A stretch of 54,460 nt of DNA. Source: Desulfobulbus sp. Lineage in GTDB: Bacteria; Desulfobacterota; Desulfobulbia; Desulfobulbales; Desulfobulbaceae. The notes beneath the pieces are model-generated. The model worked only from the letters and a program-made list of their open reading frames with translations. It ran no database searches and had not been told where the DNA came from. Positions 1-54,460 of the stretch are shown piece after piece; the stretch's first letter is position 1, and each line of letters starts with the position of its first letter. The stretch is from assembly GCF_030824455.1 (NCBI RefSeq), contig NZ_JAVBXR010000102.1, forward strand, positions 1 to 54,460, written 5' to 3'. Both the position numbers and the translations under genes were made by a program.

Positions 1-562
1 ACCCTCCCCCAAGCGTAGTCTTTTCCAACAAGGCGTAAGACGTGCGCACCCCTGCAGTGTTCGTCCAATATTGCCGGCCGCTGAGATCGTTGGAAAGAAC
101 GTCACGGGAAACACCGTCAGTCTGCCCGTCGTCGCCGGTCGTTGCAGTTGCCCCAGAGGTGTCGGACGAAGATTCCGGGTCGTCGGAGTAGCGAAAATCA
201 TCGGACAGGGTCAACGACCAATGTTTGCTCAGATATCGCTCGTCGCTCACGTTCAGCTGTTGATTGACTTCGTTGTCGTCATCAACAAAATCATAGCTGA
301 GCTGGGGTGCATAGCGAAGATTGAACGTGTCGTAAGCGCCTCGGGAAGCGACGGTAACTGTCGGCCCGATGTTGATCTTGTGCGCGTCGCCTTCGTCTTC
401 GTTGTCTGCTTGTTCCTGCTTGTACGTCCGCTCGCGAAAGTCGTACCCTGTTCCGGCCGAACCGGTGACAATGGTCTCCCGTGCAACGGCAGAATTGGCG
501 ACAGAAAGGCCAAGGCTGGACACACAGGACAAGAGAAACAAAGACCGCTGCAAAAATGGCAT
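1..562 (-). CDS. Outer-membrane beta-barrel protein of the exopolysaccharide locus (C-terminus outside window)
   Basis: This frame stays open from an ATG at 562 to the window edge, giving about 187 residues. It begins with a signal peptide (MPFLQRSLFLLSCVSSLGLS, then an Ala-rich end near residue 28). The mature part has alternating polar and aromatic strands such as FNLRYAPQLSYDF and WSLTLSDDFRYSDDPES, separated by acidic loops, as in outer-membrane beta-barrels. It starts 14 bases after the stop of the Wza-like gene and shares its strand, so the two are probably co-transcribed. Barrel proteins of this look occur in PEP-CTERM/XrtA exopolysaccharide loci. A role as a polysaccharide secretion barrel is inferred from neighbours, and the family assignment is by appearance only. 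Confidence 0.6.
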   Translation of the reverse strand, partial: MPFLQRSLFLLSCVSSLGLSVANSAVARETIVTGSAGTGYDFRERTYKQEQADNEDEGDAHKINIGPTVTVASRGAYDTFNLRYAPQLSYDFVDDDNEVNQQLNVSDERYLSKHWSLTLSDDFRYSDDPESSSDTSGATATTGDDGQTDGVSRDVLSNDLSGRQYWTNTAGVRTSYALLEKTTLGGG

Positions 563-576
563 GAATCGCCTCTCGT

Positions 577-1350
577 TCAATGGGCTACGACAACGTCACC
601 GGGTTCAATTTCAATGTTTTTCTCAACATTCTTGCCTTCAAGATAGTCGTCGTAATCGAATTCAAATTTCTCGACCTTGTTCGATGCTTTTTCCTGGCCC
701 TTTTCCACAATCAAATCATTGCCCTGACGAATAATCGTCACCTTGGAATTGGCCCACTCATTAAATCCTCCGGCCTTGGCCACAGCTTTCACCAACACTG
801 TCGGATAATCGAGATGAAAAAGTCCTGGATTTTTTACCTGTCCCATCATCGTGTATTGGCGGCTGTTGCTTTGCAACAGGGTTGCAATCACATTCGGCTC
901 GTCATATACGGCGCCGTACAATTTTTTCAGATAGTCGGCAAGTTGGGTGAGCGTCATGCCGACAACATAAGCGTCTCCGATATGGCGCAGCGAAATCCGA
1001 CCGTCCGCCCCCACCTCGCTGCCAGCCCCACGTCCACGAACGCCGTCTTGAGCGACCGGCGCCGCTCCATCGGCAACCGCAGGTTCCGTTGCGGGATTTC
1101 CAGGCCCGATTGCCATCGAGCCTTCGCCATACACCTCAACATACAAAATATCCCGATAGCCGATGATGTATTCCCTATCCGACTGAACCTTGCCTTTTTT
1201 GCCCAGAATCTCTTGCCGATACTGTTCTTTGGTTTCCTTGGAGACCGCCTGCTCCCCCCCCGATTCGGCCGCCCAAGAGGACGCAACCAGCAAACCAAAA
1301 CAGATGATCACCCAAACACTTGCCTTTACCGCCTGAGAAAAAGTCTTCAT
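577..1350 (-). CDS. Wza-type polysaccharide export protein (Poly_export/SLBB)
   Basis: This is a 257-aa periplasmic or outer-membrane polysaccharide export protein. Residues 1-27 form a Sec signal peptide without a lipobox cysteine. A Poly_export domain starts at YIIGYRDILYVEVYGEGSM, interrupted by a low-complexity Ala/Gly insert, and an SLBB segment follows (MMGQVKNPGLFHLDYPT ... AVAKAGGF). I chose the ATG at 1350 over one 15 codons upstream because a GAGGAG ribosome site lies just before it and the signal peptide begins there. Proteins of this kind form or line the outer-membrane exit channel for exopolysaccharide. It pairs with the barrel gene downstream and lies opposite a PrsT-like TPR lipoprotein. 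Confidence 0.85.
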   Translation of the reverse strand: MKTFSQAVKASVWVIICFGLLVASSWAAESGGEQAVSKETKEQYRQEILGKKGKVQSDREYIIGYRDILYVEVYGEGSMAIGPGNPATEPAVADGAAPVAQDGVRGRGAGSEVGADGRISLRHIGDAYVVGMTLTQLADYLKKLYGAVYDEPNVIATLLQSNSRQYTMMGQVKNPGLFHLDYPTVLVKAVAKAGGFNEWANSKVTIIRQGNDLIVEKGQEKASNKVEKFEFDYDDYLEGKNVEKNIEIEPGDVVVAH

Positions 1351-1672
1351 ACGCTCCTCGCCCCAAAAAGCTTCATGAGATAAATAGTTTGACAAACTAT
1401 GCTACATACATAAAGAAAATAGTTCAAAGTAAAAAATGGCTTTCCTCTTTTTTGTGGGTTTCTTGTTGGGCATGCTGTACGCGCGGTTTCCCCTGAGACT
1501 TCAGCGTGGCGCGTGCAGCTTGGAAAAACAATCAGACTCCATGCTTCCCAACCGTCGATTGCCGTTCTGCTGTGCGGTTTTTTGTTCCTCAATCTCGACG
1601 ACTTGATATACAATGACGAATGCACTCAGATGCACGCACCACAGACTCTTCCTTTAAAATGGAGTTACTCCT
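1351..1672. promoter_or_regulatory. Divergent intergenic region of the exopolysaccharide genes with a 17-bp palindrome
   Basis: This 322-bp stretch separates two divergent genes and contains no convincing ORF. A perfect inverted repeat (ATAGTTTG-A-CAAACTAT) sits at 1384-1400, 34 bases upstream of the export gene start, where an operator would be expected. AT-rich TATACAAT near 1607-1614 could be the -10 of the rightward gene, but its -35 is poor. I looked for a sigma-54 (GG-N10-GC) promoter, as used by PrsR-controlled loci, and found no good match. Confidence 0.45.
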
Positions 1673-3970
1673 ATGCGATTAAAAAATCTATTTTCACCCG
1701 CTGTTTTTCTCTTGCCTCTCCTGTTGCTGTTGTCCCTGTCCGCTTGCTCGGACGGCGGCAAAAGTAAAGAGGAACACTACAAAAAAGCAATGGTCTACCT
1801 GGAGGCGCAGAAGGAAAAAGAAGCCATCATCGAGTTGCGCAACGCCGTGCAAATCGACCCTAAATACGCCGATGCCCGGTATCAGCTGGGCCTGCTCTAC
1901 CTCAAGAGCGGGGAGGTTCGTCAGGCTTTTGAGGAACTGCAACGAGCAGCAACCCTCGACCCCAAAAATATCGACGCGAAAATCAAAACTGCCGAGTTTT
2001 ACCTGCTGTCCCGTAAGAAGGATGAGGCGCGAAAAAATATCGATGAGGTGCTCGCCCAAGCGCCCGGCAACAACGACGCCCTGGCTCTGCTGGCCAACCT
2101 GGAGTTGATCGACGGCAAATACGACGCCGCCTTGACCACCATTGATAAGGCCATTGCCGGCACCCCCACCGAGGACCGCTTTTTCGCCATCAAAGGGCGA
2201 GCGCTCAGCGCTAAGGAACAATTTCCAGCGGCGGAAGCGGCTTTCGTCAAAGCCATTGAACTGGACGGCAAAAACCTCTCTAACCACGCCACCCTGGCTG
2301 CATTTTATGTAGAAAGGAAGGAGTTGAACAAGGCCAAAACCAGCCTGGAAAAGATGGCCGCCGCCTTTCCCGATTCTTCCCAACCCTACATGCAGATGGC
2401 CTCCATTGATCTGATGGAAAGCAATACGGACGCCGCCGAGCAGCATTTAACCCAGGCGCTCAAGGTTGATCCCAAAAACGGCAAACTCAAGACCTCCATT
2501 GCCGATTTTTACGCAAAAAACGGCAAATTCGAGCAGGCCGAGCAGTTGTACAAAGAGGCAATTCAAGGTGAAGAAAAACCCGAAGATTTTGAGGCCCAAC
2601 TGGCGAACTTCTATTTCGACTTCGGCAAATTTGACCAAGCCAAGGCTGAACTGGACAAAGTGACGGCCAAAAACGCAAAGAACCCCACCGCCAAGCTGGT
2701 GCAGGCCAAGTTCCAATTGAAAGACGGTAAGAACCAGGAAGCCCTCGACACCGTTACCGGCCTGATTCGCGACTATCCCAAATGGGGCGAACTCTTTTTT
2801 GTCAAGGCCCTGGCCCACAGCAACCTCAAGGATCTGAAACTGGCCAAGGAATCCCTGCTCGAAGCCATCAAGCTCAGCCCTGGATTCAGCAAGGCGCATT
2901 CCCTGCTCGCCATTCTCGCTCTGCAGGAAGGCGAATTCGAAACCGCCAAGAAAGAGGCGGCCACCGCCCTGAAGATCAACCCTCGAGATTTCCAGGCTGC
3001 CCTGACCCTGGCCAAGGGTGTCCTCTTCTCCAAGGAATACGATACTGCAGAAAAGATGTTCAGTGAACTTCACTCCAAGGTGCCGGACAATGTGGAGGTT
3101 TTGGGCAGTCTCGGTTTGACCTACATGGCTTTGAAGCAGGAGCCCAAGGCTAAACAGGCCTTTGAAAAACTGCTGGCTATTCAGCCGGACAACGCCAAGG
3201 CCTTCACCTTCCTTCTCCAATTGGCGCAAAAAAGTGGAACCTCCAAGGAAGAACTGATCAAAATGACCCAGGCCCAAATCGACAAGGCGCCCAAGAGCGG
3301 CGGCCTGCAGATCGTGCTGGCCAATCTGTACCTGAGCGCCAACCAGCCGGACAAGGCGCTTGAGATTTACAACAAGGCGCAGGAACTCGACCCTGAAAAT
3401 CCGCAGCCCTATGCCATGAGCGCCATGATTTTGACCAAGCAGGGCAAAACCGATCAGGCTATTACGGAATATAAAGACCTTTTGGCCAAGCAACCCAAGG
3501 CGCTCGGCGCCTATATGGGCCTGGGCAGCATCTATGAGCAGACCGGCAAACCTGATCTGGCCAAAGAAGCCTATGAAAAAGCCCTGGCGATAAAAGCCGA
3601 CTTCGCGCCGGCCGCCAACAACCTGGCCTGGATGATCGCCGAAAGCAAAGACCCTGACCTTGGCGAAGCCTTGCGTCTGGCCATGACCGCCAAGCAGCAG
3701 CAGCCCGAGGACGTCCACATCATCGACACCCTGGGCTGGGTGCATTACAAACGGGGTTCATTCAGCCTGGCGCGCAATGAGTTTGTGCAGGCCGTGCAGA
3801 AGCAGGAGGACATGCCCATTCTCCGCTACCATCTGGCCCTGGCCCTGTATGGCGAAGGCAAAAAGCAGGAGGCGATCAAGGAACTTGAAAAAACCCTGGC
3901 CCAGACGCAGCCCTTCCAAGAGAAGGAAGAAGCCGCCGCCACCCTGAAGAAGTGGCAAAGCGAACAATAA
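1673..3970 (+). CDS. prsT: PrsT-like TPR-repeat lipoprotein of the PEP-CTERM/exopolysaccharide system
   Basis: This is a 765-aa lipoprotein. Residues 1-24 are a signal peptide ending in the lipobox LSAC, with Cys25 as the lipidation site. The rest is a continuous array of roughly twenty TPR units with the usual W/Y-LG-Y-A-F-P spacing (for example ARYQLGLLYLKSGEVRQAFEE). Length and layout match the PEP-CTERM system TPR lipoprotein family (PrsT). These proteins are thought to scaffold exopolysaccharide assembly or export complexes in the periplasm. Its position opposite the Wza-type gene supports that role. The final TPRs near residues 640-740 are less regular. Confidence 0.85.
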   Translation: MRLKNLFSPAVFLLPLLLLLSLSACSDGGKSKEEHYKKAMVYLEAQKEKEAIIELRNAVQIDPKYADARYQLGLLYLKSGEVRQAFEELQRAATLDPKNIDAKIKTAEFYLLSRKKDEARKNIDEVLAQAPGNNDALALLANLELIDGKYDAALTTIDKAIAGTPTEDRFFAIKGRALSAKEQFPAAEAAFVKAIELDGKNLSNHATLAAFYVERKELNKAKTSLEKMAAAFPDSSQPYMQMASIDLMESNTDAAEQHLTQALKVDPKNGKLKTSIADFYAKNGKFEQAEQLYKEAIQGEEKPEDFEAQLANFYFDFGKFDQAKAELDKVTAKNAKNPTAKLVQAKFQLKDGKNQEALDTVTGLIRDYPKWGELFFVKALAHSNLKDLKLAKESLLEAIKLSPGFSKAHSLLAILALQEGEFETAKKEAATALKINPRDFQAALTLAKGVLFSKEYDTAEKMFSELHSKVPDNVEVLGSLGLTYMALKQEPKAKQAFEKLLAIQPDNAKAFTFLLQLAQKSGTSKEELIKMTQAQIDKAPKSGGLQIVLANLYLSANQPDKALEIYNKAQELDPENPQPYAMSAMILTKQGKTDQAITEYKDLLAKQPKALGAYMGLGSIYEQTGKPDLAKEAYEKALAIKADFAPAANNLAWMIAESKDPDLGEALRLAMTAKQQQPEDVHIIDTLGWVHYKRGSFSLARNEFVQAVQKQEDMPILRYHLALALYGEGKKQEAIKELEKTLAQTQPFQEKEEAAATLKKWQSEQ

Positions 3971-3990
3971 CCACCGAACAGGCGAGCCCA

Positions 3991-4521
3991 ATGGACATCC
4001 CATCGCTTCCCGGACGGGAGACAATCGTCGACAGCCGACAAATACAGCAACGGGTGCGGGAACTTGGCCGCCAGATCACCCAGGACTACCACGGTCGAAG
4101 CCTGGTGCTCCTGGGGGTGCTGAACGGGGCCTTTATCTTCGCCGCCGATCTTTGTCGGGCTATTGCCCTTGATCTGGAAATCGATTTTATCCGGGTGACC
4201 AGTTACGGGGCCTCGACGGAATCTTCAGGAACGATCCGACTGCTCAAGGAACCGAGCATCGACCTCAGCGGCAAGGATGTGCTCCTGGTGGAAGACATTG
4301 TCGACACCGGCACTACCATGTCCTGGTTGCAGGAGCATTTCCGGCAAAGCCCGGCACGCTCGGTGAAGATCTGCTCGCTCATCGACAAAAAGGAACGCAG
4401 GGTTGTTTCGGTTGAGGTCGATTATATCGGTTTTGCCCTCGACCGAGGCTTCCTGGTGGGCTATGGACTGGATTGTGCGGAAAGATACCGCAACCTTCCG
4501 GCCATTTACTCTTTGGAATAG
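3991..4521 (+). CDS. hpt: Hypoxanthine phosphoribosyltransferase
   Basis: This 176-aa purine salvage enzyme converts hypoxanthine (and guanine) plus PRPP to IMP/GMP. The PRPP-binding signature VLLVEDIVDTGTT is near residue 105. The flexible-loop SYG is near residue 71, and the C-terminal VDYIGFALDRGFLVGYGLD segment is typical of bacterial Hpt. The frame extends upstream to 3952, overlapping the TPR gene. I prefer the ATG at 3991 because the protein then has normal Hpt length and an AGGCGAG ribosome site precedes it. It follows the TPR gene by 20 bases, but a functional link is not implied. Confidence 0.93.
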   Translation: MDIPSLPGRETIVDSRQIQQRVRELGRQITQDYHGRSLVLLGVLNGAFIFAADLCRAIALDLEIDFIRVTSYGASTESSGTIRLLKEPSIDLSGKDVLLVEDIVDTGTTMSWLQEHFRQSPARSVKICSLIDKKERRVVSVEVDYIGFALDRGFLVGYGLDCAERYRNLPAIYSLE

Positions 4522-4592
4522 AAACGACTCGGTCCGTTTGCCCGCAATCGGGCCGCACCTGTTGACCATCTGCTGGTAGAAGGGAGACTGTT

Positions 4593-5249
4593 ATGCAAAA
4601 GAAAAATTTTGCTGTAATCTTGTCCGGTTGCGGTCACCAAGACGGCGCCGAAATCCATGAGGCAACGCTCACCCTCTGGGCCATCCATAAAAACGGCGGC
4701 GAGTTCCAGTGCTACGCGCCTGACATCAAACAGCAGCACGTGCTCAATCACATTACCGGCCAGGAGATGAACGAACAACGCAATGTGCTGATCGAGTCGG
4801 CCCGGATCGCTCGGGGCAAGATTGCTTCGCTGGCCACCTTTGCTCCGGAATCGGCGGACGCGCTGGTCATTCCCGGCGGTTTTGGCGCAGCCAAGAACTT
4901 GAGCAGTTACGCCTTTGACGGGGCAAAATGCACGGTGAACAGCGATGTCGCGGCGGCGATCAAGGCAATGCACGCGGCCGGCAAACCAATCGGCGCGCTG
5001 TGCATTGCCCCGGTAATTCTGGCCAAGGTGCTGGGCAACGTCACCCTGACCATTGGCCAGGATCCGACAACCGCCGACAATCTGGCCGCCATGGGGGCAA
5101 AACACCAACCAACCCTGCATGGGGAAATCGCTGTCGATCAGCAACACAAGATTGTCACCACGCCCTGCTACATGCTCAATTCACGGGTCGATCAGATCGC
5201 CGACGGCGCCGACCACCTGATCCAGGCTATGATGGCCATGATGGCCTGA
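4593..5249 (+). CDS. elbB: ElbB-type DJ-1/PfpI family glyoxalase
   Basis: This 218-aa protein belongs to the ElbB/ES1 branch of the DJ-1/PfpI superfamily. The N-terminus KNFAVILSGCGHQDGAEIHEA and the motif ALVIPGGFGAAKNLSSYAF are characteristic, and the nucleophile cysteine lies in PIGALCIAPVILA near residue 136. The E. coli homologue has weak glyoxalase activity and an ill-defined link to isoprenoid synthesis. An AAGGGAG ribosome site precedes the ATG. Length is normal for the family. The physiological role is not settled even in model organisms. Confidence 0.9.
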   Translation: MQKKNFAVILSGCGHQDGAEIHEATLTLWAIHKNGGEFQCYAPDIKQQHVLNHITGQEMNEQRNVLIESARIARGKIASLATFAPESADALVIPGGFGAAKNLSSYAFDGAKCTVNSDVAAAIKAMHAAGKPIGALCIAPVILAKVLGNVTLTIGQDPTTADNLAAMGAKHQPTLHGEIAVDQQHKIVTTPCYMLNSRVDQIADGADHLIQAMMAMMA

Positions 5250-5453
5250 CCTCGCCTTCCCCCGTCGACACTCGCTTCCCCGGCGCAATCAGCAACGGGG
5301 AGGACGCTTTTGCGTGCTCCCCGTCTTGACTGAAACGGCCAGCGGTTTATTTTCTTTCCCACAGAAATTCAGGTCGGTTGCACATTCAATTGCGCCGTCA
5401 CGATGCAGGCTCATCCGATCTGACCTCCCACAAGCAAACCAGCGAGATAAACC

Positions 5454-6290
5454 ATGAACACCACCAAAACCCTCCTGCTCATGGCGGCGCTCACGGCGCT
5501 GTTCATGATTGCCGGACAGGCCATGGGCGGTCAACAGGGCATGACCATTGCCCTGCTGCTGGCCCTGGGCCTCAATTTTTTTGCCTACTGGAATTCCGAC
5601 AAGATGGCCCTCGCCATGAACCGCGCCCGCGAGGTGTCGGTTGCGGAAGCGCCTGACCTGCACGCCCTGGTGGGCGCCTTGGCCGCTAGGGCAGGGATTC
5701 CCACGCCCAGGGTCTACGTGGTCGACGATCCGACGCCCAACGCCTTTGCCACCGGGCGCAATCCCGAGCATGCGGCGGTGGCGGTCACCACCGGCATCCT
5801 CCAGGTTCTGGATCGGTATGAGTTGGAAGGGGTCATTGCGCACGAGTTGGCGCACATCAAAAACCGCGACATCCTGGTCGGCTCGATTGCCGCCGTGATA
5901 GCGGGAGCAATTTCCTATCTGGCGACCATGGCGCAGTGGTCCATGCTTTTGGGCGGAGGCCGTAGCGACGATCAAGAAGGCAGCAATCCCCTGGTGATGC
6001 TGGTGACCATGCTGGTTGCGCCGCTGGCCGCGAGCCTGATCCAAATGGCCATCTCCCGCAGCAGGGAATACATCGCCGACGCCACTGGAGCTGCAATCTG
6101 CGGTCATCCCCAGTCGCTGGCCAGCGCCCTAAACAAACTGGCCAACTACAACGCCCAGCGGCCCATGAACGTTAACCCGGCCTCGGCCCAGATGTACATT
6201 GTCAACCCGCTCAGCGGCGGCTCGATTGCCGGCCTCTTCTCCACCCACCCGCCCATGGAAGAACGCATCCGCCGCCTGATGTCGATGTAA
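5454..6290 (+). CDS. htpX: Membrane zinc metalloprotease HtpX (M48)
   Basis: This 278-aa inner-membrane protease takes part in quality control of membrane proteins. Two hydrophobic segments lie at residues 5-50. The zinc motif HELAH (in GVIAHELAHIKNRD) is near residue 130, two further membrane segments span about 140-200, and the third zinc ligand is the Glu in SREYIADATGA. The architecture and length match HtpX. A possible promoter with TTGACT near 5326 lies in the 204-bp upstream gap. That gap also holds a GC-rich hairpin at about 5295-5324 that may terminate elbB. Confidence 0.94.
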   Translation: MNTTKTLLLMAALTALFMIAGQAMGGQQGMTIALLLALGLNFFAYWNSDKMALAMNRAREVSVAEAPDLHALVGALAARAGIPTPRVYVVDDPTPNAFATGRNPEHAAVAVTTGILQVLDRYELEGVIAHELAHIKNRDILVGSIAAVIAGAISYLATMAQWSMLLGGGRSDDQEGSNPLVMLVTMLVAPLAASLIQMAISRSREYIADATGAAICGHPQSLASALNKLANYNAQRPMNVNPASAQMYIVNPLSGGSIAGLFSTHPPMEERIRRLMSM

Positions 6291-6316
6291 GCGACGCTGG
6301 CGGACGGTCGGGGAGA

Positions 6317-6994
6317 TTACAACCGATTGATCATCTCGGCGAAGGCGGCCGCATCCAGACAGCCCTGGCCGAGCATGATCCCGTTGAGGCCAGAAATCCG
6401 CAGCAGATCCGCAGCATTGTCCGCAGTCACCCCACCCCCATACAGCACCGGCCGGTTGTCGGTTTTTCGAGCGATTTGGGGCAGCGCGGCGACAATCTCC
6501 GCCTCGCCCCTGGCCATCTCCAGGCTGGCCGGCGTCTCCGGGGTATACGCCCATATCAAACGCCCCAGTTCCTCCACGGCCATGGCTGCGGTCTGGGGCG
6601 TCAGCAGCTCCCGATCAATGCAGACAATGGGCTGCAGATCCTCGGCCAACGATTCATAGGCCTGCCGGGCCACATCCTGCACGGTTTCATGGCAATACCG
6701 CCGCCGCTCCCGATGCCCAAGCAGGGTGTACTTGGCCAGTCCGCGCAGCCAGGCGGCCGGAGTTGATCCGGTGTAGCTGCCCTGGGGATAAGCGGAGACA
6801 CCTTGCGCCGCCAGGGCCACGCCGGCGAGCTTTTGGGTTCGCTCGGCAACGCGCTCCAGGATGAGAAACGGGACGGCAAGGATCACCTCAAGATCAGTCC
6901 GGGGCCGATAAGCGGCGGCAAAGGCGTCGCACCACTGCAGCGCCCTTTCCGGGGCAAGATTGGCTTTCCAGTTGGCCAGCACTCTTGTATTCAT
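6317..6994 (-). CDS. Triosephosphate isomerase-like protein lacking the catalytic glutamate
   Basis: This 225-aa TIM-barrel protein aligns with triosephosphate isomerase. It keeps NWKAN (the catalytic Lys), LLGHRERR (the electrophilic His in the GHSERR position) and the phosphate-binding YGGGV near residue 188. The strand that normally reads AYEPVWAIGTG is here AYTPETPAS, so the general-base Glu is Thr and the flexible loop 6 is shortened. It is about 25 residues shorter than standard TpiA. Activity as an isomerase is therefore doubtful, and it may be a diverged paralogue with another function. It is the last gene of a long minus-strand housekeeping run. Confidence 0.7.
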   Translation of the reverse strand: MNTRVLANWKANLAPERALQWCDAFAAAYRPRTDLEVILAVPFLILERVAERTQKLAGVALAAQGVSAYPQGSYTGSTPAAWLRGLAKYTLLGHRERRRYCHETVQDVARQAYESLAEDLQPIVCIDRELLTPQTAAMAVEELGRLIWAYTPETPASLEMARGEAEIVAALPQIARKTDNRPVLYGGGVTADNAADLLRISGLNGIMLGQGCLDAAAFAEMINRL

Positions 6995-7039
6995 GGGATC
7001 AACCTCAGGGGGGGAATGGACGAAGAGAACGAAAAACGA

Positions 7040-7255
7040 TCAGGAACCGCTGTGGCCCCCACTGTGGCGCAGACTATCCCGATCAAGCTGGCGAACCTGC
7101 GGCGCGCCAGTGCCTGCTTCGGGCCCGGACGCCGGGCCGATGTTGGAGAAAAGAGTCACCAAGACGCCGATCACGGCAAACACCGCCAGGGTGAGGGCCA
7201 CAACCACGACAAGCAACCGAACCCTTGCCCACCGCTTTGGTTTGGCTTCGACCAT
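7040..7255 (-). CDS. Small single-pass membrane protein, unknown function
   Basis: This is a 71-aa ORF with a basic N-terminus (MVEAKPKRWARVR), one strongly hydrophobic helix at about residues 14-36, and a Ser/Gly/Gln-rich tail. It begins 8 bases after the yggU stop and sits between yggU and the TIM-like gene in the same orientation, so it is likely part of the operon. The topology suggests a short cytoplasmic N-terminus and a periplasmic tail. I do not recognise a family. Confidence 0.5.
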   Translation of the reverse strand: MVEAKPKRWARVRLLVVVVALTLAVFAVIGVLVTLFSNIGPASGPEAGTGAPQVRQLDRDSLRHSGGHSGS

Positions 7256-7263
7256 GAAGAGCC

Positions 7264-7593
7264 TCAGTTGTGCTGCCCGGCAAGATGCGCGGCCAGCACA
7301 GCGCGCACCTGGAGCTGATCAGCGCCGACAATGAGCACGGTTTTGCTCCGGCTTTGCTGGCCGCTTTTGATGGCCAAGGCCGATTTAGGCAGGTGGAAGA
7401 GTTTGGCGAGAAAAGCAATGACCGCCTTGTTGGCCTTGCCGTCCACTGGCGGCGTGGTCAGGCGGAGTTTGAGCATGTCGCCCTGTAAACCGGCAAGGCC
7501 GTTGGCGGCGGCGCGGGGCTGCACGTGCAGCCGCAGCAGCAAGGCGCCGTCCGCCTGAACCTGCAGACAGGGTATGGGCGCAGACAGCGTCAC
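7264..7593 (-). CDS. yggU: DUF167/YggU family protein
   Basis: This 109-aa protein has the DUF167 fold signature LRLHVQPRAAANGLAG and the conserved core TTPPVDGKANKAVIAFLAK. The start codon is GTG. It lies 20 bases downstream of yggT on the same strand, an association seen in many bacteria. The biochemical function of DUF167 proteins is unknown. Confidence 0.88.
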   Translation of the reverse strand: MTLSAPIPCLQVQADGALLLRLHVQPRAAANGLAGLQGDMLKLRLTTPPVDGKANKAVIAFLAKLFHLPKSALAIKSGQQSRSKTVLIVGADQLQVRAVLAAHLAGQHN

Positions 7594-7613
7594 GCCGGTC
7601 AGCGCAGGAGAGC

Positions 7614-7910
7614 CTATTGCAGCGACACGGCAATCTGCTGCAGGGTGGGCACAAGGAAACTCTGGAGGAACACGATGATCAGGATCAATATCATCGGGCT
7701 CAGATCAAGGCCGCCCATGATCGGAACCACCCGGCGGATCTTCATCAGCAGCGGATCGGTTGCCTGACGCAGAAAACGGACCACCGGGTTGTAGGGATCG
7801 GCATTGACCCAGGTGATGACCGCACGGGCAATCACCACCCAGATGTAGGCGCTGAGCACGAAGTTGATCAGTTTGGCGACCGCCATGAGAAAATTGCCGA
7901 GCATAAACAT
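7614..7910 (-). CDS. yggT: YggT family membrane protein
   Basis: This 98-aa integral membrane protein has two hydrophobic segments (about residues 5-30 and 70-95) flanking the YggT signature YNPVVRFLRQATDPLL near residues 40-56. Homologues are linked to osmotic tolerance and to cell-division or envelope genes, and some form tandem repeats; this is a single-unit version. The gene lies between metG and yggU in one transcription direction. Confidence 0.9.
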   Translation of the reverse strand: MFMLGNFLMAVAKLINFVLSAYIWVVIARAVITWVNADPYNPVVRFLRQATDPLLMKIRRVVPIMGGLDLSPMILILIIVFLQSFLVPTLQQIAVSLQ

Positions 7911-7976
7911 ACGAACACCTGAAAGCTAAAGGAAAGAGTGTAATGATTGTCGCGGGGCGACTCGCGGGGCGCGCCC

Positions 7977-9956
7977 TCAAGCCACCCGACTGCCGACCGC
8001 GACGTCGCCGGCAACCGTTGTCACCACCAGTTTTTCCGTGCCGTCGGCCAGGAGTTCCTTGCCCGCCAGCACCATGCCCTGCGAGGGGATGCCCATCAGT
8101 TTGGCCGGCTTGAGATTGGCGACGATGATCACCCGCTGGCCGATCAGGGCCTCCGGGCTGTAATGCTGGGCAATGCCGGCGACAATGGTCCGCGGTTCCG
8201 GGGCGTTGACGGTTAATTTAAGCAGTCGATCCGATTTGGCCACCTTTTCGGCGGCAACAATCTCGGCCACCCGCAATTCAACCGCTTTGAACTGATCAAA
8301 GCTGATCAACCCTTCGCCCAAAGCCGGCTCCGGCTCCTGGTCCGATTTCGGCTTTTTGGGAGCCTTCGCCGCTTTCTCCCCCTGAGGCTTTGCCGCAACC
8401 GGCGCTGAAGCCGCTTCCTTTTTGTCCACGCGAGGAAAAAGCTGCGCGCCCTTGTCGATGACCGTGCCTGCCGGGATTTCTCCCCATTCCTGGACATCCT
8501 CAATCACGGCGGCGGCAAACTGCTCCCACATGCCCAGGGCAGCGGCCATCTTTTCAGCAGTCGCGGGCATGATCGGGCCAAGCGCCAGGGTGATTTTCCA
8601 CAGAGACTCGGCCAGGAAGTAGAGCACCGTGTGCAACCGGTCGGCCAAGCGGTCGTCTTTGGCCAGTTCCCAGGGGGCATTGGTCACGATGTACCGGTTG
8701 AGCAGACTGATAACCTCCCAGACGGCCTGGAGCGCCTTGTGAAACTTGAACGCGTCCATATTCTCGCAATACTGCACGACCATGGCGGAAACGGCGCTCA
8801 TCAGCTCGCGATCATCCGGGGTGAGCAGGGTGGCGGAATCGCGTTCCGGCACCCGCCCGGCCGCGTACTTGTCGATCATGGTCAGGGAGCGGGAAAACAG
8901 GTTGCCCAAATCGTTGGCCAGATCGGAGTTGTGGCGGGCGAGGATGGCGTCGCCTGAGAAGGACGAATCCAGGCCAAAGCTCATCTCGCGCAGGACAAAA
9001 TAGCGCACCGTGTCCACCCCGTAGGCGTCGACCAGTTCCTTGGGCCGAACCACGTTGCCGATTGATTTGGACATCTTGGTGGCGTCCACATTCCAGTAGC
9101 CGTGGACATGGAGCCGCTTGTAAGGCTCGATCTCCATGGCCCGGAGCATGGTCGGCCAGAAGATGGCGTGCGGTTTGAGAATGTCCTTGGCGATGACGTG
9201 CTCGGCCCCGGCCCAGTAGGTTGCAAAATCCGGTCCGTCCGGGTAGCCGAGGCCGGTGAGGTAGTTGATCAGGGCGTCGAACCAGACATAGGTGACGAAA
9301 TTCTGATCAAAGGGCAGCGGAATGCCCCAGGTCAGGCGCGCGGTCGGCCGGGAGATGCACAGATCCTCCAGCGGCTCGCTGAGGAAGGAAAGGACCTCGT
9401 TTCGGTATCGCTCCGGGGTGATGAATTCCGGGTTGCTGTTGATGTGGTCGATCAGCCAATCCTGATACTTGGACATCCGAAAAAAATAGTTCTGCTCGGT
9501 GATGGCCTTGGGCTCCACCTGATGGTCGGGACACTTGCCGTCGACTAGCTCCTTTTCAGTGAGGAAGCGCTCGCAGCCCTTGCAGTACAATCCCGAATAT
9601 TCGCTAAAATAGATGTCGCCCTTATCGTACACCTGCTGAAGGATGTCCTGCACGGTCTTGACGTGATCGGCGTCGGTGGTGCGGATGATGTAATCCGGCT
9701 GGATGGAGAGCAGCGGCCAGGTCTCCCGGAAGGTTGCGGCGATGCGATCCACGTACTCGCGGGGCGTTTCCCCGGCCTTGGCGGCGGCCTCGGCGATTTT
9801 CTCGCCGTGTTCGTCGGTCCCGGTCTGAAAGCGGACGTCGTCGCCGCAGAGACGACGAAAGCGGCTGTAGACGTCGGCGACAATGGTGGTGTAGGCATGT
9901 CCCAGGTGGGGCATGGCGTTGACATAGTAGATCGGGGTGGTGACGTAGGTTGGCAT
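7977..9956 (-). CDS. metG: Methionyl-tRNA synthetase with C-terminal tRNA-binding domain
   Basis: This 659-aa cytoplasmic enzyme charges tRNA-Met. The class I signature HLGH is at about residue 18, the zinc knuckle CKGCERFLTEKELVDGKCPDH at about 125-146, and the KMSKSIGN loop at about residue 297. An Ala/Lys-rich linker near residues 515-545 leads to a C-terminal EMAP/Trbp111-like domain (FKAVELRVAEIVAAEKV ... GQRVIIVANLKPAKLMG) that aids dimerisation and tRNA binding. I use the ATG at 9956 rather than an in-frame TTG two codons upstream. It follows the RicT-like gene after about 75 bases. Confidence 0.95.
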   Translation of the reverse strand: MPTYVTTPIYYVNAMPHLGHAYTTIVADVYSRFRRLCGDDVRFQTGTDEHGEKIAEAAAKAGETPREYVDRIAATFRETWPLLSIQPDYIIRTTDADHVKTVQDILQQVYDKGDIYFSEYSGLYCKGCERFLTEKELVDGKCPDHQVEPKAITEQNYFFRMSKYQDWLIDHINSNPEFITPERYRNEVLSFLSEPLEDLCISRPTARLTWGIPLPFDQNFVTYVWFDALINYLTGLGYPDGPDFATYWAGAEHVIAKDILKPHAIFWPTMLRAMEIEPYKRLHVHGYWNVDATKMSKSIGNVVRPKELVDAYGVDTVRYFVLREMSFGLDSSFSGDAILARHNSDLANDLGNLFSRSLTMIDKYAAGRVPERDSATLLTPDDRELMSAVSAMVVQYCENMDAFKFHKALQAVWEVISLLNRYIVTNAPWELAKDDRLADRLHTVLYFLAESLWKITLALGPIMPATAEKMAAALGMWEQFAAAVIEDVQEWGEIPAGTVIDKGAQLFPRVDKKEAASAPVAAKPQGEKAAKAPKKPKSDQEPEPALGEGLISFDQFKAVELRVAEIVAAEKVAKSDRLLKLTVNAPEPRTIVAGIAQHYSPEALIGQRVIIVANLKPAKLMGIPSQGMVLAGKELLADGTEKLVVTTVAGDVAVGSRVA

Positions 9957-10031
9957 GTTCAAGCTGTGGTCAGAAGAAGTAAGAGCAAGTGGCGTGTGGA
10001 TAATTGCAGCGTTCAGGCGGGGAGTGAGGGA

Positions 10032-11015
10032 TCACTCCTCCTCTTCCGGCCCGTCCGGCCCGTCCTGCATGCCCCAGATGTCGATGGAGGCGGATCGGCC
10101 TTTTTTCCCCTGCCCCTTGCGGCCGGTGCTCTTCGGGATTGGATCCGCAGCCCGCCATTCCTCTTCGGCAAGCATCCGGTCCTCGCCGTCGGAGGCAATC
10201 GCCGCCACCTTGCCAAGCAGGGGAATCTGCCGGGTAACCAAATAGGTCTTGCCTTCGAGCTGAATCTGCCGACCAACCCGGGGCATCCCCTTTTTCATGG
10301 TCTTGTAGGTCTCGTATTCGTAGGTCAGGCAGCAGAGCAGACGGTTGCACAGCCCCGAAATCTTGGCAGGATTGAGCGGCAGATCCTGGGCCTTGGCCAT
10401 CTTGATCGAAACCGAATCGAATTTGTTGAGAAAGGAGGTGCAGCAGAGTTCACGACCGCAGGCCCCGAGCCCGCCGGTCATCTGGGTTTCGTGGCGGACG
10501 CCGATCTGACGCATCTCCACCCGGGTGCGGAACTCCTGCACCAGGGCCTTGACCAGTTCACGGAAATCGACCCGGCTCTCAGCGGTAAAATAGAAGATGA
10601 TCTTGGAGCCGTTGAAAAAGCGCTCCACCCGCACCAGGTGCATCGGCAGCCGCAGCTTTTCGATCTGCCGGCGACAGAGACGAAAGGCCTCCTGCTCCAG
10701 TTGCGGCAGGAGGATGTATTTCTCCCGCTCTTCGTCGCTGGCCCGGCGATTGATGCGATAGCTCACCGGCCGGTCAACCCCGGCTGTGGCGGCGCCGGCG
10801 GAGCGGCTGACCACAAAGGCCGGCTCCGGCCCCTGCTCGGCGCGGACCATCACCCGGTCGCCCCGGACCAGATCGGCCAGATGGGTGGAGGCGGTAAACT
10901 CCTGCCCCTGATCGCGAAAACGGATTTTATAATATTGCAACACCGCCTCCTCGCTGCCGCTTTCCCCCAAGGGGGGCAGCTCGGCGGGCTGCGGTTCGTT
11001 GTCGACGTCTGTCAT
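10032..11015 (-). CDS. ricT: PSP1/RicT (YaaT) family protein
   Basis: This 327-aa protein has the PSP1 C-terminal domain of the RicT/YaaT family. Conserved motifs include ESRVDFRELVKALVQEF, the cysteine-rich GGLGACGRELCCTSFLNKF near residue 180, and GLCNRLLCCLTYEYETY near residue 222. These cysteines bind Fe-S clusters in the Bacillus Ric complex, which controls RNase Y-dependent mRNA processing. No RicA or RicF partner is visible here. It is directly downstream of holB, the same order as holB-yaaT in Bacillus. The acidic C-terminal tail ends in EEEE. Confidence 0.85.
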   Translation of the reverse strand: MTDVDNEPQPAELPPLGESGSEEAVLQYYKIRFRDQGQEFTASTHLADLVRGDRVMVRAEQGPEPAFVVSRSAGAATAGVDRPVSYRINRRASDEEREKYILLPQLEQEAFRLCRRQIEKLRLPMHLVRVERFFNGSKIIFYFTAESRVDFRELVKALVQEFRTRVEMRQIGVRHETQMTGGLGACGRELCCTSFLNKFDSVSIKMAKAQDLPLNPAKISGLCNRLLCCLTYEYETYKTMKKGMPRVGRQIQLEGKTYLVTRQIPLLGKVAAIASDGEDRMLAEEEWRAADPIPKSTGRKGQGKKGRSASIDIWGMQDGPDGPEEEE

Positions 11016-11021
11016 GGTGTT

Positions 11022-12014
11022 TCAGGTCAAGGGAGTACTGCAGTCAAAAAGGTCCAGGAGAAGCATTTCGCTGGTCAGACCACGGTTACAGTTTCTGGCA
11101 AGTGCTTGTTCCGCCAGATCAATGGCCGCCATCTTAGCAGATAGCTGGTGCAAATTCCAGCGTTCTCTTGCCCGCAACGCCTCCGGGGCAAAGGCGCAGG
11201 CAGCGGTTGCGGTCCGGGCGGACATACCGTTTTTGCAAAAAATCCGCAGCAGGGTCAGCAGCAACTCCATGCCCTCCTTGACCTCGGCCAACTCGCCAGC
11301 CAGGGCCAGCGCCCGTTCCACCCGCTCGGCCGCAGCGCCTTGCCGGGCGAGTAGTTCCTCCACGATTCGCCGATAGAGCGCGAGAATGCCGTCCGCCTCC
11401 AGAGCCAGCGCCTGACCGGGACAACCGCCGGCCAGCTCAGCCAGGGCCAGCGCTCCGGCTTCGTCCAACTCCGGTCGGCGGCGGCGGATAATCTCGGCGG
11501 CCAGGGCCAACGGCAGGGGAGCAAAGGGGATGACCTGACAGCGGGAGACAATGGTGTCCAGCAGTGATCCGGCGGCGTTGCCCACCAGGATGAGCAGGTT
11601 GTTGGCGGGCGGTTCCTCCAGCACCTTGAGCAGACTGTTGCCCGCCTCCCGCCGCATGGTGTGCGCCTCTTCGAGCAACACCACGCGCTGCCGGCTCTCA
11701 AAGGGGGCAAAACTGAGCGCCTTTTTCAGTTCGCGGATCTGGTCGATCTTGATTGCGGCGCCGTCCGGACGGATGCGCAGCAAGTCGGGATGATTGCTCG
11801 ACTGGAATTTGCGGCACCCGGGGCAGGTCCCGCAGGGCTGTTCCGCGTCGGGTTGGCGACAGAGGAGCACGGCCGCCAGATCAAGGGCCACGGTGGTCTT
11901 GCCCACCCCGTCCGGCCCGGCCAGCAGATAGGCGTGGGCCAGGCGTCCGCTCTTCAGGGCGCGGCTCAACAGGGCAAGGGCCTTGGTCTGCCCGAGAATC
12001 AACGAAAAGGCCAC
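11022..12014 (-). CDS. holB: DNA polymerase III delta-prime subunit
   Basis: This 330-aa clamp-loader subunit has Walker A AGPDGVGKTT near residue 33, the zinc module CGTCPGC near residue 61, Walker B VVLLEEAHTM near residue 108, and sensor/SRC segment TIVSRCQVIPF near residue 157. The start codon is GTG, four bases after the upstream stop, implying translational coupling to the HD-domain gene. It works in the replisome to load the sliding clamp. Length and motif order are normal for bacterial HolB. Confidence 0.92.
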   Translation of the reverse strand: MAFSLILGQTKALALLSRALKSGRLAHAYLLAGPDGVGKTTVALDLAAVLLCRQPDAEQPCGTCPGCRKFQSSNHPDLLRIRPDGAAIKIDQIRELKKALSFAPFESRQRVVLLEEAHTMRREAGNSLLKVLEEPPANNLLILVGNAAGSLLDTIVSRCQVIPFAPLPLALAAEIIRRRRPELDEAGALALAELAGGCPGQALALEADGILALYRRIVEELLARQGAAAERVERALALAGELAEVKEGMELLLTLLRIFCKNGMSARTATAACAFAPEALRARERWNLHQLSAKMAAIDLAEQALARNCNRGLTSEMLLLDLFDCSTPLT

Positions 12015-12017
12015 AAT

Positions 12018-13121
12018 TCAGAACAGGGTTTGCTGCCGCTTGACGCCCAGCGCCTGGCCGCGGGTGGCCGGCGCGGCGTTCGAGACCTTGGCCCCGGCCG
12101 GAGTCGGCGGGAACGGCTCCGCTTGGTCTTCGCCGCTCAGCGCTGCTTCTTCCACCCCGCCTGCGGCGCGGAGATAGAGATACCGTTCGAGATGCCGCTG
12201 GTACTCGCTCCACTGCCAGCCTTCGCCGCTCATTTTGGCCCGGAGGCTGTCCATGTAATTCATCTTGGCGTCCATGTCGTCGAGATGATGGAGGAGGATG
12301 GCCTCCGGGGTCATCGGCAAGATCGGAGCGCCATAGGCGTGCTGGCCGTGGTGACTGAGAATGATGTGCATCAGGAGATCGACCTGCTCCGCGCTGACGC
12401 CCTCGGTCTGCTCCGCCGCCTTGCGCACCATTTCCGCGCCCAGCGCCAAATGCCCCACCAGCCGGCCCCGGTCGGTGTAGCCAAAGGGCGGCCGGGCGAA
12501 ATCGAATTCTTCAATCTTGGCCAGATCGTGGACCAGGGCGCCGGCAACGAGCATGTTCCGATCAATAAGCGGATAATGACTGGCCGCCTTTTCCGCCATG
12601 CCGACAATCGACAGGGTGTGTTCGATCAGGCCGCCGATGTAGGCGTGGTGGAGCTTCTTGGCGGCCGGCGCCCGTTGGAACAGGGCCAGGGTCTCGCCCT
12701 GAAAGATCGCCTGCAGCAGGCCGCGCAGGGGCGGCTCGACAATGCCTTCGATCACCGCGTCCAACTCCGCCGCCATCTCAGCCAGCGGCCGGGCGCTGGT
12801 GGGCATGAAATCGCCCAGGTCAACCGCTGTCTCGGCCACCTGCTGCAGCGCCGTGACCCCAAGCTGCATCTGGTCGCGAAAGGGCTTGGCCACGGCCTGC
12901 ACCAGGACAAACCCGCCTTCCTCGGCAAGGGCGTTATACTCGCGGGCATTGTCCCAGACCCGCGCCTCGATCTCGCCGGTCCGGTCCATCAGCCCCAGCG
13001 CCAGATAGGGCTTGCCGGCCTTGGTTTCAGCCAGCGTTTTTTTCGAAACCAGAAAGACGTCCTGGAACTGTTGACCGGCGGTCAGTTGGGCAACGAAAAT
13101 CTTCTTAGCAGACGCTGGCAT
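12018..13121 (-). CDS. YhaM-like 3'-5' exoribonuclease (OB fold + HD domain)
   Basis: This 367-aa protein has an N-terminal OB-fold region (LGLMDRTGEIEARVWDN, residues 15-95) and a central HD phosphohydrolase domain with HHAYIGGLIEHTLS near residue 165 and the metal-binding LVAGALVHDLAKIEEF near residue 198. This arrangement is that of the Bacillus YhaM exonuclease. The Pro/Ala-rich C-terminus (after residue 320) is variable. The ATG at 13121 is preceded by AAGGAG; a longer in-frame reading to 13214 would overlap the ychF end and is less likely. A role in RNA or DNA 3' end degradation is inferred from the family. Confidence 0.82.
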   Translation of the reverse strand: MPASAKKIFVAQLTAGQQFQDVFLVSKKTLAETKAGKPYLALGLMDRTGEIEARVWDNAREYNALAEEGGFVLVQAVAKPFRDQMQLGVTALQQVAETAVDLGDFMPTSARPLAEMAAELDAVIEGIVEPPLRGLLQAIFQGETLALFQRAPAAKKLHHAYIGGLIEHTLSIVGMAEKAASHYPLIDRNMLVAGALVHDLAKIEEFDFARPPFGYTDRGRLVGHLALGAEMVRKAAEQTEGVSAEQVDLLMHIILSHHGQHAYGAPILPMTPEAILLHHLDDMDAKMNYMDSLRAKMSGEGWQWSEYQRHLERYLYLRAAGGVEEAALSGEDQAEPFPPTPAGAKVSNAAPATRGQALGVKRQQTLF

Positions 13122-13186
13122 GTTATACGCTCCTTTTCCCTGGTTCTCGATCACAAGAGCGCCTTGAGCGGCGAACTCGTCCAGGA

Positions 13187-14284
13187 TCAGACATTGAAGC
13201 GGAAGAGGATGCAATCGCCGTCCGCCACCACATACTCCTTGCCCTCGGAGCGCATCACCCCTTTGTCGCGGGCTGCGGATTCCGAACCGCAGGCGATGTA
13301 GTCGTCGTAGGCGATGACCTCGGCGCGAATGAAACCGCGCTCGAAATCGGAATGGATCTTGCCGGCCGCCCCTGGGCCCTTGGTCCCCTGTTTGATCGTC
13401 CAGGCCCGGGTTTCCTTCTCGCCCACCGTGAAATAGGTGATCAGTCCAAGCAACTGGTAGCCGGCCTTGATCAGACGGTGCAGGCCCGGCTCCTCCATGC
13501 CCATGTCGCTGAGGAATTCCCGCTGCTCCTCGCGGTCGAGCAGACTCAGTTCCTGCTCAATGGCCCCGGCAATCATCACCAGGGAGGCGGCCTCCTCGGC
13601 CGCGGCCTTGGCCAGTTGGTCAACAAAGGCGTTGCCCGTGGCCAAATCGCCCTCGTTGACGTTGGCGACGTAGAGCACCGGCTTGGAGGTCAACAGGCAG
13701 AGGTCGCGCAGCAGGTCCCGCTGTTGCTCGTTTTCCGGGACCACGGTCCGGGCCGGCTTGCCCTGATCCAATGCGACCTGGATCTGCTCAAGAAAGGCCG
13801 CTTCCGCCTGCAGTTTCTTGTCGCCGGACTTGGCCTGATTGCGGCTCTTGGCCAGTCGTTTCTCCACCGTGTCGAGATCGGCCAGGATCAGCTCCATGGA
13901 GATGACTTCCATGTCGCGCAGGGGGTCAATAGAACCGTCGACGTGGACGATGTTGTCGTCCTCAAAGCAGCGGACCACATGGAGAATGGCGTCGACCTGG
14001 CGGATATGGCCGAGGAACTGGTTGCCCAAGCCCTCGCCCCGACTGGCGCCCTTGACCAGACCGGCAATGTCGACAAACTCCATCTGGGTGGCGACCTTGC
14101 TTTTGGTTTTGGCCAGCTCCGCCAGTTTGTCGAGCCGCTCGTCCGGCACCGGCACGATGCCGACATTGGGCTCAATGGTGCAGAACGGATAATTTTCCGC
14201 AGCAATGGCCGCAGCAGTCAAGGCATTAAAGATGGTCGACTTGCCCACATTGGGCAGGCCGACAATTCCACAACGAAAACCCAT
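13187..14284 (-). CDS. ychF: Redox-regulated ATPase/GTPase YchF (Obg family)
   Basis: This 365-aa cytoplasmic P-loop protein is associated with ribosomes. It has G1 CGIVGLPNVGKST at residues 4-16, G3 DIAGLVKGASRGEG near residue 66, the degenerate G4 NVNE that favours ATP, and a C-terminal TGS domain ending FERGFIRAEVIAYDDYI ... YVVADGDCILFRFNV. The ATG at 14284 follows an AGAGG site and gives the standard MGFRCGIVG start; an upstream in-frame start five codons earlier is less likely. It is the first gene of the minus-strand run. Confidence 0.95.
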   Translation of the reverse strand: MGFRCGIVGLPNVGKSTIFNALTAAAIAAENYPFCTIEPNVGIVPVPDERLDKLAELAKTKSKVATQMEFVDIAGLVKGASRGEGLGNQFLGHIRQVDAILHVVRCFEDDNIVHVDGSIDPLRDMEVISMELILADLDTVEKRLAKSRNQAKSGDKKLQAEAAFLEQIQVALDQGKPARTVVPENEQQRDLLRDLCLLTSKPVLYVANVNEGDLATGNAFVDQLAKAAAEEAASLVMIAGAIEQELSLLDREEQREFLSDMGMEEPGLHRLIKAGYQLLGLITYFTVGEKETRAWTIKQGTKGPGAAGKIHSDFERGFIRAEVIAYDDYIACGSESAARDKGVMRSEGKEYVVADGDCILFRFNV

Positions 14285-14442
14285 GCAAACCTCTATCAAA
14301 TGGCGGCGACAACGCAGAACCGGGCGCGGAGAGCGCCGCCCGCCTCTTGCCCCCGCCGGTATTTCGGGTATAGTATCTTTCTTCTCTCCGGCTCGGCCGG
14401 TTCCCTGTGATACACCATCACCGAGTTCTTGTGCAAGCAGTT

Positions 14443-15741
14443 ATGAAAATCGACCTCCTGATAACCAACTGCGTTCTGCTTCCCGTTCCCGGCGCTGAGA
14501 CGCTGATCGATCCCGGCTTTGTCGCCGCCTGCGGCTCGCACATCCTGCAGTCCGGCCCCATGAGCGAATGCCCCACCGTCGAGTTCGGGACAGTGCTGGA
14601 CGGACAGGGACAGCTGGCCATGCCCGGCCTGGTCAACGGCCATTGCCACGCCCCCATGACCCTGTTCCGGGGCCTGGCCGACGATCTCGACCTGACGACC
14701 TGGCTGCATGGCCACATCTTTCCGGCCGAGGCGAGGACGGTCTGTCCCGAGATGGTCTACTGGTGTTCCAAGCTGGCCGCCGCCGAGATGCTGCTCAGCG
14801 GCACGACCACGGTTGCCGACGGATATTTTCTGGAAGACGAGGTGGCGCGGGCCTGCGCCGAGACAGGGCTGCGGTGTGTGGCGGCCCAGGCGGTGATTGA
14901 TTTTCCGGCGCCGGGCGCGGAAGATCCGAGAAAAAACATTGAGGTTGCGGAACGTTTTCTGGCGCGATGGCAGGGCCGCCACCCGCTGATCAGCCCGGCG
15001 GTGTTTGCCCATTCGCCTTACGCCTGCGGCAACGACACCCTGCTACGAGCAAAGGCCTTGGCACGGCGCCGCAATGTGCCGTTTTTTATCCATGCGGCGG
15101 AAACCAGGGACGAGGCGGGGATGATCGCCGAACCGCTGGCTCCAACGCCGATCGGGCATCTGGCCCATTTGGGCCTGCTTGACCGCGACACGGTCTGCGT
15201 CCATTGCGTGTGGGCGGACGAACAGGACCTTGATCTCCTGGCGCAAAGCGGCGCGGGCGTGGTGACCTGCCCGCAAAGCAACGCCAAGCTGGCCTCGGGC
15301 CGAGCGCCGCTGGCCGCCATGCTGCAGCGCAACCTGCGGGTTGGTCTGGGCGCCGACGGCGCGGCCTCCAACAACAGCCTGGACCTGTTCCGGGAAATGG
15401 ATTTTGTCGCCAAGGCGCACAAGGTGCAGCCCAACAACGCCGTTGCCGTTCCAGCAGCGCGCGCGCTGCAGCTGGCGACCTCCGGCGGCGCCGAGGTGAT
15501 CGGCCTCAGCGCCGGACACGGCACGCTGACCGCCGGATCGGTCGCCGACCTGATCCTCATCGACCTTGCGCAACCGCATCTCCAGCCTCTGCACAGATCC
15601 AGACTACCGGTCTATAGCGGTTGCGCCGCCGACGTTCGCACCGTGGTCGTCAATGGGCGCGTGGTGATCCACAACCGGCGGCTGCTCACCATCGACCTCC
15701 AGGAAACCTGCGCCCAGGTCCGGCGGCTGGCGGGCCAATGA
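14443..15741 (+). CDS. mtaD: Amidohydrolase, S-adenosylhomocysteine/methylthioadenosine deaminase-like
   Basis: This 432-aa cytoplasmic metal-dependent deaminase belongs to the TrzN/MtaD group. The metal ligands are visible in NGHCHAPMTLFRGLADD near residue 65, the His in FIHAAETRDEAG, the His in VCVHCVW and the Asp in LGADGAASNNSLDLF. The last motif is typical of SAH/MTA and guanine-type deaminases. The exact substrate cannot be read from sequence, but MTA/SAH deamination in a methyl-recycling route is the most likely. It is divergent from ychF, with roughly 160 bp between them carrying both promoters. Confidence 0.85.
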   Translation: MKIDLLITNCVLLPVPGAETLIDPGFVAACGSHILQSGPMSECPTVEFGTVLDGQGQLAMPGLVNGHCHAPMTLFRGLADDLDLTTWLHGHIFPAEARTVCPEMVYWCSKLAAAEMLLSGTTTVADGYFLEDEVARACAETGLRCVAAQAVIDFPAPGAEDPRKNIEVAERFLARWQGRHPLISPAVFAHSPYACGNDTLLRAKALARRRNVPFFIHAAETRDEAGMIAEPLAPTPIGHLAHLGLLDRDTVCVHCVWADEQDLDLLAQSGAGVVTCPQSNAKLASGRAPLAAMLQRNLRVGLGADGAASNNSLDLFREMDFVAKAHKVQPNNAVAVPAARALQLATSGGAEVIGLSAGHGTLTAGSVADLILIDLAQPHLQPLHRSRLPVYSGCAADVRTVVVNGRVVIHNRRLLTIDLQETCAQVRRLAGQ

Positions 15742-15779
15742 TCAACGGCCGGTAAAAAAAGCGCCGCCGGCGGAACAGC

Positions 15780-15808
15780 TTGGCAAGGCGTTGCTTGTCC
15801 ACTACACT
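15780..15808 (+). promoter_or_regulatory. Candidate sigma-70 promoter for the exported unknown protein
   Basis: TTGGCA and TACACT are separated by 17 bases, 46 bases upstream of the chosen ATG at 15854. The match is moderate and unsupported by other evidence. Confidence 0.35.
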
Positions 15809-15853
15809 TTGCCCATGCACACCAACACTTCAACCTGCGCGACATCAACAGCC

Positions 15854-16780
15854 ATGAACCGCCACATTTTTTCCCGCGCGCTGGCCTGCGCCGTGCTGTT
15901 CGCAGCGCTCTGCGCTCCGACAGCGCTCCGCTCCGAGACCGCAGCGCAACCGGAACCGATCCGGGTTGAGCTTGCGCTTGCCCCGGAGATCCCGATCTAC
16001 GACAAGGTGGCAGTGCTCCCGTTGCGTTTTACCGACAACACTGCAGACCAACAATTGACCGAGGCCTTGTTTGAGGAGCTTGACGCAACACAGAAATATG
16101 AGCTGATCGCCCCTGCGGCAACAACCCCGGCGCCCCCCTGGCGCGATTTTGCCGACCCCGCCGCCAGCCTGCAAAAAAATGCCGTGGCCTACGGCCGGGC
16201 GGCCCGAATTCGCGCCGTCGTCAGCGGGGTCATCGTCGCCAAGGCCGGGGCGCTCAATCAGACCGGACCAGAAGCCCTGCCGCTGGCGCCGTCACTCATC
16301 ATCAGCCTGACCGACATTGCCCAGGACAAACCCGTCTGGCGCCTGACCCTCACCCCACCGCCGGACGCCGCTGAACAGCGACCGGCGCGCGAGCTGCTCC
16401 AGGATTTGCTCCATGAAGGGGTGGAGGAGCTGATCGTCCGCCTGGTGAACCAAGGAGACGTCTACACCACCCGGTTGCCCCAGCCGCGCCTCCTGTCCAG
16501 TCAGGCGCGGCTGGGAAGGACGAACGTTGTTGTCCAGGCGGAAAAGCGGTCGGGCATCGTCGCCTGCCAACTGTTGCGGGCCCCGTCGCCAGACGCGGCT
16601 TTCCTGCCGGCGAGCGAGCCCGCAGCCAACCGACGATCCCCGCTCACCCTGGAAGACGACCGCAGCGAAGATGCGACGCCCGCCTGGTACACGGTGATTG
16701 GCCTCACTGCCAGCGGCTTGGCCACTGTTCCGGCCCCGCCTTTTCAGGTCGCGGTGGCGCCTGCAGCCCCAGAGCATTAA
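15854..16780 (+). CDS. Exported protein of unknown function
   Basis: This 308-aa protein has a signal peptide (MNRHIFSRALACAVLFAALC, cleavage likely after the Ser near residue 28). The following KVAVLPLRFTDNTADQQLTEALFEEL resembles the start of periplasmic or lipoprotein components that pair a conserved AVLPF strand with a helix, and AYGRAARIRAVVSGVIV looks like the same fold. There is no lipobox. The C-terminus is rich in Ala and Pro. I use the ATG at 15854 because the hydrophobic signal starts there; 21 more codons are open upstream. I do not recognise a characterised family. Confidence 0.65.
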   Translation: MNRHIFSRALACAVLFAALCAPTALRSETAAQPEPIRVELALAPEIPIYDKVAVLPLRFTDNTADQQLTEALFEELDATQKYELIAPAATTPAPPWRDFADPAASLQKNAVAYGRAARIRAVVSGVIVAKAGALNQTGPEALPLAPSLIISLTDIAQDKPVWRLTLTPPPDAAEQRPARELLQDLLHEGVEELIVRLVNQGDVYTTRLPQPRLLSSQARLGRTNVVVQAEKRSGIVACQLLRAPSPDAAFLPASEPAANRRSPLTLEDDRSEDATPAWYTVIGLTASGLATVPAPPFQVAVAPAAPEH

Positions 16781-16817
16781 TCAGGGGAACACCGACGCCC
16801 CGTGGCGGGACAGGCCG

Positions 16818-17039
16818 TCATTGCCACCAGATCACCCGCTTGGCCGGGTTGCCGAAGGATTCAAAAGAATCCCCGGATTCCCGCAACACATCGTCAAGAT
16901 CCTGAACGGAAAACTCGTAACCGTCACCCTTGGCCAAGGCAACAAATTCTTCTTTGGTTTTCAATGCATCGTATTTGTTGCGCAATTTTTCATCGGCGCC
17001 GCCGGCAATCAAGAGTTCTTCCACATTTTTTTTCGACAT
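16818..17039 (-). CDS. Nif11-domain small protein (possible RiPP-type precursor)
   Basis: This is a 73-aa protein. Residues 1-52 form a Nif11-like domain: ELLIAGGADEKLRNKYDALK, then TKEEFVALAKGDGYEFS and VQDLDDVL. In many bacteria this domain is the leader of ribosomally made, modified peptides. The remaining 20 residues end in GNPAKRVIWWQ, with two adjacent Trp. No double-Gly cleavage site lies between the parts and no maturation enzyme, protease or transporter is nearby, so a free-standing Nif11 protein is equally possible. The ATG has a strong AAGGAG site; an upstream extension to 17174 lacks one. Confidence 0.75.
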   Translation of the reverse strand: MSKKNVEELLIAGGADEKLRNKYDALKTKEEFVALAKGDGYEFSVQDLDDVLRESGDSFESFGNPAKRVIWWQ

Positions 17040-17070
17040 ATCCTGCTCCTTTGGTTTCATGGCACGCCGC

Positions 17071-17101
17071 ACATCCGCACGCCGACGCGGAGTGCGGATG
17101 T
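17071..17101 (-). promoter_or_regulatory. Perfect 10-bp stem-loop in the 5' leader of the Nif11 gene
   Basis: ACATCCGCAC and GTGCGGATGT form a perfect inverted repeat around an 11-base loop, and the loop itself can pair CCG with CGG. It ends 32 bases before the Nif11 start codon and has no U-run, so it is not a simple terminator. It could be an operator, an RNA stability element or a translational control hairpin. Confidence 0.5.
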
Positions 17102-17325
17102 CCAACCTTGAGGTATCTTTCCGCATCTTCTTGAGCAACAACCGGGCCACATGGAACATCGCACCAAAATACACGCAATCTCAAACTGTTCCACAAGCGA
17201 CAAGCAAAGCGCAACGACTGCGGCCTTTCCTCGCTCGACAAATTGGTCGCTCTTTGTCACAATCGATTCATTTTTGTAGACGCACGGGCAACGGCAGGCA
17301 GGAGTGGCAGGGAAATAAACGAAGT

Positions 17326-17463
17326 ATCGTTTTAAAAGACCATAAAAATTGCTTGACTCTCCGGAGGCGGCGCGTTATAAAAAGCGGCTTTGTCAAAGTA
17401 CGGTACAAGCAAGCCCTTTATGGCAGTGCATACAGGTTTGCGGGCGAGCATTTTTAAAACGAT
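17326..17463. repeat. 12-bp inverted repeat flanking a promoter
   Basis: ATCGTTTTAAAA at 17326-17337 and TTTTAAAACGAT at 17452-17463 are exact inverted copies. Each half contains TTTTAAAA, itself a palindrome. They bracket the promoter at 17353-17381 and about 75 bases of its transcript. The pair could be two operator half-sites looping a regulator, but chance is possible in this AT-rich patch. Confidence 0.4.
17353..17381 (+). promoter_or_regulatory. Sigma-70 promoter upstream of fusA / candidate small RNA
   Basis: TTGACT and TATAAA are separated by exactly 17 bases, matching five of six positions at each hexamer. This is one of the best promoter matches in the window. A transcript would start near 17388, about 250 bases before fusA. 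An intrinsic terminator lies between this promoter and fusA at 17527-17559. Confidence 0.6.
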
Positions 17464-17548
17464 GAAGGATTCTTCTCCTTTTCTCCCCCCCACCTTTTCA
17501 GCCAGCACCATTACCGCATTGAGCATGGAGTTGCAGAACCTGCTGTAA
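17420..17548 (+). CDS. Possible 42-aa ORF in the fusA leader
   Basis: ATG at 17420 to TAA at 17546-17548 encodes 42 residues beginning MAVHTGLRASIFKTMKDSSP and ending SMELQNLL. A second in-frame ATG lies at codon 15. No clear ribosome site precedes either start, which weakens the call. The stop codon falls in the descending arm of the terminator at 17527-17559, so translation to the end would melt the hairpin. No signal peptide, membrane helix or known motif is visible. Confidence 0.3.
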   Translation: MAVHTGLRASIFKTMKDSSPFLPPTFSASTITALSMELQNLL

Positions 17549-17559
17549 CTCCTTTTTTT
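17527..17559 (+). terminator. Intrinsic terminator upstream of fusA
   Basis: GGAGTT-GCAG-AAC-CTGC-TGT-AACTCC folds into a 10-bp stem with a three-base bulge and is followed by seven T. It lies 80 bases before the fusA start. It either ends a small RNA or attenuates fusA. Confidence 0.6.
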
Positions 17560-17639
17560 ATTCACGAACCGACTGCATCAACGGCTAACAACGCAAGCAC
17601 GCAGTAAGCGGCCTGAAGGCGGCAATCGAGGAACGCGTC

Positions 17640-19724
17640 ATGAAAAAAGACCTGAAAAAAGTACGGAATATCGGCATCAGCGCCCATATCGACTCGGGCA
17701 AGACCACCCTGACCGAGCGCATTCTGTTTTACACCCAGCGCATTCACGCCATCCACGAGGTGCGGGGCAAAGACGGCGTCGGCGCCACCATGGACTCGAT
17801 GGAGCTGGAAAAGGAGCGCGGCATCACCATTCAGTCCGCCGCCACCTACTGCTCGTGGAAAGACTATGACGTCAACATCATCGACACCCCCGGCCACGTC
17901 GATTTCACCATTGAGGTGGAACGCGCCCTGCGGGTTCTTGACGGCGCAGTTCTGATCCTCTGCTCGGTCGGCGGCGTGCAATCCCAGTCGATTACCGTCA
18001 ACCGGCAGATGACCCGCTACAAGGTGCCGCGCATTGCCTTTATCAACAAATGCGACCGCACCGGCGCCAATCCCTTCCGGGTCACCCAACAGCTGCGCGA
18101 CAAACTGGACCTCAACGCCATTATGATCCAATTGCCCATCGGCCTGGAGAGCGATCTCGAGGGCATGGTCGACCTGATCAGCATGAAGGCGGTCTATTTT
18201 GACGGCGATCAGGGCGAGGACATCCGCCACGAAGAGATCCCCGCCAACATGCGGGAAGAGGCCGAGGCCAAACGGGAAGAGCTGCTCGATGCAGTGTCCA
18301 TGTTTTCCGACGAGCTGATGGAGGCCATGCTGGAGGAATCCGAGATTCCCGAGGCCATGATTCACGAGGCCATCCGTCGGGGCACCCTGAGCCTGGAGCT
18401 GACTCCGGTCATGATCGGTTCCGCCTACAAGAACAAAGGCGTGCAACTGCTGCTCGACGCGGTCAACACCTACCTGCCCTGCCCCACCGATGTTGAAAAC
18501 ACGGCGCTGGACCTGGACAAGGACGAGGCCGAGGTGGTGGTCAGCAACAACCCGGACGACCAACTGGTGGCCCTGGCCTTCAAGCTGGAAGACGGACGCT
18601 ACGGCCAGTTGACCTACATCCGCACTTATCAGGGCGTGATTCAGAAGGGCGACACCATCATCAACAGCCGCACCGGCAAGAAGGCCAAGGTTGGCCGTCT
18701 GGTCCGCATGCACGCCAACGAGATGGAAGAGATCGACGGCGCCGGCTCCGGCGACATCGTCGCCCTGTTCGGCATCGACTGCGCCTCCGGCGACACCTTC
18801 TGCAGCCCCGGCATCAACTGGTCGATGAGCTCCATGCACGTGCCGGCGCCGGTTATCTCCCTGGCCATCAAACCGGTGGACAACAAGGCGCAGATCAACA
18901 TGTCCAAGGCGCTCAACCGGTTCACCAAAGAAGACCCGACCTTCAAAACTTTTGTCGACCACGAGACCAGCGAAACCATCATCTCCGGCATGGGCGAGCT
19001 GCACCTTGAGGTGTACATTGAGCGAATGAAGCGCGAGTACAAGGCCGAGGTTGAAGTGGGCGCGCCCCAGGTCGCCTACCGCGAAACCATCACCCAGCGG
19101 GCCGACTTCGACTACACCCACAAGAAACAGACCGGCGGCTCCGGGCAGTACGGCCGGGTTGGCGGTTATCTTGAGCCCTTCGAAGACGGCGAGTATGAAT
19201 TTGTCGACCAGATCGTCGGCGGCGTCATCCCCAGGGAATTTATCAGTTCCTGCGACAAGGGCTTCCAGAAATCGCTGGAGAAGGGAATCCTCACCGGCGC
19301 GCAGATCACCGGCGTTCGGGTGGCCATCAACGACGGCAGCTATCATGCGGTCGACTCCTCCGACATCGCCTTCCAGCTGGCCTCCATCGGCGCCTTCAAG
19401 CAGGGGTACGCCAAAGCGGCTCCGGTGATCATGGAACCGATCATGAAAGTGGCGGTGGAAGGACCTTCCGAGTTCCAGGGCGCGGTCATGGGCAGCCTCA
19501 ATCAACGCCGCGGCGTGATCATCGGCACCTTTGAGGAAGGCAATTACACCGTGGTCGAGGCAGAGATGCCGCTGGCCGAAATGTTCGGTTATTCGACCAC
19601 TCTCCGCTCCCTGACCCAGGGCAAGGCCGAGTTCACCATGGAATTTGCGACCTACAAGCAAGTGCCCAAGGGCGTGGCCGAAGAGCTGATCAAGGCCTTT
19701 GCAGCGCAGAAAAAAGACGCGTGA
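17640..19724 (+). CDS. fusA: Elongation factor G (stand-alone paralogue type)
   Basis: This 694-aa translational GTPase drives ribosome translocation or recycling. It shows G1 [10 protein letters not shown] near residue 15, G2 RGITI, G3 DTPGHVDF, G4 NKCD and the domain IV stretch [11 protein letters not shown]. The sequence type ([18 protein letters not shown]) and the lack of neighbouring rpsL, rpsG or tuf suggest the EF-G paralogue outside the str operon. A GAGGAA site precedes the ATG. A long leader with promoter and terminator lies upstream, and an unknown P-loop ATPase follows after 58 bases. Confidence 0.93.
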
Positions 19725-19782
19725 GCTTTTGCTGTATCGCAATCGCAACGAACGTGAGATTTAACCGCTAAGAGGTGGAATA

Positions 19783-20478
19783 ATGGGATACGAACCACTG
19801 GTACAGCAGAATCCGCTCCGGGTTCTGGACATGAACAGAGAAAACAATCAGATGGGCCTGGTCATGGCCCGCGCCGGTCTCGGCAAAACGGCGCTCTTGG
19901 TGCAAATCGCGCTGGACGCCATTCTCCGCGGCAAGCGGGTTATCCATGTCAGCATCGGCGAATCCATTGAAAAAACCAAAACCTGGTATGACGACATCCT
20001 GCAATTGATTTTGCAGGACCACAGCGTCAGCCGGCCGCACGAATTGATCGACATGGTCGCCCGGCACCGCATGATCATGACCTTCAAGGTTGCGGCCTTT
20101 ACCCGGTCGCGGCTCGAAGAGCGCCTCAACGACCTGGTGCTGCAGGACATTTTTCGTCCCAACTGCCTGATCGTCGACGGTTTTGATTTCGTCAACACCG
20201 ACCGCGAAGCCTTGGACGACATTAAAAACCTGATGGAAAGCATGAACATGCAGGCTTGGTTCTCGGCCATCTGCCACCGCGACGACGCCCGCGTGTCGCC
20301 GGCCGGCGTGCCCGCCCCTTGCCATGAGATTGACGACCTGTTCGACATGATCATCCTGCTCAAGCCGGAACCGGACGCCACCATCCAGCTCGACATCATT
20401 CGCAATTACGGCGAACAGGTGAAGGGCGGCAAGAGCCTGCACCTGGATCCGACCACCATGATGGTCAAAGAAATGTAA
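19783..20478 (+). CDS. P-loop ATPase of unknown function (RecA/KaiC-like fold)
   Basis: This 231-aa soluble protein has a Walker A motif ARAGLGKTA at about residues 29-37, directly after a short N-terminal region naming no known domain. A Walker B-like strand CLIVDGFDFVNTD is near residue 128. The pattern of a P-loop near the N-terminus, then FRPNCLIVDG and a C-terminal HEIDDLFDMIILLKPE strand, is RecA/KaiC-like. There is no membrane segment. It follows fusA closely behind an AGAGGTGG ribosome site and ends in a strong terminator, so co-expression with EF-G is likely. I do not recognise a characterised family. Confidence 0.75.
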   Translation: MGYEPLVQQNPLRVLDMNRENNQMGLVMARAGLGKTALLVQIALDAILRGKRVIHVSIGESIEKTKTWYDDILQLILQDHSVSRPHELIDMVARHRMIMTFKVAAFTRSRLEERLNDLVLQDIFRPNCLIVDGFDFVNTDREALDDIKNLMESMNMQAWFSAICHRDDARVSPAGVPAPCHEIDDLFDMIILLKPEPDATIQLDIIRNYGEQVKGGKSLHLDPTTMMVKEM

Positions 20479-20495
20479 TTGTTTCCGCACCAAAC

Positions 20496-20536
20496 AAGGG
20501 CTGTCGGTCAGTGATCGACAGCCCTTTTCTTTTTGG
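20496..20536 (+). terminator. Intrinsic terminator after the fusA-ATPase unit
   Basis: AAGGGCTGTCG and CGACAGCCCTT form an 11-bp perfect stem around an 8-9 base loop and are followed by TTTTCTTTTT. It ends the fusA/P-loop unit just before the hisA-type gene. Confidence 0.9.
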
Positions 20537-20547
20537 GGATGCTCGCC

Positions 20548-21300
20548 ATGCGATTCCGGCCCTGCATTGATTTGCACGACGGCAGAGTGAAACAGATCGT
20601 CGGCTCCACCTTGGCTGACGATCAGGCCCTGCTGCGCACCAATTTTTCCTCCGAACTTCCCCCCTCCCACTACGCCGCCCTGTATCGGCGCGACAACCTC
20701 TGCGGCGGCCACATCATCATGCTTGGCGGCGGCAACGAGGCGGCGGCGACCGACGCCCTCCGCGCCTGGCCCGGCGGCATGCAGATCGGCGGCGGCATCA
20801 CCGGCGACAACGCCGCCCTTTGGCTCGACCACGGCGCCTCCCACGTCATCGTCACTTCCCATGTGTTTCACGACGGCCTGCTGGACATAGAGCGGCTTGG
20901 CCGCCTGCAGCGCCTGGTCGGCAAGAAGCGCCTGGTGTTGGACCTGAGTTGCCGCTGGCGGGACAACGGCTATTACGTGGTCACCGACCGCTGGCAGAAA
21001 TTCACCGAACTGCGGGTCAGCCCGGAAACCCTTGAACGACTAGCTGCATTCTGCGACGAATTCCTGGTGCACGCCGTCGACGTCGAGGGCAAATGCATGG
21101 GGATCGACGTCCGCTTGCTGGAACTGCTGGCCGCCAGCGTTCCCGTGCCCACGACCTACGCCGGCGGGGTTTCCAGTCTGGCCGACTTGGAACGTATCCG
21201 AATCAGCGGCCAAGGCCGCATCGACGTCACCGTTGGCTCGGCCCTGGACATCTTTGGCGGCTCAGGTCTGCGCTACCAGGATGTGGCCACCCTCGCATGA
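20548..21300 (+). CDS. hisA: Eukaryotic-type HisA (ProFAR isomerase)
   Basis: This 250-aa TIM-barrel enzyme is of the kind that isomerises ProFAR to PRFAR in histidine biosynthesis. It resembles fungal His6 rather than the usual bacterial HisA: CIDLHDGRVKQIVG at the N-terminus, a TNFSSELPPSHYAALYR insert, QIGGGI, VIVTSHVF, LVLDLSCR, FLVHAVDVEGKCMGIDV and YAGGVSSL. The first Asp and the later Asp in VDVEG fit the catalytic pair. In-frame starts exist at 20539 and at a TTG at 20533; 20548 has GGGG at good spacing. No other his genes are nearby. Confidence 0.85.
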   Translation: MRFRPCIDLHDGRVKQIVGSTLADDQALLRTNFSSELPPSHYAALYRRDNLCGGHIIMLGGGNEAAATDALRAWPGGMQIGGGITGDNAALWLDHGASHVIVTSHVFHDGLLDIERLGRLQRLVGKKRLVLDLSCRWRDNGYYVVTDRWQKFTELRVSPETLERLAAFCDEFLVHAVDVEGKCMGIDVRLLELLAASVPVPTTYAGGVSSLADLERIRISGQGRIDVTVGSALDIFGGSGLRYQDVATLA

Positions 21301-21482
21301 ACACAATTGACAACCCGGCCACACCGGAAAATCGTTTGGTTGAATTGAAGCTGCAAGTGCCCGAGGACCTTTTCCGGGCCTTCCAGCGTTGCGTCTGGAT
21401 CCAGATCCATGAGACTGGACACAACCAACTGCAGGTGATGGAAGAGGTGGTGCGCACTTTTTTAATGAAACACGGTTGTTAA
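21297..21482 (+). CDS. 61-aa protein translationally coupled to hisA
   Basis: The ATG overlaps the hisA stop (ATGA), so the two are likely translated together. The protein has a beta-like stretch LVELKLQVPEDLFRAFQRCV followed by two helices (HNQLQVMEEVVRTFLMKHGC), which recalls a small ribbon-helix-helix or coiled domain, without a clear match. No transmembrane segment is present. The function is unknown. Confidence 0.55.
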   Translation: MNTIDNPATPENRLVELKLQVPEDLFRAFQRCVWIQIHETGHNQLQVMEEVVRTFLMKHGC

Positions 21483-21506
21483 ACCTCGGGAAAACGCGGC
21501 CCTTGC

Positions 21507-21535
21507 TTGACCTCCCTTCCCGCTTCATTTATTAT
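21507..21535 (+). promoter_or_regulatory. Sigma-70 promoter for the HDOD gene
   Basis: TTGACC and TATTAT are separated by 17 bases and end 62 bases before the HDOD start codon. Each hexamer matches five of six consensus positions. Confidence 0.55.
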
Positions 21536-21597
21536 AGCCCGATTGCGACGACGTTGTCGCCGCCAGCTCCTTGCCCCAGCCACCACTATTGTCCCCT

Positions 21598-22455
21598 ATG
21601 AACGACCGCAAAGCTAAACTGGATAAAATCCGTGTGTTCGTGGACAAGATGCCGAGCCTGTCGACCACGGTCGGCAAGGTGCTGGAGATTTGCAGTCGGA
21701 CGGACACCGCGCCCAACGATCTCAACAAGGTCATCTCCCTGGATCCGGTTCTGACCGGCCAGGTCCTCAAGCTGATCAACTCCGCCTATTACTCCCTGAT
21801 GAACAAGGTCACCTCGCTGACCCGCGCCATCATCATGTTGGGCTTAAACACGGTCAAAAATCTGGCCCTGTCGACGGCGATCATCCGCTGCGTCGGTCAG
21901 GCAAAAAAATCAAAAGCCCTGCCCATCAAGGAGTTTTGGGCCCATTCGATCGGCGTCGGGGTCACCGCCAAACTGTTGGCCGCCGAACGCGGTCTGCCGT
22001 TGGCGGAGCGGGAAGAATATTTTGTCGCCGGCCTCTTGCACGATCTCGGTAAAATCCCGTTTGGCGATGAATACACCGAGGTCCTGGCCCAGGTGCTCAA
22101 AACCCAGGAACCCTTGACGGTGGTCGAAACACGTTTGCTGGAGATCGACCATGAGGCAATTGGCGAAATGATCGCCTCCAAATGGAAGCTCAACGCCGTC
22201 ATCACCGACGCCATCTGCCACCACCACACGCCGCAGGCCGTTCAACCCGAGCATCTTTCTCTGGTTGCCACCGTGGCCTTGGCTGATTTTTACGTCTGCC
22301 TCTTTGACATCGGCTACGCCGGGAACCGCTTTCCCGATGAAACCCTGTTGCCTCTTCTCCTAAAAACCTGCGGCTTGGAGTGGAGCGCGGTGGTCGGACT
22401 CAAGGCGGCGGTTGACGCGGAAATCACCAAAGCGGAAATTTTTCTCCAGGTCTGA
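21598..22455 (+). CDS. HDOD-domain signalling protein
   Basis: This 285-aa cytoplasmic protein consists mainly of an HDOD domain: MPSLSTTVGKVLEICSRTD near residue 20, LDPVLTGQVLKLINSAYY near 54, TSLTRAIIMLGLNTVKNLAL near 80, and the HD-like LLHDLGKIPFGDEY near 150. HDOD proteins are regulatory and usually lack hydrolase activity, although this copy keeps an intact HD pair in HDLGK. No second output domain is attached. It is the first gene after a clear promoter, and the MBL hydrolase follows 39 bases downstream. Confidence 0.85.
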   Translation: MNDRKAKLDKIRVFVDKMPSLSTTVGKVLEICSRTDTAPNDLNKVISLDPVLTGQVLKLINSAYYSLMNKVTSLTRAIIMLGLNTVKNLALSTAIIRCVGQAKKSKALPIKEFWAHSIGVGVTAKLLAAERGLPLAEREEYFVAGLLHDLGKIPFGDEYTEVLAQVLKTQEPLTVVETRLLEIDHEAIGEMIASKWKLNAVITDAICHHHTPQAVQPEHLSLVATVALADFYVCLFDIGYAGNRFPDETLLPLLLKTCGLEWSAVVGLKAAVDAEITKAEIFLQV

Positions 22456-22494
22456 AACGGCTGTGGTCAGCTTTTTTCTGCAAGGAACATCCAT

Positions 22495-23418
22495 ATGATC
22501 AAGGTCAAATTTTGGGGCGTGCGCGGGTCCATTCCCTGCCCTGGCCCACACACCATGAAATACGGCGGCAACACCGCCTGCATTGAGTTGCGTTTTCCTG
22601 AAGTCAACCGGCACATCATCATCGACGCAGGCTCCGGCATTCGCGATCTGGCCAATTTCATGCTTGCCAACGATCTGCCCAAGGGACCGATTTCCACGGA
22701 AATCTATCTGTCCCACACCCATTGGGACCATATCATGGGTTTCCCTTTTTTCGTGCCGGTCTATATTCCCGGCACCTCGATCAAGGTGTTCGGGCCGGTG
22801 ACCTATGAGGACGAACCGCTGGAGGCGGTGGTTGGCGGCCAGATGAAATACCGCTATTTTCCGGTCAACATGGGCGAACTGGCCGGCGCCATTGAGTACC
22901 GACGGCTGAAGGAAGAGCCGCTGCTTGATCTTGGCGACGGCATCACCCTGTCGACCACGATCATCAATCACCCGATCACTGCCCTGGGCTACCGCTTCAG
23001 TTTCCGCGGGGCCGTGTTCTGCACCGCCTACGACACCGAGCCCTTTCGCAATCTCTTTGTCACCGACCCTGAACATCCGTCTTATGACGAGTTGATGGCC
23101 GTGGAAGGCGAAGAGGCGGCCCGTGAGCAGAATCAGGTGCTGCAAGAATTTTTTACCGGCGCCGACCTGTTGGTGCATGACGCCCAGTACACCCGGGCAG
23201 AGTACGAAAAAGGGAAAATTGGCTGGGGTCACAGCCCGATTGAAGACGCGATCGCCTCTGCCCGGCGGGCCGGGGTCAAACAGCTGGCGCTGTTTCATCA
23301 CGACCCGGAGCGCAGCGACGCTCAACTGGACGCCATGACCCAGGTCTACTGCGCCGAGGACGGCGGCGACCCCATGCGCATCTTCTTTGCCCGGGAAGGG
23401 CAGGAAATCATCCTGTAA
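22495..23418 (+). CDS. Metallo-beta-lactamase fold hydrolase
   Basis: This 307-aa soluble protein has the N-terminal WGVRGSIPCPGPHTMKYGGN signature of the MBL subgroup related to PhnP-like cyclic phosphodiesterases, and the metal motif LSHTHWDHIMGF near residue 79. Further ligand regions are LVHDAQYTRAEY and the C-terminal LALFHHDPERSD. Proteins of this subgroup are often found beside signalling proteins; here it follows an HDOD gene. The substrate is unknown. Confidence 0.83.
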   Translation: MIKVKFWGVRGSIPCPGPHTMKYGGNTACIELRFPEVNRHIIIDAGSGIRDLANFMLANDLPKGPISTEIYLSHTHWDHIMGFPFFVPVYIPGTSIKVFGPVTYEDEPLEAVVGGQMKYRYFPVNMGELAGAIEYRRLKEEPLLDLGDGITLSTTIINHPITALGYRFSFRGAVFCTAYDTEPFRNLFVTDPEHPSYDELMAVEGEEAAREQNQVLQEFFTGADLLVHDAQYTRAEYEKGKIGWGHSPIEDAIASARRAGVKQLALFHHDPERSDAQLDAMTQVYCAEDGGDPMRIFFAREGQEIIL

Positions 23419-23470
23419 CCGTGCCGCCCCACCACGCACGCGCGGCGTTCGCGCCCAAGGAGTCTTACCC

Positions 23471-24085
23471 ATGACCCAGCTTTCCCTCGATTGCCGCGGC
23501 CTCGCCTGCCCTCAGCCGGTTTTGCGCGCCAAAGAAGCCTTGGAGCAAGGGGCAGCCTGCATCGAAGTACTGGTCGACAACGAGGCCTCCAAAAACAACG
23601 TCAGCCGCTTTGCCCGCAGCCAAGGCCACGAAGTCGCCTGCACAGACCGCCCCGACGGCTGCTTCGCCGTCACCGTCACGGCGACGACCAGGCCGACAGC
23701 GCTGCCGTTTGATCCCAACGACTATCCGTGCCCTGTCCCTGCCCCGTTCAGGATGATCTACGTCATTGCGTCCGATTCGATGGGCCGGGGCAGCGATGAA
23801 CTTGGCTGGGCCCTGCTGCAGACCTACATCCAGACCATCAAGGATGTCACCCCTTTGCCGGAAAAAATCATTTTTTACAACAGCGGCGTCACCTTGGTAA
23901 CCGCCGCCTCCGGCGCACTGGAGGCTTTGAAACAGCTCCAGGCCCAAGGCGTGGAGATACTGGCCTGCGGGACCTGCCTTGATTTTTTTAAACTGAAGTC
24001 AGCCATTCAGGTCGGACAAATTTCCAATATGCACGAAATTATGAGTGCAATGGCCGGGGCCGACAAAATCGTCAGCCCGTATTAA
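23471..24085 (+). CDS. yedF: YedF-type selenium/sulfur-transfer family protein (TusA domain + DsrE-like domain)
   Basis: This is a 204-aa two-domain protein. Residues 1-75 are a TusA-like domain with the CPxP motif in DCRGLACPQPVLRAKEAL. Residues 95-204 form a DsrE-like domain with MGRGSDELGWALLQTYI and VEILACGTCLDFFKL. This fusion is annotated as selenium metabolism protein YedF in anaerobes, though the function is inferred from genome context in other organisms. An AGGAG site precedes the ATG at 23471. Confidence 0.88.
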   Translation: MTQLSLDCRGLACPQPVLRAKEALEQGAACIEVLVDNEASKNNVSRFARSQGHEVACTDRPDGCFAVTVTATTRPTALPFDPNDYPCPVPAPFRMIYVIASDSMGRGSDELGWALLQTYIQTIKDVTPLPEKIIFYNSGVTLVTAASGALEALKQLQAQGVEILACGTCLDFFKLKSAIQVGQISNMHEIMSAMAGADKIVSPY

Positions 24086-24161
24086 CTGTAACCTCTTGGT
24101 CGGATGGGCTGCTGTGGCCCTCGACCGTACCTCCTTCCCACGAGATTCACCCCCGGCGACT

Positions 24162-26309
24162 ATGAAACATCTTGCCCCGCCCCTCTCTCTGCGTTCCCTG
24201 CGCGCCTTTGCAGCCTCTTCCCTGCTCTTGTTGACCCTGACATCCGAATGTCTGGCCAAACCGGCAGCCCCGGAAGAGTTTGACGCAGACCGCAACCAGC
24301 TGATCGCCCTGATCCTCAGTCAGCAACTCCCGGCCCAGCATTTCAGCCATGAAGCCCTGGACGACAGTCTTTCGCGCAAGGCCTTTGACCTCTACCTCCG
24401 CCAGCTGGATCCCCGGAAGCGGTTTCTGCTCGAATCCGACGTCAAGCAGCTCAACGCCTTTGCCACCCATGTGGACGATGAACTGAGCCGGGGCAACGTG
24501 GTGCTGCCCGACGCCGGCATGGAAGTGCTCAACGACCGGATTCAGCAGGTGGAGAAGCTCATCGACCCCATCCTGAATCAGGGGTTTGACTTCGAGCGCA
24601 AAGAGTATCTGGAAATCGAGCCAAAAAAACTCGCCTTTGCCGAGAACATCGACAAATTGCAAGATCGCTGGCGGTTGTCGCTCAAGATGCAGGTGCTGGA
24701 CTCTTATTTTGACGTGCTCGAAGCCAAGGGCAAGGAACACCCGGAACTACTCCAGCAGATCGCGCCGCAACACCATCCGGCGGAGTTGCAAGAAGCGATC
24801 AAGAAGGTGCGGGAGAGCGCGCATCGGGCGCTGAGCCGACTTGGCCGCCAGTCCCGTCAGGATCACTACGACCGCTATTTTGACGCCGTGGCTCGCGCCT
24901 TTGATCCCCACAGCGACTACATGGCCCCCACCTCCAAGGAAGATTTCGACATCCAGATGAGCGGCTCACTGGAAGGAATCGGCGCTCTTTTGCGCGAAGA
25001 CGACGGTATGATCAAAGTCATTCGAATCATTCCCGGCAGCGCGGCCGAAAAACAGGGGCAGCTGCAGGCTGAAGACACCATTCTTGCCGTCGCCGAAAAA
25101 ACCGGTGAGCCTGTAGACATCTCCGAAATGCGGATTCGCGAAGCCGTGGGCTACATTCGCGGCCCCAAGGGCACCGAGGTGCGGTTGACGGTGCAGAAAC
25201 CCGACGGCGCCAAACGCACCATCCCCATCATCCGCGACGTGGTCCAGATCGAGGAAACCTACGTCAAGTCAACCGTAATCAAGAACGGCCAGACCGCCTT
25301 CGGCTATCTGCGCATTCCCAGCTTTTACCGCGATTTTGCCGCCCAAAGCGACGGCAAGGAAACCCGCAACGTCAGCGACGACACCCAGGCGGAACTGGTG
25401 AAGCTGAAGCAGCAGAAAATCAAAGGCCTGATCCTTGACCTGCGCAACAACGGCGGCGGCGCGCTCACCGACGCGGTCCAGATTTCAGGCCTGTTCCTGC
25501 CCGGCGGGCCGGTGGTCCAGGTCAAGGATTCACAAGGCAGCATCCGGGTGCTCGACGACGAGGATCCAGACGTGGTTTACAACGGACCGCTCATCGTGCT
25601 GGTCAACCAGTTCAGCGCCTCGGCCTCGGAAATCCTGGCCGCAGCCCTCCAGGACTATGGTCGCGCCTTCATCATCGGCGGCGAGCACACCCACGGCAAG
25701 GGCACGGTGCAGGCGATGATGGATATGAATAAAAATCTACCGCTGCTGCAATTGCAGAAATACAACGATCTTGGGGCGTTAAAACTGACCATCCAAAAAT
25801 TTTATCGGGTCAACGGCGGCTCCACCCAATACAAAGGGGTGGAACCGGATCTGGTGGTGCCTTCGATGTTTGATTATCTGGAAACCGGCGAAAAATTCAT
25901 GGATTACTCCCTGCCCTGGGACCAGGTCGACGACGTCGGTTTCACCCAGTGGCGCGGAGATCGTTTCACCGTCGAGTCGGCCCGACAGGCGGGCAAACAA
26001 TGGGCTGAACACAACGCCACCTTTAAAAAAATCCAGCAAGAAACGGGGAAAGCCAAGATTCGCGCCAAACAGACCAATGTGGCAGTATTTGTCGACGGCA
26101 TGTGGAAGGAGCGTATGGATCTGGCCGCGACCCGCAAGGAAGCCCAGGCGGCCGGCTTGCTGCAGGAGGAAGACGACGACAACAACCAGCCGCCGGCGGC
26201 CGAAAAGAAACTCGACGAGGTAGTCGCCACCGACCCCTATATCCAGATGTCTCTATTTCTGATGAAAGAGAAGGCTGCCGCAGGCCCGTCGGTTGGCGCT
26301 TCCCGATAA
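24162..26309 (+). CDS. prc: Carboxy-terminal processing (tail-specific) protease
   Basis: This 715-aa periplasmic S41 protease has an N-terminal signal peptide (residues 1-30), a Tsp N-terminal domain (FDLYLRQLDPRKRFLLESDV near residue 80), and a PDZ domain around residues 265-345 (EGIGALLREDDGMIKVIRII). The catalytic domain has the nucleophile Ser in NQFSASASE near residue 484 and the Lys in HTHGKGTV near residue 511. It degrades or trims proteins by their C-termini. The upstream reading extends to 24045 and overlaps yedF, but the ATG at 24162 gives the signal peptide. The ribosome site is weak. Confidence 0.92.
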   Translation: MKHLAPPLSLRSLRAFAASSLLLLTLTSECLAKPAAPEEFDADRNQLIALILSQQLPAQHFSHEALDDSLSRKAFDLYLRQLDPRKRFLLESDVKQLNAFATHVDDELSRGNVVLPDAGMEVLNDRIQQVEKLIDPILNQGFDFERKEYLEIEPKKLAFAENIDKLQDRWRLSLKMQVLDSYFDVLEAKGKEHPELLQQIAPQHHPAELQEAIKKVRESAHRALSRLGRQSRQDHYDRYFDAVARAFDPHSDYMAPTSKEDFDIQMSGSLEGIGALLREDDGMIKVIRIIPGSAAEKQGQLQAEDTILAVAEKTGEPVDISEMRIREAVGYIRGPKGTEVRLTVQKPDGAKRTIPIIRDVVQIEETYVKSTVIKNGQTAFGYLRIPSFYRDFAAQSDGKETRNVSDDTQAELVKLKQQKIKGLILDLRNNGGGALTDAVQISGLFLPGGPVVQVKDSQGSIRVLDDEDPDVVYNGPLIVLVNQFSASASEILAAALQDYGRAFIIGGEHTHGKGTVQAMMDMNKNLPLLQLQKYNDLGALKLTIQKFYRVNGGSTQYKGVEPDLVVPSMFDYLETGEKFMDYSLPWDQVDDVGFTQWRGDRFTVESARQAGKQWAEHNATFKKIQQETGKAKIRAKQTNVAVFVDGMWKERMDLAATRKEAQAAGLLQEEDDDNNQPPAAEKKLDEVVATDPYIQMSLFLMKEKAAAGPSVGASR

Positions 26310-26318
26310 ATTTTTATC

Positions 26319-26347
26319 TTGAAACAAATCGGCAATCATGCTAGAGC
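26319..26347 (+). promoter_or_regulatory. Candidate promoter and palindromes upstream of the RsbRD_N gene and dsr operon
   Basis: TTGAAA is followed after 17 bases by TAGAGC, a poor -10. Overlapping that -10 is the palindrome CATGCT-AG-AGCATG (26337-26350), and a second one, ATGAAT-CGTC-ATTCAT, lies at 26357-26372. Two dyads at this position could bind a regulator of the downstream dsr genes. Promoter confidence is low; the palindromes are exact. Confidence 0.4.
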
Positions 26348-26466
26348 ATGCGGTGTATGAATCGTCATTCATTTTAAATGGGTGAGAGATTACTGATTTA
26401 TTGAAAGAATTGCGTCGATGGTCGAGCGGTTTCCAAGGCGATGATCGACTGCGGGTTGTGTGCATC

Positions 26467-27006
26467 ATGGAATTGACCGAAGCGTTGGCAAACACGAAAA
26501 AAGAGGTTCTGTCACGGTGGATAGAACGCACCCTCGACAGCTATACCTCGCCGGGATTTTTTAAAAAATCCAAAGATCCGTTTGCCAATCCGGTAGGCAG
26601 CAACATTTCATCCGGATTGACCGAAGTATTCGACCTGTTGCTGGCTGGAGCCGACCAGCAGGCCTACCTCGCGCCCCTTGATCGGGTGGTGCGCATTCGA
26701 GCCGTGCAGGATTTTACCCCGGCCCAGGCCGTGGCCCCTTTGCTTGAGCTCAAGTGGGTGGTGAAGCAGGTGCTGTCGAGCGGCAAAGAAACCAAGCCGC
26801 TGTTAAGCCAGTTGGACAATCTCGACTGCGAGATTGATCGAATAGCCTTGGCCGCCTTCAACATTTACTGCGAATGCCGGGAGCAGTTGTATCGCAACCG
26901 CATCAACGAACTGAAAAGCGGCAGATCTATCCTGACTGACGCCGCCTGCCCGTCCGCCGTGATGCGGCAGGAGCTCAACAACCCCGGCCCCAACGCCGGA
27001 GTGTAA
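26467..27006 (+). CDS. RsbRD_N domain protein linked to the dsr operon
   Basis: This 179-aa protein matches the RsbRD N-terminal domain: MELTEALANTKKEVLSRWIE, then FKKSKDPFANPVGSNISSGL, then the helical core LAPLDRVVRIRAVQDFTPAQA. In other sulfate reducers a protein of this type often lies just before dsrM. RsbRD_N domains are non-haem globin-like sensor domains of stressosome proteins, so a sensory role is inferred. The open frame continues upstream to a TTG at 26401, but the ATG at 26467 fits family starts. dsrM begins 108 bases downstream. Confidence 0.8.
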   Translation: MELTEALANTKKEVLSRWIERTLDSYTSPGFFKKSKDPFANPVGSNISSGLTEVFDLLLAGADQQAYLAPLDRVVRIRAVQDFTPAQAVAPLLELKWVVKQVLSSGKETKPLLSQLDNLDCEIDRIALAAFNIYCECREQLYRNRINELKSGRSILTDAACPSAVMRQELNNPGPNAGV

Positions 27007-27114
27007 ACGCGTGTGACCGGTCGGAATGGTTCACCGGAAAAGGTGGAGCATATCCGGCTTTTTATCGTAACTTTTTATAAGTTATTGTTTAACTCGAATG
27101 CGAAGGAGTGATCG

Positions 27115-28134
27115 ATGAAGTACGCCTTCCCTTTGGCGGCAGTAATTGCCCTGGTGTTGATTGCGCTGATAGCGGTGCAGATACCTGGAATGCAATACCT
27201 CTTTGGTGTTGCCATCCCATATCTGGCCATGGCGCTGTTCTTAGGCGGTTTTTGTTACCGGGTAATCCATTGGGCCAAATCGCCGGTTCCGTTTAAAATT
27301 CCAACCACCTGCGGTCAGGGTTATTCATTGCCCTGGATCAAGCACAACAAGCTTGAAGCTCCGGTCAACGCTTCCCAGGTCGTGGCCAGGCTGTTTCTCG
27401 AAATCTTCCTTTTTCGCTCACTCTGGCGCAACACCAAGGCCACCGTCTATGACGGACCCAAGCTGACTTACGAGTCGAGCAAGTGGCTGTGGCTGTTCGG
27501 CATCATGTTCCACTACAGCTTTCTGGTGGTGGTGGTCCGACACATGCGGCTCTTTCTTGATCCTGTGCCGTGGGTGGTTTCCTTCCTGGAAACCGGCGAC
27601 TCGCTGCTCCAGATCGGCGCGCCCACCATGTATACCACCGACGTCACCATCATTCTGGCCTTGCTCTTTCTCTTCGGCCGCCGCTTGATGAATCCGCAGG
27701 TGCGCTACATTTCCTTGGTCAACGATTACTTCCCGCTGTTCCTGATCTTGGGCATAGTGACCACGGGCATCCTGATGCGCTTCTTCCTGCGAACCAACGT
27801 CGACATCAACGCCATCAAGCAACTGGCGGTCGGCCTGGCGACCTTTTCGCCGACCATCGTCGCCGACATCAGCTCCCTGTTCTACGTTCACCTCTTCCTG
27901 GTGTGCACTCTGCTTGCGTACTTTCCTTTCAGCAAGCTCATGCATATGGGCGGCGTTTTCCTCAGCCCGACCCGAAATCTGGCAAACGATTCGCGAATGA
28001 AACGCTACATCAACCCCTGGAACCCGGACATTCGGCCGCACTCCTATGCCGGCTACGAGGATGAGTTCCGTGAGGACATGATTGAGCAGGGCATTCCCGT
28101 CGAGAAAGAGTTGCCGCCGAAGGCTAATGACTAA
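27115..28134 (+). CDS. dsrM: DsrM, haem b membrane subunit of the DsrMKJOP complex
   Basis: This 339-aa inner-membrane NarI-like cytochrome b is a subunit of the sulfite-reduction-associated complex that passes electrons from menaquinol toward DsrC and DsrAB. Transmembrane helices are visible at about residues 5-48, 120-145, 175-195, 205-230 and 255-280. Candidate haem ligand His residues lie in IMFHYSFLVVVVRHMRLFLD and LFYVHLFLVCT. An AAGGAG site precedes the ATG. It heads the order dsrM-K-J-O-P, all on one strand with short gaps. Confidence 0.95.
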   Translation: MKYAFPLAAVIALVLIALIAVQIPGMQYLFGVAIPYLAMALFLGGFCYRVIHWAKSPVPFKIPTTCGQGYSLPWIKHNKLEAPVNASQVVARLFLEIFLFRSLWRNTKATVYDGPKLTYESSKWLWLFGIMFHYSFLVVVVRHMRLFLDPVPWVVSFLETGDSLLQIGAPTMYTTDVTIILALLFLFGRRLMNPQVRYISLVNDYFPLFLILGIVTTGILMRFFLRTNVDINAIKQLAVGLATFSPTIVADISSLFYVHLFLVCTLLAYFPFSKLMHMGGVFLSPTRNLANDSRMKRYINPWNPDIRPHSYAGYEDEFREDMIEQGIPVEKELPPKAND

Positions 28135-28167
28135 CGCTGGATAATTCAAGAGTATAAGGATAGAGCA

Positions 28168-29799
28168 ATGGCAGTAGTAAAGGTAGATATGTTGGCACGG
28201 AGCGTTGCCGAGGGACCTTCGCTGATGACAGGCTCCATTCCAACCAAAGATTGGATGGATGTCCCTGTAGTATTCAAGCCCGGAAATTACGCCTACCCGA
28301 CTAAGCCTGAAAAGCTTAGATATCTGGATAGTCAGCAGGGTCTCAGCTTTCCCAACGCGCGTGAATGGAATCCCGAGGATGACGACTGGAAACTTCCCGA
28401 CAATTGGAAGGAGATCATTCTTCAAGGCATTGCGGATCGGTTGGACAAGTTCCGCTCTCTGAAAATTTTCATGGATTGCTGCGTCCGCTGCGGCGCCTGC
28501 GCCGACAAGTGCCACTTTTTTCTCGGCACCGGCGATCCCAAAAACATGCCGGTGTTGCGGGCCGAGTTGCTGCGCTCCGTGTATCGCCAAAACTTCACCC
28601 GCGCCGGCAAGATCCTCGGCAAATTGGTGGGTGGCCGCGAAATGACCGTGGGCGTACTCAAAGAATGGTTCATGTACGCTTACCAGTGTACGGAATGTCG
28701 GCGCTGTTCGGTGTTCTGTCCCTACGGCATCGACACCGCCGAGATCACCATGATGTTGCGCGAGTTGCTGCATCTGGTGGGCATCGGCATCAACTGGGCC
28801 ATGGAGCCGGCGTCGAATTCAAATCGCACCGGCAACCACATGGGCCTGACCCCTCAGGCCTTTAAAGGCAATGTTGAGTTTCTTTGCGACGACATCGAAA
28901 ACCTCACCGGCGTTCGGGTCAACCCGACCTTCAACCGCAAAGGCGCCGAGGTGCTGTTCATCACCCCGTCGGCAGACGTGTTCGCCGAACCGGGCATCTT
29001 CACCTGTATGGGGTACCTGTTGCTCTTTGAAGCCATCGGCTTGGACTACACCTGGTCGACCTACGCTTCGGAAGGAGGCAACTTCGGTTTGTTCACCAAC
29101 AACGAGTTGATGAAAAAGCTGAACGCCAAGATGTACGCCGAAGCCAAACGCCTGGGCGTCCGCTGGATTCTGGGCGGCGAGTGCGGCCACATGTGGCGCG
29201 TTCTCCATCAGTACATGGACACCATGAACGGCCCGGCCGATTTCCTCGAGGTTCCGCGTTCGCCGATCACCGGCACGGTGTTCGACAACGCCAAATCGAC
29301 CAAGATGATCCACATCTCGGAATTCACCGCCGATTTGATCAAGAACAACAAGATCAAACTCGACAAGAGCCGCAACGCTCACGTCAAAGCCACTTTCCAC
29401 GACTCCTGCAACCCTGCGCGGGCCATGGGACTGCTGGACGAGCCCCGCTACGTTCTTGACCACGTGGTCGACAACTGGGTGGAAATGCCCGAGAACACCA
29501 TCCGCGAGAAAACTTTCTGCTGCGGATCGGGCACGGCGCTCAACACCGACGAAATCATGGAAATCCGCATGCGCTCCGGGCTGCCTCGGGCGAATGCCGT
29601 CAAGTATGTGCACGACAAGCATGATGTGAATACGCTTGCATGTGTATGCGCGATCGACAGGGCTACCCTGACGACCCTCATGAATTACTGGGTGCCTGAA
29701 GTGCAGGTGGCCGGTTTGAGTGAGCTTGTCGGCAACGCATTGGTGATCGAGGGTGAGCAACGACAAGACCTGACCGAAGGGCTCAGGACCTTGGTTTAA
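28168..29799 (+). CDS. dsrK: DsrK, iron-sulfur catalytic subunit of DsrMKJOP
   Basis: This 543-aa HdrD-like cytoplasmic Fe-S protein probably reduces the DsrC trisulfide. Two ferredoxin clusters are marked by CCVRCGACADKCHFF near residue 103 and CTECRRCSVFCPYG near 174. The non-cubane CCG-domain cysteines are visible in GGECGHMWR, FHDSCNPARAMG and KTFCCGSGTAL. There is no membrane segment; it docks on DsrM. The start has an AAGGATAG ribosome site. Length agrees with DsrK of Desulfobulbaceae. Confidence 0.96.
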   Translation: MAVVKVDMLARSVAEGPSLMTGSIPTKDWMDVPVVFKPGNYAYPTKPEKLRYLDSQQGLSFPNAREWNPEDDDWKLPDNWKEIILQGIADRLDKFRSLKIFMDCCVRCGACADKCHFFLGTGDPKNMPVLRAELLRSVYRQNFTRAGKILGKLVGGREMTVGVLKEWFMYAYQCTECRRCSVFCPYGIDTAEITMMLRELLHLVGIGINWAMEPASNSNRTGNHMGLTPQAFKGNVEFLCDDIENLTGVRVNPTFNRKGAEVLFITPSADVFAEPGIFTCMGYLLLFEAIGLDYTWSTYASEGGNFGLFTNNELMKKLNAKMYAEAKRLGVRWILGGECGHMWRVLHQYMDTMNGPADFLEVPRSPITGTVFDNAKSTKMIHISEFTADLIKNNKIKLDKSRNAHVKATFHDSCNPARAMGLLDEPRYVLDHVVDNWVEMPENTIREKTFCCGSGTALNTDEIMEIRMRSGLPRANAVKYVHDKHDVNTLACVCAIDRATLTTLMNYWVPEVQVAGLSELVGNALVIEGEQRQDLTEGLRTLV

Positions 29800-29826
29800 T
29801 TGACCGGCAGGAATGGAGGAAGAGCG

Positions 29827-30198
29827 ATGTATGATAGCGGTAAAATAATCCCGGGACTGATTATTTTCGTCCTGTTTATTACGATACCCATCTGGTACAA
29901 CCGCGGCGCTGCCGGGTCGGTGCCAAAGCCCGTATTGCCTAAGGACGCCAAAACCTGTGTGCTCCCTGCCGCTGAAATCAGGGCCGAGCACATGAAACTG
30001 CTCAACACTTGGCGCGACGAAGTTTTACGGACTGGTGATCGGGGTACCTTTGAGATTGAAGGCAAACCATATCAGAAGAGCCTGATGATGACCTGCATGA
30101 AGTGTCACACGAGCAAAAAGCAGTTCTGCGACACCTGTCATGTCTACGCATCGGTTAAACCATATTGCTGGGATTGCCACATAGCTCCTGTTGAATGA
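29827..30198 (+). CDS. dsrJ: DsrJ, triheme cytochrome c of DsrMKJOP
   Basis: This 124-aa (123-residue mature length not determined) periplasmic cytochrome has an uncleaved N-terminal anchor (IIPGLIIFVLFITIPIWY, residues 6-24) and three haem-binding motifs near the C-terminus: CMKCH, CDTCH and CWDCH at about residues 90, 101 and 114. This spacing is diagnostic of DsrJ. The ATG at 29827 gives the expected signal anchor. It lies between dsrK and dsrO. Confidence 0.94.
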   Translation: MYDSGKIIPGLIIFVLFITIPIWYNRGAAGSVPKPVLPKDAKTCVLPAAEIRAEHMKLLNTWRDEVLRTGDRGTFEIEGKPYQKSLMMTCMKCHTSKKQFCDTCHVYASVKPYCWDCHIAPVE

Positions 30199-30221
30199 AC
30201 GGCTAAAGAGGAGATACACAG

Positions 30222-31055
30222 ATGGATGAGAAAAGACGAAATTTCCTCAAGGTAGCCGGTATTTCAACACTGGCTGGCCTTGGAGGAACTGCAGTAGTTG
30301 GCCGATTGGTCGCAGGCTCAGGCATTGCCCACGCTAGCGGCTCGGCCGGTCATGAAGTTGAGGCCGCTAAGAAATCAAGCGGCCATGGCGCGGCCCCGGA
30401 TCCAAGCGTTAACCGCTACGGCATGGTTATCGACATAAAAAAATTTCAACAGGACCCCAGCTTAGGCGAGAAGATCGTCGCTGCTTGTCATTCGGTTCAC
30501 AATGTTCCTCAATTTCCTGAAAAGAAGGACGAAATCAAATGGATCTGGATGACCCAATTTGAAAACGCCTTCCCTGAGAAGCCTAATGTGTACTTGGATG
30601 AGGCGACAGAGGAGCATCAGTTGCCCATTCTCTGCAATCATTGCGACTCGCCGCCCTGTGTCCGGGCCTGCCCGACCAAGGCGACCTTTAGAAATAAAGA
30701 CGGCATCGTCATGATGGACTACCATCGTTGCATCGGTTGCCGGTTTTGCATGGCGGCCTGCCCTTATGGCAGCCGCAGCTTCAACTGGCGCGATCCTGCA
30801 GAGTTTGTAAAAGACGCGAACCACATCTATCCGCGAAGAATGCGAGGTGTTGTCGAGAAGTGTAATTTTTGCGATGAACGTGTGGGAGCGGGAAAACTAC
30901 CAGCCTGTGTCGAAGCCTGCGGCGAGAGCAAGGCATTAGTTTTTGGCAATTTGAACGATCCTAACTCCGAGATCAGAAAGGTCCTGAAAGAGAATCATAC
31001 CATTCAGCGCAATCCTTCGCTCGGCACCCTTCCATCAGTCTTTTATATCGTATGA
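30222..31055 (+). CDS. dsrO: DsrO, periplasmic iron-sulfur subunit of DsrMKJOP
   Basis: This 277-aa ferredoxin-like protein is exported by the Tat system. The twin-arginine motif KRRNFLK is at residues 4-10, followed by a hydrophobic stretch. Cysteine-rich cluster motifs lie near residue 140 (CNHCDSPPCVRACP), 173 (CIGCRFCMAACPYG) and 218 (CNFCDERVGAGKLPACVEAC), fitting several [4Fe-4S] clusters. It partners with the membrane subunit DsrP encoded 7 bases downstream. Confidence 0.95.
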   Translation: MDEKRRNFLKVAGISTLAGLGGTAVVGRLVAGSGIAHASGSAGHEVEAAKKSSGHGAAPDPSVNRYGMVIDIKKFQQDPSLGEKIVAACHSVHNVPQFPEKKDEIKWIWMTQFENAFPEKPNVYLDEATEEHQLPILCNHCDSPPCVRACPTKATFRNKDGIVMMDYHRCIGCRFCMAACPYGSRSFNWRDPAEFVKDANHIYPRRMRGVVEKCNFCDERVGAGKLPACVEACGESKALVFGNLNDPNSEIRKVLKENHTIQRNPSLGTLPSVFYIV

Positions 31056-31062
31056 GGCCACC

Positions 31063-32235
31063 ATGTTTGAAAAAGCATTAAAAGGAAACAACTATTACTG
31101 GATGTGGCTGGCCTTCCTCGGCTTTTTTATAGCGGTTGCCGCTGTCTGCTACCTCCGCCAGTATTTTTACGGCCTTGGCCTCACCGGCATGAGCCGCGAT
31201 GTTTCATGGGGTCTCTATATTTCTCAGTTCACCTTTCTGGTTGGCGTCGCCGCCGGAGGCGTGATGCTGGTGTTGCCCTATTACATCCATAATTTCAAGG
31301 CATTTGGCAAGATCACCATCCTCGGCGAGTTCTTGGCCATCGCCTCGTTGCTGATGTGTCTGATGTTCATCATGGCCGATCTGGGCCAGCCGTTGCGCGG
31401 TCTCAACGTCATGCTGTACCCCACACCGGGTTCCATGCTGTTTTGGGATATGTGCGTGCTCTGGGGCTACCTGATCCTGAATGCCCTGTGCGGCTGGGTT
31501 ATCCTGACCGCCGAGCGCAAACAGGTGCATCCGCCGAAATGGATCTATTTCTTTGTGTACCTGTCCATTCCGTTTGCCTTCTCGATCCACACGGTCACCG
31601 CCATGTTGTACTGCGGTCTGCCGGGACGACATTTCTGGCTCTCCGCCATCATCGCGCCCCGCTTTCTCGCCTCGGCCTTTGCCGCCGGTCCTGCCCTGAT
31701 CGTGGTCATGGCCCTGATCTTGAAAAAAGTCGCCAACTTTGACGCCGGAAAAGAGGCGATCAACAAGATGGTGACCATCATCATCTACGCGGCCCTGGCC
31801 AACATGTTCTTTGTCGGTCTGGAGTTTTTTGTTGGATTCTACTCAAACATTCCTGGCCACAAGCATACCCTGCAGTACCTGTTCTTTGGACTTGAGCACC
31901 ATGGACACATCTACAACAATCTGGTGCCGTTCATGTGGGGCTTCGTGGTTCTGTTCTTTGTCGGCATTGCTCTGATATCGCATCCGTACACCAGGAAACA
32001 GAGCGATCTTTGGCTGGGCCTTGGTTGCGCCTCGATTTTCATCGCCTTCTGGCTTGACAAGGGCATTGGTTTTGTTCTGGGCGGGTTCGTTCCAACCCCA
32101 ATTGATGAGATCGTTGAATATTATCCAACCTTCAACGAACTCTTCATCACCATCGGCATCTGGGCCACCGGATTTTTCATCCTGACTATCCTCTACAAGA
32201 TAGCCATTGGCGTGGAGCACGAAATCGAAGCCTAA
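31063..32235 (+). CDS. dsrP: DsrP, NrfD-like membrane subunit of DsrMKJOP
   Basis: This 390-aa integral membrane protein of the NrfD/PsrC family has about ten transmembrane helices spread over nearly its full length, beginning YWMWLAFLGFFIAVAAVCYL near residue 10. It is thought to handle quinone exchange and pass electrons to or from the DsrO and DsrJ subunits in the periplasm. It is the last gene of the operon and is followed by a strong intrinsic terminator. Confidence 0.95.
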   Translation: MFEKALKGNNYYWMWLAFLGFFIAVAAVCYLRQYFYGLGLTGMSRDVSWGLYISQFTFLVGVAAGGVMLVLPYYIHNFKAFGKITILGEFLAIASLLMCLMFIMADLGQPLRGLNVMLYPTPGSMLFWDMCVLWGYLILNALCGWVILTAERKQVHPPKWIYFFVYLSIPFAFSIHTVTAMLYCGLPGRHFWLSAIIAPRFLASAFAAGPALIVVMALILKKVANFDAGKEAINKMVTIIIYAALANMFFVGLEFFVGFYSNIPGHKHTLQYLFFGLEHHGHIYNNLVPFMWGFVVLFFVGIALISHPYTRKQSDLWLGLGCASIFIAFWLDKGIGFVLGGFVPTPIDEIVEYYPTFNELFITIGIWATGFFILTILYKIAIGVEHEIEA

Positions 32236-32257
32236 GCATTACCCCAACCTGTTGACC

Positions 32258-32288
32258 AAACCCCCGAAGATTTCGGGGGTTTTTTTTT
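32258..32288 (+). terminator. Intrinsic terminator of the dsrMKJOP operon
   Basis: AAACCCCCGAA and TTCGGGGGTTT form an 11-bp stem with a very short loop, followed by a run of eight or more T. It lies directly after dsrP and also faces the end of the convergent prepilin peptidase gene. Confidence 0.93.
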
Positions 32289-32297
32289 GCCCGACGA

Positions 32298-33086
32298 TCA
32301 GAGCCCGCTGAGATGCAAATAGAAGCGCCAAAGACGCAGAATCTGTTCGTGGAACAGCAGGTAGGAAAGCGCGCCCAGGGCCAGAAAGGGACCAAAGGGG
32401 ATCCGGGTCAGGCCGCCCTTGCGCTGCCTGAACATGGCGACTATCCCGATCAGGCTGCCGGCGAGCGAGCTGGAGAAGATCACGTACAGCAAACTCTGCC
32501 AGCCAAGAAAGGCGCCGATCATGGCCAACAATTTAATGTCGCCGCCGCCCATGCCTTCGCGCTTGGTTACAGCGTAATAACACCAGGCGACTGCATACAA
32601 TGCGCCGCCGCCCAAGAGCACGCCCAGCGCAGACTGTTGCCAGGTTACCGAAGCGCTGAACAGGGAACCGACGAACCCAACGACGATGCCCGGCAGACTG
32701 ATTCGATCAGGAATTATTTGATGATGGATGTCAATAAATATGATAACCAGCAGGGCAGCACAAAAAACGAAGTACAGCCCCCATTCAAAACTCAGGCCGA
32801 ATTGCCGGTAGAGCAGGGCAGCCATGATGGCCATGGCCGCTTCGACCACCGGATACTGCAGGGAAATGGGAAGTTTGCAGGTTCGACATTTGCCCCGGAG
32901 CAGCAGATAGCTGAGAATCGGAATATTTTCCCGCCAGGTGAGCGGCGTTTGGCATTGCGGGCAGTGCGAACCTGGAAAGACGATAGATTCATCCTCCTGG
33001 GGCAGACGTAAAATGACCACGTTGAGAAACGAGCCGACAACGGCTCCGAAAACAGCGGCAAGGAGTGTTAGGGTTGAATCCGTCAT
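32298..33086 (-). CDS. pilD: Type IV prepilin peptidase
   Basis: This 262-aa bifunctional inner-membrane enzyme cleaves and N-methylates type IV pilin and type II pseudopilin precursors. The cytoplasmic methylase loop has two CxxC pairs (CPQCQTPLTW and CRTCKLPIS, residues 41-78). The catalytic aspartates are in IFIDIHHQIIPD near residue 125 and GMGGGDIKLLAM near residue 185. Seven or eight hydrophobic helices are visible. The ATG at 33086 starts the first membrane helix; a longer upstream reading is not needed. Divergent from pyrK across about 65 bp. Confidence 0.93.
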   Translation of the reverse strand: MTDSTLTLLAAVFGAVVGSFLNVVILRLPQEDESIVFPGSHCPQCQTPLTWRENIPILSYLLLRGKCRTCKLPISLQYPVVEAAMAIMAALLYRQFGLSFEWGLYFVFCAALLVIIFIDIHHQIIPDRISLPGIVVGFVGSLFSASVTWQQSALGVLLGGGALYAVAWCYYAVTKREGMGGGDIKLLAMIGAFLGWQSLLYVIFSSSLAGSLIGIVAMFRQRKGGLTRIPFGPFLALGALSYLLFHEQILRLWRFYLHLSGL

Positions 33087-33151
33087 GAAGCTGCGCCTGT
33101 TGATTAAGGTTAATAATTTTATTCTCTTGTGAAATATTTGTAGCGTTTTCC

Positions 33152-33937
33152 ATGCCCGAGCACCAGGAAAAATCCATTGTTCTGTCAATAGAGCGGCTGT
33201 CGCCCTCCGTCTATCGTTTGACCCTGCACGCGCCGCTGATTGCCGGCGAGGCCCGACCAGGCCAGTTTGCCATGGTCGCCTGCGGGTCGACCCTTGATCC
33301 GTTGTTGCGACGCCCAATCTCCATTCACCAATGCAGCGGCGACGGTCGATTGCAACTTGTCGTCAAAGTTGTCGGTCGGGGCACCCAGCTCCTGTCCGAA
33401 ATCAGGGCAGGTCAGACGCTTGATCTGCTCGGTCCCCTCGGACGCGGCTTTCGTCTGTCGCCGGGTCCAGTTGCTTTGATTGGCGGCGGCATCGGCATCG
33501 CGCCGCTGCTGTTTCTCGCTCAATCCCTCATGCAAACCGGGCAGGCGGACGCATCCTGCCGCGTCTTGCTCGGCGCTCAGTCCGGCGAAGATCTTGCGCC
33601 TCTGGCCGCCGGCTTCGAGACGCTGGGCTGTCACGTCGAACTCGCCACCGACGACGGCTCCCTCGGCCGCCACGGCCTGATCACCGATCTTCTCCCCGCT
33701 CACTTGCCCAACCTCGGCAAAGTATACGTCTGCGGCCCCCACCCGATGATGGCCGCCGTTGCCGCCCTGTGTGCGTCGGCGCAGGTCGATTGCGAAGTCT
33801 CGCTTGAGGCGCACATGGCCTGCGGTTTGGGCGCGTGCCTGGGGTGCGCGGCGCCGGGGGCCGACGGCCGCTACAAGCATGTGTGCAAACACGGCCCGGT
33901 GTTTAAGGCTGAGGAGATGGCATGGACAACGCGATGA
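33152..33937 (+). CDS. pyrK: Dihydroorotate dehydrogenase electron transfer subunit
   Basis: This 261-aa FAD and [2Fe-2S] protein links PyrD to NAD+ in pyrimidine biosynthesis. The FAD-binding RPISIHQC is near residue 52, and the NAD-binding [16 protein letters not shown] is near 112. The C-terminal cluster ligands are in [12 protein letters not shown] and CKHGPVF. The stop overlaps the pyrD start region, showing tight coupling. Length is normal for PyrK. Confidence 0.94.
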
Positions 33938-34866
33938 CCATCCCTTCACAGCCTGATCTGCGGGTCGCGTTGGGGCCGCTTGCCTTGGCCAACCCGGTAA
34001 TGACCGCCTCAGGCACCTTTGGCTACGCGGCGGAGTTTGCCAATCTGGTCCGTCTCAACCGCCTCGGCGGGGTGGTGGTCAAAGGGATCTCCCTTGAACC
34101 TCGGGCCGGCAATCCGCCGCCCCGCATCTTTGAGACCGCCGCCGGCATGCTCAACGCCATTGGCCTGGAGAACGTCGGGGTCAAACGTTTTATCAGCGAC
34201 AAAATGCCCCACCTGCGCACCTGCGGGTGCCGCATTGTGGTCAATATCCTTGGCGACTCCATCGACGATTACGCCGCCCTTGCCGGCCATTTATCGGCGG
34301 TTGCCGGCATCGACGCGCTGGAGGTCAACATCTCCTGCCCTAACGTCAAAAAAGGCGGCGTCGCCTTTGGCACAGCCCCGGAGATGGCAGCCGCAGTCAC
34401 CAGAGCAGTGAAGCAGGAAACCGACCTGCCGGTGATCGTCAAGCTCTCGCCCAACGTCACTGATATTGTCGTCATGGCCAGGGCCGTGGCCGAAAGCGGC
34501 GCCGACGCCCTTTCTCTGATCAACACCCTGATCGGCATGGGCATTGACGCCAGGACCCGCCGGCCGCGGCTGGCCAACGTCATCGGCGGGCTGAGCGGAC
34601 CTGCGATCAAACCCGTGGCCCTGCGTATGGTCTGGCAGGTCGCCTCGGCGGTGTCCATTCCGATCATCGGCATCGGCGGCATCGGCACGGCCGAGGACGC
34701 GATCGAGTTCCTCCTCGCCGGCGCCACAGCGGTGCAGGTCGGCACCGCCAACTTCTACAATCCCGGGGCAACCGAACAGATTATCGACGGCATTGCCGAC
34801 TATCTGCGGCAACAAGGGGAATCCTCGGTGCAGGCCATCATCGGCGGCCTGCGTTTGGGGGCCTGA
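33922..34866 (+). CDS. pyrD: Dihydroorotate dehydrogenase (class 1B catalytic subunit)
   Basis: This 314-aa FMN enzyme oxidises dihydroorotate to orotate. Typical motifs are [15 protein letters not shown] near residue 26, INISCPNVK-like [12 protein letters not shown] near 135 (with the class 1 catalytic Cys), KLSPNVTDI near 173 and [14 protein letters not shown] near 250. A GAGGAG site favours the ATG at 33922; another ATG at 33934 overlaps the pyrK stop. It works as a heterotetramer with PyrK. The aroD gene follows two bases later. Confidence 0.95.
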
Positions 34867-34868
34867 CC

Positions 34869-35564
34869 GTGGCTGCGCGCGGCCTGATCTGCGTTTCCGT
34901 TGCGGCCGAACACGGCGCGGCCGTCCTGGCGGCGGTTTCTCCGGTTGTCGATCTGGTCGACGTGATTGAAATCCGCATGGACGCGCTGCGCGATCCGGAC
35001 ATCGAACACTGCATCTCCGCCCTTCCCAAACCTGTGCTGGTCACCAATCGGCCGACCTGGGAAGGCGGTCAGTACACTGGCAGCGAAACGGAGCGGATTG
35101 ATGTGCTCTGCCGCGCCCTACAATGGGGGGCCCGCTATGTTGACGTCGAGCTGGCTGCGGCCCCTGAGCTGCGCGCCAAACTGCTGCTTGCGGCGAAACA
35201 ACACGAAGCGCAGGTGATCGTCTCCCGCCACGATTTTCAGGGGACGCCGAGCGCTGCCCAGCTTCATTCGACCCTGGCGGAGATGCAAGCCAGCGGCGCC
35301 GACATCGGCAAGATAGTGGTCACCGCCGCCTCGCCCGCCGACGCCCTACGCATTCTCGCCCTGCAGACCGAGGCCATGGCTGCCGGCTTTCCGCTCTGCG
35401 CCTTTGCCATGGGCGCGGCCGGTACCATCACCCGCCTGGCAACCCTACACCTGGGCGGCTTCATGACCTATGCTGCGCTCTCTGCGGAACTGGCCACCGC
35501 ACCCGGCCAGCTTGCCGTTCACGATCTCCGCCGCCTGCTCGCCCTGCTCGAACACCAACCATGA
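34869..35564 (+). CDS. aroD: Type I 3-dehydroquinate dehydratase
   Basis: This 231-aa cytoplasmic enzyme of the shikimate pathway forms a Schiff base with dehydroquinate. Key residues are in IEIRMDAL near residue 36, the His in VSRHDF near 118, and the Schiff-base Lys in IGKIVVTA near 145. The start codon is GTG, directly after pyrD. The stop overlaps the aroE start (ATGA). Confidence 0.94.
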   Translation: MAARGLICVSVAAEHGAAVLAAVSPVVDLVDVIEIRMDALRDPDIEHCISALPKPVLVTNRPTWEGGQYTGSETERIDVLCRALQWGARYVDVELAAAPELRAKLLLAAKQHEAQVIVSRHDFQGTPSAAQLHSTLAEMQASGADIGKIVVTAASPADALRILALQTEAMAAGFPLCAFAMGAAGTITRLATLHLGGFMTYAALSAELATAPGQLAVHDLRRLLALLEHQP

Positions 35565-36394
35565 TCAACGGTCACACCCAACTCTTTGGCATCATCGGCA
35601 ATCCGGTCGAACATTCTTTGAGCCCGGCCATGCATAACGCCGCCTTTGCCGAACTGGGCATGAACGGCGTCTACATCCCCATGCGGCCAGCCGATCTGGC
35701 TGAAGGGTTTCGCGGCCTGCGCAGCCTGGGCTTCATCGGCGTATCCGTCACCGTGCCGTTCAAGGTCGCGATTATGGAGTTCCTTGACGCCGTTGATCCG
35801 GTGGCCCGCAACATCGGCGCGGTCAACACCCTCCTGTTTGAGCGAGACGGCGACCACTGCCGGTGCACCGGCTACAACACTGACTGGCTGGGATCAAACC
35901 AGGCTCTGGGCGAAGAGCTGCAACTCGCAGGAGCCACGGTCCTGATCCTCGGGGCCGGCGGCGCCGCCCGGGCGGTGGGCTTTGGCCTGATTGAGGCCGG
36001 GGCCAGTGTGTTCATTGCCAACCGCACCGAGGCCAAGGGACGGGCGCTGGCCGCCCAACTCCGTTGCCCTTTTGTTCCTACCGACCAACTGGCCGAGTTG
36101 CGCGCCGACGCCCTGATCAACACCACCTCGGTGGGTATGGCCCCCCATGCCGACGCCCTGCCCATCCGGGCCGAATTGCTGCCCCGCTTTGCCGTGGTCA
36201 TGGATATCGTCTATGCGCCGCTGACCACCCGTTTGCTGCGCGAGGCCGCCGCCTGCGGCTGTCGCACCGTGGACGGCCTGCAGATGCTCCAGTATCAGGG
36301 CGCCGCCCAGTTCTCCCTCTGGACCGGGCGCGAAGCGCCGCACCGGGTCATGCGCCAAGCCCTGGTGAGCGAATTGCGCTCCAGACTCCCCTAA
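35561..36394 (+). CDS. aroE: Shikimate dehydrogenase
   Basis: This 277-aa NADPH enzyme reduces 3-dehydroshikimate. The substrate-binding GNPVEHSLSPAMHNAAF is at residues 13-29, the catalytic Lys lies in VTVPFKVAIM near 68, and the cofactor loop GAGGAARAVGFGL is near 131. Translation overlaps aroD by 4 bases and aroA starts 23 bases downstream, so the three are one operon unit. Confidence 0.95.
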   Translation: MINGHTQLFGIIGNPVEHSLSPAMHNAAFAELGMNGVYIPMRPADLAEGFRGLRSLGFIGVSVTVPFKVAIMEFLDAVDPVARNIGAVNTLLFERDGDHCRCTGYNTDWLGSNQALGEELQLAGATVLILGAGGAARAVGFGLIEAGASVFIANRTEAKGRALAAQLRCPFVPTDQLAELRADALINTTSVGMAPHADALPIRAELLPRFAVVMDIVYAPLTTRLLREAAACGCRTVDGLQMLQYQGAAQFSLWTGREAPHRVMRQALVSELRSRLP

Positions 36395-36417
36395 ACCATC
36401 CCCAAAGACCACGCCCT

Positions 36418-37692
36418 ATGATCGCCATAACCCCTGTCGCCGCCATTGACGCCGTTGTCAAGGTTCCCGGCTCCAAGAGCCTGACCCAACGCGCCCTGAT
36501 CGCCGCAGCCCTGGCCGAAAGCGAGTCCCGCTTGATCGGACCGCTGGCCAGTGAAGACACCCATTTCACCATGGAGGCGCTGCGCGCCATGGGCGTTGCC
36601 TGCGACGACCGCGATCCCGACTGTTGGCTGGTTCAGGGCAACGGCGGCCGCATTGCCGAGCCGGCCGGCGACATTTTTCTCGGCAACAACGGCACCGCCA
36701 CCCGCTTTCTGACTTCGGTGGCGGCGCTTGGCCACGGCCGTTTCCACATCACCGGCAGCGAACGCATGACCCAGCGCCCCATCCTGCCCTTGATGCAGGC
36801 GCTCGGCGGCTGGCAGGCGGACATCGTCAGCGACGCCGGCAACGGCTGCCCGCCCCTGACCCTGCGCTCCAACGGGTTGGCCGGCGGCCGCACAGTGCTT
36901 CCCGAAGGCAAGTCGAGCCAATATCTGTCGTCCCTGCTGCTGGTGGCGCCCTATGCCGCAGCGCCCGCCGAGTTGGAGGTGCACGGCGAGATCCTCTCCA
37001 AACCCTATGTGGAAATGACGCTGGCGGTGATGGCCGATTTCGGGATCCGGGTCGAGGCCGCGCCGGGGCTTAATTTTTTCCGCATCCCCCAGGGACGTTA
37101 CCAGGGCGGAACCTACAGCATTGAAGGCGATGCATCCGGCGCCTCCTATTTCTGGGCGGCCGCAGCCGTCACCGGCGGCCGGGTGACTGTGGCCAACGTG
37201 CCCGTGCCCTCGCTCCAGGGCGACGCCAAGCTCCTGCCCTATCTGGCGCGGATGGGCTGCCGGATCGAACAGACCGGCGCCGGCATCACTGTGATTGGCC
37301 CGGACGCACTGGAAGGCATTGAACTCGACATGGGCGACATGCCCGACGTCGCCCCCACCCTGGCCGTGGTGGCGGCCTTTGCCGAGGGCACGACCGTGAT
37401 CAACAACATTGCCCATCTGCGGATCAAGGAATGCGACCGGTTGTCGGCGGTGGTCAACGAACTGCGCAAGATGGGGGCGGAGGTCGAAGAGGAACCAGCG
37501 CGAATGATTATTCACGGCAGACAGGGCGGCGGCAATCTGCATGGGGCCAGCATCACCACGTACAACGATCACCGCATGGCGATGAGCTTTGCCGTGGCCG
37601 GTCTGCGGATTCCCGGGGTGGAGATCACCGGCGAGGACTGCGTGGTCAAATCCTTTCCCAACTTCTGGGAGTGTTTTCGCCGGCTGGCCTGA
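36418..37692 (+). CDS. aroA: 3-phosphoshikimate 1-carboxyvinyltransferase (EPSP synthase)
   Basis: This 424-aa enzyme adds enolpyruvate to shikimate 3-phosphate. The N-terminal PGSKSLTQRALIAAALA near residue 18, LGNNGTATRFLT near 91, the central DASGASYFWAAAAVTGG, and C-terminal LRIKECDRLSAVVNELRKMG and YNDHRMAMSFA are diagnostic. LGNNGTATRFLT carries Asn in place of the usual Ala/Gly pattern around this loop, which affects the phosphoenolpyruvate site in some classes. Gene order pyrK-pyrD-aroD-aroE-aroA suggests a shared transcript. Confidence 0.94.
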   Translation: MIAITPVAAIDAVVKVPGSKSLTQRALIAAALAESESRLIGPLASEDTHFTMEALRAMGVACDDRDPDCWLVQGNGGRIAEPAGDIFLGNNGTATRFLTSVAALGHGRFHITGSERMTQRPILPLMQALGGWQADIVSDAGNGCPPLTLRSNGLAGGRTVLPEGKSSQYLSSLLLVAPYAAAPAELEVHGEILSKPYVEMTLAVMADFGIRVEAAPGLNFFRIPQGRYQGGTYSIEGDASGASYFWAAAAVTGGRVTVANVPVPSLQGDAKLLPYLARMGCRIEQTGAGITVIGPDALEGIELDMGDMPDVAPTLAVVAAFAEGTTVINNIAHLRIKECDRLSAVVNELRKMGAEVEEEPARMIIHGRQGGGNLHGASITTYNDHRMAMSFAVAGLRIPGVEITGEDCVVKSFPNFWECFRRLA

Positions 37693-37739
37693 GGGCGGCG
37701 GCAACCGACAGCAAGGCGGCGTCTCAGGGGGAGAGGCCG

Positions 37740-38702
37740 ATGGATCACAACCAACAAAGGAGCGGCAGGGCGATGGGCTGGAAATGGACGGGAGCGGTGA
37801 GCGGCTGTTTGGGGATGGCGTTGGGAACTTTTTCGCTGGCCGGTGCGGCCACCATGGGTTCCCACTACAATTACGGCATTGAAGGGGTGTTGGCCGGTTC
37901 GGCCCCGCCTCCGGGCTTTCATTACCGAATGTACAACGTCTTCTACGACGCCTCTGATTTGACCAACAACAGCGGCGATTCCGCCAACGTTGGCTTTGAT
38001 CTGGAAGCGGCGGCAACCGCCCAACGGCTTATTTATGTGACCAACATTAAAATCCTGGGGGCCGACTATCTCTACGACGTGATTGTACCCTTTGTGGACC
38101 AGGACGTCACCATAGCCGCTCTGGGCGTTTCCGACAGCCACTCGTTGAGCGTCGGCGACATTACGGTCGAACCTTTTGTGCTGGGTTGGCACGGCGCCCG
38201 ATGGGACGCAACCTTCGGCTTGGGGGTTGTGCTGCCCACCGGCAGCTATGACGCCAGCGAGGCCGCCTCGCCAGGACTGGGCTACTGGTCGGGTTTGTTG
38301 ACCCTCGGCGGGACCTATTATCTTGACCAACAGCGCACCTGGTCGATCAGCGCCCTGACCCGGACCCTGGTGAACAGCGAACAGGACGACACCAACGTCA
38401 CCCCAGGTTCCGAATTCGTGATCGAGTACGGCCTTGGCAAAGAATTCAAGGTGGGCAACAGCTGCATGATCCGCCCTGGTCTGACGGGCTACTCCTACTG
38501 GCAGATCGAGGACGACAGCGATGACCAGCCGCCCATGGTTGACGCCGACCAGCGCAAACAGGTGCATGCCGTTGGCGCGGAACTCAACCTGTTCTGGCTG
38601 CCGCAGTTGTTCCAGGTAAATTTCCGTTATCTGCAGGAATACGGCGCCGAGAACAGCCCCGAGGGTTCGCAATTCATCGCCACCCTGACCAAATCTTTTT
38701 AA
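37740..38702 (+). CDS. Outer-membrane beta-barrel protein (phenol MetA/SphA-like)
   Basis: This 320-aa exported protein has a signal peptide after an extended basic N-region (MGWKWTGAVSGCLGMALGTF, cleavage near AGAA). Many amphipathic strands follow, for example FGLGVVLPTGSYD, GYWSGLLTLGGTYYL, FVIEYGLGKEFKVG and LFWLPQLFQVNFRYL, and the protein ends in Phe. This fits the MetA-pathway/SphA-like outer-membrane family. Starts at 37740 or 37773 are both possible, and the latter has an AAAGGAG site. Substrate is unknown. Confidence 0.75.
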   Translation: MDHNQQRSGRAMGWKWTGAVSGCLGMALGTFSLAGAATMGSHYNYGIEGVLAGSAPPPGFHYRMYNVFYDASDLTNNSGDSANVGFDLEAAATAQRLIYVTNIKILGADYLYDVIVPFVDQDVTIAALGVSDSHSLSVGDITVEPFVLGWHGARWDATFGLGVVLPTGSYDASEAASPGLGYWSGLLTLGGTYYLDQQRTWSISALTRTLVNSEQDDTNVTPGSEFVIEYGLGKEFKVGNSCMIRPGLTGYSYWQIEDDSDDQPPMVDADQRKQVHAVGAELNLFWLPQLFQVNFRYLQEYGAENSPEGSQFIATLTKSF

Positions 38703-38763
38703 ACATCGGCGCACGCCGCCGTCTTCTTCCCTGCTTGCGCGCCGAGGCGCGCAAGCGGTTGAT

Positions 38764-38800
38764 CGCCAGCTTTTCTTCCCGTGGGGAGAGCTGGCGTTTT
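38764..38800 (+). terminator. Intrinsic terminator after the beta-barrel gene
   Basis: CGCCAGC and GCTGGCG enclose a further TTCCC/GGGGA pairing and are followed by four T. A second perfect hairpin (CTTGCGCGCC-GA-GGCGCGCAAG) lies just upstream at 38734-38755. The T-run overlaps the end of the promoter space for acnB. Confidence 0.7.
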
Positions 38801-38835
38801 CATCTCCACTCATTCTCAGGTAAAGGAGCACGCCC

Positions 38836-41313
38836 ATGTTGCAACAATACAGGAAGGAAGCCGCCGCCCGCGCCGCCTTGGGGGCGCCGCCTCTGCCGTT
38901 GACCGCCGAGCAGACCCGGGAACTCACTGCGTTGTTGAACCAGGGGCATGCGGAGAGCGAAGTGCTGCTCCACCTGCTTGCCAACCGGGTGGAGCCGGGG
39001 GTCACCAAGGCCGCCGGCGTCAAGGCCGAGTGGTTGGAGCAGGCGGCGCTGGGCAAGGTCGCCGTCGATGGTTTTCCCCCCGAGGCGGCGATTGGTCTGC
39101 TGGCGCAGATGGGCGGCGGCTACAATGTCGCGGTTCTGCTGCGCCTGTTGCGCATCGAGTCCCTGGCGCAGCCTGCGGCCGAAGCCCTGAAAGGGCTGAC
39201 CAAGATCTACGAGGCCTTTGATCAGGTGGTCGCACTGGCCAAGGAAATTCCGGCCGCGCGCGGCGTGCTCGCATCCTGGGCCGCAGCCGAGTGGTTCACC
39301 CGCAGCCCGGAGTTGCCGGAGCAGATTGTCTGCACCGTGTACAAGGTGGAAGGCGAGATCAACACCGACGACTTTTCCCCCGGCAATCAGGCCCAGTCTC
39401 GGGCCGACATCCCCCTGCACGCCGCCTTTTTCGGCAAAACCCGCTTCCCCGGGGGCATCGACGCCATGGCTGAACTGCGCGCCCAGGGCCACACAGTGGC
39501 CTTTGCCGGCGACGTCGTCGGCACCGGATCGTCGCGAAAATCAGCGATCAATTCCGTCAGTTGGCTGCTGGGCGAGGATATTCCCCACACACCCAACAAA
39601 CGCCGGGGCGGCGTGGTGCTCGGGGCCGCCATTGCCCCCATCTTTTACGCCACCGCCCGCGACGCCGGGGTGCTGGCCATCGAATGCGACGTCGCTCGCC
39701 TGAAAACCGGCGATCAACTGACCCTTAACCTCCGCCAATGGGCCCTCCACGATCAACAGGGGTCGTCCGTCCCGCTCCAACCGGCCCCCGTAACCCTGCT
39801 GGATGAATATCGCGCCGGCGGCCGACTCAACCTGATCATCGGCCGCAACCTCACCCGCTGGGCCTGCGAGGCCCTGGACCTGCCCTTCCCGACGATTTTC
39901 AAAGAAACCGCCAATCCCGCGCCCAAGGCTGGCCAGGCCTACACCCTGGCCCAGAAGATGGTGGGCCGGGCCTGCGGGGTGCGGGGCGTTGCGCCGGGCA
40001 CGGTGTGCGAACCACGCATGAGCACTGTTGGCTCCCAGGACACCACCGGTCCCATGACCATGCAGGAGATCGCTGAACTGGCCTGCCTGCGCTTTAAGGC
40101 CGATCTGTTCATGCAGTCGTTCTGCCATACCGCCGCCTACCCCAAGGCCTCGGACCTTGGCCGCTGGCAGACCATGACCGAAACCACGGCTGCGTGCGGC
40201 GGCGTGGCCCTCAAGCCCGGCGACGGCGTCGTTCATTCCTGGCTCAACAAGATGCTGGTGCCCGACACCGTCGGAACCGGCGGCGATTCCCACACCCGTT
40301 TCCCCCTGGGGATTTCCTTCCCGGCCGGTTCCGGGCTGGTGGCCTTCGCCGGGGCGCTCGGCTTCATGCCCCTGGAAATGCCGGAGTCGGTGCTGGTCCG
40401 TTTCCATGGTCAACGCAGGCCGGGCGTCACGGTGCGCGACATGGTCAACGCCATCCCCTACGCGGCCATCCAGCAGGGAATGCTGACCGTGGCCAAGCAG
40501 GGCAAGAAGAACGTCTTTGCCGGCACGATCCTGGAAATCGAAGGCGTGGAGGATCTCAGCGTCGAGGAGGCCTTTGAACTCAGCGACGCCTCGGCCGAAC
40601 GCAGCGCCGCCGCCTGCACGGTCCAACTGTCGCCGGCGGCGGTGGTCGCCAATGTGGAGCGCAATGTCGTTCTGTTGCGGGAGTTGATTGCCGAAGGCTA
40701 CCAGGATCGGGCGGCGCTGGAGCGGCGGATTGCGGCGCTGGAGGCTTGGCTGGCCAAACCTGAGTTGCTCAGCCGCGACCCAGAGGCGGAATACAAGGCG
40801 GTGCTGGAGGTTGATCTGGCCGCGATCACCGAACCGCTTCTGGCCTGTCCCAACGACCCCGACGACGTGCGCGCCTTAAGCGAAGTGGCCGGGACCGCCA
40901 TTGACGAGGCCTTCATCGGTTCCTGCATGACCCATCTGTCGCACCTGCAGGCGGCGGCCCGCTTGCTGCGCGACGAACCGTATGCGGTCAGCCGCTTGTG
41001 GATTGCGCCTTCTACCCGCATGGATCGAGACGCCATCCAGCGGGAAGGCGGCTTGAGCGTCTTTGCCCAGGTCGGCGGCCGGGTGGAGATTCCCGGCTGC
41101 AGCCTGTGCATGGGCAATCAGGCCAGGGTCCGGCCGGGGGCAGTGGTCATGTCCACCTCGACCCGCAACTTCGACAACCGTCTCGGCGACGGCGCCCGCG
41201 TCTATCTCGGTTCCACCGAACTCACGGCAATCACCGCCCTCCTAGGCAAATTGCCCACCACAGAGGAATATTTCACGTTTCTGGAGAGGAAAGGACTGCT
41301 CGGCGACGAATGA
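38836..41313 (+). CDS. acnB: Aconitate hydratase B
   Basis: This 825-aa enzyme isomerises citrate and isocitrate. It has the N-terminal HEAT-like AcnB domain (residues 1-160), a swivel domain with TDDFSPGNQAQSRADIPLH near 180, and the catalytic core with SWLNKMLVPDTVGTGGDSHT near 470. The [4Fe-4S] cysteine regions are GSCMTHLSHLQ and EIPGCSLCMGNQARV. It is about 40 residues shorter than E. coli AcnB, which is normal for this clade. An AAAGGAG site precedes the ATG. Confidence 0.95.
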   Translation: MLQQYRKEAAARAALGAPPLPLTAEQTRELTALLNQGHAESEVLLHLLANRVEPGVTKAAGVKAEWLEQAALGKVAVDGFPPEAAIGLLAQMGGGYNVAVLLRLLRIESLAQPAAEALKGLTKIYEAFDQVVALAKEIPAARGVLASWAAAEWFTRSPELPEQIVCTVYKVEGEINTDDFSPGNQAQSRADIPLHAAFFGKTRFPGGIDAMAELRAQGHTVAFAGDVVGTGSSRKSAINSVSWLLGEDIPHTPNKRRGGVVLGAAIAPIFYATARDAGVLAIECDVARLKTGDQLTLNLRQWALHDQQGSSVPLQPAPVTLLDEYRAGGRLNLIIGRNLTRWACEALDLPFPTIFKETANPAPKAGQAYTLAQKMVGRACGVRGVAPGTVCEPRMSTVGSQDTTGPMTMQEIAELACLRFKADLFMQSFCHTAAYPKASDLGRWQTMTETTAACGGVALKPGDGVVHSWLNKMLVPDTVGTGGDSHTRFPLGISFPAGSGLVAFAGALGFMPLEMPESVLVRFHGQRRPGVTVRDMVNAIPYAAIQQGMLTVAKQGKKNVFAGTILEIEGVEDLSVEEAFELSDASAERSAAACTVQLSPAAVVANVERNVVLLRELIAEGYQDRAALERRIAALEAWLAKPELLSRDPEAEYKAVLEVDLAAITEPLLACPNDPDDVRALSEVAGTAIDEAFIGSCMTHLSHLQAAARLLRDEPYAVSRLWIAPSTRMDRDAIQREGGLSVFAQVGGRVEIPGCSLCMGNQARVRPGAVVMSTSTRNFDNRLGDGARVYLGSTELTAITALLGKLPTTEEYFTFLERKGLLGDE

Positions 41314-41393
41314 CGCAAACGTGCGCGCCCCTCAGCGCGCGGCCAAGGCAAGGCGGACAACAGACAGACAAGCAATCACTGAGGCCCGGTTGG

Positions 41394-42818
41394 TTACATG
41401 GTGTGGGCTTCCACCCGGTTGCGGCCGCCGTCCTTGGCCAGGTAAAGGGCCTGGTCCGCCAATTGCAACAAGCCTGAGGCCGAGGTCGGCTGATCCTCGA
41501 CCAGGGAGGCCACGCCGATGCTGACCGTAACCGGCCAATGGCGGCCCTGATCGCTGAATTGATGGGCTTCAACCAACGCACGGATCTTCTCGGCGACAAA
41601 CTTGGCCTGATCCAGGTTGGTGTTGGGCAGGGCAACGACAAACTCTTCACCGCCGAAGCGGGCGGCCAAGTCGCCGCAACGGACGTTCTTTTTCACCAAG
41701 CTGCCAATAGTTTTGAGCACATAGTCGCCAAAGGCGTGTCCGCAGGTGTCGTTGACCCTTTTAAAATGGTCAAGATCAAAAAATAGGCAACTGAGTTCGC
41801 TGCGGGATCGCTTCGTCCGGGCGAACATTTCATCAAAGGCCTCTTGGAAATACCGTTTGTTGCGCAACCCGGTCAGGGAATCGTTGACCGCCCTGTCGTA
41901 GAGGTTCTTGTTCATCTCTTCGAGGTAGCGCATGTGACGGCGCAGTTGGAGATGCACCTGCACCCTGGCCAGCAACTCCTCGGCGATGAAGGGTTTGACC
42001 AGATAATCGCTGGCGCCGGCGCGAAACATCCGCAGCACCGCCTGGGTTTCATCAGCACCGCTGAGGGAAAGCATGGGCAGGTGCTCGGTTTCGGGAAATT
42101 GACGGGCCAGATGGATGAATTCGTCGCCGCGCATCAACGGCATGTCGAAATCGACGATGGCGATGTCAATAACAGCAAGGTTTTCCTTCATCAATTCAAA
42201 TGCTTGCCGTCCATCCCCCGCCTCAAGGACGCCCAGACCGATGCGACTCAAACAGGCGGCAACCATATTGCGCAAACTCTTGTTGTCGTCGACCACCAGC
42301 GCGGTCATGCCGGCGAAGGTGGACTGCGGCTGCAGCACCTTGCTCACCGCTGCGGCAATGTCGCCGCGGTCAAAGGGCTTGGAGATGAACTCCAGACTGC
42401 CGAGGTGGAAACCGCGTCTGCGATTTTCAAAGGTGTCGTTGGCCGACACAAAAAGCACCGGGATAGGGGCGGCCACGTTGCCGAACTGTCCCTGCGCTTC
42501 CATTTCCCGCAGCCGCTGGCAACAGGCAAAGCCATCCATCCTGGGCATGTCGATGTCCAGGGTGATCAGGTCCGGCGGTTTCTGCATCCAGCGCAACGAC
42601 GACAGGGCGTCCAAGCCGTCGCTGAACGCGACAACCGAAAAACCGGCCACGTCCAGCTCTTTTTGAATGATGGCGCGCATGGTGGCGCTGTCGTCCACCA
42701 CCACCACGGTTTGCGGAACCGGCGTCAATCGTTCCGGCATCTTGATTTTTTGCCCTGGGATTTCTTTCATTGCCGCGACAGGCCCCCCTTGGTTGATGCT
42801 GTTCCTTCGTTCATTCAT
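41394..42818 (-). CDS. Response regulator with two receiver domains and a GGDEF domain
   Basis: This 474-aa cytoplasmic signalling protein has REC1 at about residues 35-155 (TVVVVDDSATMRA, phospho-acceptor in LITLDIDMPRMDG), REC2 at about 170-290 (TALVVDDNKSLRN, IAIVDFDMPLMRG) and GGDEF at about 310-470. The active site reads RFGGEEF, and RCGD five residues before it is an intact inhibitory I-site. It should therefore make cyclic di-GMP when phosphorylated, with product inhibition. The layout is PleD-like. Start chosen at the ATG after GGCGGGTG; no partner kinase is adjacent. Confidence 0.9.
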   Translation of the reverse strand: MNERRNSINQGGPVAAMKEIPGQKIKMPERLTPVPQTVVVVDDSATMRAIIQKELDVAGFSVVAFSDGLDALSSLRWMQKPPDLITLDIDMPRMDGFACCQRLREMEAQGQFGNVAAPIPVLFVSANDTFENRRRGFHLGSLEFISKPFDRGDIAAAVSKVLQPQSTFAGMTALVVDDNKSLRNMVAACLSRIGLGVLEAGDGRQAFELMKENLAVIDIAIVDFDMPLMRGDEFIHLARQFPETEHLPMLSLSGADETQAVLRMFRAGASDYLVKPFIAEELLARVQVHLQLRRHMRYLEEMNKNLYDRAVNDSLTGLRNKRYFQEAFDEMFARTKRSRSELSCLFFDLDHFKRVNDTCGHAFGDYVLKTIGSLVKKNVRCGDLAARFGGEEFVVALPNTNLDQAKFVAEKIRALVEAHQFSDQGRHWPVTVSIGVASLVEDQPTSASGLLQLADQALYLAKDGGRNRVEAHTM

Positions 42819-42844
42819 TCGACACCCGCCTTTTTCTCTTTCAT

Positions 42845-42872
42845 TGTATAGAATACTCTGCTCCGGCGACAA
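42845..42872 (-). promoter_or_regulatory. Candidate promoter for the GGDEF response regulator
   Basis: On the minus strand TTGTCG and TATACA are separated by 16 bases, ending 27 bases upstream of the start codon at 42818. The -10 continues as TATACAAT. Confidence 0.45.
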
Positions 42873-42917
42873 GGAGAAAGGCGCAGGACGCTGCATTCCG
42901 CCCAGGGGGGCACCCGC

Positions 42918-42941
42918 ATCGCTCAACGGATCGCTCAACGG
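42918..42941. repeat. Perfect tandem duplication of a 12-bp unit
   Basis: ATCGCTCAACGG occurs twice head to tail in the divergent intergenic region between the GGDEF and aldo/keto reductase genes. The copies do not overlap a promoter hexamer. It may be a slippage duplication or a tandem binding site. Confidence 0.6.
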
Positions 42942-42967
42942 AACACTGGAGGCCAGCTGTTATTTGT

Positions 42968-42996
42968 TTGACCTATCCTTGCGCTCTTTTTACAGT
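42968..42996 (+). promoter_or_regulatory. Sigma-70 promoter for the aldo/keto reductase gene
   Basis: TTGACC and TACAGT are separated by 17 bases. The resulting transcript would have a leader of about 100 bases before the ATG at 43102. Confidence 0.45.
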
Positions 42997-43101
42997 CAAT
43001 CCAATCAGCAATCCATTATTCTGCGCCCGGCCTCGGCCCGGCGGCAAACAGGAATCCTCCTTTGCCGCCAATCACCTTGCGGAGCGCACACGGAGCATGC
43101 C

Positions 43102-44055
43102 ATGCAATTTTTCCCTTTAGCAAGCGGCGACCGCATTCCCGCCCTTGGCCTCGGCACCTGGAAATCAGCCCCCGGCGTGGTTTATGCGGCGGTCAAAGAG
43201 GCCCTGGCCGCAGGGTACCGCCACATCGACTGCGCCCCGGCCTACCAGAACGAAGCAGAGGTCGGCCAGGCCATCGCCGAGGCGATGGCTGCCGGCACAG
43301 CGACGCGCCAGGAGCTGTGGCTGACCTCCAAGCTGTGGAACAACGCCCATGCGCCGGATCAGGTGCAACCGGCCCTGGAAAAGACGCTGGCCGATCTGCG
43401 GGTCGACTGGCTTGACCTCTATCTGATCCACTGGCCAGTGGCCTTCAAACCCGGCGTGATGTTTCCCCAGCGCGCCGAGGACTACATCACCCTGGACGCC
43501 CTGCCGATCCGCGAAACCTGGAAAGCGTTGGAGGCCTGCGTCAACAAGGGCTTGGTCCGCAACATCGGGGTCTGCAACTTCAGCGTCGCCAAACTGGCAG
43601 CCCTCTGCGCCCAGGCCGCCATTCAGCCGGCCATGAACCAGATCGAACTCCACCCCTACCTGCAACAAACGGCAATGCTTGCGTTCTGCCGGGAGCGCAA
43701 CATCCAGGTCACCGCCTACTCGCCGCTGGGTTCGGGCGACCGGCCGGCGGGCATGAAAAAGAGCGACGAGCCCACCCTGCTCGACAATCCAATCGTGCTC
43801 CGGATCGCGGCCAAACACGGGATCACTCCGGCGCAGACGCTGCTTGCCTGGGGACTTGGCCGCAAAACCGTGGTCATCCCCAAATCGGTCAACCCGGAAC
43901 GGCTGCGGCAGAATCTGGCGGCCGCCGACTTGACGCTCGACGCCCAGGACATGGCCGAGATGGCCGCGCTTGACCGGGGCTACCGCTTTGTCGACGGCTC
44001 TTTTTTTGCGGGATCGGGTTCGCCGTACACGCTTGCCAATCTCTGGGACGAATAA
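43102..44055 (+). CDS. Aldo/keto reductase
   Basis: This 317-aa NADPH-dependent cytoplasmic reductase has the catalytic tetrad Asp and Tyr in HIDCAPAYQNE near residue 45, Lys in LTSKLWNN near 77 and His in YLIHWPVAF near 110. The cofactor-binding IPKSVNPERL is near 262. The sequence is closest in style to the AKR1/4 aldehyde reductases. Substrate is unknown. ModF-like follows 13 bases downstream in the same direction. Confidence 0.9.
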   Translation: MQFFPLASGDRIPALGLGTWKSAPGVVYAAVKEALAAGYRHIDCAPAYQNEAEVGQAIAEAMAAGTATRQELWLTSKLWNNAHAPDQVQPALEKTLADLRVDWLDLYLIHWPVAFKPGVMFPQRAEDYITLDALPIRETWKALEACVNKGLVRNIGVCNFSVAKLAALCAQAAIQPAMNQIELHPYLQQTAMLAFCRERNIQVTAYSPLGSGDRPAGMKKSDEPTLLDNPIVLRIAAKHGITPAQTLLAWGLGRKTVVIPKSVNPERLRQNLAAADLTLDAQDMAEMAALDRGYRFVDGSFFAGSGSPYTLANLWDE

Positions 44056-44068
44056 GGCTGGGGCCGGC

Positions 44069-45466
44069 ATGCTGGTTATTGACCATCTTGTTGCCGAGGG
44101 GCTGCGCATTGATCGTTTCCACACCGGTCCGGGCGAGGCCTGGTGCCTGATCGGCGGCAATGGATCGGGGATTGAACGGCTGTGCGACGTGGTTGCCGGC
44201 GAGGCGGTGGATGTTCGCGCCGAGCGCCTGCAGTTGCCGGAAGACCTTGGCCTGCTCTCGTTCAAGGGGCAGCAGTCGATCTTTGAGGCGGAACTGCGCA
44301 AGGACGACACCGATTTTCTGGGCCGGCTCGATCCTGGTTCCCCGGCCCGCGCCTTCCTCACCGACATTGAAAAGCATCGCGCCCTGATCGATCTCTTTGC
44401 GCTCACCGACCTGCTTGACCGGGGCTATCGCCAACTCAGCTCCGGCCAGGCGCGCAAACTCTGCCTCCTGCAGCAGATCACCCGGGGCGTCGCTTTTCTG
44501 GTCCTGGAAAATCCCTACGAAGGGCTTGATCAGGCCAGTTGCCTGGAACTGGATCGCCTGTTGACCGAACTGCGCGACCAGGGCCTGGGGTTGCTGATCC
44601 TAATCAACAACAGCGCCGACATCCCGCCCTGGTGCACCCACCTGGGGGCCTTTGCCGAGGGTGCGCTCGCCCTCCAAGGCCCGCGCGCCGAAACCGAGGA
44701 GAAGGCCAAAGAGTTGCTGTCGCGCCAGTCGCCACTCTTCCGGGTCTCGGTGGAGGAACTGCGCCGGGAGCGGCAGATGGAAGGCGACAAGATGCCGGAC
44801 GCGCAAAGCGACGTTCTCGTCGCCCTGCGCCAAGGTTTTGCCCGCTACGACGAGGTTGCCGTCTTTAACAACCTCGATCTGATCGTCAACCGGGGTGATC
44901 ACACCCTGATCACCGGGCCCAACGGCTGCGGCAAATCGACCCTGCTGCAGATGATCACCGGCGACCACCCGCTCTGCTACGTCAACGACCTCACGGTGTT
45001 GGGCAGGCGGCGAGGCAGCGGCGAATCGATCTGGGAGCTGAAGCGGCAGATGGGCATCGTCAGCCCGGATCTGCACCGCAACCATCGCGTTGCCGGCAGC
45101 GCCCTGGCCATCGTGCTCTCCGGCCTGTTCGACTCGATCGGCCTCTACACCAGGCCCAGCAGCGCGCAACAGCACCTTGGCCGCCGCTGGCTCGGCCGGC
45201 TGGGCCTGGAAGCCAAGGCCAATAACGCCTTCCGCCAGCTGAGCTACGGCGAGCAGCGCCTGATCCTGCTGGCCCGGGCCCTGATCAAAGGACCGCCCCT
45301 GCTGATCCTCGACGAACCCACCCAGGGCTTGGACGAGAGCAACCGCACCGCCCTGCTCGACGTCCTGGCCAGGATTGCAGAGGAGCAACTGTCCACCATC
45401 CTCTACGTCAGCCATCGCCTTGACGAACACCGCGAGTTTTTCCGTCAACAGATTCGTTTTGCCTGA
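44069..45466 (+). CDS. modF: ModF-like double ATP-binding cassette protein
   Basis: This 465-aa soluble protein has two ABC nucleotide-binding domains. In the first, Walker A reads GGNGSGIER (the essential Lys is missing), while signature LSSGQARK and Walker B FLVLENPYEGLD remain. In the second all motifs are present: GPNGCGKST near residue 288, LSYGEQRLILLARAL and LLILDEPTQGLD. Length and layout match ModF/PhrA, associated with molybdate and photorepair phenotypes in E. coli. No permease or molybdate-binding gene is nearby, so the transport link is only by homology. Confidence 0.8.
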   Translation: MLVIDHLVAEGLRIDRFHTGPGEAWCLIGGNGSGIERLCDVVAGEAVDVRAERLQLPEDLGLLSFKGQQSIFEAELRKDDTDFLGRLDPGSPARAFLTDIEKHRALIDLFALTDLLDRGYRQLSSGQARKLCLLQQITRGVAFLVLENPYEGLDQASCLELDRLLTELRDQGLGLLILINNSADIPPWCTHLGAFAEGALALQGPRAETEEKAKELLSRQSPLFRVSVEELRRERQMEGDKMPDAQSDVLVALRQGFARYDEVAVFNNLDLIVNRGDHTLITGPNGCGKSTLLQMITGDHPLCYVNDLTVLGRRRGSGESIWELKRQMGIVSPDLHRNHRVAGSALAIVLSGLFDSIGLYTRPSSAQQHLGRRWLGRLGLEAKANNAFRQLSYGEQRLILLARALIKGPPLLILDEPTQGLDESNRTALLDVLARIAEEQLSTILYVSHRLDEHREFFRQQIRFA

Positions 45467-45907
45467 AAACCGCCACTTTGTGGGCGTGGTCGGGGCTGGC
45501 GATCCCTCGGCGCGGCGCTGACGTCGACAGCCGGCTTTTCGTTTGACACCCGAACGGCGATTCCGTATACAGGCAGAGGGGCTGCCCGCCAGGCGGCTAT
45601 TGTCGGCCGCGAGTTGGCCGTTCGTTTGATGGACGTCCGCTTGAGGGACGCTGTCTGATGGACGCCTTTGCATCTTCAGCGGTGAGTGGCAAGACAAGGC
45701 GCGCGAACAGGCGGGGGGAAGGTCCTCGCGAACGGAGATCTCGCCTACGCCCTGGCCTACCCTTTCCGACCGGATCGAGGATGTTTGGCGGATTCGTGGT
45801 CGAGATGATTGATCGCAACGACGCGCAAGGGATCGAACGGATTCCGCAACTGACGGCCTGGGGCAAACCCGCGCCGTCACAACAGGTCAACCACGCAAGG
45901 AGAATAG
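45467..45907 (+). promoter_or_regulatory. 441-bp leader region upstream of the carbonic anhydrase gene
   Basis: A near-perfect promoter (TTGACA, 17 bases, TATACA) lies at 45543-45571, so the transcript would begin near 45578 and carry about 330 bases of leader. Three near-identical copies of TGATGGACG/TGAGGGACG occur at 45627, 45642 and 45656, roughly 14-15 bases apart. GGCAGAGGGGCTGCC near the start can form a hairpin. The open frames through this stretch are Arg/Pro-rich and look spurious. No known riboswitch class is evident. Confidence 0.5.
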
Positions 45908-46462
45908 ATGATACTGCCATACCGAGATTATCAGCCGCAGGTCGGCGCAGGCGGGTGGGTGGCGCCCAACGCCACCCTGATCGGCGACGCAATTCTGGGC
46001 GAAGACGTGTCGCTCTGGTTCGGCGTCGTGGTGCGCGGCGACGTGCATCGCATCCGCATCGGAGCCCGAACCAACATTCAGGACCTCTCCCTGCTCCACA
46101 TCACCCAGCATGCGGGCGCGGAGCGGGACGACCAGGACGGCCATCCCACCATCATCGGCTGCGACGTCACCGTCGGCCACCGCGTCATTCTCCATGGCTG
46201 CACCGTGGGCGATCTCTGCCTGATCGGGATGGGGGCGATTCTCCTCGACGGCGCGGTGATCGGCCGGGAATCCATCGTCGGCGCCGGCTCAGTGGTGACG
46301 CCGGGCAAGCAGTTCCCGCCGCGCTCCCTGATCATGGGCACGCCGGCCAAGGTGGTCAAGGAGGTCAGCGAGGCCCAGGTGCTGGAGATGCAGGCCTCGT
46401 GGCGACGCTATGTGGCCCTGAAAAACGAGTACCACCAGGCTCGGGTGGGCGACTGCTTTTAG
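45908..46462 (+). CDS. Gamma-class carbonic anhydrase family protein
   Basis: This 184-aa left-handed parallel beta-helix protein of the YrdA/PaaY/CaiE type shows hexapeptide repeats from residues 15 to 140 (APNATLIGDAILGEDVSLWF and onward). Zinc-ligand histidines lie in SLLHITQH, GHRVILHGC and related turns. A CA activity or a metal-dependent hydration role is possible; many homologues have no proven function. An AAGGAG site precedes the ATG, and the gene has a long untranslated leader with a strong promoter. Confidence 0.88.
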   Translation: MILPYRDYQPQVGAGGWVAPNATLIGDAILGEDVSLWFGVVVRGDVHRIRIGARTNIQDLSLLHITQHAGAERDDQDGHPTIIGCDVTVGHRVILHGCTVGDLCLIGMGAILLDGAVIGRESIVGAGSVVTPGKQFPPRSLIMGTPAKVVKEVSEAQVLEMQASWRRYVALKNEYHQARVGDCF

Positions 46463-46467
46463 CGCAG

Positions 46468-46483
46468 GCCCCGAAGCCGGGGC
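46468..46483. terminator. Weak hairpin between convergent genes
   Basis: GCCCCG-AAGC-CGGGGC is a perfect 6-bp stem in the 26 bases separating the carbonic anhydrase stop from the convergent CBM48-like gene. It lacks a T-run, so it may only be a weak bidirectional terminator. Confidence 0.4.
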
Positions 46484-46488
46484 GTTGC

Positions 46489-46785
46489 TCAGATGGTCAG
46501 CACCGAATTGGCCTCGCCGTATTCGTTGGGGGCGTAGCCGTCGGCCTCGGGATCATTGACCCAGACGCCGCCGTCAAGCACATAGCGAAAACGGTAGGTC
46601 TGGCCGGCCGGCAGCGACAGGGTGGCGGAGAAGCTGTTGTCTTTCAATTTTTTCATCGGGGTTTGCTGCAGCGACCAACCGTTGAACTCGCCGGCCAGGA
46701 CGGCGGATTCGGCCTGTTCTTCATTGGTGTATTTGAAGGTGACCCGACAGACCGTGCCGGTTTTGGAATAGCTTTTCTTCAGCAT
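46489..46785 (-). CDS. Stand-alone glycogen-binding (CBM48/isoamylase N-terminal-like) domain protein
   Basis: This 98-aa protein is a single immunoglobulin-like glycogen-recognition domain: VTFKYTNEEQAESAVLAGEF, NGWSLQQTPMKKL, then SLPAGQTYRFRYVLDGGVWV and NDPEADGYAPNEYGE. This is the pattern of CBM48/AMPK-beta-like domains. No enzyme domain is fused. The ATG is preceded by AAGGAG. Function is unknown; binding to glycogen or a related glucan is inferred. Confidence 0.8.
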   Translation of the reverse strand: MLKKSYSKTGTVCRVTFKYTNEEQAESAVLAGEFNGWSLQQTPMKKLKDNSFSATLSLPAGQTYRFRYVLDGGVWVNDPEADGYAPNEYGEANSVLTI

Positions 46786-46946
46786 GACGTTCTCCTTGCC
46801 TGGTTGGCGTTGAGCGACAGGGACGAAGGGAAGGGAGAGGGGCGACGCGAGGTCAACAGCAAATACTGTAAATGAGCCGACGCGGCGGGGCAAGCACTTA
46901 TTGCCCGGCGAGGAGGGCAGATGGCGCAACCAGGCGGCATCCGGAT

Positions 46947-47423
46947 TTACCGGGGATAGGCGGCAAAAATGCGCCACAGGCGTTGCAGGGCCTCCCGGCA
47001 GTCCTGATTGGCAATGCCGTCGGTCATCTGCCGAAACGACTGTTCCTGGCCAGCGTCCACGGGTTGGGGATCGGGAAGACGGCGTTCGGGCTGCGGCGGC
47101 AGATGCGGCTGCAGTTGCCAGCGAAGATCGACAATCGGCTGCTCCTCCAGGGCCTGGTTGACCCGAACGAGCAGGTCGAGCTTGATGAACTGGAGGTGGT
47201 GCATCCAGGCGGAATCCTGCACATAAATCCACAGGGTCTCCTGGCGGAAAAAGGCCGGCATGGTCAATCGGGCCACCTCGGGGCCGACGATGGTCGGCCA
47301 TTCCCGGGCAAGATGGTACAACCGCCACTGGTTTTTCCACTGTTTTTCGGCATAGACCCCGGAGAAGAGCTCGCCCAGGGGGGCCATGGAGTTTTTGTTG
47401 GAGCCGGTGCGCTCTTTGGTCAT
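46947..47423 (-). CDS. dciA: DciA/DUF721 family protein
   Basis: This 158-aa protein contains the DUF721 core WKNQWRLYHLAREWPTIVGP near residue 30 and LWIYVQDSAWMHHLQFIKLD near 65. DciA proteins help load the replicative helicase DnaB in bacteria that lack DnaC. The C-terminal half is Pro-rich and then helical (EALQRLWRIFAAYPR). The ATG at 47423 is preceded by AGGAA. No replication genes are adjacent. Confidence 0.78.
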   Translation of the reverse strand: MTKERTGSNKNSMAPLGELFSGVYAEKQWKNQWRLYHLAREWPTIVGPEVARLTMPAFFRQETLWIYVQDSAWMHHLQFIKLDLLVRVNQALEEQPIVDLRWQLQPHLPPQPERRLPDPQPVDAGQEQSFRQMTDGIANQDCREALQRLWRIFAAYPR

Positions 47424-47486
47424 GTTTTCCTGTCTGCAGCGCTGCAATGCGGCGGTGTCAATGGGGCGGCGAATCCGTTAAAAAGG

Positions 47487-47538
47487 GGGCCGGCCAGAAG
47501 CGACCCGGCCCACGCCTCGTGGCATACTAGCCCCTTTT
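47487..47538. other. Nested inverted repeats upstream of dciA and the ilv leader
   Basis: GGGCCGG (47487-47493) and CCGGCCC (47505-47511) form a perfect 7-bp stem, and a wider pair AAAAGGGG (47481) / CCCCTTTT (47531-47538) encloses it. The stretch lies between divergent dciA and the ilvB leader promoter. It may be a bidirectional terminator-like element or a regulatory dyad. Confidence 0.35.
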
Positions 47539-47630
47539 GAAAGAATGTCCACGCCTAAACAGCGGCCATGGACCGGGCTGCAACCGTCCTCCAGGCCCGC
47601 AAACAGCCCGGCCCGACAGCGACATTCCGC

Positions 47631-47659
47631 TTGACGAACGGCCCGGCTTCAGTTATCAG
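47631..47659 (+). promoter_or_regulatory. Sigma-70 promoter of the ilvBN leader
   Basis: TTGACG and TATCAG are separated by 17 bases. Transcription would start near 47666, about 50 bases before the leader peptide start and about 250 before ilvB. Confidence 0.55.
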
Positions 47660-47714
47660 ACAACCATCCGCTCGTTGTTGAGCGCACATTTTTCCCCAAA
47701 TAAACGATCTCGAC

Positions 47715-47813
47715 ATGCAAACCGTTTCCCGCATCACCAACATCTTTACCGCCCTGGCGCTCCTTCTCGTGAGTGTGGTGGTCGTGGTGCGCACAGGCAT
47801 CGAGGCGCCGTAG
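47715..47813 (+). CDS. ivbL: ilvB operon leader peptide (ivbL-like), 32 aa
   Basis: This ORF encodes MQTVSRITNIFTALALLLVS then VVVVVRTGIEAP. It contains four Leu and six Val codons in twelve positions (LALLLVSVVVVV). E. coli IvbL is also 32 aa, Val-rich and ends in NAP. It sits between a promoter and a strong intrinsic terminator upstream of ilvB, as an attenuation control peptide should. No strong ribosome site is visible. Low leucine or valine charging would stall the ribosome at these codons and favour the alternative fold. Confidence 0.75.
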   Translation: MQTVSRITNIFTALALLLVSVVVVVRTGIEAP

Positions 47814-47876
47814 CGGGAAAAATCCAGACATGAGATTTCAACCCCTGCCGGCGCCAGCCGGCAGGGGTTTTTTTTT
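47804..47876 (+). promoter_or_regulatory. Attenuator of the ilvBN operon (terminator and candidate antiterminator)
   Basis: The terminator arms AACCCCTGCCGGC (47840-47852) and GCCGGCAGGGGTT (47857-47869) form a 13-bp stem with a 4-base loop and a nine-T tail. Upstream, 47804-47817 (GGCGCCG-TA-GCGGG) can instead pair with 47843-47855 of the terminator's rising arm, with one bulge, and prevent its formation. GGCGC at 47756-47760 can in turn pair with 47805-47809. These are the 1:2, 2:3 and 3:4 pairings of classical attenuation. The pairings are by eye, not computed. Confidence 0.7.
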
Positions 47877-47917
47877 GCCCTAAGAACCGACACTTTTATC
47901 CACAGGAGGAACCCACC

Positions 47918-49609
47918 ATGCACACACTCAACGGCGCGCAAATCATCATCCGTCAACTAGAACAGCTCGGCGTAGACACCATTGCCGGCATTCCGGGCGG
48001 GGCCAACCTGCCCCTGTACGACGCCTTGGCCGCCAGCACGACCATTCGCCACGTCCTCGCCCGGCATGAGCAAGGCGCGGGCTTCATTGCCCAGGGCATC
48101 GCCCGGACCACCGGCAAACCAGCGGTTTGCTTTGCCACCTCCGGCCCAGGCGCCACCAACGTGCTGACCGCCCTGGCCGACGCCTATCTGGATTCTGTGC
48201 CCCTGGTCTGCATCACCGGGCAGACGCCCCGCGCCCTGATCGGCACCGACGCCTTCCAGGAGGTCGACACCTACGGGATGTCCATGCCGATCACCAAACA
48301 CAACTATCTGGTGCGCTCGGCGGCCGACCTGCTGACCATTGTTCCCAAGGCCTTCCAGCTGGCCGGGTCCGGCCGCCCCGGTCCGGTGCTGATCGACGTG
48401 CCCAAGGACGTCCAGACCGAGATGGTTTCCTTCGAGTCCTGGCCGGAACCCCTGGCCGCCGGCGTTGAGCGCTCCCCCGCCTCCGATGGGGCGCAGGCGA
48501 TTACTGCGGCTGCGGCCATGATCAACGCCGCCGCCCGGCCGATGCTCTATCTTGGCGGCGGCGTCATCCACGCCGGCGCGGCGAGCGTGGCCCGGAAGCT
48601 GGCCGAGCAGGGCGAGATCCCCACCGTGGTCACCCTGATGGGGTTGGGCATTCTGCCTTCGGAACATCCGCTGTCGCTGGGCATGCTGGGCATGCACGCC
48701 CCCCGCGCCACCAACCTGGCCATGGAAGAGTGCGACCTGCTGATCGCGGCCGGCGTTCGCTTTGACGACCGGGCCACCGGCCGGATCAGCGCCTTTTGCC
48801 CAGGGGCCAAGGTTATTCACGTGGATATCGACGCCAGCGAGATTGGCAAACTCCGTTCCGTTGACGCGGGCATTGCCGGCGACGCCCGCGCCGCTTTTAT
48901 CGCCCTGCTGCCCCATATCGAGAAACGGCCGCGCCCGGAATGGCGCCGCCGCATCCGCCAGTTGCAGCAGGATCACCCCCGGTTTCATCCCGATGATTTT
49001 GCCCCAGGCCGGCCGTTTCACCTCATCCGTCAGGTGGCGGAGCTGGCCGGGCCCGAGGCCTACATCAGCACCGACGTCGGCAAACACCAGATGTGGGTCG
49101 CCCAGGCCTACCCCCTCACCCGCCCCCGGCAGCTGCTCACCTCGGGCGGTCTGGGAACCATGGGATTCGGCCTGCCGGCGGCGATCGGCGCGGCCCTGGC
49201 CCACCCGGACAAACCGGTGGTCTGCTTCACCGGCGACGGTAGCCTGCAGATGAACATCCAGGAGCTGGCCACGGCGGTTGAACAGCAGGCGCAGGTCAAG
49301 ATCGTGGTGCTCAACAACCAGAGCCTGGGTCTGGTTCGCCAGCAGCAGCGGTTGTTCTACGAGCGGAAATATTTCGCCTCCTCCTACCGGATCAAGGTCG
49401 ATTTCGCCGCCATTGCCCGGGGCTTCGGCTTGCAGGCCTTTGACCTGGACGGCGCGGACAACCCGGACGCGCTGCTGACCGGGGCCATGCAGACGCCTGG
49501 CCCCTGTCTGATCAACGTGCCGATCGACATCGAAGAAGAGGTCACCCCCATGGTGCCGCCAGGCGCCGCCAACACCACCATGATCGGAGGCAGCCATGCC
49601 CGCAACTGA
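47918..49609 (+). CDS. ilvB: Acetolactate synthase large subunit
   Basis: This 563-aa ThDP enzyme makes acetolactate or acetohydroxybutyrate, the first step to valine, leucine and isoleucine. It shows the N-terminal GIPGGANLPLYDAL, the cofactor Glu in RHEQGAGFIAQGIARTTGKP, the FAD-binding central domain and the ThDP motif TGDGSLQMNIQELATA. It lies downstream of the attenuator and overlaps ilvN by 14 bases, so the subunits are translated together. An AGGAGGA site precedes the ATG. Confidence 0.95.
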   Translation: MHTLNGAQIIIRQLEQLGVDTIAGIPGGANLPLYDALAASTTIRHVLARHEQGAGFIAQGIARTTGKPAVCFATSGPGATNVLTALADAYLDSVPLVCITGQTPRALIGTDAFQEVDTYGMSMPITKHNYLVRSAADLLTIVPKAFQLAGSGRPGPVLIDVPKDVQTEMVSFESWPEPLAAGVERSPASDGAQAITAAAAMINAAARPMLYLGGGVIHAGAASVARKLAEQGEIPTVVTLMGLGILPSEHPLSLGMLGMHAPRATNLAMEECDLLIAAGVRFDDRATGRISAFCPGAKVIHVDIDASEIGKLRSVDAGIAGDARAAFIALLPHIEKRPRPEWRRRIRQLQQDHPRFHPDDFAPGRPFHLIRQVAELAGPEAYISTDVGKHQMWVAQAYPLTRPRQLLTSGGLGTMGFGLPAAIGAALAHPDKPVVCFTGDGSLQMNIQELATAVEQQAQVKIVVLNNQSLGLVRQQQRLFYERKYFASSYRIKVDFAAIARGFGLQAFDLDGADNPDALLTGAMQTPGPCLINVPIDIEEEVTPMVPPGAANTTMIGGSHARN

Positions 49610-49922
49610 CACCCACAACCCATCGGAGGCCCAACCCGTGAACACCGCCATCCTGCGCTTGACCGTCAACAACCATCCGGGCGTCATGCTCCAGATCTGC
49701 GGCCTCTTTGTCCGCCGCAATTTCAATCTCGAGGGCATCTTCTGCAGCGCCGTCGATCAGGGCGTAACCAGCTGCATCTGGCTCAAGGTCGACGAAACCG
49801 ACAAGCTCGATCAGGTGATCAAGCAGCTGACCAAGCTGGAAGACGTGCTTGCCATCGAGGAGCGGCCCGACGCCCGGCCCGGCGTCAGCGAGATGGAGGC
49901 GATGATGGCCCGGATCGGCTGA
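49596..49922 (+). CDS. ilvN: Acetolactate synthase small regulatory subunit
   Basis: This is a 108-aa ACT-domain subunit (LRLTVNNHPGVMLQICGLFV, then GIFCSAVDQGVTSCIWLKV). It is short, like E. coli IlvN, and lacks the longer C-terminal part of IlvH-type subunits. It gives IlvB its valine feedback sensitivity. The start overlaps the ilvB end. The next promoter begins 25 bases after the stop. Confidence 0.93.
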   Translation: MPATDTHNPSEAQPVNTAILRLTVNNHPGVMLQICGLFVRRNFNLEGIFCSAVDQGVTSCIWLKVDETDKLDQVIKQLTKLEDVLAIEERPDARPGVSEMEAMMARIG

Positions 49923-49947
49923 AGCCGCCGCCACCCCCAACCCAGGG

Positions 49948-49976
49948 TTGACAACGCCGCAGAACCACGCTAGAAA
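49948..49976 (+). promoter_or_regulatory. Sigma-70 promoter of the AlaC leader
   Basis: TTGACA (six of six) and TAGAAA are separated by exactly 17 bases. Transcription would begin near 49983, some 270 bases before the aminotransferase start codon. Confidence 0.65.
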
Positions 49977-50035
49977 AAAGAGCACCAAGGCAGCACGCGC
50001 CACAACCAATAGACAAGCAGGCAACAAGGCAACCA

Positions 50036-50101
50036 ATGCAACACCAAGTCGCGGCAGCGGCGGCGATGAACCCAGTTCATTGGCGACCGGTTGCTTTCTA
50101 A
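50036..50101 (+). CDS. Alanine-rich leader peptide, 21 aa
   Basis: The ORF encodes MQHQVAAAAAMNPVHWRPVA plus a final F. Five consecutive Ala codons (GCG GCA GCG GCG GCG) are at positions 6-10, and a sixth Ala is near the end. AAGG seven bases before the ATG could be the ribosome site. Its location between a strong promoter and tandem terminators in front of an alanine-aminotransferase-like gene is what a transcriptional attenuator that senses alanyl-tRNA would look like. Ala runs occur by chance in G+C-rich DNA, so the call rests on context. Confidence 0.5.
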   Translation: MQHQVAAAAAMNPVHWRPVAF

Positions 50102-50122
50102 CACATCACTCAACCGAAGCTT

Positions 50123-50159
50123 GCCATGGACTGGAACCCCCGGTCCATGGCGTTTTTTT
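50123..50159 (+). terminator. First of two tandem intrinsic terminators before the AlaC-like gene
   Basis: GCCATGGAC and GTCCATGGC form a 9-bp perfect stem around an 11-base loop, followed by seven T. Confidence 0.8.
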
Positions 50160-50160
50160 C

Positions 50161-50193
50161 AGCCTGGACCGAATGCGGTTCAGGCTTTTTTTT
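50161..50193 (+). terminator. Second of two tandem intrinsic terminators before the AlaC-like gene
   Basis: AGCCTG-G-ACCG-AATG-CGGT-T-CAGGCT forms a 10-bp stem with one mismatch and an eight-T tail. It begins one base after the first terminator's T-run. Confidence 0.8.
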
Positions 50194-50250
50194 CGCCTGC
50201 GAACCCAAGCCCCTGGCCCCGATTTTTCATTCCTTCCACAGGAGATTGTC

Positions 50251-51477
50251 ATGAACAACGAGGTTACCATCCGCTTTGCCGAACGCATGAATCAGTTGCC
50301 GCCGTATCTCTTCGGCATGATCAACAAAATCAAGATGGAAAAACGATGGCAGGGGATTGACGTCATCGATCTGGGCATGGGCAACCCCATGGACCCGACC
50401 CCGGACAGGGTCACGGAAAAGCTGTGTGAGGCGGCGGTCGATCCCAAGACCCACCGCTACCCGGCGGCCGGCGGCATGAAGAATCTCAAGCGGGAGATCG
50501 CCCTGTTCTACAAACGCAAATACGGGGTGGAACTCACCGGCGAGGACGACGTCATCTGCACCATCGGCTCCAAGGAGGGCATTTCCCATCTCTGTCTGGC
50601 CCTGCTTGGTCCGGGCGACACGGTCCTGGTGCCCTCGCCCGCCTTTCCCATCCACATCTACGCCGCAGTCATCGCCGGGGCCAGCGTGCTGCGCTTTCCG
50701 CTCAGTTCGGAGGAGGCGTTTCTGCGCCGGGTTGCCGAGATGTGTCAGTCGCTCTACCCGCATCCCAAGCTGGTGATGCTCAACTATCCCCACAATCCCA
50801 CCGGCGCCCTGGCCTCCAGGGAATTTTTCGCGGAGATGGTTGCCCTGGCAAAACGGTACAATTTCATGGTGATCAATGATTTTGCCTACGGCCAGATCAC
50901 CTACGACGGCCTCAAGGCACCGTCGTTTCTTGAAATACCGGGGGCGCTCGACGTCGGGGTGGAATTCGGCTCGTTTTCCAAATCCTACAACATGGCGGGC
51001 TGGCGGCTGGGCTACTGCGTGGGCAACAAGGAGATGGTCGGCGGGCTGGCCAAGATCAAGGGCTACTACGATTACGGCATCTTTTCGGCCATTCAGGTGG
51101 CGGGGATTGTCGCCATGCGCGACTGCGACGACGCCATTGTCGAGCAGGTGGCGGTCTACCAGAAGCGGCGCGACGCGCTCTGCGACGGCCTGACGCGCAT
51201 GGGCTGGGACGTGGAGAAACCCAAGGCCGGCATGTTTCTCTGGGCGAAGATTCCCGAGCCCTACGCCCAGATGGGCTCAATCCGCTTTGCGGTGGAGATG
51301 ATGAATCGCGCCAATGTGGCCGTTGCCCCGGGCGCTGGGTTTGGCGAAGAAGGCGACGGATACCTCCGCCTGGCCCTGGTGGAAAACGAAAACCGCATCC
51401 GCCAGGCCCTCAAACAGATGAAGCGGGCGCTTGCCGAGATCGATCAGGAGACCAGGAGCGGGACCGCCCAAGGCTGA
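50251..51477 (+). CDS. alaC: AlaC-like class I aminotransferase
   Basis: This 408-aa PLP enzyme has the N-terminal DVIDLGMGNPMDPTPDRV, substrate-binding NYPHNPTGA near residue 185, NDFAYGQI near 210, and the PLP-Lys in GSFSKSYNMAGWRLGY near residue 248. The family E. coli member AlaC is a glutamate-pyruvate transaminase; related proteins make LL-diaminopimelate or act on other amino acids. An ACAGGAG site precedes the ATG. The frame is open far upstream, but that part covers the terminators and is not coding. Regulation by the leader would suit an alanine-forming role. Confidence 0.85.
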   Translation: MNNEVTIRFAERMNQLPPYLFGMINKIKMEKRWQGIDVIDLGMGNPMDPTPDRVTEKLCEAAVDPKTHRYPAAGGMKNLKREIALFYKRKYGVELTGEDDVICTIGSKEGISHLCLALLGPGDTVLVPSPAFPIHIYAAVIAGASVLRFPLSSEEAFLRRVAEMCQSLYPHPKLVMLNYPHNPTGALASREFFAEMVALAKRYNFMVINDFAYGQITYDGLKAPSFLEIPGALDVGVEFGSFSKSYNMAGWRLGYCVGNKEMVGGLAKIKGYYDYGIFSAIQVAGIVAMRDCDDAIVEQVAVYQKRRDALCDGLTRMGWDVEKPKAGMFLWAKIPEPYAQMGSIRFAVEMMNRANVAVAPGAGFGEEGDGYLRLALVENENRIRQALKQMKRALAEIDQETRSGTAQG

Positions 51478-51512
51478 AAAGACGGGCCGCCTCTGTAAAA
51501 AATGGCTGGGGC

Positions 51513-51572
51513 AAGAGAGGCGTGTTGGCTTGAACGCAGGCGATCCGGCGGCCGATCACGCCCTCTCTTTTT
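51513..51572. terminator. Possible terminator after the aminotransferase gene
   Basis: AAGAGAGGCGTG (51513) and CACGCCCTCTCTTTTT (51557) form a stem with one bulge around a 32-base loop. Its T-run lies inside the 3' end of the convergent thioesterase gene. The large loop makes it a weak call. Confidence 0.4.
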
Positions 51573-52068
51573 GCTGCAGAACCGGCAGGAACCGCTCCAT
51601 GTATTCGGCGCTCATCACGCCCAGCCGCACCGCCGCCTGGGTCGACATGGCGGCAAAGACGCCGGTGGCTCTGGCGCACAGCACGCCTTCCTCCGAATAT
51701 ACCTCGCCGGTCGCCGCCACCTGCCGCTCGGACGGCGTCGCCTCAACGGCGCCGACCACGGTCAGCGGCCGGCCGGCCTGCACCGGTTTGACGAACTCCA
51801 CGGTCATGGTTTTGGTGACCCCGATCTTGCCCAGCAGGTAGATCACCGACCAGCCCATGATCTCGTCGAGCAAGGTCGACAGCACCCCGCCGTGCACGGT
51901 CCGGTCCCAACCCGCCATGGCCGGCGGGACCGCGACCTGGGAATAGACCCGCTGTTCGTCGGTAAAAAACTGCATGTGCAGGCCAATCGGGTTGTTGACG
52001 CCGCACCCGAAACAGGTCTGCCCATCGACGTTCACGATGGGGCGCAACTGTGAAAGATCAATGATCAT
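51556..52068 (-). CDS. PaaI-type hotdog-fold thioesterase
   Basis: This 170-aa cytoplasmic hotdog protein starts MIIDLSQLRPIVNVDGQTCF. The active-site loop WDRTVHGGVLSTLLDEIMGW near residue 53 carries the HGG motif and Asp/Glu of the PaaI/4HBT group. FTVEF-like TMTVEFVKPVQAGRPL follows. The N-terminal CFGCGVNNPIGLHMQF is typical of one subfamily. The acyl-CoA substrate is unknown. A minus-strand promoter (TTGCTG, 18 bases, TATAAG; 52129-52158) and a GGGAGG ribosome site precede it. Confidence 0.88.
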   Translation of the reverse strand: MIIDLSQLRPIVNVDGQTCFGCGVNNPIGLHMQFFTDEQRVYSQVAVPPAMAGWDRTVHGGVLSTLLDEIMGWSVIYLLGKIGVTKTMTVEFVKPVQAGRPLTVVGAVEATPSERQVAATGEVYSEEGVLCARATGVFAAMSTQAAVRLGVMSAEYMERFLPVLQQKERA

Positions 52069-52128
52069 CAAGCCCTCCCTTCGACTTAAAAAAGCGTTCC
52101 GCTGGATGCCGACGCGATCCGCGTCTCC

Positions 52129-52158
52129 CTTATAGACCCAAACCCGCAAAAACAGCAA
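52129..52158 (-). promoter_or_regulatory. Candidate promoter for the thioesterase gene
   Basis: On the minus strand TTGCTG and TATAAG are separated by 18 bases. It lies 61 bases upstream of the start codon at 52068. Confidence 0.4.
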
Positions 52159-52235
52159 AGAAAAACAGGAGCCGCCCCCTCCCCCCGCCTGCCTGAAAAA
52201 ATCCCTCGTTTTCGGGATTGTCCTTTTGACTGTGA

Positions 52236-52436
52236 ATATGGTAGGTTGCCGCACCTGTGCAACAGGCACACATAAAGACAGTTCTATAAACGGAACACGG
52301 TGCAAATCCGTGACGGTCCCGCCGCTGTAACCGGAATAAATGATCGCACGCCTTGAACGGCGGCCACTGATCATCCTTGATGATTGGGAAGGCGCGATCC
52401 GGCTGTATCTGGAAGTCAGAAGACGTATAGATCAGT
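52236..52436 (+). promoter_or_regulatory. Cobalamin riboswitch
   Basis: The conserved core is visible: GGTTGCC near 52243, then ACGGTGCAAATCCGTGACGG near 52296-52315 (the GGTGCAAATCC signature) and CCCGCCGCTGTAACCGG next to it. AAGTCAGAAGACGTAT near 52413-52428 resembles the 3' B12-box element. An intrinsic terminator follows at 52458, so high cobamide should stop transcription before the bzaF-like gene. The outer limits are approximate. Confidence 0.88.
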
Positions 52437-52457
52437 GCTTCTTGGGAACGCGATGGC

Positions 52458-52503
52458 AAAGGGTTTCAAAAGGATTCTTCCCTTTTGAAACCCTTTTCTT
52501 TTT
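52458..52503 (+). terminator. Expression-platform terminator of the cobalamin riboswitch
   Basis: AAAGGGTTTCAAAAGG and CCTTTTGAAACCCTTT form a 16-bp perfect stem with a 7-base loop, followed by TTTTCTTTTT. It separates the aptamer from the coding gene. Confidence 0.93.
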
Positions 52504-52537
52504 CCGGATACAGACTGTCGCAACGTACGGAGAATAC

Positions 52538-53866
52538 ATGACAACCCAAATTGAATATGCGCGCGCCAACACCATAACCGCGCAGATGGAAGCCGTGGCC
52601 CGCAGCGAAGGACTCAGCGCCGAATACATCCGGGCCAAGGTGGCGCTGGGCGAGATCGTCATCGCCAACAACCCGGCCCGGCCCCACCAGAAGGTGGTCG
52701 GCATCGGCACGGGCTTGCGGACCAAGGTCAACGCCTCCATCGGGGCATCGTCGGACATCTGCGATCTGGCGGCGGAAATCCGCAAGGCCCAAATTGCCGA
52801 AGAGGAAGGCGCCGACACCCTGATGGAACTCTCGGCCGGCGGCGACCTGGACCGCATCCGCCGCGAGGTGCTGGCCAACACCAGCCTGCCAGTGGGCAAT
52901 GTACCCCTCTACCAGGCCTTCAAAGAGACCTCGCGCAAATACAAAAACCCCGCCAAACTCGATCCCGAATTCCTGTTCGAGCTGATCGAGCGCCAACTGG
53001 CCGACGGCCTCAGCTTCATGGCCATCCATTGCGGCATCAACCAGTACACCATCGAACGGCTGCGCAAACAGGGCTTTCGCTACGGCGGGCTGGCCTCCAA
53101 AGGCGGCACCTTCATGGTGGCCTGGATGGACGCCACCGGCAAGGAAAACCCGCTCTACGCCCAGTTCGACCGGGTGTGCGGGTTGATGAAAAAACACGAC
53201 GCCATCCTCAGCCTCGGCAACGGCATCCGCGCCGGGGCCATCCACGACAGCCACGACCGGGCCCAGATGGCGGAGATGATCATCAACTGCGAACTGGCCG
53301 AGCTTGGCCGGGAGATGGGCTGCCAGATGATGGTCGAGGGTCCGGGCCATGTGCCGCTGGATGAAATCGCGGCCAACATCCAGCTGGAAAAACGGATGAG
53401 CGGCAATGCTCCCTACTATGTGCTCGGTCCCCTGCCCCTGGACACCGGCGCCGGTTACGACCACATTGTCGCCGCCATCGGCGCGGCCAATTCGGCGCGG
53501 CACGGCGCGGACCTGATCTGCTACATCACCCCGGCCGAGCATCTGGCCCTGCCCAACGAGGACGACGTCCGCGAGGGCGTGCGCGCCACCCGGCTGGCGG
53601 TGCGCATCGGCGACGTTGCCAAGTACCCGGATCGGCGAGAAGGCGAGAAACAGGCGGCCATGGCGCGGCGCGACATGCGTTGGGACGATCTCCAGCGCCA
53701 TCTCCTGTTCCCGGACACGGCGCAGGCGATCAGGGCTGCGCGCGCCCCGGAGGCCAGCGACACCTGCACCATGTGCGGCGATTTCTGCGCCATGAAAAAG
53801 GGGATGGAGGTCTTTCACGCCGACATTGCCGGCGACAAGATCGCCCCGATCACCCCAACCAGTTGA
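52538..53866 (+). CDS. bzaF: BzaF-like 5-hydroxybenzimidazole synthase (ThiC-family radical SAM enzyme)
   Basis: This 442-aa ThiC-family enzyme ends in the cluster motif CTMCGDFCAMKKG near residue 408, with GLSFMAIHCGINQYT, MVEGPGHVPLDEI and YYVLGPLPLDTGAGYDHI in the barrel. By sequence alone it could be thiamine ThiC. Two context features point to BzaF, which turns aminoimidazole ribotide into the cobamide lower-ligand precursor: a cobalamin riboswitch in front, and cobT 81 bases behind. The ATG follows ACGGAGA. Whether 5-hydroxybenzimidazole or another base is made cannot be read here. Confidence 0.75.
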   Translation: MTTQIEYARANTITAQMEAVARSEGLSAEYIRAKVALGEIVIANNPARPHQKVVGIGTGLRTKVNASIGASSDICDLAAEIRKAQIAEEEGADTLMELSAGGDLDRIRREVLANTSLPVGNVPLYQAFKETSRKYKNPAKLDPEFLFELIERQLADGLSFMAIHCGINQYTIERLRKQGFRYGGLASKGGTFMVAWMDATGKENPLYAQFDRVCGLMKKHDAILSLGNGIRAGAIHDSHDRAQMAEMIINCELAELGREMGCQMMVEGPGHVPLDEIAANIQLEKRMSGNAPYYVLGPLPLDTGAGYDHIVAAIGAANSARHGADLICYITPAEHLALPNEDDVREGVRATRLAVRIGDVAKYPDRREGEKQAAMARRDMRWDDLQRHLLFPDTAQAIRAARAPEASDTCTMCGDFCAMKKGMEVFHADIAGDKIAPITPTS

Positions 53867-53947
53867 ATAACCGCGTCACGCCGTCGCAACAGAAACCCGC
53901 GCCTCAAACCACACGCACCAGGCGAAATCCGCCGTCAAGGAACCACC

Positions 53948-54460
53948 ATGCAACTTCTTCAATCCGCCGTCCACGCCATCCGTCCACCGGACAGCCGCTC
54001 CCATCAAGCAGCCCTGCAACGACTCGCCGATCAGGCCCGGCCCCAGGGCAGCCTGGGCATTCTTGAACCGCTGGCCGCCCAACTGGCGGGCATCGCCGGC
54101 ACGCTCGACGTCCGCTTCCGCAAGAAAATGATCGTTACCTGCGCCGGCGACCACGGCGTGGTGGCCGAAGGGGTCAGCCTCTTCCCCCAGGAAGTGACCC
54201 CGCAGATGGTCTACAACTTTATCCAGGGCGGGGCCTCGGTCAGCGTGCTCGCCGCCCATGCAGGGGCCGAGGTGCGGGTTGCCGACCTGGGCGTCAACCA
54301 CGATTTTCCCCCGAATTTGCCCATCTTCCACAAAAAAATCGGCAAGGGAACCGCCAACTTCGCGCTGGCGCCGGCGATGAGTCGGGCAGACGCGGTCCGC
54401 TCGGTGGAGGCGGGAATCGAGATCGTCAATCAGCTGGCGGATGAAGAAGGGCTGGATCTG
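53948..54460 (+). CDS. cobT: Nicotinate-nucleotide-dimethylbenzimidazole phosphoribosyltransferase (3' end outside window)
   Basis: The first 171 residues of CobT are present. They show RPQGSLGILEPLAAQLAGIAG near residue 35, VTCAGDHGVVAEGVSLFPQE near 68, and FIQGGASVSVLAAHAGAEVR near 95, which are typical of the family. CobT activates the benzimidazole base for attachment to cobinamide. It lies behind the riboswitch-controlled bzaF-like gene with an AAGGAA site, so lower-ligand synthesis and activation are co-regulated. Confidence 0.93.
   Translation, partial: MQLLQSAVHAIRPPDSRSHQAALQRLADQARPQGSLGILEPLAAQLAGIAGTLDVRFRKKMIVTCAGDHGVVAEGVSLFPQEVTPQMVYNFIQGGASVSVLAAHAGAEVRVADLGVNHDFPPNLPIFHKKIGKGTANFALAPAMSRADAVRSVEAGIEIVNQLADEEGLDL

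Follow-up and report, generated by a model that had tools for sequence, protein, structure and literature searches.

The enterobacterial his leader, hisL, is built on a six-segment scheme (A–F) with one terminator, and ivbL is the attenuator of ilvBN. Published accounts name His, Leu, Thr, Trp, Ile/Val and Phe as attenuator signals, together with candidate Cys leaders (PMC3766115, PMC1183508, PMC1262725 and PMC8632094, each in the portions accessible to us), and one of them, in the same portions, suggests that such motifs may stem from gamma-proteobacteria with few transfers (PMC3766115). The word 'alanine' is absent from the accessible main texts of PMC2965389, PMC3766115, PMC1183508, PMC1262725 and PMC8632094. 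Ala codons do occur in an engineered trpL, in which they replace two Trp codons and ribosome stalling relieves termination; this construct is man-made, carries two Ala codons and, in the accessible part of its description, detects translation inhibitors rather than alanine supply (PMC5039519). Among the literature matches listed and in Rfam we found no natural alanine attenuator, in keeping with an earlier note on this DNA that knew of no described alanine-tRNA attenuator of alaC; subscription papers fall mostly outside that search, and a natural alanine attenuator is likely, though not proven, to be a new finding.

The window, a 54,460-nucleotide stretch of Desulfobulbus sp. DNA, contains an alaC-like gene preceded by a leader that we consider very probably to be an alanine-specific, ribosome-mediated transcription attenuator controlling it. 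Like hisL, this leader encodes a peptide with a run of the putatively regulated amino acid and can be laid out as a chain of six segments that pair either as 1:2, 3:4 and 5:6 or as 2:3 and 4:5. Unlike hisL, which is concerned with histidine, it points to alanine and alaC, and in the window both 3:4 and 5:6 are followed by U tracts. By its sequence, the alaC leader is predicted to follow the his-type mechanism but to have a new specificity, and its elements are as follows.

49948–49976, + strand: promoter, TTGACA (49948–49953), 17-nt spacer and TAGAAA (49971–49976), from sequence.
50036–50101, + strand: leader ORF of 21 amino acids, MQHQVAAAAAMNPVHWRPVAF and stop, from sequence.
50051–50065, + strand: five putative regulatory Ala codons, GCG GCA GCG GCG GCG, from sequence.
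50066–50071, + strand: segment 1 (ATGAAC), partner of the start of segment 2 (1:2), from folding.
50074–50086, + strand: segment 2, the predicted antiterminator 5′ strand, starting 8 nt past the Ala run, from alignment.
50121–50132, + strand: segment 3, the 5′ arm of terminator 1, partner of 2 or 4, from alignment.
50142–50153, + strand: segment 4, the 3′ arm of terminator 1, partner of 3 or 5, from alignment.
50122–50159, + strand: intrinsic terminator 1 (3:4; stem 50122–50152) with a U7 tract, from the terminator scan.
50162–50171, + strand: segment 5, partner of 4 or 6, from alignment.
50176–50185, + strand: segment 6, the 3′ arm of terminator 2, from alignment.
50161–50193, + strand: intrinsic terminator 2 (5:6; stem 50161–50186) with a U tract to 50193, from the terminator scan.
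50240–50244, + strand: likely ribosome-binding site of alaC, AGGAG, read by eye.
50251–51477, + strand: alaC-like aminotransferase gene, the putative regulated gene; best NCBIfam model alanine transaminase PRK08175.

A base-level check found the promoter, the 21-amino-acid ORF and the Ala codons just where the earlier note had placed them, and the two tandem intrinsic terminators it described before the alaC-like gene are there as well, the second U tract ending at 50193, 57 nt before the ATG at 50251. Scanning 49500–50500 returned exactly these two terminators, and shuffled sequences gave a mean of 1.2 (sd 1.3), so that two terminators by themselves are within chance. The folded leader (49983–50200) is more stable than its shuffles (z = −5.25; 0/200), mainly because of the terminators, since 49983–50115 alone is unremarkable (z = −1.69; 11/200). 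What places the leader beyond chance is that the same layout is kept in 32 leaders. A promoter scan listed 0 sites, but its −10 rule excludes TAGAAA, which makes it a weak test for a promoter between the terminators and alaC. A T-box or riboswitch could likewise link alanine supply to expression; unlike these classes, the region 49948–50250 has no match at gathering scores to a T-box, riboswitch or amino-acid operon leader (His, Leu, Thr and Trp families among them) in Rfam 15. A loose search (E up to 10, 49850–50350) gave 11 weak matches, none of them an amino-acid leader and all below gathering scores, which we attribute to chance.

Of the 32 Ala-run leaders, some belong to Desulfobulbaceae and others to a second order in the same phylum, and each stands before the same alaC orthologue. 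A protein search of 55 related genomes gave 17 close orthologues (at least 79% identity, window included), 16 of them with upstream DNA; the leader is present in 14 of the 16 and missing in two (G007, G017). Covariance-model searches, with a model of 14 leaders on 73 family genomes and a model of 17 leaders on 257 class genomes, added G070, G071, G075 and G108. The class search matched 34 of the 257 genomes at E ≤ 0.001, 18 of which are leaders and the other 16, on examination, not Ala leaders; in the window's own genome the next match after the leader reached only E 0.002. Leaders L046–L048 and L080 are counted beyond the first 14. Among 59 named orthologues (at least 67% identity), 56 have usable upstream DNA and seven have the leader, five already counted and two new (L089, L109), and Desulfobulbus elongatus DSM 2908 (L083) and Desulfogranum marinum DSM 2058 (L094) are among the carriers; no Ala-run leader was found in the other 49 of the 56, which include G007 and G017 again. 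Across the phylum, 12 of 395 genomes matched at E ≤ 1e-5, comprising three known Ala leaders, five new ones, three Trp leaders and one plain terminator. The families of the five new Ala leaders are two others, and the gene behind each of the five is an AlaC orthologue 68–71% identical to the window's. When the second order, to which one of the five belongs (39 genomes), was searched with the protein, all 11 close orthologues (68–71%) proved to have an Ala leader, and the leader search supplied a twelfth (G646); a paralogue of roughly 50% identity in that order has one in 0 of 7 copies examined.

On an alignment of 84 protein rows, from which same-genome duplicates and short rows had been dropped, the tree has 30 rows with the leader, 52 without and two not counted, and needs seven changes of state; the leader may have had one origin with losses or several gains, both of which fit. 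The earlier note had held that homologous leaders keeping the terminators while lacking the Ala codons would speak against an attenuator: there are 0 such cases among the 32 homologous leaders found. The weaker matches, 16 from the class search and two from the phylum search, proved to be plain terminators or, in one case, a Trp leader, and AlaC follows none of them. The comparison of relatives that the note had proposed finds the Ala run, the TTGACA promoter and the terminators kept, with compensatory changes in 2:3 and 4:5. TTGACA with a 17-nt spacer occurs in 19 of 20 leaders scanned, and in the 20th (L017) TTGACA lies just beyond the 330-nt cut. A T run of at least five follows the stem of terminator 1 in 21/32 leaders and that of terminator 2 in 27/32, so that an intrinsic terminator, at least one of the two hairpins with at least five T, lies between leader ORF and gene in 32/32.

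Two Desulfobulbus genomes have alaC without the leader (L009, L010), and L009 retains a TTGACA-type promoter near the gene. Several candidates were set aside. Weak model matches L049–L052, L058 and L059 are plain terminators without an Ala-run leader, and 15 further genomes with weak class-search matches, together with two from the phylum search, gave no AlaC match; L224, one of these, is a Trp leader. In L211 an Ala-rich ORF end precedes a terminator; we took it as the end of a longer ORF.

The run of 4–6 Ala codons, present in 32/32 leaders, is the only peptide feature common to all. Its constant first and second bases follow from the way the run was defined, and the evidence is therefore its presence and place only; its wobble bases vary among the first 20 leaders. 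The residues before the run differ widely, and those after it read MNPVHWRPVA in the genus, where they coincide with RNA segment 2, and differently in other lineages. An in-frame ATG precedes the run in 19 of the first 20 leaders and in 11 of 12 in the second order, the twelfth having GTG (GTG start only, L170/L182); the Shine-Dalgarno sequence before the leader ORF looks weak in several leaders. Two ORFs are damaged, L080 by an in-frame stop between ATG and run and L018 by a one-base deletion that brings a stop directly after the run, reflecting either switch decay or assembly errors. In 20 leaders, 76 of 92 run codons are GCG or GCA; in ilvB, ilvN and alaC the same two codons account for 38 of the 130 that specify Ala (Fisher p = 1.5e-15, for leaders that are related to one another). 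Given this relatedness and the counts over 32 leaders (GCG 78, GCC 40, GCA 33 and GCT 6), we make no claim of a tRNA isoacceptor preference.

The two alternative pairings kept over the leader set are 50074–50086 with 50121–50132 (2:3) and 50142–50153 with 50162–50171 (4:5). The earlier note was right that a structure competes with the first terminator, as a covarying antiterminator exists, and it missed the second alternative stem, 4:5. Both pairings that it listed, 50026–50034 with 50089–50097 and 50085–50090 with 50140–50145, can be drawn in the window, yet the antiterminator that relatives share is 2:3; we rejected the former of the two listed pairings as the switch, its 5′ strand lying in a pre-ORF stretch that differs among relatives (by eye). 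Twenty leaders were aligned by hand with the structure in mind, which leans the alignment towards structure, and in it 221/239 cells are paired in 2:3, 216/239 in 3:4, 176/178 in 4:5 and 189/199 in 5:6. At three positions of stem 4:5 both partners have changed: C-G has become U-A (L014, L015), U-A has become C-G (L109) and A-U has become G-C (L080). Its observed number of paired or two-sided cells was reached by 0/2000 shuffles. The outermost pair of 2:3, c1-d1, is a standard one in 20/20 leaders, as A-U, G-C, U-A or G-U, and shuffles reached the two-sided cells in 2/2000 and the paired cells in 9/2000 cases. Stems 3:4 and 5:6 were unremarkable in this test (two-sided cells reached by 118 and 113 of 2000), which was run without the outer columns c12, c13 and d13-e13 and the inserted pair fi-gi that the cell counts include. 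The change that preserves 4:5 in L014 and L015 weakens 3:4 to G-U.

The second order has the same four stems in other letters. There, in an energy-swap comparison, every one of the four stems pairs better within its own leader than after swapping (0/5000 permutations); the control 2:5 was reached by only 6/5000, so that relatedness contributes to this result and the single compensations weigh more. The 1:2 stem was computed at −3.5 kcal/mol or weaker in L011, L014, L015 and L018 of the 20 leaders. By sequence and folding, the antiterminator is predicted to exclude the terminator and to depend on the position of the ribosome at the Ala codons.

Among the first 20 leaders, 17 have 8 nt between the Ala run and segment 2, while L048 and L080 have 11 nt and L018 has 7 nt; in the 12 leaders of the second order the segment string starts 6 nt past the run, and pairing begins one to two bases further in. 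Assuming a footprint that extends 12 nt from where the A-site codon begins, a ribosome positioned at the Ala run masks segment 1 and leaves segment 2 free. The computed probability that upstream RNA captures segment 3 has a mean of 0.87 when the penultimate Ala codon is in the A site; at two to five codons beyond the run the mean is 0.29, and the fall is slow in L080, L169, L171, L172 and L177. Known E. coli leaders behave alike in the same scan: in hisL, thrL and pheL capture drops immediately behind the final His, Thr or Phe codon, respectively, and in trpL and leuL two to three codons beyond the final Trp codon or the Leu run, with partial recovery in hisL (two codons later) and leuL. When the sequence from 6 nt past the run to segment 3 was shuffled, the observed value was reached in 126/3200 cases, comprising 26/2000 in the first 20 leaders and 100/1200 in the second order, where the signal is weaker.

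Once both arms are made, a stalled ribosome does not keep terminator 1 from prevailing at equilibrium in 29/32 leaders, so the switch must be kinetic. The terminators of the E. coli thr, his, trp and leu leaders are likewise favoured at equilibrium (4/5 controls), that of phe not. With a stalled ribosome and segment 6 not yet made, 4:5 was computed at 0.5 or more in 26/32 leaders and below 0.5 in 6/32.

These observations suggest the following course. Transcription would start just behind ilvN, with a ribosome following RNA polymerase and translating the short ORF. If charged Ala-tRNA were scarce, the ribosome would stall on the Ala codons and mask segment 1, leaving segment 2 free to form the 2:3 antiterminator and block terminator 1 (3:4); segment 4, thus released, would pair as 4:5 and block terminator 2 (5:6), and alaC would be transcribed. 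If alanine were plentiful, the ribosome would pass the Ala codons, segment 2 would be masked by the ribosome or held in 1:2, and with segment 2 unavailable 3:4 and 5:6 would form and transcription stop. The leader would then most likely permit alaC expression only at times when protein synthesis is short of alanine. We infer translation of the ORF, stalling, termination and the alanine response from sequence elements, conservation, compensatory changes and computed fit. The attenuator proposed in the earlier note gains support from the Ala run, the terminators, the covarying 2:3 and 4:5 stems and the way the Ala codons, by computation, suit the 2:3 switch.

Stalling might instead be caused by the peptide: the nascent Ala run with PVHWRPVA could arrest the ribosome in response to another signal and work the same RNA switch. 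The strong conservation of MNPVHWRPVA after the run within the genus would suit such a peptide, as would WRPPAA in L006 and L014, a sequence that recalls PP-type arrest motifs. Yet the conserved stretch is also RNA segment 2 (GTT CAT TGG CGA), with little synonymous change in the genus, and elsewhere other sequences take its place with 2:3 still possible (MTSMVHRLAAAHL in L048, MDWVH in L089, MDSVQATIGSV in L109 and RETAWAKVGDVT in L175). With the Ala run alone common to all 32 leaders, we regard an arrest peptide as improbable.

Two further readings do without a ribosome-controlled switch at the alaC leader. Its promoter and terminators would yield an RNA of about 200 nt, which could be a small RNA ending at the terminators and acting elsewhere; some terminated leader RNAs act in trans. 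One paper reportedly describes a trans-acting leader peptide (PMC7298713). All 32 elements immediately precede the same gene although their contexts differ, the alternative stems covary and the Ala run is retained, and this makes the small-RNA reading more doubtful still than the arrest peptide. Least credible to us is an ordinary double terminator of the ilvBN operon followed by an unregulated alaC promoter. The element does lie directly behind ilvN in the window, and the stretch from ilvN to the promoter is free of terminators in the scan, but that promoter stands upstream of both terminators, which would cut off its transcripts. The gene upstream of the leader is ilvN in the window (by model) and in relatives (by eye), but where other ORFs take that place, as in L014, L015, L017, L046, L048, L089 and L109, the leader is still found before alaC; in L014 the upstream gene is a weakly ACR3-like transporter and in L017 it encodes a decarboxylase-like protein, both below model cut-offs.

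The product of the alaC-like gene scores 507 bits against PRK08175, below the cut-off of 647, and shares 51% identity with E. coli AlaC and 43–46% with three proteins taken as DapL-type. A separate strong DapL is encoded elsewhere in the genome (590 bits, vs 138 bits for the window gene). By homology below the model cut-off, the window aminotransferase is closest to AlaC and may make alanine. No Ala leader was seen upstream of L019–L024 (43–46% identity), although for L020 the upstream DNA amounts to just 120 nt, and L025 was left out of the count; several of L019–L024 lie behind an apparent dapB end (by eye).

The operon upstream of the alaC leader has a leader of its own.

47715–47813, + strand: ilvBN leader ORF, Val-rich, MQTVSRITNIFTALALLLVSVVVVVRTGIEAP and stop, from sequence.
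47842–47876, + strand: intrinsic terminator of the ilvBN leader, read by eye.
47918–49922, + strand: upstream operon of ilvB (47918–49609) and ilvN (49596–49922), from ORFs and models.

This leader has the same kind of layout as ivbL, and one like it was found in 5 of 6 relatives fetched. The ilvBN leaders have Val/Leu codons and one terminator, unlike the alaC leader with its Ala codons and two. The Val-rich ilvBN leader is a candidate second attenuator at the same locus, about 2.3 kb upstream. Taken together, we think it probable, if less so than alanine attenuation of alaC itself, that the alaC leader is the first natural alanine attenuator and acts as a double gate, in which one stall flips both terminators (2:3 frees segment 4, and 4:5 disarms 5:6), that with the separate Val-rich ilvBN switch in front of it two specificities at a single locus apportion pyruvate to valine/leucine on the one hand and alanine on the other, and that Desulfobacterota have a leader repertoire of their own. 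If so, alanine, an amino acid one transamination from pyruvate, would be a new natural attenuator signal, and the tandem terminators would offer a direct test case for one stall defeating two terminators. Well-formed attenuators in Desulfobulbus and its relatives (Desulfobacterota) would then contrast with the possible gamma-proteobacterial origin, with few transfers, suggested in the accessible part of PMC3766115.

Trp-rich leaders with two tandem terminators occur in other families of the phylum, encoding IIAWIWWLKSKTV (L159), KNWWWWLQV (L160) and NRAWWWWRLLQV (L224), each followed by a stop. They resemble the alaC leader in matching the same RNA model and in having a short ORF, here TGG-rich, and two hairpins each with a U tract; they differ from it in their Trp codons. 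The gene behind is TrpB-like in L159 (737 bits, by model) and L160 (by eye), and L224 is known as a leader only.

Further along the window lies a ThiC-family gene (52340–53866), and a cobalamin riboswitch (52258–52445; Rfam, 73.7 bits) overlaps the beginning of its longest ORF. Homology of this gene begins at residue 68, and it scores 551 bits as ThiC, over the cut-off, and 492 as BzaB-like, under the cut-off. The next ORF we take, by eye, to be CobT-like, and for that reason the ThiC-family gene may have a role in cobamide lower-ligand synthesis.
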